Notes under the pieces: generated by a model
What the model was told of the DNA's origin: nothing
The model's input: only the letters and a program-made list of their open reading frames with translations
Databases searched by the model: none
Position numbers and translations under genes: made by a program
In this document: piece after piece, positions 1-64,000 of the stretch
Layout: each line of letters begins with the position of its first letter
How positions within the stretch are numbered: the first letter of the stretch is position 1
Assembly (NCBI RefSeq): GCF_002999335.1
Contig: NW_020312458.1
Location: 178,133 to 242,132 of the forward strand
Reading direction: 5' to 3'
Origin: Cyclospora cayetanensis
Taxonomy: Eukaryota; Apicomplexa; Conoidasida; Eucoccidiorida; Eimeriidae
DNA length: 64,000 nt

Positions 1-1084
1 GCTCTATTCTTTTAATCCGGTGTAGAGTGTCGATTGAGGCAAAATAGGCAAGGAAAACAACCGTGAGGCATCTGAAGACCCTGGCCGGTAGCCGCGGCTA
101 CGGCAGCACGCGGCCACAGACAGGCGATGCTCTTGTTGCTTCGGAAGGATGGGCTGCAGGAGCAGCGAGAGCCGAAATTTTGGTAGGATTGTGAAGCCCT
201 CCAGTGTCTTCAAAACAAAACAGCAAAATTTGTTGGCACGAAGCAATCAGGATGCAAACAAACGCTGCGGCAGAGGAGATCGCAGCAGCTGTCGGCTGAC
301 TGTTTTCGGCTCTCGGAACAGGGCCTGAATCCACATGAAGTGAGGGGCAGGGATTTCCCGTGGACCTTTTTTCTCTAATATTGCGAGTTTTCTGCTTCTA
401 CAGCTTGAATTTTCAAACAGCTGGAGTATTAAATCCGCTGGAGGTAAAGCTACTGTGGAGAACTGGACCCTGAGCCGCCGACCACTCGCAGGCTGCCCAG
501 TGGCCCCTGGACACTGCGATCCTATCCCTCGGGCCTGATATCAAGATGGTAACTTTGGCCTGAACCCCTAAACTAAAAGAAGTATTTTTTTGCTTAAATT
601 TAGCAGCCATTTAGGAGAGGGAGGCGAGTGCATAGTCTTCGTGTAGCCCAGCCTTCGCGGTTACTCATGTCTGCTCACGCCGCCAGGTCACTCCCTGCTT
701 CCCTAAAAAGCCGGCCATTCACGCTGCTCGATGCAGCAGAAGGTTCCCGCTTCAAGCAGTGCCGTGCTACTAGAATTTTGGCTTCTGGCAGTCAGCTTCA
801 TCTTCCGTAGATGCTTCCACAGTGGTTAGTGCAGCAGCCCACACTCGGTGAACCTGCAGCGGTAAGGAGAGAAGTAACTCACTTTCCCTCCAAAAGTACC
901 GGCAACATGTCCCAGGAAGGCCTGCAGAGGCGCATCAGTCAATTAAGAAGTGACTTCTTTGGAGGCCTTGCAGAGACAACTGCAGGAACAACGTGCCTAT
1001 GCCGTGTAGCCCCTGTGTCGGGAGGCACCACCTGAAGCCTCTGTAGAGATACACATAACTACGCACTCAATATAAATGTGAGAG

Positions 1085-1300
1085 ACCGTTATTAGGTACT
1101 TCCTGAGAATGCACTGCTCCTTCTCCCACCCGTACCACTGAGAGCTCCTGCGCGTAGATGCACCTCCTTAGCACTCAGAGCGTTCGCAACTCACTGCAAA
1201 TACCATCTAGCGCACTAACACACAACATTGTGTCTTCTTATATCAAGCTAGCACCACTCTGCTGTGATCGATATGAACAGATCAACGAAATTAGCTAACC
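1085..1300 (-). repeat. Dispersed LTR-like repeat, copy A
   Basis: Read on the minus strand, this contains the core GCAGAGTGGTGCTAGCTTGA followed by TAAGAAGACACAATGTTGTG. The same core, with substitutions, occurs at 3.5, 37.4, 48.6 and 53.9 kb. Similarity extends past the core, including the upstream GTTCAT element and a downstream GAGTGCTAAG motif. Boundaries are approximate. See the LTR copies flanking the retrotransposon at 48.5-54.2 kb. Confidence 0.6.
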
Positions 1301-3254
1301 TTTCGTAATTCTTTGTCAATATAACTGGTGTAGTACCAAGCGTGCATGTGTGGTTTTGCCAGTTACATGGTGCATCAATTGATACCACTGGAAGAACTAC
1401 AATGACGCGATTTATACTGAACCACTTATATTGGCTAAGAATAGGTGAGCAATAGCTTACTTTGCTGGTGGTCGGAGCTCGCATGGTCATTTCTCAGTAA
1501 ATTAAAAAGTTAGTACGGCAAAGGCTGGAGGGTCGTGAAGTTCCATGGCCTGCTGTTCGTCTCCCAAATTTCAAACAACATTGAAAGGGTATGTCCATGG
1601 AGTTGGCTTGCAATAGTCTGACCTAAACGAGGAATGTTGATACTCGTACTAATACTGAATCCCTTATGGCATAGAAATCAGGGCCCACAATGAGAAGACT
1701 GCTGACAATGGAACCCGAAGACATACGCCCACAACCGGGTACGAAGTATTCCTTATATGCGTCTAAGCAATCGCGTTTTAATTTTGAAAGCTGGCCTACA
1801 CGGTACTTGAGGTGTGTATATAGGTGCACACAACGCAAACTAAATGCATAAATAAGGAAACCGCGGAAACGGACGCACGCCCTGCAATAACGTCAACTTA
1901 AAGGTCAGTTGAAAGCAAGGATCAAATAGGTCGTCGAATTGAACTCCAAGATGCCCTTGCTCGTTTCCATTTGAGCCTTTTTCCCTTGCAATGCTCTTAT
2001 GACCCCTCACCTTATGGAGACTACCAGCGGGGTAAGCTGTTGAAATCTGCAAATGTGATAGCAACAGCTGCACGGCTAGCGGTATGCACAGACAGAACAG
2101 TTGTTGAACCTGCTAGACGGGCGCTTCTCGTGAATACATGTGGCTACTTACACTTGGGCATCTCTAGGGTAATAACAATAGTCTATTATGAATTGGTAAA
2201 AAATTGAATATTTGGCTTGTCTGCTCGAATATTCTGTTTGTTGTAAAGTAGGTGAAGCTCAATAGGGTAACAGTCAATGGTCTGTACCTCTGCGCCAACA
2301 GGAGCAACGGCAGTTCCCATTGATTGCAGAGTCCGATCATACTAGGGAATATTGGGGACGGCACATGCGTGCAGTGCGCATGTCTTCTAAGGTGCCGCTA
2401 TGCTATGTAAAATTGTAGCAGCGCTCTGGTTGGGAAGCAACCCTTAGCTCCCCATTATCAATCGCAGTAACTCCAAGGGCGTTCGCTTTCGTAGCAGGCC
2501 GCGTCTTGGCTTTTGGGACGGGACGACTGATGCAGTAGACACGTGTTACTGAGCCGATCCCTTGCTACTTGTTGTACACATAGATTTTCCAGAGATCAGA
2601 CGCCCTAATGGGGTTCAGCTTTTTTCCTAGCACTCTACGACACTATGCCAGCGAGGAAAAAGGGTGTTCAGGATTCCAAAATTTTTTGAGGAAGTCAATA
2701 GGTAGAAGGTAGGCAAGCGCCCAGCGAGCGGCTGTTGGGTACCATACAGCATTTTGTGATCTTCAATGTAAACAAATGACAGCACGCGTTGTCTTCATCT
2801 TGTGCTTAGCATAAAAGGTTGTATAAGGGGAGGAATAGCCTTTACTGAGCTGAGAGGAAGAAACACCTGCATAAACATCTGTACATCATATTGCTTTCCC
2901 CCAAAATTGTGCACCCTGGGGGCATGCGCGTCCTCAGACGCGTGTATCGGCTCCTACATCGGGAGGCTATGGCAGTCAGCATCAAATGTACCTGCATTAT
3001 TCCGCAGCACCTACATGAATATCGTAAGAGCGCGGACGAAGAACCTCCGTCTAGGAGGCAGTCAAAAACCGAAGGGAACAATGTCAGATGCAGTTGGCAT
3101 ACCCGCTACATCTGACCACCTGTAAAGTGTCTTCAGTGCTCCTTTGTCGCGTAAAGGCTAAAGCAGGATGCTGCTACATCGGCACCTCAGCCAACGTGAT
3201 TCTCTGCAGTGAATGTGTCCTGGTTAGCTCCATTGCTGCGACAATTGGTAGCCC

Positions 3255-3575
3255 CTCACGCGCATGCAATGTAGCGCTCCATCTAGGGTCTTGTGGAGAG
3301 ACTTTTAATTCTCCACTCAGCACAAACTTGAGCGACAGTAAGCAACTGGTTACCAAAAGCGCCTCCTCTTTCCCCTGCCCGCGCCACTGACCGTTCTAAT
3401 ACGAGGGCAGAAGGATGCGAGTAGCTGCACCCCTCAAAGCACACCGAGCATTCGCAACTATTTGCGCATAGCAGCCACCGCATACGCACACAACGAGACG
3501 TCTTCTGGTGTTGAGCTAGCACTACTCTGCAATTAGTAAGACATGCAAACAGACAAAGCAGTTGATGCTTTACCA
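3255..3575 (-). repeat. Dispersed LTR-like repeat, copy B
   Basis: Minus-strand copy with TTGCAGAGTAGTGCTAGCT and CCAGAAGACGT. Its far end (plus strand about 3262-3300) reads, in reverse, AGACCCTAGATGGAGCGCTA. This matches AGATCTTAGATGGAGCGTTA at the end of the copy near 54.17 kb. It therefore shows that the repeat unit is about 300 bp long rather than just the 40-bp core. Confidence 0.65.
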
Positions 3576-4742
3576 ATTCTTGGTTGGTTTAACCAGCGTG
3601 AGCCAGTTTGCATAATCAGTTTAGTGGCGAGTTGTCAAGTGTACCCTTCCTCGCTGCATGCATTGTATAGAGGGATTTCGTAAAGCCTTAATAGAACCAA
3701 TCTCTTTTATGAGCTACAGCCGCAGGATTTAGCTAGTGACACAAGAGAGTTGCAAATCACCCAATGGACAGAGAGGGGCACTTGTATATTCTCAGAACGA
3801 GAGACTCTATCAGCGCCTCTCAGGCAGCTCATTGTCGGTAGGTCATTTCGATTGTGCCTTACCATTTCACTAGGTTACCCCTCAGACACAACTTCCCAAA
3901 ACCAGACCACAACTAGGGTGCGGCAGCAGAAACAACGGCAGCAGCTCTCTCCTCAACTGCGCTTTCCAGTCCTCTGATGTGTCCTAATCACCGCATTTTC
4001 CCCCAGTGCCCCCCCCGTGAGTCTTACCATCTCCTTTCTAGCGTTCACGTCTTGCACCAAGCGAAGCTGTCAGGCAGAAGTGCATACGTTTTTTGCAAAA
4101 GGCCTCTAGACGATGCCGGCATCGCACACCCTATTCCTTAGCTCTAGATATGAATCCAGGCGACAAAGGGGGTTCATACTCTCATACGGATGCCTACCGT
4201 TTACTTCATGCTTTGTTCCACAGGCTTCTGCAGCGGCCGTCAGTGAGCTGCTGTCGCTCCCTGTTTCTTTATGCTTGCAACTTTAGCGAAGAATACTAGA
4301 AATCTATAAGGCCAAACATTTCCTCATCTAACGTAGCGCTTCGCACTGCTAGTGTCGAATCGATCGGTATCCTGCCAGCTTCCCTCCAGGCTGCTGCAGC
4401 ACCTGTTCGAACAGCCGCAGCTGTTTGAACGGCAGCAGAGACTTTTCTTGCCCTCTCATATTATCTCTGTGAAGTAAGATCTGTAACGAGCAACAGCAAA
4501 TCTCTTTTATTCGTCAACGACAGTGGCGCTGCAGCAAACCCCTGCGGCTGGAGCCGTCAGCCCCGAGCCGCTCGGTGCTGTCTAATGCAAAGGCTCCAGC
4601 GACACAATGCCTTTAGCTGCTGCACGTCTGCTGCAGCAGCAGAAATAGCACATATTCCAAGACCACCAGTGTCAGCATCTACAGCTGCACGCCACAGCGA
4701 CAGCAGGAACCAACCAAACGGTGGCTCTGTGCATGCGCAAGA

Positions 4743-5773
4743 ATGCAGCCAGCAGCGGCAGAGCTGCTGCAGCAGCAGATCCGAGGCTTACTAGAGCAGC
4801 AGCAACAACTGCAGCAACAACCTCTGCAGCCGCAGCACCTCCAGCAAGCGCAGCAACGTGGACAGGCGCTCTCGGAAGCCCCCTCTGCAGAGCAAGGAGA
4901 CACCTCGGGTGTTTCCGCAAGTATGGGAGTGGTCTCTGCAGCGCCGCCTTCCGCAACTGCAGCCGTGGCAAAAGAGGATGCAGCAGCGGGGAGGGTGTCA
5001 TCAGATTCTGCAGCAGCAGGGGGTACAGCGGCCAGTGTTACTCCTGCATCACCTCCTGCTCAGGAGCCTCAGACAACAAACAGCAGCCTGTTGCCACCAG
5101 ATGAAGCTTCGGGAGATACGCGCCCGCAACGTCAGCAGCACGAGGCGAGTGCTTCTGTTGCTGCTCTGTTGGCGTTGAGGCGGCAACAGCTGCAACAATA
5201 CCAAATGCAGCAACTCCAGCAGCAACGCATGCAGAGGCTTCAGCAGCAGCAGCTCCAGCTGGTGCAGCAGCATGTAGCAGCGACCTCCACCCCAGGATCA
5301 GGAGATAGTGGTGTTGACGCACAAGCGCAATCGGTCCGCAGTGTGACGACAGAAGGCGCTGCAACTGAAGCGTTCCTCTCTACTGCAGGTGCCTTTACTT
5401 CTTGAATCCCTCTCGCTTGCAGATTACTGCGGCTTACACATTTGCGTACAGTATTTTCTGCTTTCCCCTTTAGGCGGCAGGTTCGCTGAGGCGAGAGTGC
5501 TGAGAAACGCGTTGTGATGCTGCGTTCGTACGGCTGCAGATACCCTGGATATGGGTGTAAGGCGGAGGGAGGGAGGCAGTGCAGTAAGTCATCTGCTGCT
5601 GCAGCAAAAGCTGCAGCAGCTTGCGTCTCTCGCACCAACAATGACTGCTGCCGATGCTGCTGCTGCGGCTGCTGCTGCTGCGGCAGTTGCCGCTGCGCCT
5701 GCAGTATCTGCAGGGGTAGCGCAACAGTTGCAGCAGCTGCAGCAACTGAAGCAGCAGCAGCTGCAGCAGCTGA

Positions 5774-5804
<31 letters not shown>

Positions 5805-8800
5805 GCATGTATCTCTGCTGAGCCTTCAGCAGCACGCTGCTGTTGCAGCAGGCACGCAACAGCAGCAGCAGCAACAGCAGCAGCTCCTAATGCAGTTAAC
5901 TCCCGAGGCGTCAGCAGCAGGAGCACCTGCAACAGTAGCTGCAGCAGGAGAACACCGCAGTCTGTTACTTGACCAGCAGCATGGCAGTCGCGCAGCTGCT
6001 CTTCTTGCCGCTTTGCAGAAGCAGACGTTGCTGCAGCAGCAGCAGCAGCAGCAGGATGCGGCAGGCGCGCATGCAGCCGCCTCGAGATCAGGTGTGCCTC
6101 TTTTTCGCGGAGTGGCGGCTGCCCCTAGTAGCAGCAGAGCACCAACTTCGTAAAGATTTTCTTTCACGGAGTGGTGTTTGCTGCACGAGCGAAGCAGGCT
6201 TAAAGGTTGCGCTGGGTGTTGCTGCATGCGTTGCTTTCAGTACTGGTCTTGCTGGTGCATGCGCATGCTCTTGTTTTCCGCCTTGTGTTGCTGCAGCGGC
6301 CTTATACCTGAACGCGTTGCTTCCTCAGCAGGGAGCAGCGAATCGGCAGCAGCAAGAGCAGCGTGCAGCTAGGTTGCTGCAGATGCAGCAGCAGGCAGTT
6401 GCTGCGGCGGCAGTTGCGTCCTCCTACAAGCTGCAGCAGCTGCAGCAGCTGCAGCTGCTGCAGCAGTTGCAGCAGAAGCAGCAGCAACTGCAGCAGCAGC
6501 AGCAAATAGGCGAAGCGGCTGGAGCAGCCCCCTCCCCAGCCATAGCCTCCTCGCCGTCTGCAAAAACGCACCCTTCTCCCGCCACAGCAGCGGCAGCTGC
6601 AGCTGCTACGTCGGCAGCAGCTCAGACGGTGCAGCAGCAGCTGCAGCAGCAGCAACTGCAGCAACAGCAGCAACAGCAGGAGCAGCAGGAGCAAGGTGCT
6701 CCTGTCGCGGCAGTGGACAACTGGGTTCAGGTATGGAGCTGCAAAATACAACATGTGCAACATGAGTTGCTTGAGAGAAAACACCGCAGATGCTGCCGTT
6801 CTCCTGGTCGCTTAAGAAGCGGCAGCATGCTCTGAATGCATGCATCACACATTGCAGTTTTAACGGGATATATATGCATATATACATACCAGAAAGTGTG
6901 CTTGTTTTTGAGGCAAACATGCGTATGATGCACACTTTCGGGAGTGTGTTTCTTGATCCTCTCCACGCTCGACTGGCCGCCACGACAGCCTTCGTAGGAA
7001 AATCGCAATGGGAGAGAGGGCACTTTTTTTCGTATATGTATGCGTGAATGGATCTGTGTATGTATGTATGTATGTATGTGTATATGTATCTGTGTGTATG
7101 TATGTATCTGTGTGTATGTATCTGTGTGTATGTATCTGTGTGTATGTATGTATCTGTGTGTATGTATCTTTGTGTATGTATGTATCTTTGTGTATGTATG
7201 TATCTGTGTGTATGTATGTATCTGTGTGTATGTATGTATCTCTGTGTATGTATGTATCTCTGTGTATGTATGTATCTCTGTGTGTGTATGTATCTGTGTG
7301 TATGTATCTGTGTATGTGTCTGTCTGTTTGCACGTTTTATGTGCGTGCTTTTTGCAGTGCGAAGCCTGCAGGAAGTGGCGGCGTTTGCCAGCAGCCATTG
7401 ATCCAGATTCGCTGCCTGAGACGTGGGTATGCTCGATGACGCATTGGGATAGTAGCATTACGAGCTGCTCTGTTCCAGAGGAGGACTACCGGGAGGAGCA
7501 GCAGCAGCAGCTGCTGTTGCTGCAGCAGCAGCAGTTCCCTTCGCGGGCTGAAACTGCAACTGCTGCTGACGACGAAGCAGACGCCGACTACATGCCGCAG
7601 CAGCAGGAGCCGCAGCAGCAGGCAGCGGCACAGACGGCAGTGGCTGTCAACAGGAGGCGCACGAGGAGTTCTGTGCTGGTGGCTTCTTCTTCTTCTGCAG
7701 TTGGTACCGAGATCGAGAGGGGATCTTTGCTACGACAGCAGCAGGAAGGGCTGTCGGCAGGTGTGTCTTGTGTGCCTGTTGTGTGGCATGGGGAGTTTCT
7801 TTGGAGGCGTTGTTAGACAGGGTGCTCGAGAAGCCGCTCCTTTTCTGCCTGCTTCATGCAGTGGCCTCCCCTGCACGTGTTGCGTTTTGCTGGAAGGGGG
7901 GTGTGCTGCTGCTGTTTGGCGGTGCGTCGATTGCGGATGCAGGCATGGATCTCGACTTATCGGCAGTGAACCTCTGCACAGGGGCCCCCCCCTCGCTGTC
8001 ACAGCAGGTGCTGCAGCAGCAACAGCAGCAGCTGCAGCAATTCGCCTTTGCACAGCGGGCTGTGACGGCGGACGCTTTGCCCCTTGCTGCTGCCGACTTG
8101 GGGAACGCCTTACGCAGTCAGCAGCATCCATCGGCAGCGCAAGCAGCAGCAGTAGCAGCTGCAGCGGACCTGGTAGCATCGATACCTCCTGGTGCTACAG
8201 AGTTGGTAGGCTATATATATGCAGCCTTTGTTTTGGCAGCGAAGGCGGCTCTTGTGCTGCTGTGCTGGGTTGTGTTCACTGAAAGAAGACACGCGTTCTT
8301 GCTGGCGAGGCTGTGCCTTTTTCCGGTGACTTCTAGGCCTTGTTGTTGGTGTGCTGCGGATGCTGCTGCTTACGCTGCCCGTAGGCGGTTACGCTGGTGA
8401 AGGTGCCTGTCGCTGCCAGCAGGAGTCACCCCGTCGCAGATCGCCTCATGGTATCCTGTCCAGACGGTAAGCAGGCAGGGAGCCTTGGAAACGGATCGAA
8501 GGGGCCGTGTTCATAAATTAGGCGCCTGCGGCGTGTCAAGTGTTTCTCCGTGGCATCGAGATCGAGCTGCCCGCTGCAGCGTGGGGGGAGGAAGAGGGGG
8601 CAAAGGGGGGAAAGGGAGCGGAGGGAGAGAGGGCGATCAGACACCCTCTAGAGTCTCGCGTCGTTTTGTTTGTGCGGCTTTTTTCCGGCGTCTTTTTGTA
8701 GGGCCTTCCACGACTTGTTGGGCAGCTGAGCTCCCCCACGGGACGCTTCAGCTTCGCCTTTTGGATCTCATGCGAATGAATTCGAGTTCGCGTCGGAGTG

Positions 8801-11800
8801 CAGGTCCAAGCAGCGCCGTCGAGGAGGTTGTTGCCGTCGCATGTAGCAGCAGCAGCAGTCTGTACGACCTGGACGTGCAGCAGCAGCAGCAGGCGCAGCA
8901 GGAGGGGGGTCTGAGTGGAGGCAGCAGCAGCAAGGGCCAGTCGAGGATGCCGCCTGCCAGTGGTGTAGACACATGTGTGTCGATTGATTACGCGCATGCA
9001 GTCAGATGGCCAGGAGTTGAGGCTCTAAGTGGTGCAGAAGAGGGCGACGATTTGCCTTGCGAGGCGGCTTCGTGCAGCAGCAGCGAGGATGAGATGACGC
9101 AGGGAACAACGCAGGCAGCGGCGGCAGATGACTGTCCAAATCGTTGTCTTGTTGTTGCCGGAGATCCCAACAGCCCTTCTGCTTTCCCAGTGGCTCCTGC
9201 TGCGCTGCAACCGCGCGAGCTGCAGCAAGTTGCTGCATCGCTTACGCAGGAGCTGGAAAAGCGGTGCTCCGTCCTGCGCGGGCAGATTCCCCACAAGGTC
9301 CTTAGGACGTACAGACGCATGCAAAGGCAAGATGGCGGGATGTACACGCCGGAGCAGCAGCAACGCCTGCAGCAGCTGCTGCTCGAGGAGCAGCAAATGC
9401 TCCTGCAGCAACAGCTGCAGCAGCAGAAGCGACTTATGGCGGCAGCAGCGACCCCGGCACATGTCGTCCTAGACACCCGGGAGCTATTGGGAGCTGTCTG
9501 TCTCGCGGATCCTGCAATTCAGATGCAGCAGCAGCAGCAACAACACATGCAGCAACAGCAGCAACAGCAACAGCACATGCAGCAACAGCAGCAACAACAA
9601 CAATACATGCAACAGCAACAACACATGCAACAACACATGCAACAACAACCGCAACAACAGCAACAACAGCACATGCAACAACAACAGCAAGCTCGCAAGT
9701 CTGCTTCCTCGGAAGATGGAGGCCCAAGCAGCAAGCGTCTCAGGAGAGCCCCCCCTGCAGTCGCTGCTGTTATTCCTCAATCCGAAGCCATGGATGTTGT
9801 TGCCTTAGCGGACGCTGGTGCCGCTGACAAAGCGATGGCAGGGGAGGTTGCAGAGGTGGCAACTGCTGAAGCTGCAACGCTCCTCGCGGGAGCAGAGCAG
9901 CAGCAGGCCTCGGTTGCTACAGAAGCAGCGACAGCAACAAGCAAAAGAGAGGTTGTCGAGGAGGTTTCAGAACTAGCAGAAGTGCGAGCCGCAGAAGCCT
10001 TCTCTTCTGTCGGAGCTGAAGCGAGTGGAAGCAGCGGTACTGATGGCGAGCGATGGGGGGTGGCCGTTGCCGCTGCTTCTGTGGAAGAAACTCCAGCAGA
10101 GTCTTCTCAGGGACAGAGCGAGTATGCGCTTGTGCAAGAGAGCGACTCCGCAGAAGCGGCGGCAGAGGCGGCGGCAGCAGCACCGGAAGGGGCAGCAGAT
10201 GATGGCAAGACGCTCAGCGAAGCGTTAGGCGCGGACGCTGATACTTGTCTGGCTGCAGCGGCAGGCTCAGCTCGAGCGGGTGCAGCTGAAGCAGCGGAGG
10301 TTGGTGCAGAGCCAACTAGGGAATTAGAAGAAGAGGCGACAAGCGTTTCGGGTGCAAAAGATCCTGCTGCAGCGGGGGAGGCGTCAGAATCAGCTGGAGC
10401 CAAACCAGCGACCTCCTCACCAGAGGACGCTGCACCAAGAGAATCTGGAGGGCCGAGTGCAGCGGTCGATTTTCAGGGTGGCACAGCAGCAGCGGAACTG
10501 GAAGGCAGATGTGTTGTCGCGAAAGCTGAATTAGCGGAAGCTGCTTCCGGAGCATCGGATGCGGCCGAACCCGATGCAGCAGAAGCGGCAGATCCGGAGG
10601 CAGGTGTCGTGTCGGCAGCAGAGCCTGCCTCGACGGAGTCTGCGGCAGCAGCAGCAGAGAGAAGGCTGTTGTCTGAAGCACCAGCGCCTAAGGGTGCGTT
10701 GCAGACTACCGCGTCCGCTTCCCCTGCAGGCCTACTGCCTGAATTGGCAGCGGGGGGATGCCAAGACGAGGAGGAGAAAGCAAGCGAGACAGCAGAAGCG
10801 AGGCTGCCTTCTTGCGAGCAGGGAGGAGAGGACGAGGATGACGATGGACGCGATCCGTGGGCTCCTTTGCCTCCCTCTGTCTCGGTAGAAGAGCGACAGC
10901 CTCACGACGGAGGCACCGACAGGTCGTCTCGCACTGACGGCAGCAGTCTCAGCATCAGCAGCCGCAGTGGCTCGTGGAGAGTGGAGGCCTTTGGAAGGCA
11001 TTCTAGCAACACCCCCGCAGACGCGCTTGCAGGAGGGGGGGGCTTCAGTGGCGGCGTTCCTCGCAGCAACAGAGGAGAACTGTTGCAGTCTTCTTCGAGC
11101 GCTCCTTCGGACGCCTCAAGCCGCAGCAGCAGCAGCCGCTTGAGTCAGGAAGACCGCGTCGTGAGCGGAAACGGTCGAAAAGACGCATCAAGCGTTGCCA
11201 GCAGTGCTCGCGGCAGCGGTGGGAGCAGCAGGGACCTGCGCCTTGCTGTGAGGCCGCCCCCCTCGGGAGGAGCAGGAGGCTTCACTACAGCAGCAGAACC
11301 CCCAGGCTCTCCAGATCCGTGGGTGCCTGTGCTGTCTGCAGACGTAGCAGCGTCAGCAGCAGCAGCGGCTGCTGCAGCAGGTCCTGCTGCCCCCTCTGGG
11401 AAGATGAGCGATGCCGCAGCACCGTCTCTCAATAAGCCGGGCAGCGGAGGGGGGGCTAGAGACAGTGGAAGCCTGGTATTAGGCGAGACAGGCAGCACCA
11501 GTTCCCTGCGCGCCTCGCCTCCCCGCCATCCCGGTCGCCAGCAGCAGCAAGAATATGCGAGGAACAGACGCAGCAGCCTCAACAGCCCCGAGGGAGGCTA
11601 CCGCAGTGTCTCCGTGGAGAGAAGAGACATTTCCCCACACGGCAGACACCTCGGGGGGCCCTCTCGACGCATGCACCCCCCTCGCCTGTTGCAGTGCAGG
11701 CAGCAGCCGCAGCCGCAGCGCATGCCCCCCCTGATGCATTCCAGGGGGAGGGCCCTGCTGCCGCCCATGATGCGACAGCTCCCGCCGTTGCGGGATGACA

Positions 11801-12243
11801 GGGGGCCGCCCCTGGTCTGGGGCGGGGGGCCCCCGGGGGCCCCGGGGGGCCTCCCGCCCCCCATGGGCGATCTTCGCGGGTACTGTGGCTGGAGACGCGC
11901 GGAGGAGGCCCTTGGAGGGCCTCCTCACCAGTCTGGGGAGGCGCCTGGCTGGGGTCGTGGGGGCCCCATGGGCAGCAGCAGAATGCGCGATATGCCCGAA
12001 TACAGGGGCATGCATGGATTCCCCCACAGGGGCCTCCACGACGGTTCTCCAGCTCCTTGGGAGATGAGGCGATCGCCCCCCCACAGCGTGACGGAAAGAG
12101 ACAGAAGGATGGAGGCTCCCGGGGGGGGCCCTGGTGGGGGCCCGCCGCTCTGGGAAGGAAGGGGCGACAGTCTCCTGATGAGGCACCTGAGGCGGCCTGC
12201 GTCATCCCCGGGGTATCGACACCCGAGGACCAACCCTTGGTAG
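4743..12243 (+). CDS. CW-type zinc-finger protein with long polyGln tracts
   Basis: Proposed exons are 4743-5388, 5540-6091, 6297-6730, 7358-7760, 7943-8205 and 8752-12243, in consistent phase (1,929 codons plus stop). The only recognised domain is a CW zinc finger around residues 542-592. It reads WVQCEACRKWRRLP, then PETWVCSM and SCSVPEED, with the four zinc Cys and the Trp residues of the family. The domain is split by an intron exactly before its first Cys. CW domains generally read histone H3 lysine-4 methylation, so a nuclear chromatin role is inferred. The rest is low complexity: polyGln and polyAla before the CW, an acidic Ala/Glu-rich middle, then Ser/Arg-rich and finally Pro/Gly/Met/Arg-rich C-terminal sections. 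A non-repetitive stretch (LEKRCSVLRGQIPHKVLRTY) lies near 9.25 kb. The start codon is the first in-frame ATG of exon 1; an upstream exon cannot be excluded. Confidence 0.7.
7040..7325 (+). repeat. TGTATG/TGTCTG microsatellite inside CW-gene intron 3
   Basis: Imperfect array of TGTATGTATCTGTGTG units filling most of the 627-bp intron 6731-7357. Every frame is open, creating false ORFs of Cys/Val/Tyr/Met. A clean acceptor (GCTTTTTGCAG) follows at 7347-7357. Confidence 0.9.
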
Positions 12244-13695
12244 TGCGGCAGGCAGAGCAGCGTGGAAATAGCAGCAGAAAGAGATTGTTTATACGATGGG
12301 GTTAGACAAAAGGAACAAAGAAAAGCAGCCTTGGTCGATGCGAAAGGGCTGCTACTGCTCCGAAGCATACAGGCTTCTGAGCGCTCCTGTGGAAGAATCT
12401 CTCGTCCTCGTGAAGCCGCCACAGTGGCAGGTGGCACTGGGGGCCCTTGCGGCTTTCGAAAAACCCCGTGGCTTCTCTTTTGACTTGGTCCTGCTGCTAC
12501 GGCTGTTGCTTTTCAGAAACTGGCATACAAAGAACGGGGGTAGCAGCCGGTCGTTGGTAGCCAAGCTGGGGTGAGGTGCATATAAAACTGGTTTCATCTA
12601 TTTTAGAGGAAAGGGAACGGACGGGGTGTTTGGGCGCAATAGGCAGCAGGTAACAGAGGCACGCAATGGACGTACAGAGGCATGCAAGGGTACGAGAGGC
12701 AGAGATGGTTGGCGCATTCTGGCGAGAGCTATATAGAAAGAGGGGGGCGACGGGTGTTGCGCGATGCTTGCGCACGGTTGACTAGCAATGCCAACTGGGT
12801 TGCTGCCCAAAGGCGTCTTCGTATACGCGTATGGCTCTCTGGGGGTCTCTTTTAGAGTGAGAAGCTAGCTGTATAAAGCATGGAGGCATGATCTGTCTTG
12901 CCGGTAACCAATGTACGGCAAGACAGATGTTGGAGGCACTCGCGAGTTGGCCACATTTTTGCCTCCAAATTCCTAGTTTAGGGGATTCGAAGTAACAACG
13001 GACAGTCGCTTTTGCACTTCGTAGAGTGCCGTTCCGATAATTCATTGCCTTTAGACGAGGAGTTCTGACTGATCCTGCACTAAGTAAAAAGCACCAACAG
13101 TCTGCCCCCTCTCCCTTCCTGCAAATGCCGCAGATTCAAACTCGCAGACAACTTTTAGGCGAGATCCCAGAACCAGCAGCAACGCTAAACCCTTTGCATT
13201 ATGCTCTACATCCAGCAGTGATCGCAATCCTGTAGATGTAGGCGCAGGCCCTCAGCGCTTTGACAAGAAGGTATTGAATCCGACCAACTATCACCTCAAA
13301 TTGGTCACTTCGAAGCGTCCTATTACTGCGCAGGGAGCGATTTTATTGGTTGAAGTGTTTAAGAACTCCCGACTGGGGGGCCCCCCAGCAGAGTGGGGCT
13401 GTCAGCAGGGGCCCCTCAGGGTCAACACCGGAAGACCTTCCTCCATCTTTCGTCGCAAGAAATTGTTTTGCATGCAGTTAGCACATATATTTTCGGGGTT
13501 AGTGCTTGAGGCGTCATGGCGTAGAAGCCCTCTTTCGGACCGAGAGTCTCTGGGCAGTGCAGAATTCTGGATTCCAGGATTCTCTATCCCAGAACCACAC
13601 AGCTCATCTGGCTGGGGCAGCAGCAGCGCAGCAGGAGCACGACAGTATAAATTGTACAAGCTCAGCGGCAGCCAGCGCAGAAGGAGGGGCAGCGA
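12244..13695. other. Intergenic region between the CW gene and the WDR55 gene
   Basis: Lies downstream of the TAG that ends the CW gene. Scattered short frames show no domain or exon chain. It should contain the CW-gene 3' UTR and the WDR55 promoter. No clear terminator or promoter motif is visible. Confidence 0.5.
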
Positions 13696-13699
13696 CGCC

Positions 13700-13950
13700 T
13701 CCAGAGCTACTGAAGAAGCAGCAACAGCAGCAGCAGCAGCCATCGCCACTGCCGAAGCAACAACAACAGCAGCAGCAGCAGCCATCGCCACTGCCGAAGC
13801 AACAACAGCAGCAGCAGCCTTCGCCACTGCCGAAGCAACAGCAGCAGCAGCAGCAGCCTTCGCCACTGCCGAAGCAACAACAGCAGCAGCAGCAGCCATC
13901 GCCACTGCCGAAGCAACAACAGCAGCAGCAGCAGCCTTCGCTCCTGCCCG
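13700..13950 (+). repeat. CAG-rich minisatellite just upstream of the WDR55 start
   Basis: About six tandem units of 36-39 bp. Each has a CAACAACAGCAGCAG run followed by CCATCGCCACTGCCGAAG, with CCTTCG replacing CCATCG in some units. One frame would give repeats of QQQQPSPLPK, another an Ala/Thr/Glu repeat. Both open frames end at or near the WDR55 start and are not in its frame, so the array is more likely 5' UTR than coding. Confidence 0.8.
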
Positions 13951-13962
13951 CTAATCTCCACC

Positions 13963-16904
13963 ATGGCGGCCTCTAGCAGCAAGCGCCACGCACCCTCCCC
14001 TACAGCGGCGGCACTCGAGTGTACAGACAGGTGCGTCTGCGGGTCGCACTTATTCGATGTTGCATTTCACCCAACAGAACCCAAGACGGTTGCTGCTGCT
14101 TCCTTCAGCGGCAAAGTAGAAATTCACAGGCTCCCAGAGAAAGAGCAGCTGCTGCAGCATTTCGAGCAGCGCCAGATACTTCGAGGTTGCGAGAGAAGCC
14201 TTAGGAGGGAAGAACGAAGACGAAGGCTTCACGCGGAGCAGCCGCAGCGGGAGGAGGATGAGAAGGTTAGCAGCCGCTGCAGCTGCAGCGGCAGCAGCAG
14301 CAGTGAATCCTCGGATGAGGAGGCACCAGAGCGTTTTCGCGAAGCCGATTTGGAGTGTTTGCCAACACTAGTGCAAACCCTAACACCTCACAAGCGGTCC
14401 TGCAGAACGCTGCGCTTCTGGAAAGAGGGCAAAGGTAAATACATGTATAGATATACACTTTGAGCTCTTGGCCTCAATTGCATAGACCCTACAGGCTGTT
14501 ATGTAGCATGTGCGCTATTTCTCTGAATGTCACAAATCAGTGAGCACGGCGACTCTGTGTGCATCGGCGGTTGGGGCTTGCGGGTGTTCAGCTATTCTAA
14601 GCGCTGCAGCCGATGGACGCTGCTGCGTGTCGGATAGCGAGTCGGCAGCATGCGTTTGGCGATCTTTAAAGAGCAAGTAAGGTGCCTACTTCTGGTCTGA
14701 AAGCTGGGGTTTGGAGCGGCAAAGGAAGGCGCATTTGATCGCTTGAGGACAGGACTGCCTTTAGCCTTAGTTGAGCTGCGTGCTCCTTCAGGTTCTGCGG
14801 ATGCCAGTTCACGGCATGGAATCAAGCGTCAAAAAACAAAAAGAGAACTGCGACTTGTGTGGTGCAGGGAGGGTTTCGAGGCAGCGACCGTGATCGACGC
14901 GAATGTATTTGCGGCGGCTGATGAGGGGGGACGGATTTCGATGTGGGATACGCGCAAAGAAAAGCCGATCAAAGTGTTTCCTCCGGAAATGTCGGGAGTC
15001 ACAAGTGCGCTGAAGCAAGGGCCTTTGCGCTTCAAAGAAGAAGAGCGTGCAGAAAGACGCTTGAGGTTTCTGCACCGTGCTGTCTTACCCCATTTTTAAT
15101 TTAATCTAAATGCCAGTCGTACGAGGCGCGACTTTTAAATAGGAGGGCGATCTTATAGCTGTATGTATATATATACATAGATGTATGCATTATATATATA
15201 TGCATCACTCAGGTCTGTATTACGCCTCGCGTCGCTTGCTGTCAGCGGGATTTGGCTACTTGTGTGTCTTTGACTTGAGGAATCTTAAACTCCAAGCGCG
15301 GAGCGATGCCCTTGAAGCGGATTTCACCAGTCTTGCATGCGCGAAGGTGCTGTCCATGCTCCGCTTCCCTTGCGTGCCAGATGTACTTCTAGTGCATCTC
15401 GGCGAGTTGCTACAAAGAATCTTTCGGCGGACGGCACTGAACCCAGCACTGCATGCATGCATGCGAGACAGAAACTGTCCTTCTTCCTCCCTCTTCGTCT
15501 TCAGGCCTTGGAGAGCTGGTGTTTGGCGCAGGGGGCTTTGTGTGTGTGTGTGTATATATATATGTGTGTATGTATGTGTGTGTGTATATATGTGTGTATG
15601 TATATATATGTGTGTGTATATATATGTGTGTGTATGTATGTGTGTGTGTATATATATGTGTGTGTCGTTTTGTTTGTCTGTCTGTGTGCAGGGGGGTTCT
15701 AAGGTTTGCTGCAGCTGCGAAGAGGGGGAGATATGCCTTTTTAGTTGGGGCGACTTTGGTGACTTCAGCGACAGAATCACGGATATTCAGACGAGCGTTA
15801 ACGCCCTGGTGACTTGACCTTTGGAGACGCAGCTAGAGAGCAGGCCTGGTTGGGGCGTACAAGGCACACACGTAGTCGGGATCTAGTGGGAGCTAGGGAG
15901 CTGGGGATGGGGGTGGGGGCATTACTGGATGTCGCGCGAGAGAGCTCTGAGTCCCCTGTCGGCCTCTGCATCTTTGCAAGTTGCGGTTTTTGTTTGTTTG
16001 TATGCATGTGTTTTTGTACGTGCGGGGGGAATTTGTGAGCAGGTCAAATTCGACGAAGACACGCTGCTTGCTGGCTGCGGTGATGGCTGCGTTCGCGTCG
16101 TGCAGGTGCATCCCAACAGATTGGCGGGTAGGTTTCCCGTTGTGATACGGGAAGCAATCGAGCGAGTTCTTCCGATGTACAGCGCGTGCAGGTGTTTCGC
16201 GGGAAGCCGTCGTTGCGTTTCTACGAGCAGCGAGCGTCGAGAACGGCCGCGGGGGGACGGGGAGGGAGAGGGGGTGCGAATGGGGGCAGGCTTTGAAGGC
16301 ATGGGAGGGGAGGGTGAGATGTGGGGTGTTGTGGCTCGTCTGCAGACACTTGAAGGCGAGGGGGTGGCTTGAGTGAGGCGCTGTGTGCAGGGATCCTGGC
16401 AGCACACGGCGAGCGAGAAGCCCCAGTCGAGCGACTTGATTTGAATTGCGATAAGACCTTGCTGGGTGTGCCCCTTTTTAGACGTGCTGCTGAGTTGCGC
16501 AGGTGTATGGGGAGGTGCGTGTGCTTGTATTTGTAGAACACGTCCCTGCATGGTGGGAAGTTTGCGGCTGTGGGGCTGTGGCTGCAGCGACAGTAGCTCA
16601 CGACAATCGCATTCGAATCCACAACGCCACTCAGGTGGAGAGGATGAAAACAAAAGTCGCGAGGCGGCTGAAAAAAGTGAGCTCCACCGTCTGGCGGGCG
16701 TCGCACCCAAGCTGCGTTTTTTGCCTCACCCTGAGGCTGCAGCATTTACCCCCTCGCCGTTAGTGCCTGCTGCCTTGCGTTCTCTGGATCCGAGAGTCAG
16801 GCTACCCGCCCCTGTGCCTCCTCCTGCTGTCTGCTGCTGCATTGCAGTCGCAGCAACTCCAACACGACATGCGACCCAACAGGGACTTTTTTGACGACTT
16901 ATGA
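13963..16904 (+). CDS. WD40-repeat protein, WDR55 family
   Basis: Proposed exons are 13963-14434, 14592-14676, 14868-15004, 15213-15346, 15692-15808, 16043-16127, 16391-16465, 16588-16676 and 16848-16904 (416 residues, all phases consistent). Successive exons follow the WDR55 pattern: SHLFDVAFHPTEP, then ILSAAADGRCCVSD, VFAAADEGGRISMWDTRKEKP, RLLSAGFGYLCVFDLRN, KVCCSCEEGEICLFSWGDFG, LLAGCGDGCVRVVQVHPNRL and VAHDNRIRIHNATQ. The end, RPNRDFFDDL, is the acidic FF-containing tail typical of the family. WDR55 proteins act in the nucleolus in pre-rRNA processing and large-subunit production; that role is inferred from family. A Ser/Glu-rich insertion lies at about 14.26-14.33 kb. The start ATG is in a good context (ACCATGG). 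The exon 8 to exon 9 join is the least certain. Confidence 0.85.
15538..15668 (+). repeat. TG/TATATATG microsatellite in WDR55 intron 4
   Basis: Alternating TGTGTG and TATATATG blocks occupy the end of the intron 15347-15691. A TGTGTGCAG acceptor follows directly. The repeat produces spurious open frames on both strands. Confidence 0.9.
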
Positions 16905-17880
16905 GCCTCACGCTCTGCCCAGAGCTTTGTGCTCTGCCCGGAGGTTTGTGCTCTGCCTTCCATCGCTGTTCTTCATTCTTTCAGAGGGAAGCTTCAGGCG
17001 CTGCACTACAAAACCTGTCTCCTAGCCATAAGGAGGGACAAGGGTTGCTGGACAGGGCAAGCTGCGAGGAATAGCTTGCGTGCAGTGCCGAACGGCCGGC
17101 TGCTTAGGTGGCTGTCTAAGTACCGACACCAACTGACTCCCCAACGCGCGTACGCACTGACCACTCGCTAAAGCAGGCAGCAAGCGCGTCCGCCTTAACT
17201 ACTCGAGAGCCGTTAAGCAGTTTTCTACGCAGTATCAAATATTTGGAAAAATTTGCAGAGGGGTCTGCTTTCTAGTATGAGGCCCCCTTCTGTTGCTAGT
17301 GCCGCCGGTGCAAGGGGTTCGATCCCCCGATGCACCTGCACCTGACGCTGTTGCCGTGGTGGCGTTTTTTGTAGCAAAGTGATGACTGCACCAGCAAGCC
17401 ACCAGCGGCCGCAATTCTATGGCTTCTCTGCGGGAAGGGTCTTGAAAGAGTCTGTACGCACCCGAAAAGGGTCCTTCAGTGCATCAGAGGCCTAAGTGTA
17501 ACGCACAAGGACTTTGCTCGCTCGTAAATGCGCACTCCCCCTGCTGCCCTACTTTCCCCCCGCCTGCTCTTCCAGCATTGTATGTCTCCTGGGGGCACCC
17601 TTGGCCTTCACGATGTCTCTGCCGTCATTGCAGCCACTGATTTTTCTCAGCGAAACTGAGCAGACAACGGCCAAACAGCCACACACAGCCACACACAGCC
17701 ACACACACACACACACACACACAACGTTAGCAGCTTCTGCCTAGGGGAACAGACACAGATATCAGTTGCTGAGCCTAAAGTGGTTCGTCGGCTGCAGGCC
17801 AAGGAAGCCCTACATGCCCTCTCGACCACAAGTTACTATCTTGCGTCCTTCCCTCGCCGCCCTTAGAACACCAGCATAAT
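16905..17880. other. Intergenic region between convergent genes
   Basis: WDR55 (plus) and the minus-strand membrane-protein gene converge here, so both 3' UTRs are expected. It contains a short hairpin at 17307-17336 (GGTGCA and TGCACC arms enclosing GGGG/CCCC) and a (CA)n tract at about 17680-17725. No coding exon is recognised. Confidence 0.55.
17307..17336. other. Short hairpin in convergent 3' region
   Basis: Arms GGTGCA (17307-17312) and TGCACC (17331-17336) flank an inner GGGG/CCCC stem around TTCGAT. The loop resembles a tRNA T-loop, but there is no matching acceptor 5' strand or D/anticodon arms at tRNA spacing. It may be a 3'-UTR or transcript-end structure. Confidence 0.5.
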
Positions 17881-20800
17881 CTAAAGGCTCCTACCGGCAG
17901 CAGAGAGCGCAGTGACAGTGGTGGTGAAAGCAAACAGAGCAGAGCAGAGCAGAGCAGCAGCAGCCGCAGCAACAAAGCAAAAAGTCTGACTGATGTCGGC
18001 AGTAGCGGCGTTGTATGGGTAGAGCGGGACGGTGAGGAACTCCGCGCCGTTGGGGTGCCTTGAGAGCTGCAGATCAAGGTGATTGATTTTGCAGGACGTG
18101 GAGTTTAGACTGCCCTTCACAAACGCCCCTGGAGGGTTTCCTTTGAGACGATGGAGGGCCTCGGCGAGTTCGAGCAGCGGCGGCTCGAAGCAGGCTTCTC
18201 GGAGAACCTCCCAGCGACAGAGTGACCTGCAGCACAGGCTCACCAGATAGACGCGCACAACACTGCTCGTGGCAGGCATCGACTGGGGGGACGGCCTCAA
18301 GAGTGGGAAGAGCAGCACCCGAGCGTCGCAACGTCGTCAGGACAGCGGCAAGAGCCGCGGCAAGTCCCCTGCGCGCGAAGCTGTTTCGGCGTTTCGCCTG
18401 GTGGAGAGTGTTTCTGCCAGAGAACTTCGTTTGGGCGGGAAATGTGGATTCTCTGCGCGCACCGAGCCCAAGGGTCCGCAGCAGAGAGGAACTGCTTCCA
18501 CGTGTGTTGGTAGAGAAACTCGAGTCGAGGACTCCAAACTCTGCGATGTCTGTCTCTGAAGGCCGTGAGGGCCCTAGGGCCCCAGTGTGTCTGTACAGTG
18601 GCCTTAAGGGCCTTGAGCCTTATGAGTCCAAGCACGCGTCGGCGCTGCTTGATTGCCTCGTGCGAGACGGCCACGCCCTGCGGCTCGACAAGGAACTCAG
18701 CTGCAGAACTCCATGAATACATGGAGTCGGCTTGCGTCTTGGTGCAACTTCGCGCCACGTCCACCGAGATGAACGACACTGCAGAAAGCCACACATCTTT
18801 ATTGCCATCGGCGGGGCACGTCCCCTCCTGCTCCTGCTGTGGGGGCTTCTCTTCCTGCTTTGCCTCCCCTTGGTGCTCCTGCTGCCCCTGCTGCGGCGGA
18901 TAGTCGGTAACAACAGCAGACTCCCAAGTGATCTGCACGAAGTGAACAAACATAAACATGCACACATAAACATACATACATGAACACATACATGCAAACA
19001 TACACATACATCATGAGATCACACACACACACACACACACACTCCTGCACACATGAACACACACATACATACATAAACACTCACGTGCACAAATAAACAC
19101 ACATGTACATATATACCTGCACACATGCACACTTGAACACATACATATACACACATAAACACGCACGTACATACACCCACACACATACACATTCATAAAC
19201 ACACATACACACATAGAAACGCACATATACACATGAACACATATACATTCATAAACACACATACACACACGTACACACACATACACACATAGAAACACTC
19301 ACATATACACATGAACACATATTCATTCATAAACACACATACACACGCGTACATGACCACACACAGAAGTGGATAACGCTTCCTAGAGCAGGTGTTGCAG
19401 CGACAGCTGCTCAGTAGCAGGAGCAGTAGGTGCACTCTGCGGAGACCTACATTTATAGTGAGGTTGCGCGTTTTAATTGCTGGCACGTCTCTCTCGCTAG
19501 CAACCGACCAAGTTCCCTTTTGCACCCACACTGAGAAGCCAAGCAAGCCACAGCGCAGAAGCCCGTAGTGGTGGCTCCGGCGCCGTAGGGTGTAAACTCG
19601 CTGAGTTCAGATACCCCTTTACGTCATCTCTCCCCATCTCTATGAGCGTAATCCCCTTGTGGTCGCGCTCTGGTCATCAAGCAGGCACACTAGTCGCGGA
19701 ACACAGCTCATTGAACGCAACGCTGGTTACCCAGCAAGCCAGCTGGCCGGAAGAAAATTTCATGCACGTGGCGCGTGGTCACCTCTACGAAGAGCTTCGA
19801 GCTCGCATCCTTGTTTGGAGTGGAACTCTTGTCTGTCAATTTGTACGATCTGAGGAGACAGCCTGAACTGCCGGGTCTCCACTATATGGATTTGTTGCTG
19901 TGGCAGCCACTGGCAAGTCACGTAAGGCGCCGGGCGATGCGTTTCAAGTGCTGCGGTTGCCTCGCTGTCGCTCTCGCGATAAAAGGTGATTTCGGTCGAT
20001 GCAGCAAATGCGGGGGACTCGGGGAGCGTCTAGCACATACATGCAGACATTTACACGTACATAAATATATGTACATATATACAGACAGACACATCCATAC
20101 ATACTTACATCCATACAGACACATCCATACATACTTACATCCACACAGACACATATATACACCCCCACACAACAGACGCTGATCCCGGCAGAAGCTGAGA
20201 CACCTGCATGCTCTTAAGAGCGGATGACGAGGAAGAACAGAGCTATAGGAGGGGCGACGGGACGTGCTTAGGTGCTAAGGCCAGTGGAGTAGGCATGCGA
20301 GAGGTTCTGAGTTGGACGGCTTGCGTAGCATTCGCTAGATCCCAGACTTCTTACCTGCCAGGTCCCACAAAGCATCGGAAGGGACCCCGCCTCCCCGTAT
20401 TCAGGAAGGGATCCTCCCGTTTTGTGGTTGAGCGTCATGCGCGTCTCCTTCAGACTCTGCTGCATGCGTGCTTCAAGAGCTTCTAGGTGGGCGGGGAGAG
20501 GCAGTCCCACTGACGAGACGTGCTTGGCTTGCACCTTGCCTTCTGCTGGCGTCGCTGCAGCTCCTGCAGAAATGTGGCTCTCCTTAAGAGGAAGTCCGGC
20601 TGTATCGGACTCCGGAGAAGCCGCAATGGCTGCCGCTGTCGCCGAGTCAGAATAGGCTGCAGTAGAGCTCGCTGCATTCCCCGAAGCCTGGGAGCTCTCT
20701 GTTGCGGATGCTGCTTCTCGTGTTGCCTGCTCCTGCTCCTGCTCCTGCTTATGTTGTTCTTCCTCCGACCGATGGTGCTCGTCCTGCTGCTGCAGAGAGA

Positions 20801-21838
20801 GCGACAGCCAGGTACCCGGCTCTTTCCAGCGCGGCCGATCGGGCTGTAGAGAAGCATGCCGTTCCCTCGGATGCATCACACGCTGCGCTCGCTGCAACAG
20901 CGAGATACCACTGTCGACCTCGATGGTGGGGATATCTGGCCGTGACAGTGTCGAACCAAGCCTTTGCCCTGCAGACAAGTTCTTACATCTTGAGTCCTCC
21001 TTTTAAGAACCTCACGTGGGGGAGGGCGTTCCAGCCAATCGCCGTCGTCTAGTGTCTTCGGCGTGCGTAGATGCTGCTGAAAATCTGCTAAATGAGGGGT
21101 CAGAGGAAGACCTTACCTGAGAGCTGTACAGCCAGTAGGGGGACGGGAACCAGCAGAGCTGCTGCTGCCGCCGCAGCAGCAGCAGGCTTCCTTGGCAAGC
21201 GCATCTGAGGGCAAAGAGATCTTTCACGGGGTAACCCTCTAGACCCTTGCTGTTTCAAAGATCCTTAAGGACTTGCACCTTTCTACGGGGTAAGGGGCGA
21301 GGAGTAGCACTTACGACGCTATTGAAACACAGGTCCTTAGAAGCAGGCGTTGCAGCGGCAGCACAGGGTGCTGTCGCTACTGTACGGTTCTTGCTGCTGT
21401 TGTACCGCAGCCTGCACGTGTAGGATGCGGCAGGCGTTGCGTTGGACAGCTGCTGGCTCTGTATCAACTTGTCTTCGGCGCAGGGCTCTACGAGTCTTGC
21501 GGCTAAGAATAATTGGATCAGTGTCTATGGGCCAAACCAGGCCGGAATACCGTGGGGAGAAGGTTAGAGCTCAAGGTTCAGCGTTAAGGCTCGTTGGAAC
21601 CATCGGTCGGACGACTCCGACAGGACGCGAGTGTACTGTCTAAAGAATCCTCAGGTTAAGCGTGAAGAGGTTTTAGTTTTGCGTGAAGGAAATGCCAAAG
21701 AGCGGGTTCGACGACCACAAGAGTTCTCAGAGACAGTTTCCCTCCTCTATCTGAGCTCTTCTGGGCGCGGCTGGCGCCGCCGCTCGTACTGAGGCTGCCC
21801 TTACTGCTGCTGCCTTGCCAGTTACCACTGCTGCTCAT
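17881..21838 (-). CDS. Unidentified protein with two predicted membrane segments
   Basis: Proposed exons, read on the minus strand, are 21838-21805, 21502-21315, 21204-21117, 20968-20355, 19909-19783, 19530-19451, 18932-18463 and 18226-17881. They give 648 residues with consistent phases and standard donors such as GTAAGT, GTAAGG and GTAGGT. Residues about 81-102 (AAAAAAAAALLVPVPLLAVQ) and about 616-640 (FCFVAAAAAALLCSALFAF) are hydrophobic. An N-glycosylation-like RYNSSKNRT lies before the first, and a Gln/Glu/Ser/Ala-rich low-complexity region fills the middle of exon 4. The ordered part before the C-terminal helix is beta-like. A motif LSPQIVQIDRQEF and the terminal helix faintly recall the GPI-mannosyltransferase subunit PIG-X/PBN1, but this is too weak to name. 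Several introns carry TGTATG repeats in sense orientation. Confidence 0.5.
18950..19350 (-). repeat. TGTATG/TGTGTG microsatellite in an intron of the minus-strand gene
   Basis: The plus strand reads ACACATACATAAACACAC; the minus strand is the TGTGTATGT type. It fills most of the intron 18933-19450 between the seventh and sixth exons of the membrane-protein gene. Confidence 0.85.
20036..20168 (-). repeat. TGTATGGATG microsatellite in an intron of the minus-strand gene
   Basis: Plus-strand units ATCCATACATACTTAC and ACAGACACATCC repeat in the intron 19910-20354. Read in the sense of the gene these are TGTATGGATGTGTCTG, resembling the other intronic arrays of this window. Confidence 0.85.
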
Positions 21839-22667
21839 TCGGCGACAGTGATACACACGAAAAATAATAAATTTATTACACTATATTAGAGGAATTTCAG
21901 AATGTGCCGGTGATAGTGGCGGTAGCTGCGACTGTCGCAGCGGCAGTCACAGCATCAGCAGCAGTAAGGCTTCCGCCGCTGCCCCAGACAGGAAGAACTG
22001 CCGCAGGAGCATAAGCTCCTGCGGCAGTTCTTATATGCAAATCACGGCCTTGGAAAGGCATGTAAAGACCACCAAGACGTTGCACATCATGTTTATTTAA
22101 AGCAAAGGGAGAGCTTTCCCACAGAAGGTGCCCCTTCTGCATCCACACTACCTACAGCATCGCCTTCATCAGGCTTTCACGCAGTCCTACCGCATGCGGT
22201 GTTTGCAAGTGGCCTTCCTCTTCCCAGTTTGTTGGTTCGCGTCGAACCCCCAAAATTGTAAATAGTGAGCTGACGACGTTCAAGTGCGTTCCAGCTTGCC
22301 TCTACAGCGGAGCACTTTCCTGTTGCGAACTCCGGGGGCAGCAACTCCCTTGCAGCCACACTTCGGAAGGAGCTACTGCTGCCACTGTTACCTCACTCTT
22401 CAACTGTGAATATATGTGTCAGTAATAGGGAATTCTCCTTGACTGGCTCTGCTTAATCTACGCAGCATGCAAGGGGTTATGCAAGCTTCTTATCCCCGTA
22501 TACCTTGATCCACAACTCCAAACCTCTATCTTCAGCCTTCCCGGTGCCCGTTGCGCAGCACATACCACATCTTGGTGAACAGCGCCTCAACGCGCCTCTC
22601 TGACTTCCTAGGGGTAAACGACTGAAGGCAATTCTAGGAGCAGCAGCCTTCCCAGCAGCACTGTACA
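21839..22667. other. Divergent intergenic region with a long perfect hairpin
   Basis: Separates the start of the minus-strand membrane-protein gene from the start of MPC2, so it probably contains two divergent promoters. An AT-rich block lies at 21860-21895. An 18-bp perfect inverted repeat (separate entry) sits 155 bp upstream of the minus-strand start. No coding exon is recognised. Confidence 0.6.
21993..22032. repeat. Perfect 18-bp inverted repeat with 4-nt loop
   Basis: AAGAACTGCCGCAGGAGC at 21993-22010 is followed by ATAA and then its exact reverse complement at 22015-22032. It could form a strong hairpin in RNA or a cruciform in DNA. It lies between two divergently transcribed genes, so a role as a terminator is not obvious. 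Possibilities are a regulatory site, a small-RNA precursor or a remnant of a palindromic mobile sequence. Confidence 0.95.
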
Positions 22668-23629
22668 ATGGCAGCATCAGCAGCAGCGGCAGGCCGCCGA
22701 TCGCTCTTCTTCCCTGGTATCGTTCCGGCGCTGCAGCGGCGTGCGATGCAGCTCCCCCTACCTCAGAAGGCAAAAAGCATAATCGGTAAACAATTACCCT
22801 TCCCCTGTCCTGTGTGCACATATATATCCACGTGTCAGGCGCGGGGGTTGGGGGGGAGGGGAAGCTGGAGTAAGTCTGCGTCGTATGCCTCCTCAATCGC
22901 GGCCGCATTAGCACATGCGCGTTGCAGAGATACACCGCCTTTCTCTGTAAGATTCATGACTGCGCTTCTTTGCACCTCTTCGATTCAGAACATCCAGCAG
23001 GACCCTTCACAATCCACTTCTGGGCACCGACGTTGAAGTGGGGGATTTCTATAGCCAACATCCTCGATATCATGGATAAAGATGCTGCGAGCATCTCTCC
23101 AGAGCAACAAATTGGTGCGCTCCTGCTGGTGGTGCTGTCGGTGCTGCAGCTGCTGCTGTGGCCAAAGCAACGCATGCGGCTGCCGCTGTACGGGGTGATT
23201 GCGTGTTGCAGCCGTGGCAGCGACGGGTCTTATATGGTCAAGATACAGCATGGTGATCAGGCCGAAGAACTGGAACCTTTTTAGCGGCAAGTCTGGGAAG
23301 CACGCGAGGGAAGGCAGGGTTTAAAGACTCGTGCGCTCTCCTCACGGGGATGGCGGTTGTTGCTGCTGCTGCGTCAGTCCGCTTAACAAAGTGCTGAAAG
23401 TGCTGCAAGTTGCAGTCGAGAGATGTAACGGCGTGAGATTCTGTTTTGATGTGCAGTGAATGTGGTCATGGCATTCACCGGCTGCCTACAGCTTGGTCGT
23501 GTGGCCTGTAGAGAGTACAAGGTCCGAACCGGCAGCTACAGCAACACCGCTCAGGAGAGCACAGAAAGCAACCCTCATGAAGATGGCACTCATAGCAACA
23601 GCAAGGATAGCAGTGCAGCCTCCGCATAA
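22668..23629 (+). CDS. MPC2: Mitochondrial pyruvate carrier subunit 2
   Basis: Exons are 22668-22785, 22989-23114, 23212-23286 and 23457-23629, giving 163 residues. The family signature is clear: HPAGPFTIHFWAPTLKWGIS, then ATGLIWSRYSMVIRPKNWNL and VNVVMAFTGCLQLGRVACRE, that is, the membrane helices of MPC2. MPC2 pairs with MPC1 in the inner mitochondrial membrane to import pyruvate. The N-terminus (MAASAAAAGRRSLFF) is basic and Ala-rich. The C-terminal tail after the last helix is a hydrophilic Ser/Asn-rich extension. Intron 3 begins GCAAGT instead of GT, and only this donor keeps the conserved NLFSVNVV junction in frame. Length is slightly above the usual 105-130 residues because of the tail. 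Confidence 0.93.
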
Positions 23630-24366
23630 ATCAAGACTGGCTTTGGGTCACTTGCTGCTGACCGTACCCTTTGATGAGGCAGCATACAACTGCATTATTT
23701 TCTAACAGCAGCGCCTCGCAGGCGCTATCAGAGTGAGCGAGGGTGACACCAGGGAGGAGAGGGGCGGGATGGGGGGAGTGCGGGTTGTGAGCGTTAAATT
23801 CAGGGCATGTTTCTATGGTGTCTTTTGCATCGGCAGCTCAGCTTTGCCGCGGCCTAGTGGCAGGTGTATACACTAGCTAGTTAGGGGGAGTTCAGTCTGA
23901 CGCAGTAGACTGGCTGAGGCGCTTTGAGGAGGCCTCCTCCTGAAAAGGGCTTTCTGCGCAAGCTGTGGCGAGAAACAGCTGGCTTTGCAGAAATGGCCGT
24001 CGTCATGTAGGGGATAGGCATCCTATTCGACGGGGGGTGGCTCCCGAATAGCGGGAGGTCTTCTCTGTCAGGTCCTCTCACTATAACCGATAGAAATTTA
24101 TGAGAGGAAACGAATCCAAACCAGCAGAAGGGAGGGGGGGCGAGAGGCTCACCAAGAGAAGATAGATACTGAGAGGCAGCAGCAGCTCTGACCACCCCAC
24201 TGCAGTAGGGGCCTCCTTGTACCAAGGGGGAAGCGCACAAGATGAACCTTCAGAGGTGGGAAGAAGACCGAGAGACGAAATTTTCCCAGTTAGTTTGGAG
24301 GGGCCGTGAGTGCGTTGCGCAGCGGCTCTAGCTCAATGCTGTGGGAGTGAGCTGCCACCATGATCT
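23630..24366. other. Intergenic region between convergent MPC2 and LSm3
   Basis: Contains the expected 3' UTRs of MPC2 (plus) and LSm3 (minus). A minus-strand open frame at 23881-24240 shows no domain and no supporting splice context, so it is not called as a gene. Confidence 0.5.
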
Positions 24367-25660
24367 CTACGCCTCGAGGGGCGACAGAAGCACAACAGCA
24401 TCGCCTCTTACGAAAATGAGAGGCATTTTCCTGACCGTCTTCTGCACCCGCAGTAACACATTCTCATGCCTAATACCCCTAGAAGAGAACTGAAGCATGC
24501 AAGTGTAGGTGTTGGAGGCAGCCAGCCATGCAGTGCTCGCAAGGGGGTCTGGCGTGGGGGCCTCCTGGCGTCCACCCGTGGAAAACGTCAACTTGCACCT
24601 AAGAGTTAGTTTTCGCAGAAGTGCACGGGCTTGAGAGCCTGAGTGGAGCTTACGGAGAGCTTGTTTGTTGTTTCATCCACGACTGTAACTGTTTCCTCGG
24701 CGTCTGCGAGGACGAGATTGAGGTGGACATCATAGGCCTGTTTTGCGCGGAAAAAAATCCCAGCAACCCCACATTCACACAGGCATGCATGCGTATGAAA
24801 GTAAGCGAGCTTCCTTCCACACAGAGGAACAGCACCCTAGATAACACGATAATCTTCTGGGAAGGTGGCAGTTTGCTGCTAGGCGGAAAAATAGGGGAAG
24901 CGGCTGTGGAGGCTGCGGGTATGAACGCGAAAACAGAATTTGAAGCCTTCGCATGAATGCGATGCATACAGCGTGCTTTCTGTGCAAGGCTGCTAGACGA
25001 AGACCTCTGATGGGCTACACAGCAAGGGCAGGCGGGCAACACCTCTTCACAGAGGAGGAGGTGGCACCAGCAGGAGCAGCAGCAGCATACACAACACACT
25101 ACATTACAGCACACGACGCACGTGGAGGGTTCCCTTCAATTGCCGTTCGCCTCTGCACTTGACAAAGACTGGCCCTTCCATGGAAAGACGCGCGATGTCT
25201 AGAGGCTCTGTGGAGGCAACAGCACAAGCAGGTGCCAGACCTACAGCAAGATAAAGCCGAGAGAGAACATAACGTCTGGGGAGAAGCTGCTGCAGCATTA
25301 ACTGCATGCCTCGACAACAGTCGCACGGGCAGCCACGACACCGCAGGCTATGGGTGGGGTGTCTGAGCGGGAAACTTAAGGCCACTGCGTGCACTGGCGG
25401 CGTTCCTCCTTAAGAAATGCGCCCCCTTCAGCAGCCGTAGTGGCAGCTCCGCAGGCGTATGGAGTCGCAGCTGCAAGGCTTTCTTCACCGCAGTATGCAA
25501 GTGCAGTTTGGTGAATAGAGATACAAGCATCAGCTCTAAGGTTGCAGGTTTGCCAGTGTCGGTGCTAGCGCTGCCGAAGCAGCTGCGAAGGCTCCTCCTT
25601 CTAGTGATCCTGCTGCACCTCGGGTGTATATTCACCTTGCAAAACCTGCGCTGTCTTCAT
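24367..25660 (-). CDS. LSM3: U6 snRNA-associated Sm-like protein LSm3
   Basis: Exons, minus strand, are 25660-25636, 25207-25122, 24737-24654 and 24441-24367, giving 89 residues. The Sm1 motif is EPLDIARLSMEGPVFVKCRG followed by ERQLKGTLHAYDVHLNLVL. The Sm2 motif is MPLIFVRGDAVVLLSP. The order and the RGD/VLLSP ending are typical of LSm3. LSm3 is a member of the LSm2-8 ring on U6 snRNA in splicing and of the LSm1-7 ring in mRNA decay. The first coding exon has only 25 nt (MKTAQVLQ plus one base). It was chosen because it is the nearest ATG followed by a GTGAAT donor with the required phase. It is therefore less certain than the other three exons. Confidence 0.93.
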
Positions 25661-26271
25661 TTTCTCCTCTTCCAAACTTGCATGGGGCTTTCGACTTCTG
25701 GGGAGACTGGTGCACGACTTCGGGCTAAAGGGTCGGGATCTGAGGCTCAAATTAGGCTTGGAAGCAGAGTGGGGGGGGAAAAAATGCAAAGGGGCAGCTT
25801 TGCGCAGTGCGTGGAATGCTTGTGGACCTATGGCTGCATGCGCTAGGTATCCCTTGGCTGCGGCAGCGGATCGCATGCGGCAGCGAGCTTAGCAACGCGC
25901 GGCAGAGCTGCAAAAGGGTGGGAGGCGGCAACATGCTTAAATTAAGGGATCCGGAGTGTCCTGCTTAATACGCGCCAGGAGAAGCAGCAGTTATTGCTGT
26001 CGTAGAAGCAACAACAACAACCCCCCCTCCACCCCCCGCCTCCCGCTTGTACCAATAAACGCCGCGATCCGTTCATGGCGACTCTCCCTGAACGCTCGCC
26101 TCCCAACTGCGCAGCAGCCGCAGTCGGCCCCTGCCTGTAAGCAACACAGCATCACCAGCATCGAGTGCAGGGAAGGCGTTGAAAAGGAGGCAGCCGACGT
26201 GGGGAGAAGGAGCGGCAGCGGAGGCTTACTGGTGGGGGCGCTGCTGAATTACACTGCATCTCTGCACGACA
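25661..26271. promoter_or_regulatory. Probable divergent promoter region, LSm3 / Tousled-like kinase
   Basis: About 610 bp separate the proposed start codons of LSm3 (minus) and the kinase (plus). Both promoters should lie here if the start assignments hold. No core promoter motif is recognisable, which is usual for apicomplexans. A short plus-strand frame starting ATGGCGACT at 26074 could be an alternative first exon of the kinase. Confidence 0.35.
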
Positions 26272-28936
26272 ATGCAGACTGCAGACGATGCGCCTTCGGC
26301 TGCGCTGGCAGCCGTCTCAGAAACGCGTTTTCACAAGGACAGAAAATTTCTGCGGGTGCACACGCAGAAGGGCCACCCCAGTCTGGCTCTTGTACATACG
26401 ACTACAGGTCGAGCATATCTTATTCCCTCTTCCCGCTACCACAAGCACACACACATACACCCATACACGTACACACACTCATACTCAAACTCAAACACAC
26501 ACACACACTCATACACATACATTTACACGCACACCCTCATACACATACACAACCACACCCTCACACACATACACTCATACACGTACACACACCCATACTC
26601 AAACTCAAACACACACACACACACCCTCATACACATACACATACATGCACACCCTCACACACATACACAAACACACCCTCATACACATACACATACATGC
26701 ACACCCTCATACACAGACACATACACAAACACACCCTCATACTCATACACATACACAAACACACACTCATACACATACACAAACACACTCTCATACACAT
26801 ACACATACATGCACACCCTCACACACATACACACACAAAAGCCCGATACCCTTTGGGCATGCACATTGCAATGAGCAATATCAGGAGCCACAGGAGGGTC
26901 AGGGTGTGCTGCGTGCGCGATGTCTCCCTTCTTTTGCAGGAGACGCCTACCCCCCCACCGCGTCCTTCCCTTTCCCAGCTGCAGGCAGCACCAGCGATGG
27001 CAAAGCGTGGCAGGCGTACCCTATACTGCCTCCTGCCTTTAGGGCTGCCGCTGCTCAAACTCTGAATATTTGTTTCCCCGCCGTCACTTCGCAAGTTTTA
27101 TGTCCAGAGACGTCAGCCCGGCGCGCAGGATTCGCAGCAGCAGCAGCACGCGTTGGACGGGAGTTCTCCCGTCAAGTCGCGTCTGCAGCCGACCCCACAC
27201 GGCATACGTGGATCCTCGTACATGCGCAGCAGCAGCAGCAGCAGCAGCAGCACCAAGTAGCAGCAGCGGATTCTCGCGATGCGTCTCCTAGAACTCCCAG
27301 TGCCTCCACCGTAGCAGCGGGAATCGCAGCACCAGAAGTCAACACGGAGGGGCACGACGCAGCGGCAACTCCCCCTTGCACACTTGCAACACGGCATGCA
27401 CTCTTTCTCCAGCAATGGCGTTGCAACGCTGCCGCTCTGTTGGAAGCCCAGCACCTGCCCGAGTGGCTGCGAAAACGACTTGCCAGTGGAGCAGCAACAG
27501 CAACGTCGGGAGCAACGCCTTGCACAACACCCCCTGAAGAAGCTGCGCTTGCAGCCCTTCAGACAGCGCGGCGTGAGCTCGCGTCTCGCTATGCGTTCCT
27601 CATAGAGAAGAAGCACAGAAAGCACGATGAAGAGCAGTCACGCAGTCGCAGTAGCGGCAGCAGTAGTAGTGGCAGCGGCAGCAGTAGTAGCTGCAGCGGC
27701 AGCAGTAGTAGTTGCAGCGGCAGCAGTAGAACCCCAGAGGAGGTTCAGTTAGGTGTGTGGCACTGGCCCTCAACGCTGGCGCAGCAGCGGGAGACAGCCA
27801 AGAGTGTGGAAGCTGCGCTGACGGAGCAAATCAAGGCTCAACGTGTGAGACTAATAGTTGTGTTTTGTAGGGAAAATTTCGGTTGTTACTGCTGTGAATA
27901 GGTTTACATTTGTCTAGGTCGGCGTTACAGGGGTGGTCTGGCAAGGGGGGGGGCATGGGTAGATCGTCGAGCAGGTGTGTCTGTGTGTGTGTGTGTTATT
28001 TGAGATGCTGCTGCTTGTGTTGTGCATCGGGTGGCTGCTCTGCGGCATGCGTTGATTACAGACTTCCCAGCGTATCCTTGCGGCCAGAACGCACAAGTTG
28101 CCGCGTCTCTTGTGGCGCCTTCTCGCGGAGGCAAAGGAGGTGGGAAAGTTTGAATTCGCGAGGGGAAGCGGCAAGCGAGACGCTTTGACGGGTGCAAGTG
28201 GTAGCGTTGCATGAGGGCTGGGGGGGAGGGGGGGGAGGCGGTTCGCTTTGGAAGCGTAGCGATGCAGCGGCAGCAGGGGTCCTATCTGATGTGTATTGCG
28301 CTATGGGGGGCGGTTTTGCTGCTGTTGCAGGTCGAGAGGCAGCAGCGCATGGTGCTGTATGAGCAGAGTTCTCGGGTGTATGGACGCCGCGACGTCTTCG
28401 CAGACTGGAGTGGAGAGCATCACCGGATGCGCCGAGCCTTCGTGCTGGAGCTGCAGCAGCAACAGCGCGTGCTGCAGCAGCAGCAGCAGCAGCAGTTCAA
28501 GCAGCTGCAGCAGGAGCTTGAAAGGTGCAGACTCAAGGCGCAGCAGAAAGCCGAAACAGCGAAGGGGGAAAGGAGGAAGCTGGAGAGGCAGCAACACGAG
28601 CTAAGGATCCTGCAGCGGAAACTCCATACACGGAGGTGCGCGCGTAGTATCTTGGCGCTGCTAGTGCTGCTCTTAGGGTTCGTGGCTAGCAGGGTGGACG
28701 CGGCGACTCTCTCGCTGCTTTTCATGCTTTGTGGAAGCTTTGAGCAAGTGCTTTTTTCTTTACCTGCAGCTTGTGCTGGCTTGTTCAAAAAAGGCCTCTG
28801 CTGCGACTGCGCGCGCGGCTCTCTTCAGGCAGAGGAGACAGCAGCGCCAACTGCTGCTGCGGCACATTGGCCGCCAAGCTGCTGCATTGTTAATGCGCCA
28901 ACCGAGTCAGCAGCAGCAGCAGCAGCAGCAGCAACA

Positions 28937-28971
<35 letters not shown>

Positions 28972-30036
28972 GCCTCCAGCAGAGGCTTGAGCGGCAGCAA
29001 CAGGCTCTCGACGATGCACTTGCGCTGCTAGTAGAGACGCAGCAAGTGCTTGCAGACTCCTTCTCCACGGAAGACGAGCTTTTCGCTGCCGAAAGGAAGC
29101 AGCAGCTGCTGCAGAGGCAGCAGTACCTGCTGCTCATGTCTAAGCAAAAGCTACCTCAGCAACAGGAGCACCAGCAAGAGCAGCGCCAGCAAGAGCAGCA
29201 TCCTCAGGAACTGCCTCCCAAACGACTGCTGGTTCCTGCAGGTGATCTGAGACCTCTAAGTGACTGCACCCACAGCAAGAAGTCGCTGCAGCTGCAGGAT
29301 TGCGGAGAGCTGCGAATTTCGTGCTGGCGAGGCTCTAATTGTCTGCAGGGCCTGGCATGGGGGTTGCGTGCATGCGGCGAAAGAGGCTAGGTGAGGAGGG
29401 TGTCTGCCTGCGTGTCTGCTTGCATGCAGATAGCTCGACAGCTTCTCGAATGCCACCATTGAAGCGTCGCTGCACCGCCCTCCCCGAATGTGCGCAACAG
29501 CAGCAATCCTCTGCACACCCTGGACGGCGCTCCCTGCAGCAGCTGCAACAGCTGAATCTTCTCGCTTCGACGGAGTTAACAAGTCGCACTGCTACTGCGG
29601 GGGTAGACAGCCGAAGCGTAGGGGGAATGCGCCTGATGGTTCGTCCCCTGCACGGTGCTCCTTCGACTGCTGCTCGTCCGGCTCAGCAGCAGAAGGCAGA
29701 CACCACCAAGGCATGCGTTGCAAGCTGTAGCGACACCCCCTCTCGGCCTTACAGCAAGCAGCAGCAGCAGCAGGTTTCAACGGGGGTACCAACAAAGCCA
29801 CCTATGAAGCAGCAGCAGCAGCACCTCGAGAGCTCGAGCCTTATGATGGATGTGCGTTCAATAAAACTCTCAGCCAGCCGTTTCCAAAAACGCATACACA
29901 AAGTGCCAGCGCAGTGTTGGTGTCTTCCACCGTTGCAACCCGTGGCGCTGCTAAGCGACTGCGATTCGTAGCAGCCTTGGTCTGTGTGTGTCTGTGTATG
30001 TATGTATGTATGTGTGTGTGTGTGTCTGTGTATGTA

Positions 30037-30095
<59 letters not shown>

Positions 30096-33000
30096 CTGTA
30101 TGTTTGTGTATGTCTGTATATGTGTGTGTGTATGTGTCTGTATGTGTATGTCTGTATGCATGTGTATATATGTGTGTGTGTAGGTCTGTATGTCTGTGTC
30201 TGTATGTGTAGGTCTGTATGTATGTGTAGGTCTGCATGTATGTGTGTGTCTGTATGTATGTGTAGGTCTGTATGTATGTATGTGTGTGTGTGTGTATGTA
30301 TGTGTGTGTCTGTATGTATGTATGTATGTATGTGTGTGTGTATGTATGTGTGTGTCTGTATGTATGTGTATATCTGTATGTATGTATGTGTGTATCTGTA
30401 TGTGTGCGTATGTCTGTATGTATGCGTATGTCTGTATGTATGTCTGTACGTATGTATGTGTGTATGTCTGTGTATGTCTCTATGTATGTATATGTCTGTA
30501 TGTATGTGTGTGTCTGTATGTATGTGCGGGTCTGTATGTATGTGTATGTGTGTATGTGTGTATTTATGTGTGTGTATGTGTGTGTCCGTATGTCTGCCTG
30601 TGTGTGTATATCTGTATGTATGTATGTATGTATGTGTGTGTGTGTCTGTGTGTATGTGTATGTGTGTCTATGCCTGTGTGTGTCTGTATTTCTGCATGTG
30701 TGTCTATATGTATGTGTATATCTGTATTTCTGTGTGTGTCTGTATGTCTGTGTGTGTCTGTATGTATGTGTGCGTCTGTATGTCTGTATGTATATGTATG
30801 TGGGTGTATGTCTGTATGTGTATGTATGTGGGTGTATGTCTGTCTGTGTGTATGTGCATATCTGTATGTATGTGTGTGTATGTCTGTCTGTGTGTATGTG
30901 CATATCTGTATGTATGTGTGTGTATGTCTGTCTGTATTTCTGTATGTGTGTCTATATGTGTGTGTATATCTCTATGTATGTGTGTGTATATCTGTAAGTC
31001 TGTATGTATGTGTGTGTATAGCTGTATGTCTGTGTATCTGTATATGTATGTCTGTACGTGTATGCCTGTGTGTGTGTATGTATGTATGTGTGTGTGCGTA
31101 CGTTCACGTGCAGGAAGAGCAGCCGCCTTGCAGCAGCAGCAGCGAGAAGGGGCTGCTGGAAGGTCCTATGGCAGTAGCGGCATCGGAGTGCCTTCCCTTG
31201 CAGGAGACTGCTGCTCCTGACTGTAGCGGCGGTCAGATGCAGTACAGCAACATATCAGCGATAGAGACTGCTGGCGCTGCCGCTGAGGCTGCAAGCCACG
31301 CCAATGGAAGTGCAGCAGCAAGAAGTGCCTCGTGGGGTGCGATGGAGGGCAGCAGAAGCAGGAGCCGAGACAGCGGGCAGAGCAGCAGCAGCCACACGGA
31401 TTCTTGGGGAAGCAGCAGTCGCAGCAGCAGCAGAAGCAGCAGCCGCAGCAGCAGCAACAGCAGAAGCACGTGGCGTGGAGGTGCTGAGGATGCAGTCCCC
31501 CTGATTCTGCAGGACGATCAGGCTGCTGCGGCTGCAGCTGCAAACGGTGCAGTAACAATTGGCAGATACACTGCCCTCCTGTCGGCAGCTTCTGCAGCGC
31601 TTGATCAGGAAGCACTTCAGCAGCTGGCGTGGCTCGATGAGAGACGGACGGACAGACCGTAGGTTGAACCCCCTGAGGTGTCCATGCAAGTGGGCAGCCA
31701 CTCGTTGGGTGTGTCGATACACCACACAAGTGGAGCCCTTCGGCGACCTCTAAATTCCGTATATGTGTGCGTTGGGGAGAGTCTTGCGAGGCGCGGTGGT
31801 GAGTGGTGAAGGCTGCGCTTTTCATCGATGGGGGTGTGTGTTTATCAATGGGGTGTGTGTTTATCAATGGGGTGTGTGTTTATCAGTAGGGGGTGTGTTT
31901 ATCAATGGGGCGTGTGTTTATCAATGGGGTGTGTGTTTATCAATAGGGGGTGTGTTTATCAATGGGGTGTGTGTTTATCAATGGGGTGTGTGCTTAGCAG
32001 TAGGGGGTGTGTTTATAAGTAGGGGGTGTGTTTATCAATAGGGGGTGTGTTTATAAGTAGGGTGTGTGTTTATCAATGGGGGGTATTATTTACGGCTCAG
32101 GGTCGTGCCTCCTAGCCAAGATCCGTATCGTGATGGATCCTTCTTCACCGAATGCCTCCACCTAGAGGTGAGTGGCGTTTCCCTGTTTCTGCTTTGGGAG
32201 CTGGTGAGAGGCTGATGGCATGGAGACAAGCAACAAGGCCATAGTTCAGTGCATACCTGTGCTTTGCAGACGACCCTCTTTGCGCTGCTGCGCGCGGCGG
32301 GTAGCGAGAATCCTCCTCCCCCCGACCTTACCCCAAACATCCTCCACGTACGTCTAAACACCTGAGCCTCTCTTCAAAAAACACCGGGATATTGCTTCAA
32401 AATAATGCGTAGAAGGCAGACAGACAGACAGCAAGAAGAGGGGAAGCAGGAAGCTTTTCTGTGCTCTCCGCGCATGGCCGGTATCACCACCACGAGTATT
32501 ACTGACATGCCGCTGCCCTCTGTTTTACCCCTCGTGTTTTGCTCCATGTTGCGGCTGCCGTTGGTGCGCAGCTCAACAGACTGCTCCTAGACGCTAAGAG
32601 GCAGCTCGACGCTGGACGCTACCGACTCCTCAAGCAAATGAGGCTGCTGCTGGCGCAGGTGAGAACGCTGCGAGAACGGGCAATACTTGCATTGGCGGCA
32701 ACAAGGTGCAGGGGGCAGAACCTTTTATCTGGGGGAGAGCAAGCCCATTAGAGCTTTTAGTGGGAGCCAGGGCTTTTTTTGCGTTCAGTCAAATTCTCCC
32801 TTCAACAATTTCTACCAGCTGCGGCGGGGGTATCGCCTGCTAAACATGCTTGGAAGGGGAGGCTTTGCCGAAGTGTGGGAGGTACTGCACCCTCTCTCCC
32901 TGTTGGCGCGTTTTTTATGCATCCCTCCTCATACACTAAACCTACCCCTACGCGCACGGCTGTTGGACGTACACTTCTTGTCAACAACCCCCACAGCGCT

Positions 33001-35940
33001 CTTGATAAATATATTTATATGTATGTTTGCTTGCCCGTTGGTGGAACGGTCCTGTGGACTTTGTCTCCTTCTTTCTTTTGTTCTTTCTTTCTTTCTTCGT
33101 CTTTCTTTCTCTCTCTGCGCTAGTTCTAATATCCTTCTTTCTTCTGCTCTCGGTTGCTTCCTGCTGCGTGGTCTGTGCTGACATGATAACGCCTCCCGCC
33201 AATGTTTTAGCGTCACGGGGATTTGGTGGGTAGATGCAAGTATCTGCATATATATATATCCATGTCTTTGTGTGTGGGTGGGTATTTTGATGTCTATGTT
33301 TTCATGCCTGTGTTTTGATTTCTATGTGTGTGTGTCTTCTTTTTTGTAAGGTATTCGATCCACTGACGTGTTCTGTGGCAGCCGCAAAACTGCATGTCCT
33401 TTCGGCCGTGAAGAAGGAGAGGGAGCGTCTTAAGATAGTTCGGCGAGTTCAGAACGAAATCGAAATTCACAAAGATATAAGACCGCATCCTTTTGTGAGC
33501 ACCGCCCTTAAGGACAGTTTGCGGTGTAGCCCTTCCGGCTGTGCGAAGCCTGTGCAGGCGCACAGAGAGAATAGACACCGACATAAAGCTCAGAGACTTG
33601 GCCTCGAGGAACTACGCATGGTTTTAAAAAATTCAGCGTGCGGAAGAGGTCATCGCGCGTAGAGTTTGCAAACCACGAGAAACTAGAGTATGCGCTTCTA
33701 GGCTTCCGGTTTGGTGATGGGGGTGCGTGGGGCGCAGATCGTGGAAATGAAAGCGTGCTTTGAGATGGGTAACGACGTCTTGGCCAGCATCCTCCAGTTC
33801 TGTGAAGGTTTGATCTACAGAGACGCTAAACTTGAAACCCCCTCTTTTGCTGGCTAGCCATTCGCTGCTCTCCAGAAAAGGGCTGTCTCGCACACGAGGC
33901 AGAGCCTCATGAGCGGCCCGCCGAGCTTAGCCTTCCGCCATAATCCGTGGACGCATTTGCGAGTGCTGCGTTGACAGCAGCAGAAGTAACGCTGCCATCA
34001 GGGGGCGGTGTGTGGTGGCTTGCTGCTGCAGGGGGCGACCTTGATCATTATTTGAAGATTTCAGGACCACTTGATGAGCCTCTTGCGGCCCGGTGGATTC
34101 GGCAAATTCTCCAGTAAATCGACCCGTTGCACTTACACAACTCTCCTCCGAAGCGCCTTTGCAGCCTTCCTTGCACTCCCCAGTAGCCCCCTGCAGGTCG
34201 AGCCAGCAAGCTCGCCAGCGCATGCACGCACTGTCTGAGGCCAGAATCGCTTCTCTGTGCATTCTCCAGGGCCTTGCATTATTTGAAACACCAACCGAAC
34301 GGAAGTATTTACCACCTCGTGAGCTTCGTCTACCTAGCGACCCTTCTGACGCTAGGGTGTCTGTCCACTGAACCCGGTGTTCAGGGTTGCAGATTCCCCT
34401 TAGAAACGGCATAGCACCCCCTCCGCCTGCCCAACTCCCCGCGTTTTCACGCATCAAGTGCACTGCGTGGTGCGTGGGTGTAGGACGTGAAACCTGGAAA
34501 CGTGCTGCTGCAAAAAGGCAACTGCAAGCTGGCAGACTTTGGCTTGAGCTGCTTCGTCCCACGCGGAGAAACGCGGCCGTTCGCCGGAGGCGGCACTCTC
34601 TGGTATCAGCCTCCCGAGTGCTTGCTGCTGCAGCTGCACCAACACCACCTCCGGCAGAAGCAGCAGCAGCAACAACAACAGATCCCTCAGCAGCAGCAGC
34701 AGCAGATGGCAGGGGAAATGGGGAGGGAACATGTCAAGGGAGAACTCGCATCCACAGAGAAGCAAGAGCAGCGACTGGAGTTGCTTGAAGTGGTGCCTGC
34801 AGATGAAAAGGTCAGTTGCGGTTGCTGCGTTCCGATGCGGTGGTTTGTGCTGGATTCGCTGCAGGGTTGCTGCTGCCTTCGCATAGCACCTGCCTGATCG
34901 CTGCTGGTCTTAAAAACACAGCTATCCCACTGCTGCTGACTGTTTACTGCGCGAATGATGGCACCCTGTGGCTGCGTTTACTGACTGTGTTTGATGCTGC
35001 AGATCGACATATGGGCTGTGGGCTGTATTCTCTTCGAGATGCTTTTTAACAAGTGTGTGGATACTGTTCGGAAAGAAATTTCTGGAGCTGTTAATGGTGG
35101 TGGTGGTGCTGCTGCTGCTAATGGTGGTAGTCGTGCTGCTGCTGCTGCTGATATCGACGTGCCAGCTGCCAATGCTGCGGGGGCTTGCCAAATTTTGCTG
35201 GAGTAACAGCTTTTACGTATTATTTGGCCTGTTGCAGACGGCCCTTCAATCGGGTTCCCCATCAAGTGAGCGCCGATCCTTCGGGTGAGTACAATATATA
35301 CCCACACTACCTGCAGGATATTTACGGCTTATGTTTGCGGCTTCTCTGTAAAATCCGTTGGTATAGATCGTTGCGCATTTTCTGTTAGAGCACATTATCG
35401 CCGAAGCAAAGAAGGGCCTTGTTATCCCCAAAGGACCCCGCAAGATTTCGGATGGAGCAGAGGTAGGAGATGATCGCCTGCAGCACCCTCCATGGCGGCA
35501 CTAACAGCTGTCTGCTGCTGATATTGATGGTGATACTGCGTAGCGCAGCGTATAATCGCCGACGCAGCCGCCTCTTCTGCTACTGCTTCTGCTGCCTCTG
35601 CTGCTAGTTCTGCTGCCTCTACTGCTACTGGTGCTGATGCTACTTCTGCTGCCTCTGCTGCTGCTCCTCCTACTCCCACTGCGACTGCTGCGGCTTCTGT
35701 GGTTTTGCTGTTCGGCACGTTACTGAGGCCTCGCTCTTCGCGTGAGTGCGGAAGGGGGTGCTGCACCTGCTGTGGCCGTTGCTGTTGCAGGATTTACTGT
35801 ACCGTCTATTAGCTTACAACCCAAGGGAGCGCCTTACTCTTGAAGAGGCCCTTGCCCACGACTTTCTTCAGAGATCCTCCGAAGAACAGGGGATAGCAGA
35901 CCGAATAGAAGAAACTCTAGTTGCACTAGAAAGGCACTAG
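26272..35940 (+). CDS. Tousled-like Ser/Thr protein kinase with polyGln tracts
   Basis: Proposed 18 exons: 26272-26407, 26940-27844, 28331-28635, 28829-29241, 29430-29851, 31114-31658, 32116-32167, 32572-32658, 32789-32881, 33351-33494, 33738-33807, 34032-34113, 34270-34318, 34484-34810, 35003-35052, 35238-35265, 35391-35462, 35791-35940 (1,309 residues). Kinase exons 9-18 are firm. They show SPFNNFYQLRRGYRLLNMLG before the Gly loop LGRGGFAEVWE, the Lys in VAAAKLH, IVEMKACFEMG, catalytic HLDVKPGN, LADFGLS, QPPECL, DIWAVGC and a final LLAYNPRERLTLEEAL. The FNN motif and overall pattern match Tousled-like kinases, nuclear kinases of ASF1 histone chaperones. The N-terminal part is Gln-rich coiled coil and Ser/Arg-rich. 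A Gln-rich insertion of roughly 65 residues follows the PPE motif. Exon 1 and its weak GTCGAG donor are the least certain. Confidence 0.85.
26440..26840 (+). repeat. CACATACACA microsatellite in kinase intron 1
   Basis: Units such as CTCATACACATACACA and CACACACCCTCATACAC repeat across most of the proposed intron 26408-26939. The orientation is opposite to the TGTATG arrays in the introns of other genes of this window. That may mean the first kinase exon is wrongly joined or simply that orientation is not fixed. Confidence 0.9.
29980..31105 (+). repeat. 1.1-kb TGTATG/TGTCTGTATG microsatellite in kinase intron 5
   Basis: An almost pure run of TGTATGTATG, TGTGTG and TGTCTGTATG units makes up most of the 1,262-bp intron 29852-31113. 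All three frames are open for over 1 kb, giving false Cys/Val/Tyr ORFs. Exon 6 starts at the CACGTGCAG acceptor. Confidence 0.95.
31822..32090 (+). repeat. G-rich minisatellite in kinase intron 6
   Basis: About 14 tandem copies of an 18-20 bp unit, consensus GGGGTGTGTGTTTATCAAT. Variants include GGGGGTGTGTTTATCAGTAG and GGGTGTGTTTATAAGTAG. It lies in the intron 31659-32115. The regular runs of three to five Gs on the coding strand could form G-quadruplexes in DNA or pre-mRNA. Confidence 0.95.
33060..33135 (+). repeat. Pyrimidine-rich (CTTT)n tract in kinase intron 9
   Basis: A run of TTTCTTTCTTTC and related CT-only units lies in the intron 32882-33350. It could act as a decoy polypyrimidine tract, since the real acceptor (TTTTTTGTAAG) is 215 bp further on. 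Confidence 0.8.
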
Positions 35941-37339
35941 CGTTTCTCCAGTTGCTGCTATCGCCGCTGTGATACAGTGTGCAGCGACCAAGGCTGTTGG
36001 AGCGTCGCAACAGGGCGTGCTGCTGCAGAAGAACTCTCTCTAGTTAGCCAGGTGCTGCACCCAGACATGCTGACGAGCGGGAAGAGGATAGTCGAGAATA
36101 GAGGAGGGTGTCTGCTTACTCGCCTACTGTCTGAACTTGGCTTCAATTTTAACTGGTAGCTGGAGTACAGGACCTATGCAGATGAGAGTTGGGGGACACA
36201 TTAAAACATAGCAAGTGCTTCGAATTACAGAGTCTGCTGGTCTTCTTAGGCTCGTGATAGCTGACTGGGAAGACGGACACCTCCAACAGCAACACTGAAG
36301 GCGCATACACGGGCACGAAAAGGCGCGTCTGCTTGTCTAGTATTGGCGTTTTTATTGCCTCTATATAATACCCCGTTAAAGCTTTAAGAATTAAGACCGC
36401 TCCTACTCTAGTTTGAGCAGGCCATACCGAGCCTCCTGCCGACAGCAAGAGCTGTCATGCTTAGCAGCGATCGACTCCGTGGTAGCAGTCATACAGCCCT
36501 CTTCGCAACGCATATCCCCTTGTTTGAGCTTTGAACCTATGGCTTGCTATATGTCTTCCAACATGTACCAGCATGCTTGTGCCCAACTCCGATCAGTTAT
36601 TTACACGCGGCGAAAGTTTATAGTGCCACAGATCGGCTGGTGCTCCTTGGTTCTTTATTGGTTCCTTCTGATAGTCATTGTGGTGATATAGTAGTCCCCC
36701 TTCTTGACAAGCACATGAAAAATACTTCCTTTTTACCGTCCCTTAAAGCAACTGAAAGGCAGGCTCTCAGTAGGAGCCTGCCTTTGCAGCTCTGCACGGG
36801 GCCAAAAAGTTGCAGCTAAGGCCGAGAATTTAGTGCAAGCTGTAGTGGAGCCTTTCTTTGCTCATCGCGGAACTGGAGAAGATATCGAATCAACATTAAC
36901 TCGACAGCATATGTGCGATTTGTGAAGGTCTTCCTTTCTTAGAATACAAATCTGCACTTCCCTAGAGCATGTGAATCATAGCTGTTCCTTGGTGTAGTGT
37001 ACGTTGCGCGAGCTGTCGGAATGAAGACCATTCCAGAGAGTAGGAAACGGGAAGAGGCAGTGTTCTGCGGTTGGTGAGAAGCCTCCTTGCTTTTTAGAGC
37101 AGCAACGCCTTGAGCTACCATAAATACTTCGGTGAAACGGATAGCAAATAGGATAATGAATGTTGCAAATGTTGATACAGACCTGGTGGATGGAATCCTA
37201 CACTGACAGCCGTGAGCTTGTTGAGGTCCACAGCAACAGTCATGCTTGCTACGTGTTTCATTTGGGGGGCAAAGTTAGATATACACTTTTTTACTAGACA
37301 GGTGATACCTAAATAGGGTTAGTATAAAGTTGCGTGTGT

Positions 37340-37625
37340 GTTTTGTATGTCCGCATATCTCATTTATCGCAGATTACTCTAAGCTTGATACAAGAAGACG
37401 CAATGTTGTGTATGTATGCGTTAGACGGTCCGTGCGAGTAGCTGTAAAAGTTGGGAGTGCTTAGAATGTGCAGCTGCATGCACCCTACGTTCCCTTTGCC
37501 TCTCATGTCGAAGATCTCGAGGGGTGGCGGCAAGAAGACAGGAGCCTTCTTCGAAACACGTCTGAACAATCTAGTAAGTTTGTAGTGAGTCAGCAGTTAA
37601 GGAGCGGTGCTCTATGAAGCCACAG
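37340..37625 (+). repeat. Dispersed LTR-like repeat, copy C
   Basis: Contains CGCAGATTACTCTAAGCTTG then ATACAAGAAGACGCAATGTT, followed by GTGCTTAGAATGTGCAGCTG and CTCATGTCG. These follow the same order as in copies D and E. The end (AAGTTTGTAGTGAGT, GGAGCGGTGCTC) also aligns with copy B. It has no paired copy at a suitable distance and may be a solo LTR. Confidence 0.7.
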
Positions 37626-37906
37626 ATTTGAAAATAATTCTTTTCTCGGAGCGACTGTGAAATCGAATGACCTGTTTTCCTGATAATGCCAGGCAGCATC
37701 TGAAGCGTCTAATTACCTCATTTGGTCTTCGTGCTGCTTTCCTGCATGGTAGCGGGAATAGGAATCTTTGATACCCACAAAGGAAATGCTACCGTTACGC
37801 ATGCGTACAGCCTTACACACTCCACAGCAGGAACTCCTCCCTTCCTAGCCTTCACGGAAACTGAGCATAACAATAACATACGCAATGATGATACTAGAGC
37901 AGCATC

Positions 37907-38886
37907 TCAGGAACGCCCCAGCAAGTCAAAATTACATCCACCTGAACAATATTGAGTAGGGAATTCGATCCTAACAAATCCAGGGTATTTGTTTATTTCA
38001 GTGAACGTCCAGGGTCTCTCAATAGCAGCTATTACTTCTACCAGAGAAGTTGCAGTGATGGACTTGGGCCCAACAGGTTCAAAGGCGTGTGTACAAGTGC
38101 TTTCTATTAGAGTAAATGGGTTACGGTAGAAATGTAAGCACTGAGTACGGCCCCATGCGCTACCGAAGGCTTTCAAGTTTGCCTAGCATATTCCTTCCTG
38201 GCAACAGTTTTGGTGGACAGAGTACCAATTATCCGTGCAGACGCAAAAACATGCACACTTTTTCAAATAAACCTTTAACGTCGTGCCTTGCCTGTGATAT
38301 GACGTCACCTGGACGGTAGCGTCGATTGATGGCAGTTTGGCACCATGCCCACGCAGGCTTCCACGAAAGCACACCTGAGCGATGCTTAATAGGCGACCTT
38401 ATACCTCGAGAAAATATTCTAAGAAGACTGGCTTTATTTAAAGTGACTAATTCTTTCTTTGGAGCTGGATGAGCGAGCTATCAAACAGCTGCAACGCTTC
38501 CAGCTTCGCCCATCACGCAAGGAATTTTAGGAAAACCCAATATATTGCAAGTCACCAAGCTCAAGCAACAAGTTATCTTTTGAAGGTCTTTGTTGCCGTA
38601 TGCACGATACATGGTCCTGTCACGGGTCACATTAACAGCCCCGATAGAGTGGTAGGAACTGTGTGGTAGAAAACGTACTTCAGACAACCACTGATTTAGG
38701 ACAGGACAACTGTGGCTTGGCATCACCATAAACTGTCTGTGCAGTATTCCAACGCTCCTTTTGCAAGATTGGCTGTGCCATTTTGACTGATGGAGTGCAA
38801 AATAGTATCCGCAGTGACTTTGCTGTGAGCATTAATGTGTAACACTGTATTAGATTACTGCCCAATTTAAAGGCTGCGACCACCAA
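37907..38886 (-). mobile_element. Degenerate Ty3/gypsy-type integrase fragment
   Basis: Minus-strand frames in order show features of a retrotransposon integrase. First comes a core-like stretch with KLGSNLIQCYTLMLTAKSL (about 38.85-38.78 kb). Next comes GSLRGHGAKL followed by a YHRQGTTLKV remnant of the usual HPQTDGQTERV (about 38.36-38.28 kb). Last is RNPFTLIES in an FxxxYGxxPRxPL-like context (about 38.12 kb). The parts are in different frames with stops between them, so this is a fossil. No reverse transcriptase is recognised on its 5' side. Confidence 0.5.
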
Positions 38887-40041
38887 CCCGTCTACTGGTG
38901 CATTCTCAGTTCTATTTTCAAGGTTCTTACTGCAGCTTAGAACCCTTGCGAAGGAGCCATCAAACGCTTTGTATGCTCACTTACGTGGGCGAGTGAAACT
39001 CACAGCTTGAAGACGACGTGACCCATGAAAGATAATGAGTGCCCTAGTTGGAAGCGCTGGACCCCTCGTGAATTATGACGAGAATACACGGAACCATGAA
39101 CGGCAAAACACTAGTGTTCTTCATTTTCTGCCCAATGGGCTAAGGACTAGTCTCTAAGTCTGAAAGTTGTCGAGCTTTTCACTGTGCCATTGAGCGAGGT
39201 AGGCACGTTTGTCTGAAGTTCCATATTTCTAACTTTGTCGTTTCCTCAATTCATTTAGGAGCCTTTAGATGCCACACGAATGTAGAGCAACAGTGCACAA
39301 AATACGGAGGGCTCCCTATCCTTAGATGCTTAAGCATGGGTGTTAACTGTGCCGTATTTGTCGGGCTTCTACGTTGTACGCAAGTCGAGCTGCGGTAGGT
39401 TCCACGCACCCTTCAACGTTTTACCGACAATCAATGGTAGATGCTTTTGTTTCCTTAAATTCGAGGTTGGCCGGTCTGGCCGCTCGGTACACCCAGCAGC
39501 CAACAAAACGCTTCCTTCTGAAGCTATAGCCCGTTAGTGTTGTATTTTAGCAAGATTGCCCTTTCGTAGCCACAAGCGGTATCGCGTAACGCAAACGAGT
39601 GTGCTAGTAGCGACCATGGCTTTAACTCTACTGACAAGCGCTTCTACTCATAATAAATTGTAATTCACGTATACTCGAGCCAGCGGGAACCAGGTAGGGG
39701 GGCACGCAGATCCGAAGCCAAAAGTATACCAGCAGTTCGGCAACTTTGGTGTGAATTATGCTATTGAGCCATGGCATAGGTAAAGGATGCATTAATCCAA
39801 ATGCTAAGGAACTAGCCAAAGTAAAAAGGCTTAGTGCAGCCTGCACAGTTGGCCAAACGTATCAAGCATGCGCAGACGTCATAGTACTTTTGGCGGTGGT
39901 AAGCAATCACTTGGCATATCGAGCATGAAGGTAGCAACGTATGAGAAATCAACAATTTGGTGCTTGACATGAAATAGCAATTGACGCTGCACGCGTGAAA
40001 CCTTGCCGCTCTGTACTGTCAATAACTTTGTTAAGGTACTT

Positions 40042-41604
40042 TTAGTACACGTAATGCTTCTCAAAAAGGGACACAGCTGCTCCACCCCCGCCAGCGCCTC
40101 CTGCATATGTTCCCAACTGTGCTTCGCTATTTGCCTTTGCCCTCTTAAGCAGCGCTGCCTGAGCCTTGGCTTTATTTTCAGCATTTCCTGACCAGGCTTG
40201 CAGTGTGGAGGCTTGAAGAGCGCGTCCGTAAGAAAAGGTAAGAGCCCAAGGGTGGGGACCCATCTTATTCATTGCGTTGAGATTAGCAGAGGCCTCCTCC
40301 TCGGACTGCCCTCCAGAAAGGAACGTGATTCCAGGGAGAGCTGGGGGTACGGTACGCGCAAGGGAACGAATGGTATAGAAGGCGATTTCTTCCGGCTTGG
40401 CCTTAGTGGGACACTCAGATCCAGGTGTCACCATGTTTGGCTTGAGCAGTGCGCCCTCCAGCATAACTCCTTGGTCACTCAGCTGTTTGAATACTGCAGC
40501 TAGTACCTTCTCAGTTACTTGTGCACATGTGGCAATGTCATGGGTTCCATCTGTAAGAATCTCCGGCTCGACAATTGGCACAAGCCTATTTTGCTGGCAA
40601 ATTGCCGCATACCGCGCTAGGCCATACGCCACTTCTGCAATCGAACGGTCGGAAGGCTTCCCCTGGCTGGGATCAATTGAAAGCACCGCACGCCACTTGG
40701 CAAAGCGAGCGCCTGCTGCGTAGTACTTCTGACAGCGTTCAGCCAGGCCATCCAGGCCCATAGTTGCCTTCTCATCGTCAGTTCGAGGAATCGTCTCTAA
40801 TCCTTTATCCACTTTGATACCAGGAATTATGCCTTGCTTTTTTAGCAGGTCAACCATCAAGACACCATCTTGATTCTTTTGAAACAAGGTTTCTTCGAAC
40901 AGGATACAGCCTGAGATAAACTGTCCGAGGCCCTCGGTAGAGAACAACAGATCTCTGTATGCAGCTCTGTTAGCTTCGTCATTCTGAAGTTTGATGCTAT
41001 CGAAACGCTTCTGAATTGTCCCTGAAGGTATTCAACTGCGCACTGGGAATAATTCGATTTCGTACAACGAGGCCGCTTCATGCGAGCCTCGTGAGCATCG
41101 AAACGCTTGTGCAGAAAGATACGCTACAGTCTCTTCTAAGTGTTTCAGTCGAGGGGGGTGTCGCGCGCGCTAACGGCACTGTGCATGGTGGCTCCGTTTA
41201 AGGGGCTTCACTCATGTAAGCTGAGAGGCAGTATAGAATCGCACCAGTGGATTCGTCAGCGGCAAGTATGCCCTTCCCAGGAGCTGCGATGGCTTTGGCA
41301 GTTGCCGCCAGCTCGTTAGCAATGCTCTGTGGAAGCTCCTGTGAGCGTATTGCACCGTAATAGCACTCGGCTTTGTATGCGAGAGCAACACATGTATTGT
41401 CACCAGGTCACTCAGAGTCCCAGACAGGCAACGCCTTGCAGCAGATCAAGCCCCCCGCAATCTAATTCTGCGTAGGCTGCTAATAACACAGAAGGCAGCT
41501 TTTGTGTGGCTTGAAAAAACGATACTGTTAAGTGATGCTTATTGCTTCTGACTAGTGACTTCGTGCAGGGTACTCCGATGCATGGCATGGAGTTGTCTTA
41601 CCAT
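40042..41604 (-). CDS. Class I fructose-bisphosphate aldolase
   Basis: Exons, minus strand, are 41604-41602 (ATG only, tentative), 41338-41245 and 41021-40042, giving 358 residues. Hallmarks: [75 protein letters not shown] and the Schiff-base lysine in [22 protein letters not shown] and a C-terminal FEKHYVY complete the fold. The enzyme cleaves fructose 1,6-bisphosphate in glycolysis and in apicomplexans has been proposed to bridge adhesins to the actin motor. The exon 2/3 junction ([15 protein letters not shown]) is supported by family conservation. For the first exon, an ATG immediately followed by GTAAGA has the right phase and the CACAG acceptor at 41339 is good. The true 5' end is nevertheless unproven. 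There are no homopolymer tracts, unlike the genes to its left. Confidence 0.96.
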
Positions 41605-42595
41605 TGGTGGTCTTAGCAAGAGCTGTAGTGCAATAGAGAATCGTTCAGTTCACAAAGAATCCAGTATTTACAATTGAATGCGTGCACGGTTGTGGCGATT
41701 GATGTACTTGCAGAGTGAATAGCTTCATACCGCACCTGGGTGCGCCTTTTTCTGGGGCAAGAGTATGGCAGTGCTTCACTAGGAGCGCTAGCAAAATCGA
41801 GAAGAGCCACAGCATACACCACTATTTTATAAATATATACGTCTTTCAGCCTAGATGTTTCCTAGCATAATAATGGAGTTTCCAGAGATGGGCTTCAGTG
41901 CACTTGGGGCTGTCAATCCTGGCTGTAACGATTGCATGTCCCCCAGTGATTTGCAGCTAGCTGGTGTTGCTCTGCAGGTGGATTCCTTTTGAGTTATTTT
42001 TAATGAGAGTGTGTAGTGCTTGCCATGACTGATGCGCTTGTACATGCATCGCCTTCTCTTCCTGTGCGGCTCATCTACATGCTCTTGGCCACCAACGAAG
42101 GTTTGAAGGGAATGAATTTACACGTCTTTAACTCATCATACTTGTAACACAGATAATATTCAAACGACCGCATGCCTCGTCAGCCAGAACCTTCAGGACA
42201 GGTACTTCCGAGCAAACCCGTGTGACTGCTTCTGAATCAATGCTCTCTCCGCTGAAGCGCTCACATGTAGCAGACCCGCGGGATTCAGAAGCCGTCACAA
42301 TATCAGATGGAACCGATTCAGCATCCAGCGGATGCATCCGGAGCGGATCTACAACCGTCCACCCCAATACGTGTGCAGCAGCCTCTAGCATTTTCTCACC
42401 CGAAAGCAAGCTGCATGGTTGTTGCATCTTTGAGACAGCAAGCGAATCCAATTCTGAAGTGGGTTCTCGCCTTATCATGCCTACTGTAGCTAAATTTATG
42501 GCGGCCTACACGCACGCATGTGGGCCTTCTTACCATTTTTGACAGCCCTAGGCTTTGCGCACTTTTGAATTATTCTGTCTCCCTGCTTACTACAG
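41605..42595. other. Divergent region between aldolase and the ERCC1-like gene
   Basis: Must contain the aldolase promoter and the 5' part of the ERCC1-like gene. A plus-strand open frame with an ATG at 42240 (MLSPLKRSHVADPRDS, Ser/Thr-rich) runs to 42542 and could be a disordered N-terminal exon of that gene. No donor in it gives the phase required by the next exon, so it is not joined. Confidence 0.4.
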
Positions 42596-43659
42596 TACAC
42601 CCAATGTAGAAGTAAAAGCTGTAAATTGGTGTTTAAGAGGGGTCACGGCGTGTTATGTCATCAGGTACTTTACCTCCGTTCCCTATTGCTTGGCGCCGAT
42701 TGCTCCAGACTTCCTTGTGGGTGTTGGCACCTGCGTAGTCTTCCTCAGTCTGAAGTTTCATCGCCTGCACCCAAAGCAGCTGGTGCAGCGTTTAGTTCTG
42801 CTCCAGAGGTGCCGTGAGCTGAGCAAGCGCTTTCTCCTCCTGCTGAACGACGTGGACGGGGCCCATGCCTCCCTAGGTATGCACCAAAATGTCTGCCTCC
42901 CCAGACGCTATGGCTTCCTGTCGATGGAAGAGATGTAAATTTCCTCCATGCCCAGTTCACAGGTTCGTGTACGAAGACAACTTTCGGCGTTAATGTCTCG
43001 CAGCTCAAGTTACTCTGCACGCGTTTCACCATGGCTTCATGCTGGTGGTTGCGGCCTCGCCCCCTGAGGCTGCAGAACTGCTCCAGCAGTTGAAGGCGTC
43101 CGAAAACCGAGCTCCAGATTGTCTGCAGCCGACGCTAGATGCGCGTCATGCACCCCGTTGTGCCGGTGGGTAAATATTGGCCTGCTGGGCCTCTAGCAGT
43201 GTCTCGTCTTAAAAGCTCGCGTTGCGAGACGCGGTACCAGAGGCACTCCCGAGAGGGCGGTGCTTTGTGCTGGTGCTGAGGGGCATTTGCATCTTTTACA
43301 AAACCTTTCCCGTGGGCTTTCGACTAGCTAATGCCTGCGCGTTCCCTGTGTTCGGCGCAGAGGTGCTTCGGGTGCTTCCTGCAGTAAACCGTGCCGATTT
43401 CGTGTCGCTCGCGAAGGAGTTCGGGTGCATGAGGAGCATCTTCCTCGCCAAGCAACAAGCGCTACAGCAGTGCCCCGGCATTGGACCCAAAAAAGTGCGC
43501 GCGCTGCTTGCAGCGTTTCAAGAGCCTTTCTTTCCCGACACAGACGCAAGGTACTCGGGCGACCCTCTGAAGCCTGCCTCTGGTGTAATGTCGAAGGAGG
43601 ACAGCCCTTCAGCAAGCGGCAAGACCATTACGAAAGATAGGAAAGGCAGAGAGGCTTAA
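42596..43659 (+). CDS. ERCC1/Rad10-like DNA excision repair protein (5' end unresolved)
   Basis: Recognised exons are 42596-42876, 43004-43165 and 43361-43659. The central domain reads VIRYFTSVPYCLAPIAPDFL, then GTCVVFLSLKFHRLHPKQLV, the ERCC1 pattern FLSLRYHxLHPxY. It continues through LHAFHHGFMLVVAASPPEAA, where ERCC1 reads LAWSPEEA. The C-terminal helix-hairpin-helix pair is VLRVLPAVNRADFVSLAKEF and QCPGIGPKKVRALLAAF. ERCC1 pairs with the nuclease XPF and positions it at DNA bubbles in nucleotide excision and crosslink repair; it is catalytically inactive itself. A Lys/Ser-rich tail follows the HhH region. The first listed exon follows a good acceptor (CTGCTTACTACAG) and starts in phase 2, so at least one upstream exon with the start codon is missing. 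Confidence 0.85.
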
Positions 43660-44212
43660 GGCTTCGGCGCCTTCTAGCAGTGCCGGGGTTCCTCTGCCCA
43701 AGATCGCTCGTCAGAGGTGGCGAGTGTGTTTAGAGGACCAAGTATAAGAGGCAGCGGTTTGGCCTCCTCACTTGGCGTTGAAAGTGTATAGTATTCGTCC
43801 GAACGGCAGGTTCTAGATTCTCTCCATCCTACTACACTTTGTACCCGTTACACGAGGAAAAAAGACCCCGCCTATAGGCAACGCCCTTAAGAGCATCTAA
43901 CGGGATACGCTTGACCAGTCCGTGGCATCGCTTCACCCTAAAAACAGATTGTGTTTTTTAGTTAGCTAACTGCCTAGCACGGGGACGCACCGCCCTTGTC
44001 GAAAACTCCATCGTCCGTTCTGGATAAGCCAAACAGGTGCGCAAACCCGCAAATGTGGCATAAAGTATCGCTAAAAAGGCTCATTTCACAAGCAACCGAA
44101 CAGAAACATTTTGAGAGCCTTTGGCGTACTCCTTTGGCTAGCACTAAAAAGAACCACAAATTTATTTCTTCATGCCGGCGCCCGCCGAGGTCGCCACTCC
44201 TCAAGCAAACGC
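43660..44212. other. Intergenic region between convergent genes
   Basis: Holds the 3' ends of the ERCC1-like gene (plus) and the thioredoxin-fold gene (minus). Small open frames here show no domain. Confidence 0.5.
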
Positions 44213-45333
44213 TCAAGCTGTTGGCCAGTTGACGCGATAAACATTCAGATTATCCACAGGAATGCTATGGGAGTACCACTCAACCCTCTGCTGTGGTGGC
44301 TCTGGCTGCTGTAGCGCACTGAGGCATGCGTCCAGGGCAGCACGCAAATCTCCAATCAGTTGCTGAGGCTGCAGAAAAAGAACATTCTCACAACGCGCTC
44401 TGATTTCCAGTTGTCACACCATGAAGCGACAGCCTTCGACCAGTCTGTAGTGTGCGAGAGCATTCGACGCAAATCTGCGGGCTAAGAGTTCGGCATAGGG
44501 AGGTTCGAACGCTCGGGAAAAAGAAACTGCACTTACAGTTTTCGTTCCTATAGAATCCGCGATGCGCCTCCGGAAAGCGTCACCCTTGTACTGAACAACA
44601 AACGTGCACGGCTGCTCCACCTGAACGCCAACCCAGGAATACACAGAGTACATCAGCTTTTTGTCCACTATGAAGCTGAACTGGTTTGGAGGAACGTACT
44701 GCGTGCATCCGTGGGAGAAGCATGGCTTGTGCATCAGTAGGCTCATTCTGCCCATGCCGGCCCCTCTGTATTAAGGAATGGTGAGAACTTTGAAGGGAAT
44801 CCATCGACTTAACTATGCTAGCCACGCAACCAAAATGTGTGCAGAACCCATATGGGCACAGTTGTACTTACGCCACAGTGGTATGCGGCACGCGGCACTT
44901 CGTCGACGTCTACAATGAGAAAGCTGACATTGGAGCCAACCGAATTAGCCATGGCCATAAATTGATCAAGCAGCTGCTTGTTGTGGTTATTGAATTTCAC
45001 AGAGAAGAAAATTGCCAGGGGCTGTGCCGGCTGCCGGTACACCTCGGCTTCGAATGCATCCATGTCCCGAATGACCTTTACATTTTCTGGAGCACTGCCT
45101 GACGAAGCAGCCGCCACTTCACCAAAGCTGCCGGGGATACCGCCTTCTGCTGCAGAACGCCGCGATAGAAATGGGAATGCTTCCGTTATAGGGGCCGCCG
45201 CAGATGTGGCCCCCCTGGAAGCCAACGCAAGGAACGGCCGATATGAGGGGCGCACAGATCTGGAAAAGCCAACCCTGACCGCTGAGCGGCTGGCGACGGT
45301 GGTGCAGTATTTCCGTATTGCTGACGGCGCCAT
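44213..45333 (-). CDS. Thioredoxin-fold protein lacking the CxxC motif
   Basis: Exons, minus strand, are 45333-44872, 44620-44537 and 44368-44213, giving 233 residues. The first about 90 residues (MAPSAIRKYCTTVASRSAVR onward) are rich in Arg, Ser and Ala with few acids, resembling a mitochondrial presequence. The thioredoxin-like core follows: VKVIRDMDAFEAEV, PLAIFFSVKFNNHNKQLLDQ, SFLIVDVDEVPRAAYHCG and, across the intron, VEQPCTFVVQYKGDAF with the expected cis-Pro. At the site of the redox CxxC the sequence is KFNNHNK, so no dithiol chemistry is expected. The C-terminus ends VDNLNVYRVNWPTA. Both introns are phase 0 with GTAAGT donors. A structural or assembly role in the mitochondrion is a guess; no specific orthologue is recognised. 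Confidence 0.65.
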
Positions 45334-45798
45334 GGTGCCAAGACAGCAAGTGAGCCGGCCAAGCTTGTCTCCACGCGAGCGACGGGAGAAGAGGGTAAAG
45401 CAGGATGTGAACTGTTCACATCTATCAACGTGAAACCACGAAATTATGTGTGGCAAATCGGCGAATGCCTTCTGGGTTTGCGGCACATGCAGTGGAGGCT
45501 CTTTGGGGCTGCAGCCTCCTAGGATCGTATTAGCCGATCCACTGCTCGTACAGAGAAAACGCCCTCGCGCGGCCTGTGCAATAGGTTATTTGACATCGCA
45601 CATGCCACATATTTACATTTAAGTCTTGTCCAGGGTGTTCATGGGAAAATTTGCGCCTGGGGATCCTGCTGTCGTTCAGTTGTGACGGTTGGCTGTCTTC
45701 TCCAGTATGCTTTGCAAGGTACCCTTTAAAAGCATGCGCGTCTCTGTAGCATTGAACATGGGGATGCGTCTCCATTTACGTGCTTTTAAGGTCTGAAC
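45334..45798. other. Upstream region of the thioredoxin-fold gene
   Basis: The minus-strand frame of the thioredoxin-like gene stays open for another 51 codons upstream of the chosen ATG at 45333. That part is not presequence-like, and no better start is visible. Otherwise nothing recognisable. Confidence 0.4.
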
Positions 45799-46185
45799 AT
45801 GAACGGAAAGCGGCGTCCGAAGCCTGGATCTGTCCTCTGGGGGGCAAGGAAATTTTTAGTGATTCTGCTGTTGATAAAACTGCAGCAACTCTGCTGGCTG
45901 GCAGCTGCAATTCAAACAGGAAATGACACAATCGATATCTCTTGGGTCTTCTCCTTGAAGTCGGTTAGCCGAATGGTACCACTGCAACAGCACACTGAAG
46001 CCTCGAGGCGACTGCAAGACAGTAAGAAGGCACCGTGCATGGAAAATCCAGTCATTTGCATTGGCTTCTTCGTAACACTCTACATATGTATAAGATGTTA
46101 CATCGCATCGTTCATATGTATTGCGAGTGACGATACACAGCCACTCGTGCTTACAGCCATCTTTCCTCAATTGTATAATGGTTGA
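45799..46185 (+). CDS. Possible exon of a secreted protein (unidentified)
   Basis: An ATG-started frame of 128 codons opens with a basic N-terminus followed by a hydrophobic stretch (FLVILLLIKLQQLCWLAAA) ending in small residues, as in a signal peptide. A second hydrophobic stretch (ICIGFFVTLYICIRCYI) lies near the end and may be intron. No domain is recognised. It may be the first exon of a gene including the two frames downstream. The call is tentative and rests only on the signal-like start. Confidence 0.3.
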   Translation: MNGKRRPKPGSVLWGARKFLVILLLIKLQQLCWLAAAIQTGNDTIDISWVFSLKSVSRMVPLQQHTEASRRLQDSKKAPCMENPVICIGFFVTLYICIRCYIASFICIASDDTQPLVLTAIFPQLYNG

Positions 46186-46194
46186 CCTTGTGCG

Positions 46195-46388
46195 CTGCAG
46201 TTTTGACTGGCGATTCGCTGAATTTTGACAGACCTATAACAATATTGCTGCATCAGAGTCCGCTGCAGTCCCACCAGCAGCTTCTCCTCTTTCACGCCTC
46301 GCGCGAAGCATTTGCTGAGGAGGAACGTCTCATGCCAGGCATTTTCGTGTCCCATTTCAGAACCCTCCTTGTGGGTTATTCACACTGA
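46195..46388 (+). CDS. Possible coding exon, unidentified
   Basis: An open stretch after a good acceptor (TTGTGCGCTGCAG at 46182-46194). It encodes LTGDSLNFDRPITILLHQSP and a mixed, protein-like sequence up to a TGA at 46386-46388. No family is recognised. It could belong with the flanking frames at 45.8 and 46.6 kb. Confidence 0.3.
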
Positions 46389-46601
46389 TTCTGAACACAC
46401 ATAACTATAAGTGAAAGCATAACTTACATTGAGCACGCTCGCTTTCTAGTGTGAGCTGATAGAAGAGACACCTCATGAGCCGTACGCTGAGTTGCTTCAA
46501 TGCACCAGCAAGGATGGTAGTTGAATTTAGAGCATAGTAAGGAAGGTGACTGCGTTCAACGATGCTGAGAAGTCGTATGCGTGTGTCAGTCCGGCTCTCA
46601 G

Positions 46602-46934
46602 CTCCTTGTATTCGCTGGATGTGATGCGCTTGTTGGGGATGTCGTCTTGTCGCAGTTTGTAGTTAACGCGGCCTCAGACGTCAGCAAGGATGCTCGGGAG
46701 GTGCTGCGTGTTGGACTGAAAAACGCTGGTCTTGTGAACAGATTCTTGGATCTAGGCGATGAGGAAGAAACGGTGAAGCATTCCAAGTTGCCGTTTTATG
46801 GACAGAAGGATCTTGCGAAGGAATATAGTGAAGCTGTAGCCTCTGCAGAGGCATTTGTGCGCGATCTGCAGCGTGTTTTCACCTCTCGGACAAAGCGTGC
46901 ACTGGCCACGGAAGGGGTAGCGGAGATGTGCTGA
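46602..46934 (+). CDS. Possible C-terminal exon of an unidentified gene
   Basis: Follows a plausible acceptor (GTCCGGCTCTCAG) and runs in phase 0 to a stop at 46934, about 110 codons. The composition is like a folded, helical protein (FVVNAASDVSKDAREVLRVG, KDLAKEYSEAVASAEAFV) and lacks the stops and repeats of the surrounding DNA. No family is recognised and the upstream exon cannot be fixed. Confidence 0.4.
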   Translation, partial: LLVFAGCDALVGDVVLSQFVVNAASDVSKDAREVLRVGLKNAGLVNRFLDLGDEEETVKHSKLPFYGQKDLAKEYSEAVASAEAFVRDLQRVFTSRTKRALATEGVAEMC

Positions 46935-48535
46935 TGATGTACATTTTAAAATATGACCCCTGAGCCTTTGCTAATTAAGATATACACACATTGCATGTTT
47001 TTTTCGACTTCCAGTAGGTCCGGCAGATACCTTGTACTTTATCTAGCGGTTCTTTTCCTGCAAAGTGTGCCACATCCCATGAAACCTCTAATGTCGTTAT
47101 TTTACCCCTAGTTTGCTGCATTGAAATATCTGCAGAGGTGCTACTGAACTTTGGAGGCACTGGGCTTTTTTCTGCAGACGTGAAAGGCATATTGCGGTCT
47201 TGGGCGGCCAAGATCGATTTACCCCAGCTAACTAATGCAGTAGCCTAGTTAAGCATGTGATACTGACTGCATCCTCAGGACCTGTTTTATGATATCTGGT
47301 GACGGTAATAGCCGTCGCAAAGAAGTTGCGCATGCTGGCCAGTCCTCCATTGCATTGCTCTGGGGCTAATAGCCCTTAGCTTTTGAGTCAGAGCAGTAAT
47401 GTCGCATGGACCATGCAAATTCCGAACAGTAAAGAGCTCCGTAGCACATTGCCAGCCTTTTTTTACGGTCTCAATGGCCGGCAGATTCAGGCTAGGGTTT
47501 TTGATACAGCAATATGGTGGCTGCCTGTTGCATATCACAGCTTGAGACCAACTACTAGAGCAACTGTAGAGATAACGAAAACTCCCATTGGCATCTTATG
47601 GTGGCTATGCACACAAATAGCTCTAATATCAAACTAAATGCCGAAGCTAGGAAATATGTTGCTTTGCAGCTGCATGGGTAATGGTTGTAGCGCTTTCTTG
47701 TCACCTTCACCAGAAAGCTTGTAGCCTCTGAATCACAACACACATTGAGAGATTTATTAACTGTCGGGTTAAAAGAAGTCTCCCGAGCATAGCCACACAG
47801 GGCTCCAACATGAGAGGAAAAGGCAGATTCCTTGCACGGTTCTAAACCATCCTGGTCTCCTGAGCAACCGGGTCCAGTGGCTCGTTGCAGCTTGGCCCAG
47901 AAGTACGCAGTGTTCATTTTACGTGTGAAGAGTTAACTGTACTCTGCATAAGCCTCCAAGGGACTCTCAATTCTTGGCTAAAGGTACCTAGTGTAGAAGA
48001 AGCTTACTGAGTGTGACTGGCCCGCTACAGTGCTGCTTGCTAACAACAGCAAGGCATTTTCGTGCTATCCTCCTTCTTTCCCACTCAGTCTAAGTTTGTG
48101 CGATTCCACCTCCTCAGACTACTACAAGACGATGCAGAAGTGATACTATGCAACTGACTTATGGATTGTATGATCGGAGAAAAAATCAACGGCGTCATAC
48201 TGGCATCAAATCAGGAGAAGTAAGTCGCCTGAGACAAGTACTCACATGATGGGACTTCTTAACCCAATCTCCATCATAATTAGAGTAGCTATGTTGGGCT
48301 CACCGACATGCTGCTGAAAAAATCAGCTTTGTCCCAAAGGGATGACTCACTCAATAAGTTACTTGGATGTCGTGGGCTGTGCTGGAGGAACACCTTCCAC
48401 TGGAAGGGTGTATTGCTGATTTTGCTTAATAGAAGCCACTGCCAAGCAAGCAAAGCATATAAAGCGGAAATAGAAGAACCCCAGAGAAATCCGATGTAAC
48501 GGGCTAAGTTATACTTGCATCCTTTCTACTGCACG
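46935..48535. other. Region with no recognisable gene
   Basis: Minus-strand frames at 47287-47538 and 47555-47917 are open for 83-120 codons but show no motif. They could be decayed retrotransposon (gag-like) sequence. Nothing is firmly supported. Confidence 0.4.
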
Positions 48536-48539
48536 AGTC

Positions 48540-48850
48540 ATACCGCCCTGAGAATATGTAGGTCATTATTTAACCGATTTGTTTGTTTCCATATAATCTT
48601 TTTTGCAGAGTAGAGTAAGCTTTATACAAGAAGACGCGGTGTTACCTGCGTCTGCGCTGGGCGGTATGCGCCGCTAGCTGTGAATGCTTAGAATGCGGAG
48701 GGTGCAGCAGCGCGCATCCTAGCTGTCTCTCTCGCTTCATGTCGGGAACTCTCAGGGACGAGTGCGGAACAAGGCTGGAGCCCTCACGGAATACAGCCAA
48801 TACTTTCCTTCAAGTTTGCACTCAGCCTACAGATCAGCGTCATAGTACGG
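48540..48850 (+). repeat. Probable 5' LTR (repeat copy D)
   Basis: Contains TTTTTTGCAGAGTAGAGTAA, GCTTTATACAAGAAGACGCG, ATGCTTAGAATGCGG and CTTCATGTCGGGAACTCTC. These are in the same order as copy C and, in part, copy E. It lies on the same strand as, and 5' to, the decayed pol sequence. No clear primer-binding site was identified after it. Confidence 0.6.
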
Positions 48851-51800
48851 AAGGAGCTCGAGCCTTGTAGTTGGTACCACTACGTGGTTCGACGCAGCGA
48901 GCTGTTCCCTGCTCATTCGCTCGTTGCGTGTAGAGTGGGGATGTCGGGAATCGCTATAACAGATGGTTGGCTTTGCTCACATTACTCGGTCATTCGCTAA
49001 TCCGACTTTCTTTGAGAATAATCCGAGAAGATATTCTCAGGCTATTAGGGTGGACATTGGCACAACGCCTGACGGGGCGGCAGAGGCTGGCCTGTGGGCT
49101 GATGTAAAAGCAGTAGCTCCAAAGCTGGTAAAAAGGCATGTGGCATGACTTGTTAGCCGACAACGTATTTACGGATGCGAATAAGGTCATGGAGACCAGA
49201 GAAAGTATGACGGATATGAGAATTGGCAAGCACTCAAAAAATTCATCGGCCGCTTGGAGAAGCACATATAGAGGTGCTCCTTGCAGTATGCTGACTGGAG
49301 GGTGAAGCCCGTCAATACTGGCTTCATGCATGTAGAAAAAGGTGTGTGCTTGCAGCGATTACTACTGTTTAAGCATTCACACATTTCCTAACTCATCGTT
49401 GTATGCAGCGGTCAGCTCATTGGCACGTTTTGGGAAATTCGGAATAGTTGAAGCATGTGAATATACCAAAAAAGTGGTGTTTCAAGCAGCATAAAGCTTT
49501 GGTTTGCGATTACCACAGCGTAGACAATACGGCTGCTTTATCAGTAGTTTTCTCCTGGACTGCCCGATGTGTCATGTCAGGTCGCCACAGAGTGGATGCC
49601 GACTCAGTTATCAGATCTAAATTCAAATGAGCCGAACACCTGCGTTTTTGACTAAGAAGAAAGAGCCAAGTCAGATTTGAGACACCATGAATATTGGAGC
49701 TATTCCACCCGTCCCAGCATACGGAATAAGGTGACCGAAAGAAAAGGCCATACGAAACCTGCTCTCCGAAGCACCCTCAGTCAGCCCCCTCACGACGCAC
49801 CTGCTGCTGCTGTGGAAGACTGGGTCGTATCATACAGAAATACAAGAGCATGTAAAGCCTAAGGCCTTGAACAACGGGCTCAGCCCAGCGGAATCAGGCT
49901 GCTTGGCGAGCCAAGAAGGCGCATCATGGAAATGAAAAGCATCAAGCAGGCTGCGGCGCATATAAGGGGGATACATTCGATAGGGCTGCAACTCAGGACC
50001 CACCACAAGTCGATTTGGAGCTGATGAACGTTTAATTATTGGCCATGAATTTCTAACGTCATTCGACACAGGATGCAAAGTGGATTTGTTATCCAAAAAT
50101 CGCTCAAAAGTGCAAACTGCTTGCTGACGCGTTGGTGCAGTCCGCAGGACTCGGGTTTGGTGACGGGAGGCAGAACTCAGGGATTACCAAGAACAGGGGT
50201 GGTTAAACGCTGCATCAAATCAGAAGGAATGGTTTATGGAATATAGAATAGACCCGTGCAGCACATCATAACCCTAGGCATACGAAATGGACGACCCAAT
50301 GAAAGGCGCAGTTACGGCCACCGCTGCACGCTGTGGTGTTCAGCGTGTCACAAAGCACTGAGCAGAGGCACCTTCTGATCTTCTCAACAAAGCGTGACTC
50401 ATCTACGGTGACTGAGATTGAGTTGGTACCTCAACGAGGTAAAGTAGAGTCTTCAAGTGGGCGGCTACGGGGTGCAGTGGGAGACGATGCTCCTGCCTAT
50501 GCAGCCCATCTTCTTGGTCTAACAAGTGATTCTTCATTAGGACACGTGATTGAGCATTTACCCGAAGAACAGTAGGAATGGGCACCCTTGGGGGAAAAGC
50601 TCGTGCTCGTGTGAAATAATGATGAGCTGGCAGCACGCTGGACACCTGCTGATTCTCTAGCACAACGTGTCGAACTGGCCCGCGTGCTGGCAACAAGCAG
50701 TATTCCGCAGTATTGGACAGCCCTCACAGCATCAACAAAGGAGTATGCAGCAGCTGAATAGTCTGTTCAGAAAAGAAAAGTTCAGGAATTAACCACCATC
50801 GCTTTGCTAACCGGACGTTGGTGCCACATATGCGGAAATGAACAAGATCATTGACACAGAAGTTCGCTATGCCGCATATTGGCGAACTACATGACATCCC
50901 ACTCAGCCTTAGAGTCCATTCGACATTTTACTTCACAAACGCTTCGTCACCAATCCTCTCTCGCTCCGTAGGAAGGCACAAAACAACATTCCACCCTCGC
51001 ACTCACAAGCTCGAGTGTGCCTGTCTGCTGTTCGAACTTACTTATGCTCCAACTGAGCTGCCCCTGTAATCCAAATTTTAGTAACACTGTCAATTGCGCG
51101 TGGAGTGCTGCTTACAATGACTGCATCTGAGGACTGCCGAATCGTTCAAGAGCACCTACCGCACGTATGGCACGCGCTGCAGCTGCACCAAGTCCTCGTC
51201 TTCACGAGACAATTGTGATGCTGATATTGGTCGCCTTGGATGCAGACATTGAACCAGATTTGGCACAGATGCAATCAAGGCGCTTGCCTTTATCAATATG
51301 CATCCGCAAGGATGTTGCAAAGCTCTATGGGCTGCCATTTTATTACCATGATATCATGCCTGAGTTTGCTAAAAATGCTGCTCCTTTGACTGGTTCACTT
51401 GCTAATAGCGCAGTGCATGACCTAGGCGGAGGTAGCTGATGGCGCATCAAGGACGCTTATCGGCCGCCTTATACACCCTCGAGTACTTACGCTACCCGAT
51501 TATGAGCGTCATTGCATTCTGACCACGATGGCAGAAGCCGAACGGTGGTGCTGTTGTCTCCTAGCGTCCTAGAAGTTTTCCAGTGCACCAAATTATTGCT
51601 TATTGTTCTCCGAAGACCAGTATCTAATGTGAGGGGGAAAATGTCGACAACCAGGACTTTAGTAGCAGCAGAATTGCTCGTGGACTTGGGCGCCTCCTGA
51701 GGTACGACTTCACAGTCAAGTATGACAAGGTCATAACCAACGTGGCTACCGGCGGGCTCTCGCGACACCACAGCAATCCACTATTGCGCAGCGCAGCCAC

Positions 51801-53869
51801 GCTCATCTGTGATGATTTAGTTTGCATCAAAGCTGCGTGTGTATTATGCTTTTCACTTCCATGCGTGCACTGAGGTATGCTAAAATCCAGAATAACAAAT
51901 GGTGAAGCACTACGGCGTTGAAGATGATCAGCTGTGTTTCAAAAACAAAGCCAGGACTCCATGGCTTGTATATTTAGCTTTATTCTGCGGTGCCGGTTCG
52001 TGCAAAGTATATCCTCATGTCTTTACAGTCAGACTATAGTTGAAAAGTTTTCACCGTCCTTTTGGTGACCTGGGATTCTGCGGCAGTGGCGTATGCACTG
52101 TCCTGCCAAAATCATCAGCAGCTGAAGCCGTGCACCGCTTGCTCGGTCCAAAGCCTCCCAGTTTGTGTACTGATCCAGACTGAACAAACTGTAGGCTTTA
52201 TCGTTTGGCTGCCCAATGTTACGGAACAGGGTTGCACCTACGTCCTTGCCGATGCTCTGCAAACATGCCCGTTTTATTCCTTGCTCCAGCCCTGTCACAG
52301 CTCAGGAACTAGCTCAATTACTCTTACATATCGTCTGACTGCTTCACGGATTTCCCAAGAGTGTCATTACACATACGGATCCACAGTCCGTTAGTGCACT
52401 CTGGCATGTCTTTGTCCCCCAAAACGCATTGACCGTGTTGTGACCATTGCAAACCACCTTGAAGCGGAAGGGCAGGCATAATACACCAACTGCACACTTT
52501 TGCATTGATTGCCACTCTGTGTCCACAAAACATCAGTTGCGTGGCTTAACTGTCTACCTTGTGTTTCATGGGTTCATTATAAAACAGTAAAATGGTCTAC
52601 CGCTAGCTCTCCCGAATTCTTGGTCAACACTTGGGAGCCCCTCTCCGAGCAGTCCCTGGACCTGATGGTCTGAGCTCAGCACCCACTCTTTGCAGCGGAG
52701 AGACTCAGATAACAACTGGATAGTGTGCACAAATGTATACGCGAAGTAAAGAGAGCCAGTACCGGAATGTGATAAGCGGAAGGCGGCTGTAAGTCTCAAG
52801 CTGGAGCTTTGGGCCTGATGGGTTGTAAATCTCTACGGTTCAGCCCGAAGGTAACTAGACGATAAAGTTCCCAGCCAGTTGGATACAAGTAGTTGTCTTC
52901 TTCTCATATATTAGTTATTTCCAAAATCTCTCGATTATCTTTAAAGCTAGAAGTGTTGCAGAACTATTAAGATTGGCTACCCAAGGAGGTTTCAAAGCTC
53001 TCTAATGATTCGCGGACCTTACCGCGCAGGCCACTGTCCCGCAAGGAGGTGATTAACTCAGAGAAAGCTGTAAAGACTCTGTAATCTGGGACAAAAGCGC
53101 CGCGGCGACACTAGACGCAAGTTGCTGGTAAAATGAGGTGACTAAAGCTAAGCCTTATCGACGAGCAGCTGCGGGCTTCGTGGCCTGTGAGATCATTTGA
53201 GGCTCTATTTCGTCAGCGCTTGGTGTCAAGAACGGTGCTCCTCGCGTTCCTCGGTAATGTTCTCTCCTCAGCATATGCTCTGCTTAGAACAACTATCTTC
53301 GCAAATGGGTCATGCTTAAAATGTCCTCTCCTAGTGTTAAGATGTTCTCTACAATCTTCCTTATGCTTCTTTTGGAGCTTCACTGTGCGGCATGCATCGG
53401 CTCTATTTGTATGTCAAAATTGCTCTGGAAGGCAAGAAAGCACTGCTGAATGAGTGCATACTCTGCTTGCCTTCATACATTCTACTCGTTTTTTGCTCTC
53501 GTAGCGAGTGGCCCACACATTTCACTGCTCTGATGATAGCTAGCCGTCGTTACATCGTAGTAGTGACGTTGGCTTGATTTTTCCCCCGTTCTAGGCTAGT
53601 GTGTGTCTTTATTGCCTTCGATTTCATTCAGGCGGATGAAGCCAGCATTTGCCTCTAGCGTCTGCACTGCTTTCACATTTCTGCCTGCTGCCTCCTGGGG
53701 TTGTGCCACTAGGGTGGGCAGTCTTCAGCGGCTCTTCACGTTTTAGTCTCAGCATACATTTACAAAGCAAGAGGGGGTGTGTTTGAAATGGCAGTAGGGG
53801 GATCCAGTGGGCTGAGCTACACTGAGTCACCTTTCCCTGGTTATATTTGAACCACAATTTGTGAGAAAT

Positions 53870-54190
53870 CGACCATTTGGTCTCTCTGTTCATACGCTTT
53901 ATTATTGCAGATTACTGCTATCTTGATACAAGAAGACGCAGCCTTGTATGTGGGTGCTCGAGATGCTGTGTGCGTCCACCTATGGATTGTCAGAGTGCTG
54001 AGAAGGTGCAGGTTTATACACCTTGGTTGCCCATCCTCCTTGATATTGGAAGTTTTGAGGGTTGTGCGCAGGTGATGGCCCCGATTTGTAAAAAGCCTTA
54101 AACTTTCTATGAGGTTTCTATTGGATTGGAAGTTCAATGTCTCCTGTGGGAGATCTTAGATGGAGCGTTACAGCCGACATGCAGAAACGG
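53870..54190 (+). repeat. Probable 3' LTR (repeat copy E)
   Basis: Contains TATTGCAGATTACTGCTATC, TTGATACAAGAAGACGCAGC and, near the end, AGATCTTAGATGGAGCGTTA, which matches the end of copy B. It lies 5.3 kb from copy D in the same orientation, a normal LTR-to-LTR distance for a Ty3/gypsy element. Confidence 0.6.
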
Positions 54191-55678
54191 GGGGAGGGGT
54201 ATGTATTTTAATATCCTGCTAGAATTTTATTGAGAAAAGGTGAAAAGTCCAAATCAAAGTTGTTTACACTTTGATTACCAAAAAGGTTAACACCGTGACT
54301 CCACGTAAATCGGCGGACATCGGTGACAGGATATCTTGCTCGCTTCATGGTTGAGCCAGATACTCTTACCATGTTTGTATGCATCGACCGACACCTAAAC
54401 AGAGCCGCCCAGTTTGAAGGAGAGTTTAGCAAGGGAATTTTTAGGCCAAGAATGCAATTTCGTATTGATTCCCAGCTGATGTTCTTTGTTTTTCAAAAGA
54501 TGACTGCTAGGAGACAGTCATAACAGCCCTCGATGGCTGTGGGAACGTTTAGGCGGGACTGCAAGCTTCCATTATGGGCAAAGGCATCACCCCGGGAAAA
54601 GGACTAAAATTAGTTAGGCCACAGCTCAAATCCAAACGAATGTTGCAGCCCCAAGCTGTTCCACATTGCTGACACCGACCCGTCTCACACATGCACGTCT
54701 CCCTGCTTGCTTGCTGTTTGCTTAGGGTCTCCAAAGGAGCGATTTGTGCATTTCAACCTCCCCCCACGTACATAAGGTCGGCCGAAGTGTTTTATAAGGC
54801 GAACTTCCTTCCATATTCTCATAGGGTTGTTCTGTTGGAATCACTGCTGGCCGAGACACGGGTTGTCTGCAGCTGCCGTCTCCGAGCCCTGCGACCCTTA
54901 GCTGGCGAGTTGCTGTTAGAGCCGACTTCGCTTGGACTTGCGTTGGAATTGTGCATCCTTCTTCAATTAGAAAGCCTTTTTGGAGTTTCATGATACGCGG
55001 AAGAACCTTTAGCCTCCTGTCTAACCCGATTTCAGCATCCTTCGGTGAGCGCGACCACGGTGTGTGCACGGTTGGTCTGTGAATCACCCGACTCTATATT
55101 GGCCAACAGCATCGGCCAGAAATACGAGTTGCTGGCAGATTTCCGCAGCCTCTATCATCTAGATCATGGAAATATTCGTCTAGTACATCGGGAAGCTGTG
55201 GCTGAGGAGCGTCTGGTTCTCCACCAACGGCCATCAACCCAGGGAACCCTGGGAAGGAAGAACACAGTGGTGCATTAGGCTCAAGTATACACAATAAGCC
55301 TGGAATCTGCACCTGAGGATATTACAGCAACTCCTTAGGCGTGGTCATAGGCATTACAATAACATCGTATGCATCCGTTTGACTTCAGGCATTGCTTTTG
55401 GCACTAGTACTGCCCTGTAGGAAGTCAGTCGGCTTGCAGCAATTCTGTGGAGGTTATTTCGAAGCGGAAGTTCTCCTTCTGCACCTTGAGGATCACCAGG
55501 TGGCATACGCCGTGCAACCGCGCAAAAGACAAATTCGATGGCGTACCTGGTGTGATGTGTCTTAGACCAAAGCTTTGATACATGTGTTTTGAGTGGGTCG
55601 CTCTTCGGCCCTCACTATTTTAGCAGTGCTTCAACATCCTCCTCTAAACGTGGGGCACGTCTATGCATTTCTTCGAGA
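54191..55678. other. Upstream region of the fatty acid/polyketide synthase gene
   Basis: Short frames only, none with a recognised domain. The synthase promoter and possibly a 5' UTR exon should lie here. The synthase frame stays open upstream of the chosen ATG to about 55.59 kb without another ATG. Confidence 0.45.
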
Positions 55679-58600
55679 ATGGCGGACATGAAGCGGAAAA
55701 TGGTGGAGGCGTCAACAGCGACTCAGTCCGATGCGTCGGAGACTACAAGTCCCTCAAGCCGGCCACTGAGTCCTCCAGTCGAAGCATTATGGAATAGGTT
55801 TTGTGGCAATCCATTCGGTACTGCATTCCAAAAGTGGGCAAAAGAAGTTCCAGATGCAGAAGCCGTGGTTTGGCTCAATGGAGAGGGGGATATTGCGGAA
55901 AGACGGACCTACAAGGAGCTGCTTGATCAAATATATACGCTGGCGGAGCACCTGGAGGACATTGGAATAAAAAGAGGAGATCGGGTGATCTTGTGCTATC
56001 CTCCAGGAATAGAATTCATCATTGCATTCTTTAGTTGCATTATTTCAGGCATCGCGGCAGTCCCCGTGTATCCTCCCGATCCCACGAAAGGAATAACGGA
56101 CATTCCTCGTTTTTGTGATATCGGAGAAAGTGCAGGAACAAAAAGAGCACTTACCTCCACGGTTTATCGCCGTGTAGCTGCTGCAATGTCGGTGGTTTCG
56201 CGGGAAAAGAGGTGGAGAGATGTGGAGTGGATCTGCACGGATACGATCAAAACAACTAGTTCGCTGAATCGCACCCCTGCGGCTCTCGATCCTCACTCCA
56301 TCGCGTTTCTTCAGGTATGCTAGGCACGTGTAAGTTGGTTTTAAAATGTTTGACGTGCATCTACTTCTGTGGGGCCCTAGTTCCAACATGATATTACTGC
56401 CAGCAGCTTGCAGCACGCCTTCACTTTTTTTGTCACCAGCGGCCTGTTTGTTGCCTCTTTTGTGCAGTTCACTTCTGGAAGTACATCTGAACCCAAAGGT
56501 GTCATGGTAACGCATTTGTCGTTGCTACACAACATGCATTTGTGCTGGAATTCCTTTGAGTTTCCAACTCACTCTGAAACCAAGGACCCTGCTGAGCAGT
56601 TTTCCACCCGCGACTATAACTTTTACGACTTGGAAGAGTTTTGGAGGAGACGACACGAGGTGTCAACGACGCGTCGAGGACACAGAGTTCGAGCATTTTC
56701 ATGGTTACCAGTCTATCACGATATGGGGTGAGCACCGCCGTTGTAGCTGGTGCAGTCTAAGGGTGTGTGTTTTCGCTCGGCGTTACGCAGGAAGCGCTTC
56801 TCTGTATTGAATATATACTTTGCGAACAACTGGTCACAGTGTCTCTAATTCAAATGGCATGCGTGTGCTGCGCCCACAGGCTTATTGGCTTCGTCTGTTG
56901 TCCATTATTCTGTGGAGCTGCTCTATATCAAATGTCGCCAATAGACTTCATCCGACGGCCGTGGGTGTGGCTTAAAGCCATGAGCCAGTACGACTGCGTC
57001 TGCAGTGCTGCCCCTAACTTCGCCTTCGGCTTAGTGACGCGAAAAATGCCTGAAAATATTTATGCTCAACTGGATCTATCCCGCGTCACCGGAATCTTAT
57101 CTGGAGCTGAGCCTGTTCGTAGACAGACAGTGGAGCAGTTCGTCGAGGTGCGCAAAGCTTCCTTCGGCCAAGAAAGCCCCTGCACCCCTCTAGGTTCGAG
57201 CGCTGCGCGCTCAGCCTGATTGATTGCGAACTGCCCACCTTACTATCTGCTGCCTCTATTGCGTGATGCACCTCTGTATTCTCAGAAATTCGGTCCGAAG
57301 GGTATCAAGCCGTCTACTGTGGCACCGGCATACGGCCTCGCCGAGCATACGCTTATCGTCACAGGCAAAGGGAACTGGCAAGCCAAGGCCAACGTACTCT
57401 ACGTTGATGCGCTCACACTGAGAGCTGAGCGCAAAGTAAAAGTTTTCACCGAGGAGGAAGCTGCTTTACGGCCTGCGGGCGAAGTTCAAGACGTAGTGAG
57501 CTGCGGCTTCCCATTCGAAGGTGTTACTGGTGAGTTTTGCCCTTTTGAGTGCCATAAAATTAGGTGGCGCGCCAAAAGGCAGTGCAAAGTAGGCAGAACC
57601 ATTTGCTCTCTGCTGTGATGCTTGCAGTAAAAATCGTGGACACCGAGACGAACAAAGAATTGCCCGAAGGGCATGTTGGGGAAATCATTGCATTCAGTGA
57701 ATCTGTGGCTCTAGGATACTTCAACAAGCCCGAGCAAACTGAGCTCGCATTTCGCGTGTCCATAATCGACTTACAGGGAAATCGCACGCCTGCTACTGGA
57801 CTTCGCACGGGAGATTGTGGGTTTTTGTACCACGGTCAACTGTATGTAACAGGACGGTTCAAGGACATTATTATCATAAGAGGACGCAATTACTATCCTC
57901 CAGATATTGAAGAGGCAGTTCTAGAGGTTCCTCAGATTCGGCCAGGGTGCGTCGCTGCTTTTGCAATTGAGGCCGATTCCAATGAAGTTTTGGGGATCGC
58001 TGCTGAGCTTCGCGTGGAGGATGGCTTGAAGGGTGTCTGGGCTCGTGTTCGCCGACAGCTCTTTGACAGGAGCAGCTACGATCAAATTGTAAAAAACATT
58101 TGCCGCGTAATTGCTACGGCTACCGGTCTGAGTGTGCATATGGTGTGGCTCCTAAAGCCTCGCAGTTTACCAAAGACCAGCAGTGGTAAGCTGAGGAGGT
58201 CTCTAGCTCGCGATAAGCTGCTGGATGGCAGCCTTGATGGCGTCCTCCACACGTACACCCACCACGTCCATCCGGTCGAAGCTTCGTCAAGCGCGGCAAG
58301 AACAGGGTGTCAGGCTCCTACCAAATCTCCTACCCAGCAGCTGTCGGAATCTGCGCACAAGGGACATGAAGAAGCAGCACAGACGCACGAGACGGTGTTG
58401 AAAACTGTCAGAGACGCAGTAATCGACGCTGCGAAAAATGTGCTAGGAGATGACGGCGAACTTCCAGACATGCAGGCCCCCTTGCATGAGCTGGGAGTGG
58501 ATTCCATTGCTGCAGTGGAACTAGCGGAGCTTGTTTCCGAAAAGTTGAACATCGATATCGAGCCGACGCTGATGTTCAACTACCCAACAATGGAGGATAT

Positions 58601-61600
58601 TATAGACTTCTTGGTACGCGAGATAGAAGGGAAAGGAGGGGAAGACGCGTTAACCATTAACGCCACCGGTTCGGAGATGACAATGGCAGTTGTAGGTGCA
58701 GCGTGCAACTTGCCAGGAGGAAGTACATCGCTCAGTTCTTTTTGGGATGCTCTTATGTGCGGCGTCGATGCAATGGTGGAGGTTCCGCGGTCCAGGTCAG
58801 CAGAGCAGCCCTTATCCAGTATATGTGTCTTTCGCGTAGCAGCGCACGTGCTTAGGCTGCAAAAGAGGCATTGCTGGCATACATTTACGCGCTGCCTAGG
58901 GTATGTGTGCTGCCTCGCTATGATGCAGGTGGGATGTAGAGGACTACTTTGACCCTGATCCCGACGCAGAAGGAAAAATGTACATCCGAGAAGGCGGTTT
59001 TATTGAAAATGCGGAGTTCTTCGACGCCTCATTTTTCAGGATATCCTTGGCCGAGGTAAGAGAGTTGGCCCCAACAGCACGTTTCTCTTTGAAAATTTGT
59101 CGTATCTTCCACATGTTCTTCTTGCAAACGCAGTGTGCACGTCTGGGGTGTATGTAGTGAGGTGGCGGCCTTGTATTTTGCGCTTGCTGGGGCACCCGCA
59201 GGCGTCGAGTATGGATCCTCAACAACGGCTCTTGCTGGAAGTCGGCTACGAGGCTCTGCACGACAGTGGCTTCGATAAGGACAGCTTGCTACGTGCAAAT
59301 ATCGGAACCTTTGTGGGATGCTGCTGCAATGAGTGGCAGCAAACATGTGCTCAGATGGGTCTGGGGATAAGCAGCTTTACAGCAACGAGCCATGCGCCCT
59401 CGATCTTATCAAACCGCCTCTCGTATACGTTGGGGATGTTAGGCCCCTCGTTGACCGTGGATACCGCGTGTTCATCTTCGTTAGTAGCGTTGCACATAGC
59501 CATTCAGGAAATCAAGGCAGGAAGCTGCTTCTCTGCTTTGGTTGCTGGTGTGAACCTCATGCTGTCACCTAACGTCACAGTTGCCTTCTGCAAGGCTCGC
59601 ATGATGGCTCCGGATGCTCGGTGCAAAACATTTGATGCCAGCGCCAATGGCTATGTCCGCGGAGAAGGCCTCGGTGCCATCGTCATAAAACCCCTGTCAG
59701 AGGCTATGAAAGAGGACAGCCGCATCATCTGTATCGTTCGTGGGACTGCAGTTAACCATGGAGGGCGAGCTGCCAGCTTAACGGCGCCTAGTGGCCCCTC
59801 GCAAGAGCGAATCATTCGAACGGCTCTACGCAATGCCAATGTGACCCCTGACGAGGTTCTATTTGTTGAAACACACGGAACAGGCACCTCCCTGGGTGAC
59901 CCCATAGAAGTGGGTGCTCTCAAATCAGTATTTAGGTCCAGCAGGGACTCACCCCTTCTTTTGGGAGCCGTCAAAACCAACATTGGACATCTTGAAGGTG
60001 CAGCAGGTATTGCAGGCTTCCTCAAGTCCGCACTCGCCCTGCGTCACAAGCAGATGCCCCCGAACCTCCATTTCAAAACGTGGAATCCACATATTGACTT
60101 GAAGGGGGCGAAGTTCATCTGCCCAGTGACTGGCCTCCCGATAACGCCCCCAAAGGGGAAGCAACGCATTGGTGGAGTCAGCTCCTTCGGATTTGGAGGA
60201 GCAAATGCGCATGCAGTCCTGCAGGAGGCGCCTCACGTGTGCGAGTTGCGGCGGCCATGCAAGGCGCAGAAGCCAACGGCTGTGTGTTTCATGTTTGGTA
60301 GTCAAGGCGTGGAGGACTTGGAAAAATGCCGCGGGCTCTATGACGGCAACCCCGTATTTGCCAAGGTTCTAAATGACTGCGGTGACATACTTAAGCGGCT
60401 AGTCAGCGTTCCGCTGCTCTCTATTCTCTTTTCTGACCAGGATACGCCAAGATCTGCGGAGAGGGCGCATGGCCAGCAACCCCAGCAGTGGCTTCGACAA
60501 ACGCGATTTGCAGAGCCCGTCCTATTCGCCTTCGAATACGCTCTTGGAAAAAGCTTGATTGCGCAGGGTGTCAAGCCGGATGCAGTGATGGGAGTTGGAG
60601 TAGGCGAGTTTGTGGCCGCTGCTATCGCGGGCGTCATGAGCTTAGAGGACGGTCTACGGGTTGCCTGCCAGCGCGCGAAGCTTGTCGAGACTTTTTTGCC
60701 ATCGGACGCCGTTGCTGTGGCCTGCAGAGCTGGCGAAAAGGACGTGGAAATGGCGATTTCTGAGGCTGGGGGTGTTGCGGGTTCCAGTTCATCTGTTGCG
60801 ATGTCTCTGATCTATGGCCAGAAGCAGCTGGTCCTGTCGGGCATACAGTCGGAGCTGGAGTCGGTGTTGATGAAGCTGGACATAGCGGGGCGCTTCAAGT
60901 ACTTGCAAGACCGTGTAAGCTTTTCTTCTCCACTTCTCTCGGATGTCATTACTCCTCTTGAGCGGATCATGAGCGGCGTGAAGCTTTCGCGGCCGTCCGT
61001 GCGAATGATTTGCGCAACGACTGGCGAGTTCTGTGATGAGCAAGTTCTAAGCGGTCACTACTGGACCCGCCACTTGACGCGGACGGTGCGATTCGATCAG
61101 TGCATCAGCAACCTCGTGTCAGCCGGGTGCAAGTTGCTCGTGGAGATAAACGGCAGGGCTGCTCTCATCAGGATGGGCCAGCAGAGTGTGGACGAAACGG
61201 CGAAGGACGTGGAGTGGGTGTTTGCGTTCCCGGCAGCTGACGAGGAGACAAGCGAAAGGCAGACAACATCCGTGCAGAAGTGCCTGTCAGTTCTGAACCG
61301 CATTGGTGAGCAGCTAGAGATGGAGCATGGCCTGCACGGCCACGACGAGCTGCTCTATCACAGAAAGCCGATCCCCTGGGTGCAGATCCCGCATCCTTTT
61401 GTGGGGAAACATCGAGAACTTGGGGTCGGGGAGTTCTTATTCGAAACCTCGTTTCCTCGCCGGGCAGTGCCGCTATTCGCCGATCACATGGTCAATGGAA
61501 AAGCCATGATGCCAGGCATGGGGATGGCAGAGATTGTAGCGAGTGCTGCCTTCGCACTGGACCTGAAAACGGCCTCTGGGGCGGTCGCTCTTGAGAATGT

Positions 61601-64000
61601 ATTCTTTGAGAGGCCCATGATGATTGGTTCCCAGCGTGTGACGTACGAGTTCAACACGCGAACAGGAACACACACTTGTGGCAGGCGCAGTCCACGCACA
61701 GTGCGAACGCCGCGAAGAGTCAATGACGCTTATGTACGGAGGCCTCGTGCTGATAGCGATTCGCGGGGTCTGTCGACCCCTGGTCATGCCAGCCCGACGC
61801 TTGCGCCCAGTGCTTGGCTTGTTTCGCCTTCGAGCAGCAAGGCCAGCACCCCGAAACTGGCTTCCTCCGAGCCTAAATCGAGAGACAACAGGCTGAAAGT
61901 TGAACTCGAAGAGGTCTCCCAGTCCCTTCTGTCGAATCGGGGAGCTTTGCCCGATGATCACGTTGTTCCCCAAGATCTCGAACTCACGATTCGCTGCCAT
62001 ATCATGAAAAACCTGGGGGTCGAGCTACGCAGCGTCTGGGATGATGAAACCAGTGTCCACTGCAGCGCGAGCATTGTTCTTAGCGAGCAGCAGAAGGAGG
62101 AAACACTCCCGTCTTTGAAAGAGCTCCAGGAAAGGTGCAACCAGCCAGTTTCAGTTCCGCAGCTGTACGAGTCCTTGTTCGACTTAGGATTGCAGTACGG
62201 GCCTCGCTTTCGCTCTGTCAATCATATTTCGCGGTCTGAATCCGAAGCTCTCGCTCGCCTCATGCTTCCTGAAGGCTGCAAACAGGATTCCTTCGAAAGC
62301 GGCTTTTTGGTGCATCCCGCGCTTCTTGACGGCGCCCTTCATGTGAGCTGCTTAGTAGGATATCTGCAAAAAGTTGTGTGTCATTGTTTGTTGGTTGCGG
62401 GGGACAACAAGCCAAGAGCCTTTTGTTGCTGGGCAAGAGGTGCTGGCAGTCCCTTACTTAGCTTCCCATAAATTTATACCCGGGTGTTTCTGCATGCGCC
62501 TTTGCAGGTTGCGGCGTCGCTCATTGGGAGGCACGCTTCCCGCGCGCACGTCTCGATGGTTCCCGTAGGGGCAGGCCGCATTTTGCTCCGGAAGCTGGAG
62601 GGGAAGGCGGGATGCTGGGCCCATGTAGAGCTCCTCGAATGCCGTTCGCGCTCAGCGATGGTGAATGTCAGGCTGTTCGACGACAGTTGGCAGGTGGCAG
62701 CCTCCTTGGAAAAGGTTTACCTGAGAAATGTGGATATTGGGGGGAGCGTTGGCGCCAGCATTCCTAGAGATCTCATTTGGAAGGTCAAGTGGGAGAAGCG
62801 AGCCGAGTTGACCGCACAGCCGCAAGACTTCGTCGCCGGAAAAGGGCCCGTATTAGTCATTGGAGGCAGTCTTCAGCTCATGGAAGCGCTTTCGAATTCA
62901 CTTGGAGGCGAGGATTTCGGCAGAGTGCTGAGTGTAGAGGACATCCCCTCGACCAGGGCAGACGTGCAAGAGCTCCTCGCAAGTGGTAACTGGAGGGCGA
63001 TCGCCTTTGTGGAGGCCTTGACGGCTGACGAGTATGCAGCCCTCGACGTTCCCCATGCAGCTATCCGTCTTCTCCAAGCCTACTCTGCTCTGCTAAGCAA
63101 TGGCTCCAACATGCCTCCCGTCTGGCTCTTCACCAGCGGCATCATGGATTCGCCGCAAGAGGAAGCACAAACTCCATCCCCGCCAGATCTGCCTGCCCAT
63201 GCCGGCCTTTGGGGGCTGGCGAAGGCAGCGCGGCTGGAAATAGGTGCCTCTACGGGCACGACAACGCAAATCGGGTGTCTGGATATTGAACAGCTGGAAA
63301 AAGATGACGATGTAGCGAAGGCCATTGTGACGTTCTTGCGTTCAAGCATGGCAACCTCAGACGAAAGCGAGCTGATGCTGCGGGGCAACACGCTGTACGC
63401 AGCACGGATTGAAAAAAGCGATTTAGCCGTACGGGGGGCCCTCGAATTGTACATGCCGGAGAGAGGGGCAATTTCGAACTTGGTGGTGAGGCCGCAAGCT
63501 TTCGCAGCGCGGGTGCCGCCTGCATACAACCAAGTTGAAGTGCGTGTAAGGGCCGTTGGGCTCAATTTCCGGGATGTTCTCAACGTCATGGATTTATATC
63601 CTGGCGATCCAGGGCCCCCTGGCGCAGACTTCGCCGGCACTGTGGTGGCTGTTGGCGATGACGTCGAACATGTTCGTGTAGGAGATCGCGTTTACGGCAT
63701 TGCTCCGGGGGCGCTGCGGACTTATGCAACAACAGACGCAAACCTTGTCCGCCGCGCTCCGTCTTCGCTTGGCTTTGAGGCTTCCGCAGCACTCCCAGTA
63801 GTTGCGGCTACTGTCGAGCACGCCCTTGGAGATGTGGCGCAAGTCAGGCCTGGCGCCAAGGTTCTTATTCATGCCGCAACGGGAGGGGTCGGCTTGATTG
63901 CCATTCAGCATTGCCAGCGCGTAGGCGCCACTGTCTATGCAACTTGCAGTGGGGGGCCAAAGGAAGCCTACTTGAAATCTCTTGGGATTCAGTACATTAC
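55679..64000 (+). CDS. Type I fatty acid/polyketide synthase, 5' part (FAAL-ACP-KS-AT-DH-psiKR-ER)
   Basis: Exons are 55679-56314, 56468-56727, 56880-57147, 57286-57529, 57628-58795, 58929-59055, 59202-62342 and 62508 to beyond the window. The loading fatty acyl-AMP ligase (to about 58.27 kb) has FTSGSTSEPKGVMVTH, PAYGLAEHTL, RGRNYYPPDIE and LPKTSSGKLRR. The ACP has GVDSIAAVEL with the phosphopantetheine Ser. The ketosynthase (58.68-60.23 kb) has Cys in DTACSSS and His in HGTGTSLGDP and NIGHLEGAAG. The acyltransferase (60.26-61.3 kb) reads GVGVGE instead of GHSxGE. The dehydratase (61.35-62.4 kb) keeps His in FADHMVNGK and Asp in HPALLDGALH. A non-catalytic KR-like region precedes the enoyl reductase (from 63.45 kb; HAATGGVGLIAIQ binds NADPH). 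Related giant synthases in Cryptosporidium and Toxoplasma elongate fatty acids in modules. The start ATG is the first in an otherwise open frame. Confidence 0.96.

What the first reader, a model, noticed from the sequence alone, without database searches (positions are those of the whole stretch)
60260..61330. Acyltransferase domain of the synthase has lost both catalytic residues
In active AT domains the nucleophile lies in GHSxGE and the partner His in an AFHS motif. Here the aligned positions (60591-60608 and about 60915-60938) read GVGVGE and VSFSSPLL, so Ser is replaced by Gly and His by Ser. The FxGQGxQ entry motif is also altered (FMFGSQGVED). The reading frame is otherwise intact over 3 kb, so this is a preserved scaffold rather than a decaying gene. 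The first module, which has intact KS and DH, would need its extender unit loaded by another module's AT or by a free malonyl transferase.
Basis: partly seen in the sequence, partly recalled or inferred. Interest (0 to 1): 0.8.

Follow-up and report, generated by a model that had tools for sequence, protein, structure and literature searches.

The report
Conserved dead acyltransferase in parasite synthase
A giant fatty-acid-building enzyme of the parasite Cyclospora carries a loading domain that has lost its catalytic residues, and its relatives keep the same dead domain intact, so the first module must get its building blocks some other way.

Summary
Confirmed and extended. The window is Cyclospora cayetanensis; the gene is a type I fatty acid synthase (AL-ACP-KS-AT-DH-ER), cut by the contig end at 64000. 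A second record is identical there. The loss is inherited: six of six module-1 ATs found (Cyclospora, Eimeria maxima, Cystoisospora suis, Toxoplasma gondii, Cardiosporidium cionae, one unnamed metagenome protein) have Ser to Gly, GH to GV and Asn to Tyr; the His is Ser, Thr or Gln. They form one clade (100/97). Background: 703 of 716 AT hits keep Ser. The fold is predicted intact, and AT1 is as conserved between C. suis and T. gondii as AT2 (83.1 v 84.4%). Module-2 AT is intact in three of three proteins that show it; C. suis module 3 has no AT. Best explanation: AT1 is a retained pseudo-AT and ACP1 is charged by AT2 of the same synthase. The route is untested, and module 2 was not found in the Cyclospora assembly.

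The parts
55679..64000 (+). type I fatty acid synthase gene, 5' part (exons 55679-56314, 56468-56727, 56880-57147, 57286-57529, 57628-58795, 58929-59055, 59202-62342, 62508-64000; runs off the contig)
   Evidence: 2445 codons, no stop, GT/AG at all seven introns; contig ends here; 100% match over the AT to a named Cyclospora cayetanensis protein
55679..58250 (+). acyl ligase (AL) loading domain
   Evidence: 55% identical to T. gondii FAS AL, 49% to Cardiosporidium, 44% to P0126
58416..58613 (+). loading acyl carrier protein (ELGVDSI)
   Evidence: PF00550, 51.1 bits; motif
58680..60235 (+). module-1 ketosynthase, motifs intact (DTACSSS, HGTGT, NIGH)
   Evidence: Pfam, motifs, KS1 clade 99/98
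60282..61223 (+). module-1 acyltransferase domain (AT1), catalytic pair lost
60591..60608 (+). GVGVGE: nucleophile-elbow motif, Ser to Gly (60597-60599), His to Val (60594-60596)
   Evidence: alignment with active ATs
60672..60674 (+). malonyl-carboxylate Arg, kept
   Evidence: column table
60813..60815 (+). Asn of the NGP motif replaced by Tyr, invariant in six of six AT1
   Evidence: column table
60915..60938 (+). VSFSSPLL: AFHS motif, catalytic His to Ser (60924-60926)
   Evidence: alignment
61416..62768 (+). dehydratase, both motifs present (DHMVNGKAMMPG, HPALLDGAL); holds an intron, 62343-62507
   Evidence: Pfam PF21089 and PF14765, motifs
63396..64000 (+). enoyl reductase, N-terminal part, cut by the contig end
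   Evidence: 67-69% identical to T. gondii and C. suis ER1, 90% to E. maxima; no near copy found in the assembly

Best explanation
AT1 is a true AT-family domain that lost its Ser-His catalytic pair in a common ancestor of coccidia and Cardiosporidium and has been kept since as a non-catalytic part of module 1 of the apicomplexan type I FAS. Shown: the loss, its sharing by descent, the intact predicted fold, the constraint in one species pair, and the catalytic motifs in the rest of module 1. Inferred: because KS1, DH1, ER1, KR1 and ACP1 keep their motifs, module 1 still extends the acyl chain, so malonyl must reach ACP1 from elsewhere; the likeliest donor is the one active AT seen in the same protein, AT2, which would also serve the AT-less module 3. 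AT1 itself would act as a structural or docking body beside KS1.
For: Ser to Gly, His to Val and Asn to Tyr in six of six AT1, against none of eight comparison ATs in the same table (three AT2, the C77 AT, four from the metagenome PKSs P0123 and P0199). AT1 clade 100/97, AT2 clade 98/91; branching inside AT1 follows the species. C. suis-T. gondii identity AT1 83.1%, AT2 84.4%. Fold kept. Module-2 AT intact in three of three proteins that show it. Module 3 of C. suis goes straight from KS to DH, so some AT already has to serve a module that has none. Module-1 KS, DH, ER, KR and ACP motifs present in T. gondii. A second Cyclospora record is identical over the AT.
Against: No loading assay. No Cyclospora or Eimeria module 2 was found: three AT matches in the genome (C335, C77, FabD-like C347) and one DH match, so an active FAS AT in these two is assumed from relatives. 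Cardiosporidium passes from a module-1 front to a module-3-type KS with no second AT in the 4045 residues available: if real, AT2 cannot be the donor there; it may be an assembly collapse. Module-1 DH is less alike between C. suis and T. gondii (65.0%) than module-2 DH (79.4%), though the stretch compared includes a long variable part. The second DH motif of module 1 was not matched by my pattern in Cardiosporidium and P0126. The KS-AT linker domain is missing in these synthases, so a bacterial-style KS-AT platform role cannot simply be assumed. My KS-AT didomain model failed (pLDDT 35.3).
Confidence: 0.62

Rival explanations
1. AT1 is dead but ACP1 is loaded without AT2: by self-malonylation of the carrier protein, by the AT of the separate C77 synthase, or by a free malonyl transferase.
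For: The C77 AT keeps GHSLGE and AFHS and is the only intact type I AT found in the Cyclospora assembly; a FabD-like gene is present (C347). Self-acylating carrier proteins in a T. gondii PKS are recalled from the literature (Keeler and others 2023), not seen.
Against: The C77 AT is only 25% identical to AT1 and belongs to another synthase; FabD is expected in the apicoplast (recalled); three of three relatives that show module 2 carry an active-looking AT in the same protein.
Confidence: 0.25
2. Module 1 no longer extends the chain; the dead AT marks a pass-through module.
For: Without malonyl-ACP1 no condensation is possible (family knowledge). Module-1 DH is the least alike of the ten domains compared between C. 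suis and T. gondii, 65.0%. In the irumamycin PKS an inactive AT was taken to mean that the neighbouring module is used twice (PMC11672594, passages).
Against: KS1, DH1, ER1, KR1 and ACP1 keep catalytic motifs in T. gondii and most in the others, with module-1 ER 81.5%, KR 80.1% and ACP 94.4% identical between C. suis and T. gondii; an idle module should lose them.
Confidence: 0.08
3. AT1 keeps some activity by a non-canonical route, for example attack of water or of the ACP thiol on bound malonyl-CoA.
For: Arg kept in five of six AT1 (Lys in the sixth), the Glu of the elbow motif in six of six, Gln in three of six.
Against: No His inside the fold is conserved across the six AT1; the only invariant His, 1632, lies in the AT-DH linker. 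In a thraustochytrid AT-like domain, changing Ser or His to Ala almost abolished activity (PMC8003026: abstract and passages).
Confidence: 0.05
4. Sequencing or assembly error, or a decaying pseudogene.
For: A contig end is near.
Against: Identical in a second record from another contig, same state in Eimeria at 85% identity, six of six relatives; open frame.
Confidence: 0.01

Closest known systems
T. gondii and C. suis type I FAS (P0122, P0121; both partial)
   Same: orthologous module 1 with the same dead AT
   Different: their records also show module 2 with an intact AT; Cyclospora's was not found in the assembly
Cryptosporidium parvum CpFAS1 (PMC2995488; passages, abstract among them)
   Same: AL-ACP loading unit, then KS-AT-DH-ER-KR-ACP modules and a C-terminal reductase; here AL-ACP-KS-AT-DH-ER is seen, and a KR-ACP-reductase end lies at the start of contig C117
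   Different: CpFAS1 is described with a complete set of enzymes in each of three modules; whether its first AT is dead was not tested here. In the coccidian type AT1 is dead and, in C. suis, module 3 has no AT
TgPKS2 AT3, a non-functional AT in another T. gondii synthase (D'Ambrosio 2022; title seen in a reference list; content recalled)
   Same: an inactive AT kept inside an apicomplexan megasynthase
   Different: a different gene and position; recalled as governed by a single residue, whereas here both catalytic residues are gone
AT-less and trans-AT PKS modules of algae and chromerids (PMC4661987 abstract and passages; PMC7464705 passages)
   Same: modules that must receive extender units from an AT outside the module
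   Different: there the AT is absent; here it is present, folded by prediction, and dead
Irumamycin PKS module 12 (PMC11672594, passages)
   Same: an AT described as inactive inside a cis-AT module
   Different: bacterial, one case; read there as repeated use of the module before it
Thraustochytrid PUFA-synthase AT-like domain (PMC8003026, abstract and passages)
   Same: an AT-fold domain that is not the malonyl loader
   Different: it keeps Ser and His and acts as a thioesterase
CurL KS-AT didomain, PDB 4mz0
   Different: its AT has GHSVGE and AFHS (alignment, where it reads SVGE and AFHS); apicomplexan KS-AT junctions lack the linker stretch found in other PKSs

Membership tests
AT (PF00698) domain family | sequence profile match | tested here: met
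   91.1 bits v cut-off 32.7
AT (PF00698) domain family | AT fold | tested here: met
functional malonyl/acyl transferase | nucleophile Ser in GHSxGE | tested here: not met
   GVGVGE
functional malonyl/acyl transferase | catalytic His in AFHS | tested here: not met
   SFSS; no other His inside the fold conserved in the six AT1
functional malonyl/acyl transferase | oxyanion Gln and carboxylate Arg (roles recalled) | tested here: met
   both present in Cyclospora; Gln in three of six AT1, Arg in five of six
functional malonyl/acyl transferase | measurable acyl transfer | not testable with these tools
   needs protein
apicomplexan type I FAS (CpFAS1 type) | AL-ACP loading unit followed by KS-AT-DH-ER | tested here: met
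apicomplexan type I FAS (CpFAS1 type) | KR-ACP and terminal reductase in the same protein | tested here: inconclusive
   present at the start of contig C117; physical link to C335 not shown
apicomplexan type I FAS (CpFAS1 type) | orthology with coccidian FAS module 1 | tested here: met
   KS1 clade 99/98, AT1 clade 100/97
trans-AT synthase | module without its own working AT | tested here: met
   AT1 lacks both catalytic residues; by sequence only
trans-AT synthase | free-standing AT that loads the module | tested here: inconclusive
   a FabD-like gene exists (C347); no loading evidence

The most novel reading that the evidence does not exclude
AT1 is a pseudo-enzyme with a new positive function under selection, marked by the invariant Val-Gly-Tyr signature: a docking body that brings ACP1 to AT2 of the same chain, or a malonyl/acyl-CoA sensor that uses the kept Arg, so that a single AT feeds a whole multi-module fatty acid synthase while a sister module discarded its AT altogether.
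Probability: 0.3. Interest if true: 0.72.

Novelty: new variant of a known kind. Interest (0 to 1): 0.52.

Why it matters
Module 1 of the coccidian type I FAS looks complete by domain order, but the data say it cannot load its own extender unit by the usual chemistry, in parasites of people (Cyclospora, Toxoplasma) and of livestock (Eimeria, Cystoisospora) alike. Models of what this synthase makes, and assays that test modules one at a time, then need an outside loader. The same protein family shows three states side by side: dead AT (module 1), intact AT (module 2), no AT (module 3 of C. suis), which makes AT sharing and the retention of a pseudo-enzyme directly testable.

Tried and rejected
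Sequencing error: rejected (second record identical, Eimeria same). Decaying gene: rejected. A substitute Ser-His pair: no His inside the AT1 fold is conserved in the six; the pocket geometry itself was not measured, since the tools gave no coordinates.

Single-module synthase in Cyclospora (C335 joined to C117, nothing between): not supported and not excluded. C117's KR-ACP is 45-49% identical to four module-1 KR-ACPs, while C. suis and P0126 module 1 share 59%, so it is probably from another module; the tree there is poorly resolved (3 of 17 inner branches starred). C335 and the Eimeria record both stop in or just after ER1, and ER copies are unusually alike between modules (C. suis ER1-ER2 78%, against 57% for its KS2-KS3), which suggests repeat-broken assembly; but no near copy of this ER was found in the assembly, so this stays a guess.

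Cardiosporidium having really lost module 2: open. Its first KR goes with C. suis module-2 KR (61%, 86/92) and its second KS with the AT-less KS3 (99/95): a deletion between modules or an assembly collapse would both look so.

KS-AT didomain model from five rows: failed, pLDDT 35.3, discarded. Papers: two look-ups for the D'Ambrosio 2022 paper were not held; the ten searches showed no listing that reports a dead AT in coccidian FAS module 1; I saw titles, starts of abstracts and term counts of a held open-licence library only. No DNA of the relatives was held, so no dN/dS. PMC6334511 (outline) and PMC9889270 (passages) were opened and gave nothing used here.

Full report
Identity and setting. 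The window is bases 178133-242132 of contig C335 of a 43.2 Mb genome in 392 contigs, and the contig ends where the window ends. A search with the synthase returned a 100% match over the AT region, named as a Cyclospora cayetanensis protein of 2394 residues ('l-aminoadipate-semialdehyde dehydrogenase large', a misnomer). My exon model has eight exons from 55679, GT/AG borders at all seven introns and 2445 open codons. The order is AL, ACP, KS, AT, DH, ER, and then the contig stops inside ER.

The observation. GVGVGE lies at 60591-60608 and VSFSSPLL at 60915-60938, and both align with GHSxGE and AFHS of active ATs. So Ser is Gly and His is Ser. The Gln of the entry motif is in fact kept, as is the malonyl-binding Arg (roles recalled). 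Two more changes belong to the picture: His to Val just before the nucleophile, and Asn to Tyr in the NGP motif.

Is it real and more than chance? The state is identical in the second Cyclospora record, whose longest source contig is 33,212 bases and so differs from C335, though I cannot show that its reads are independent. Eimeria maxima, 85% identical over the AT, has GVGVGE and GFSSPLL. I counted AT hits (alignments of 230 columns or more to one AT of P0123) in the 310 proteins listed by the three searches: of 716 hits 703 have Ser, 11 Gly, and two were not aligned at that place; 706 have His at the partner site. Six of the 11 Gly are this family: P0001, P0002, P0121, P0122, P0126, P0210. 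The other five lie in four unnamed PKS proteins (P0167, P0203, P0245, P0191 twice); two of those, P0167 and P0203, lack the His as well, so a double loss is rare but not unique. The sample is biased towards relatives of the query and holds near copies.

Shared by descent. The module-1 ATs of Cystoisospora suis and Toxoplasma gondii read GVGLGE with Thr for His; Cardiosporidium cionae reads GVGVGE with Ser; P0126, a metagenome protein of unknown organism, reads GVGAGE with Gln. A maximum-likelihood tree of 48 domains (14 chosen, 30 drawn at random from the hits, four added because they have Gly) puts the six in one clade (100/97), with P0126 outermost, then Cardiosporidium, then the two coccidian pairs; the three AT2 form their own clade (98/91). 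The AT of the other Cyclospora synthase (C77) is drawn outside both, but that fork is weak (89/48). Taxonomy places Cardiosporidium in Nephromycida and Cyclospora in Coccidia. Hence, most simply, one loss of Ser and of the adjoining His, followed by different fates of the catalytic His.

Rest of the module. In T. gondii module 1, KS Cys-His-His, both DH motifs, ER and KR nucleotide motifs, the KR Ser-Tyr-Asn set and the ACP serine are present. In C. suis the KS1 Cys lies before the start of the partial record. In Cardiosporidium and P0126 the second DH motif was not matched by my pattern; I did not follow that up. In Cyclospora the motifs up to ER are present.

Who loads ACP1? In T. gondii, C. 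suis and P0126 module 2 has an AT with GHSLGE and AFHS. In C. suis module 3 runs straight from KS to DH with no AT, so some AT already serves a module that has none. KS trees show three module classes: KS1 (99/98), KS2 (95/92), and the AT-less KS3 of C. suis together with the second KS of Cardiosporidium (99/95). Sharing of AT2 is the simplest reading. It is inference.

What the Cyclospora genome shows. Three AT matches: this one, an intact one in the C77 synthase, and a FabD-like one in C347. KS matches lie in C335, C77, C360 and C1, and DH (PF14765) in C335 only. The tool calls such counts lower bounds. The start of contig C117 carries a KR end, an ACP and a thioester reductase, probably the 3' end of this gene; the link is not shown. 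No module 2 was found. The gene may hold one in the gap, or not.

Known and new. Modules without AT in algal and chromerid synthases, and displacement of ATs in trans in algae, are in print (PMC4661987 abstract and passages; PMC7464705 passages). CpFAS1 is described with a complete set of enzymes in each of three modules (PMC2995488 passages). An inactive AT in one irumamycin module is in print (PMC11672594 passages). A non-functional AT in TgPKS2 is recalled (title of the paper seen). A dead AT kept in module 1 of the FAS across apicomplexans did not appear in my ten paper searches, which cover only a held open-licence library. The Cyclospora genome paper lists FAS I as present (PMC4851813, passages).

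Verdict. The best reading is a conserved pseudo-AT with loading from another AT, most likely AT2. My odds: dead as a Ser-His transferase about 0.95; ancestral and retained about 0.9; AT2 as loader about 0.6.

Noticed in passing
window 60235-60282; P0001, P0002, P0121, P0122, P0126, P0210: KS-to-AT spacing is 23-31 residues in eight of eight junctions matched by my two patterns in these synthases, against 65-210 (median 109) in 411 junctions of other fetched PKSs: the KS-AT linker domain is missing, also before the intact AT2.
   Followed up: partly
G000:C77:51523-55743 (L006:623-4843, minus strand): The second synthase carries a KS with DTATSSG, catalytic Cys to Thr, followed by ACP, an intact KS and an intact AT; a reductase match lies downstream.
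   Followed up: no
G000:C360:141652-148601 (L022): A third synthase with ACP, KS (DAACASG) and an ER-like stretch; no AT match on this contig.
   Followed up: no
window 63396-64000; P0121, P0122: ER domains are more alike between modules (78% for C. suis ER1-ER2) than KS domains (57% for its KS2-KS3), as if homogenised; the Cyclospora and Eimeria records both stop in or just after ER1.
   Followed up: partly
P0210 (Cardiosporidium cionae): Module-1 front joined to a module-2-like KR-ACP and then an AT-less module-3-type KS: real deletion of the module with the intact AT, or assembly collapse.
   Followed up: partly
window 57148-57285; P0001: The public protein model reads into this intron and skips the AL stretch KFGPKGIKPSTVAPAYGLAEHTLIVTG, which my model has and the Eimeria protein has in similar form.
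   Followed up: partly
window 61716-62078: About 120 residues of basic, Ser/Pro-rich sequence between the two Pfam halves of the DH domain, 79% identical in Eimeria.
   Followed up: no
window 8401-12243: A 1280-codon open frame with no Pfam match at 1e-5.
   Followed up: no
P0126: A metagenome protein of 5181 residues from a 22 kb contig, organism unknown, that roots the AT1 and KS1 clades and has Gln for the catalytic His and Lys for the Arg.
   Followed up: partly
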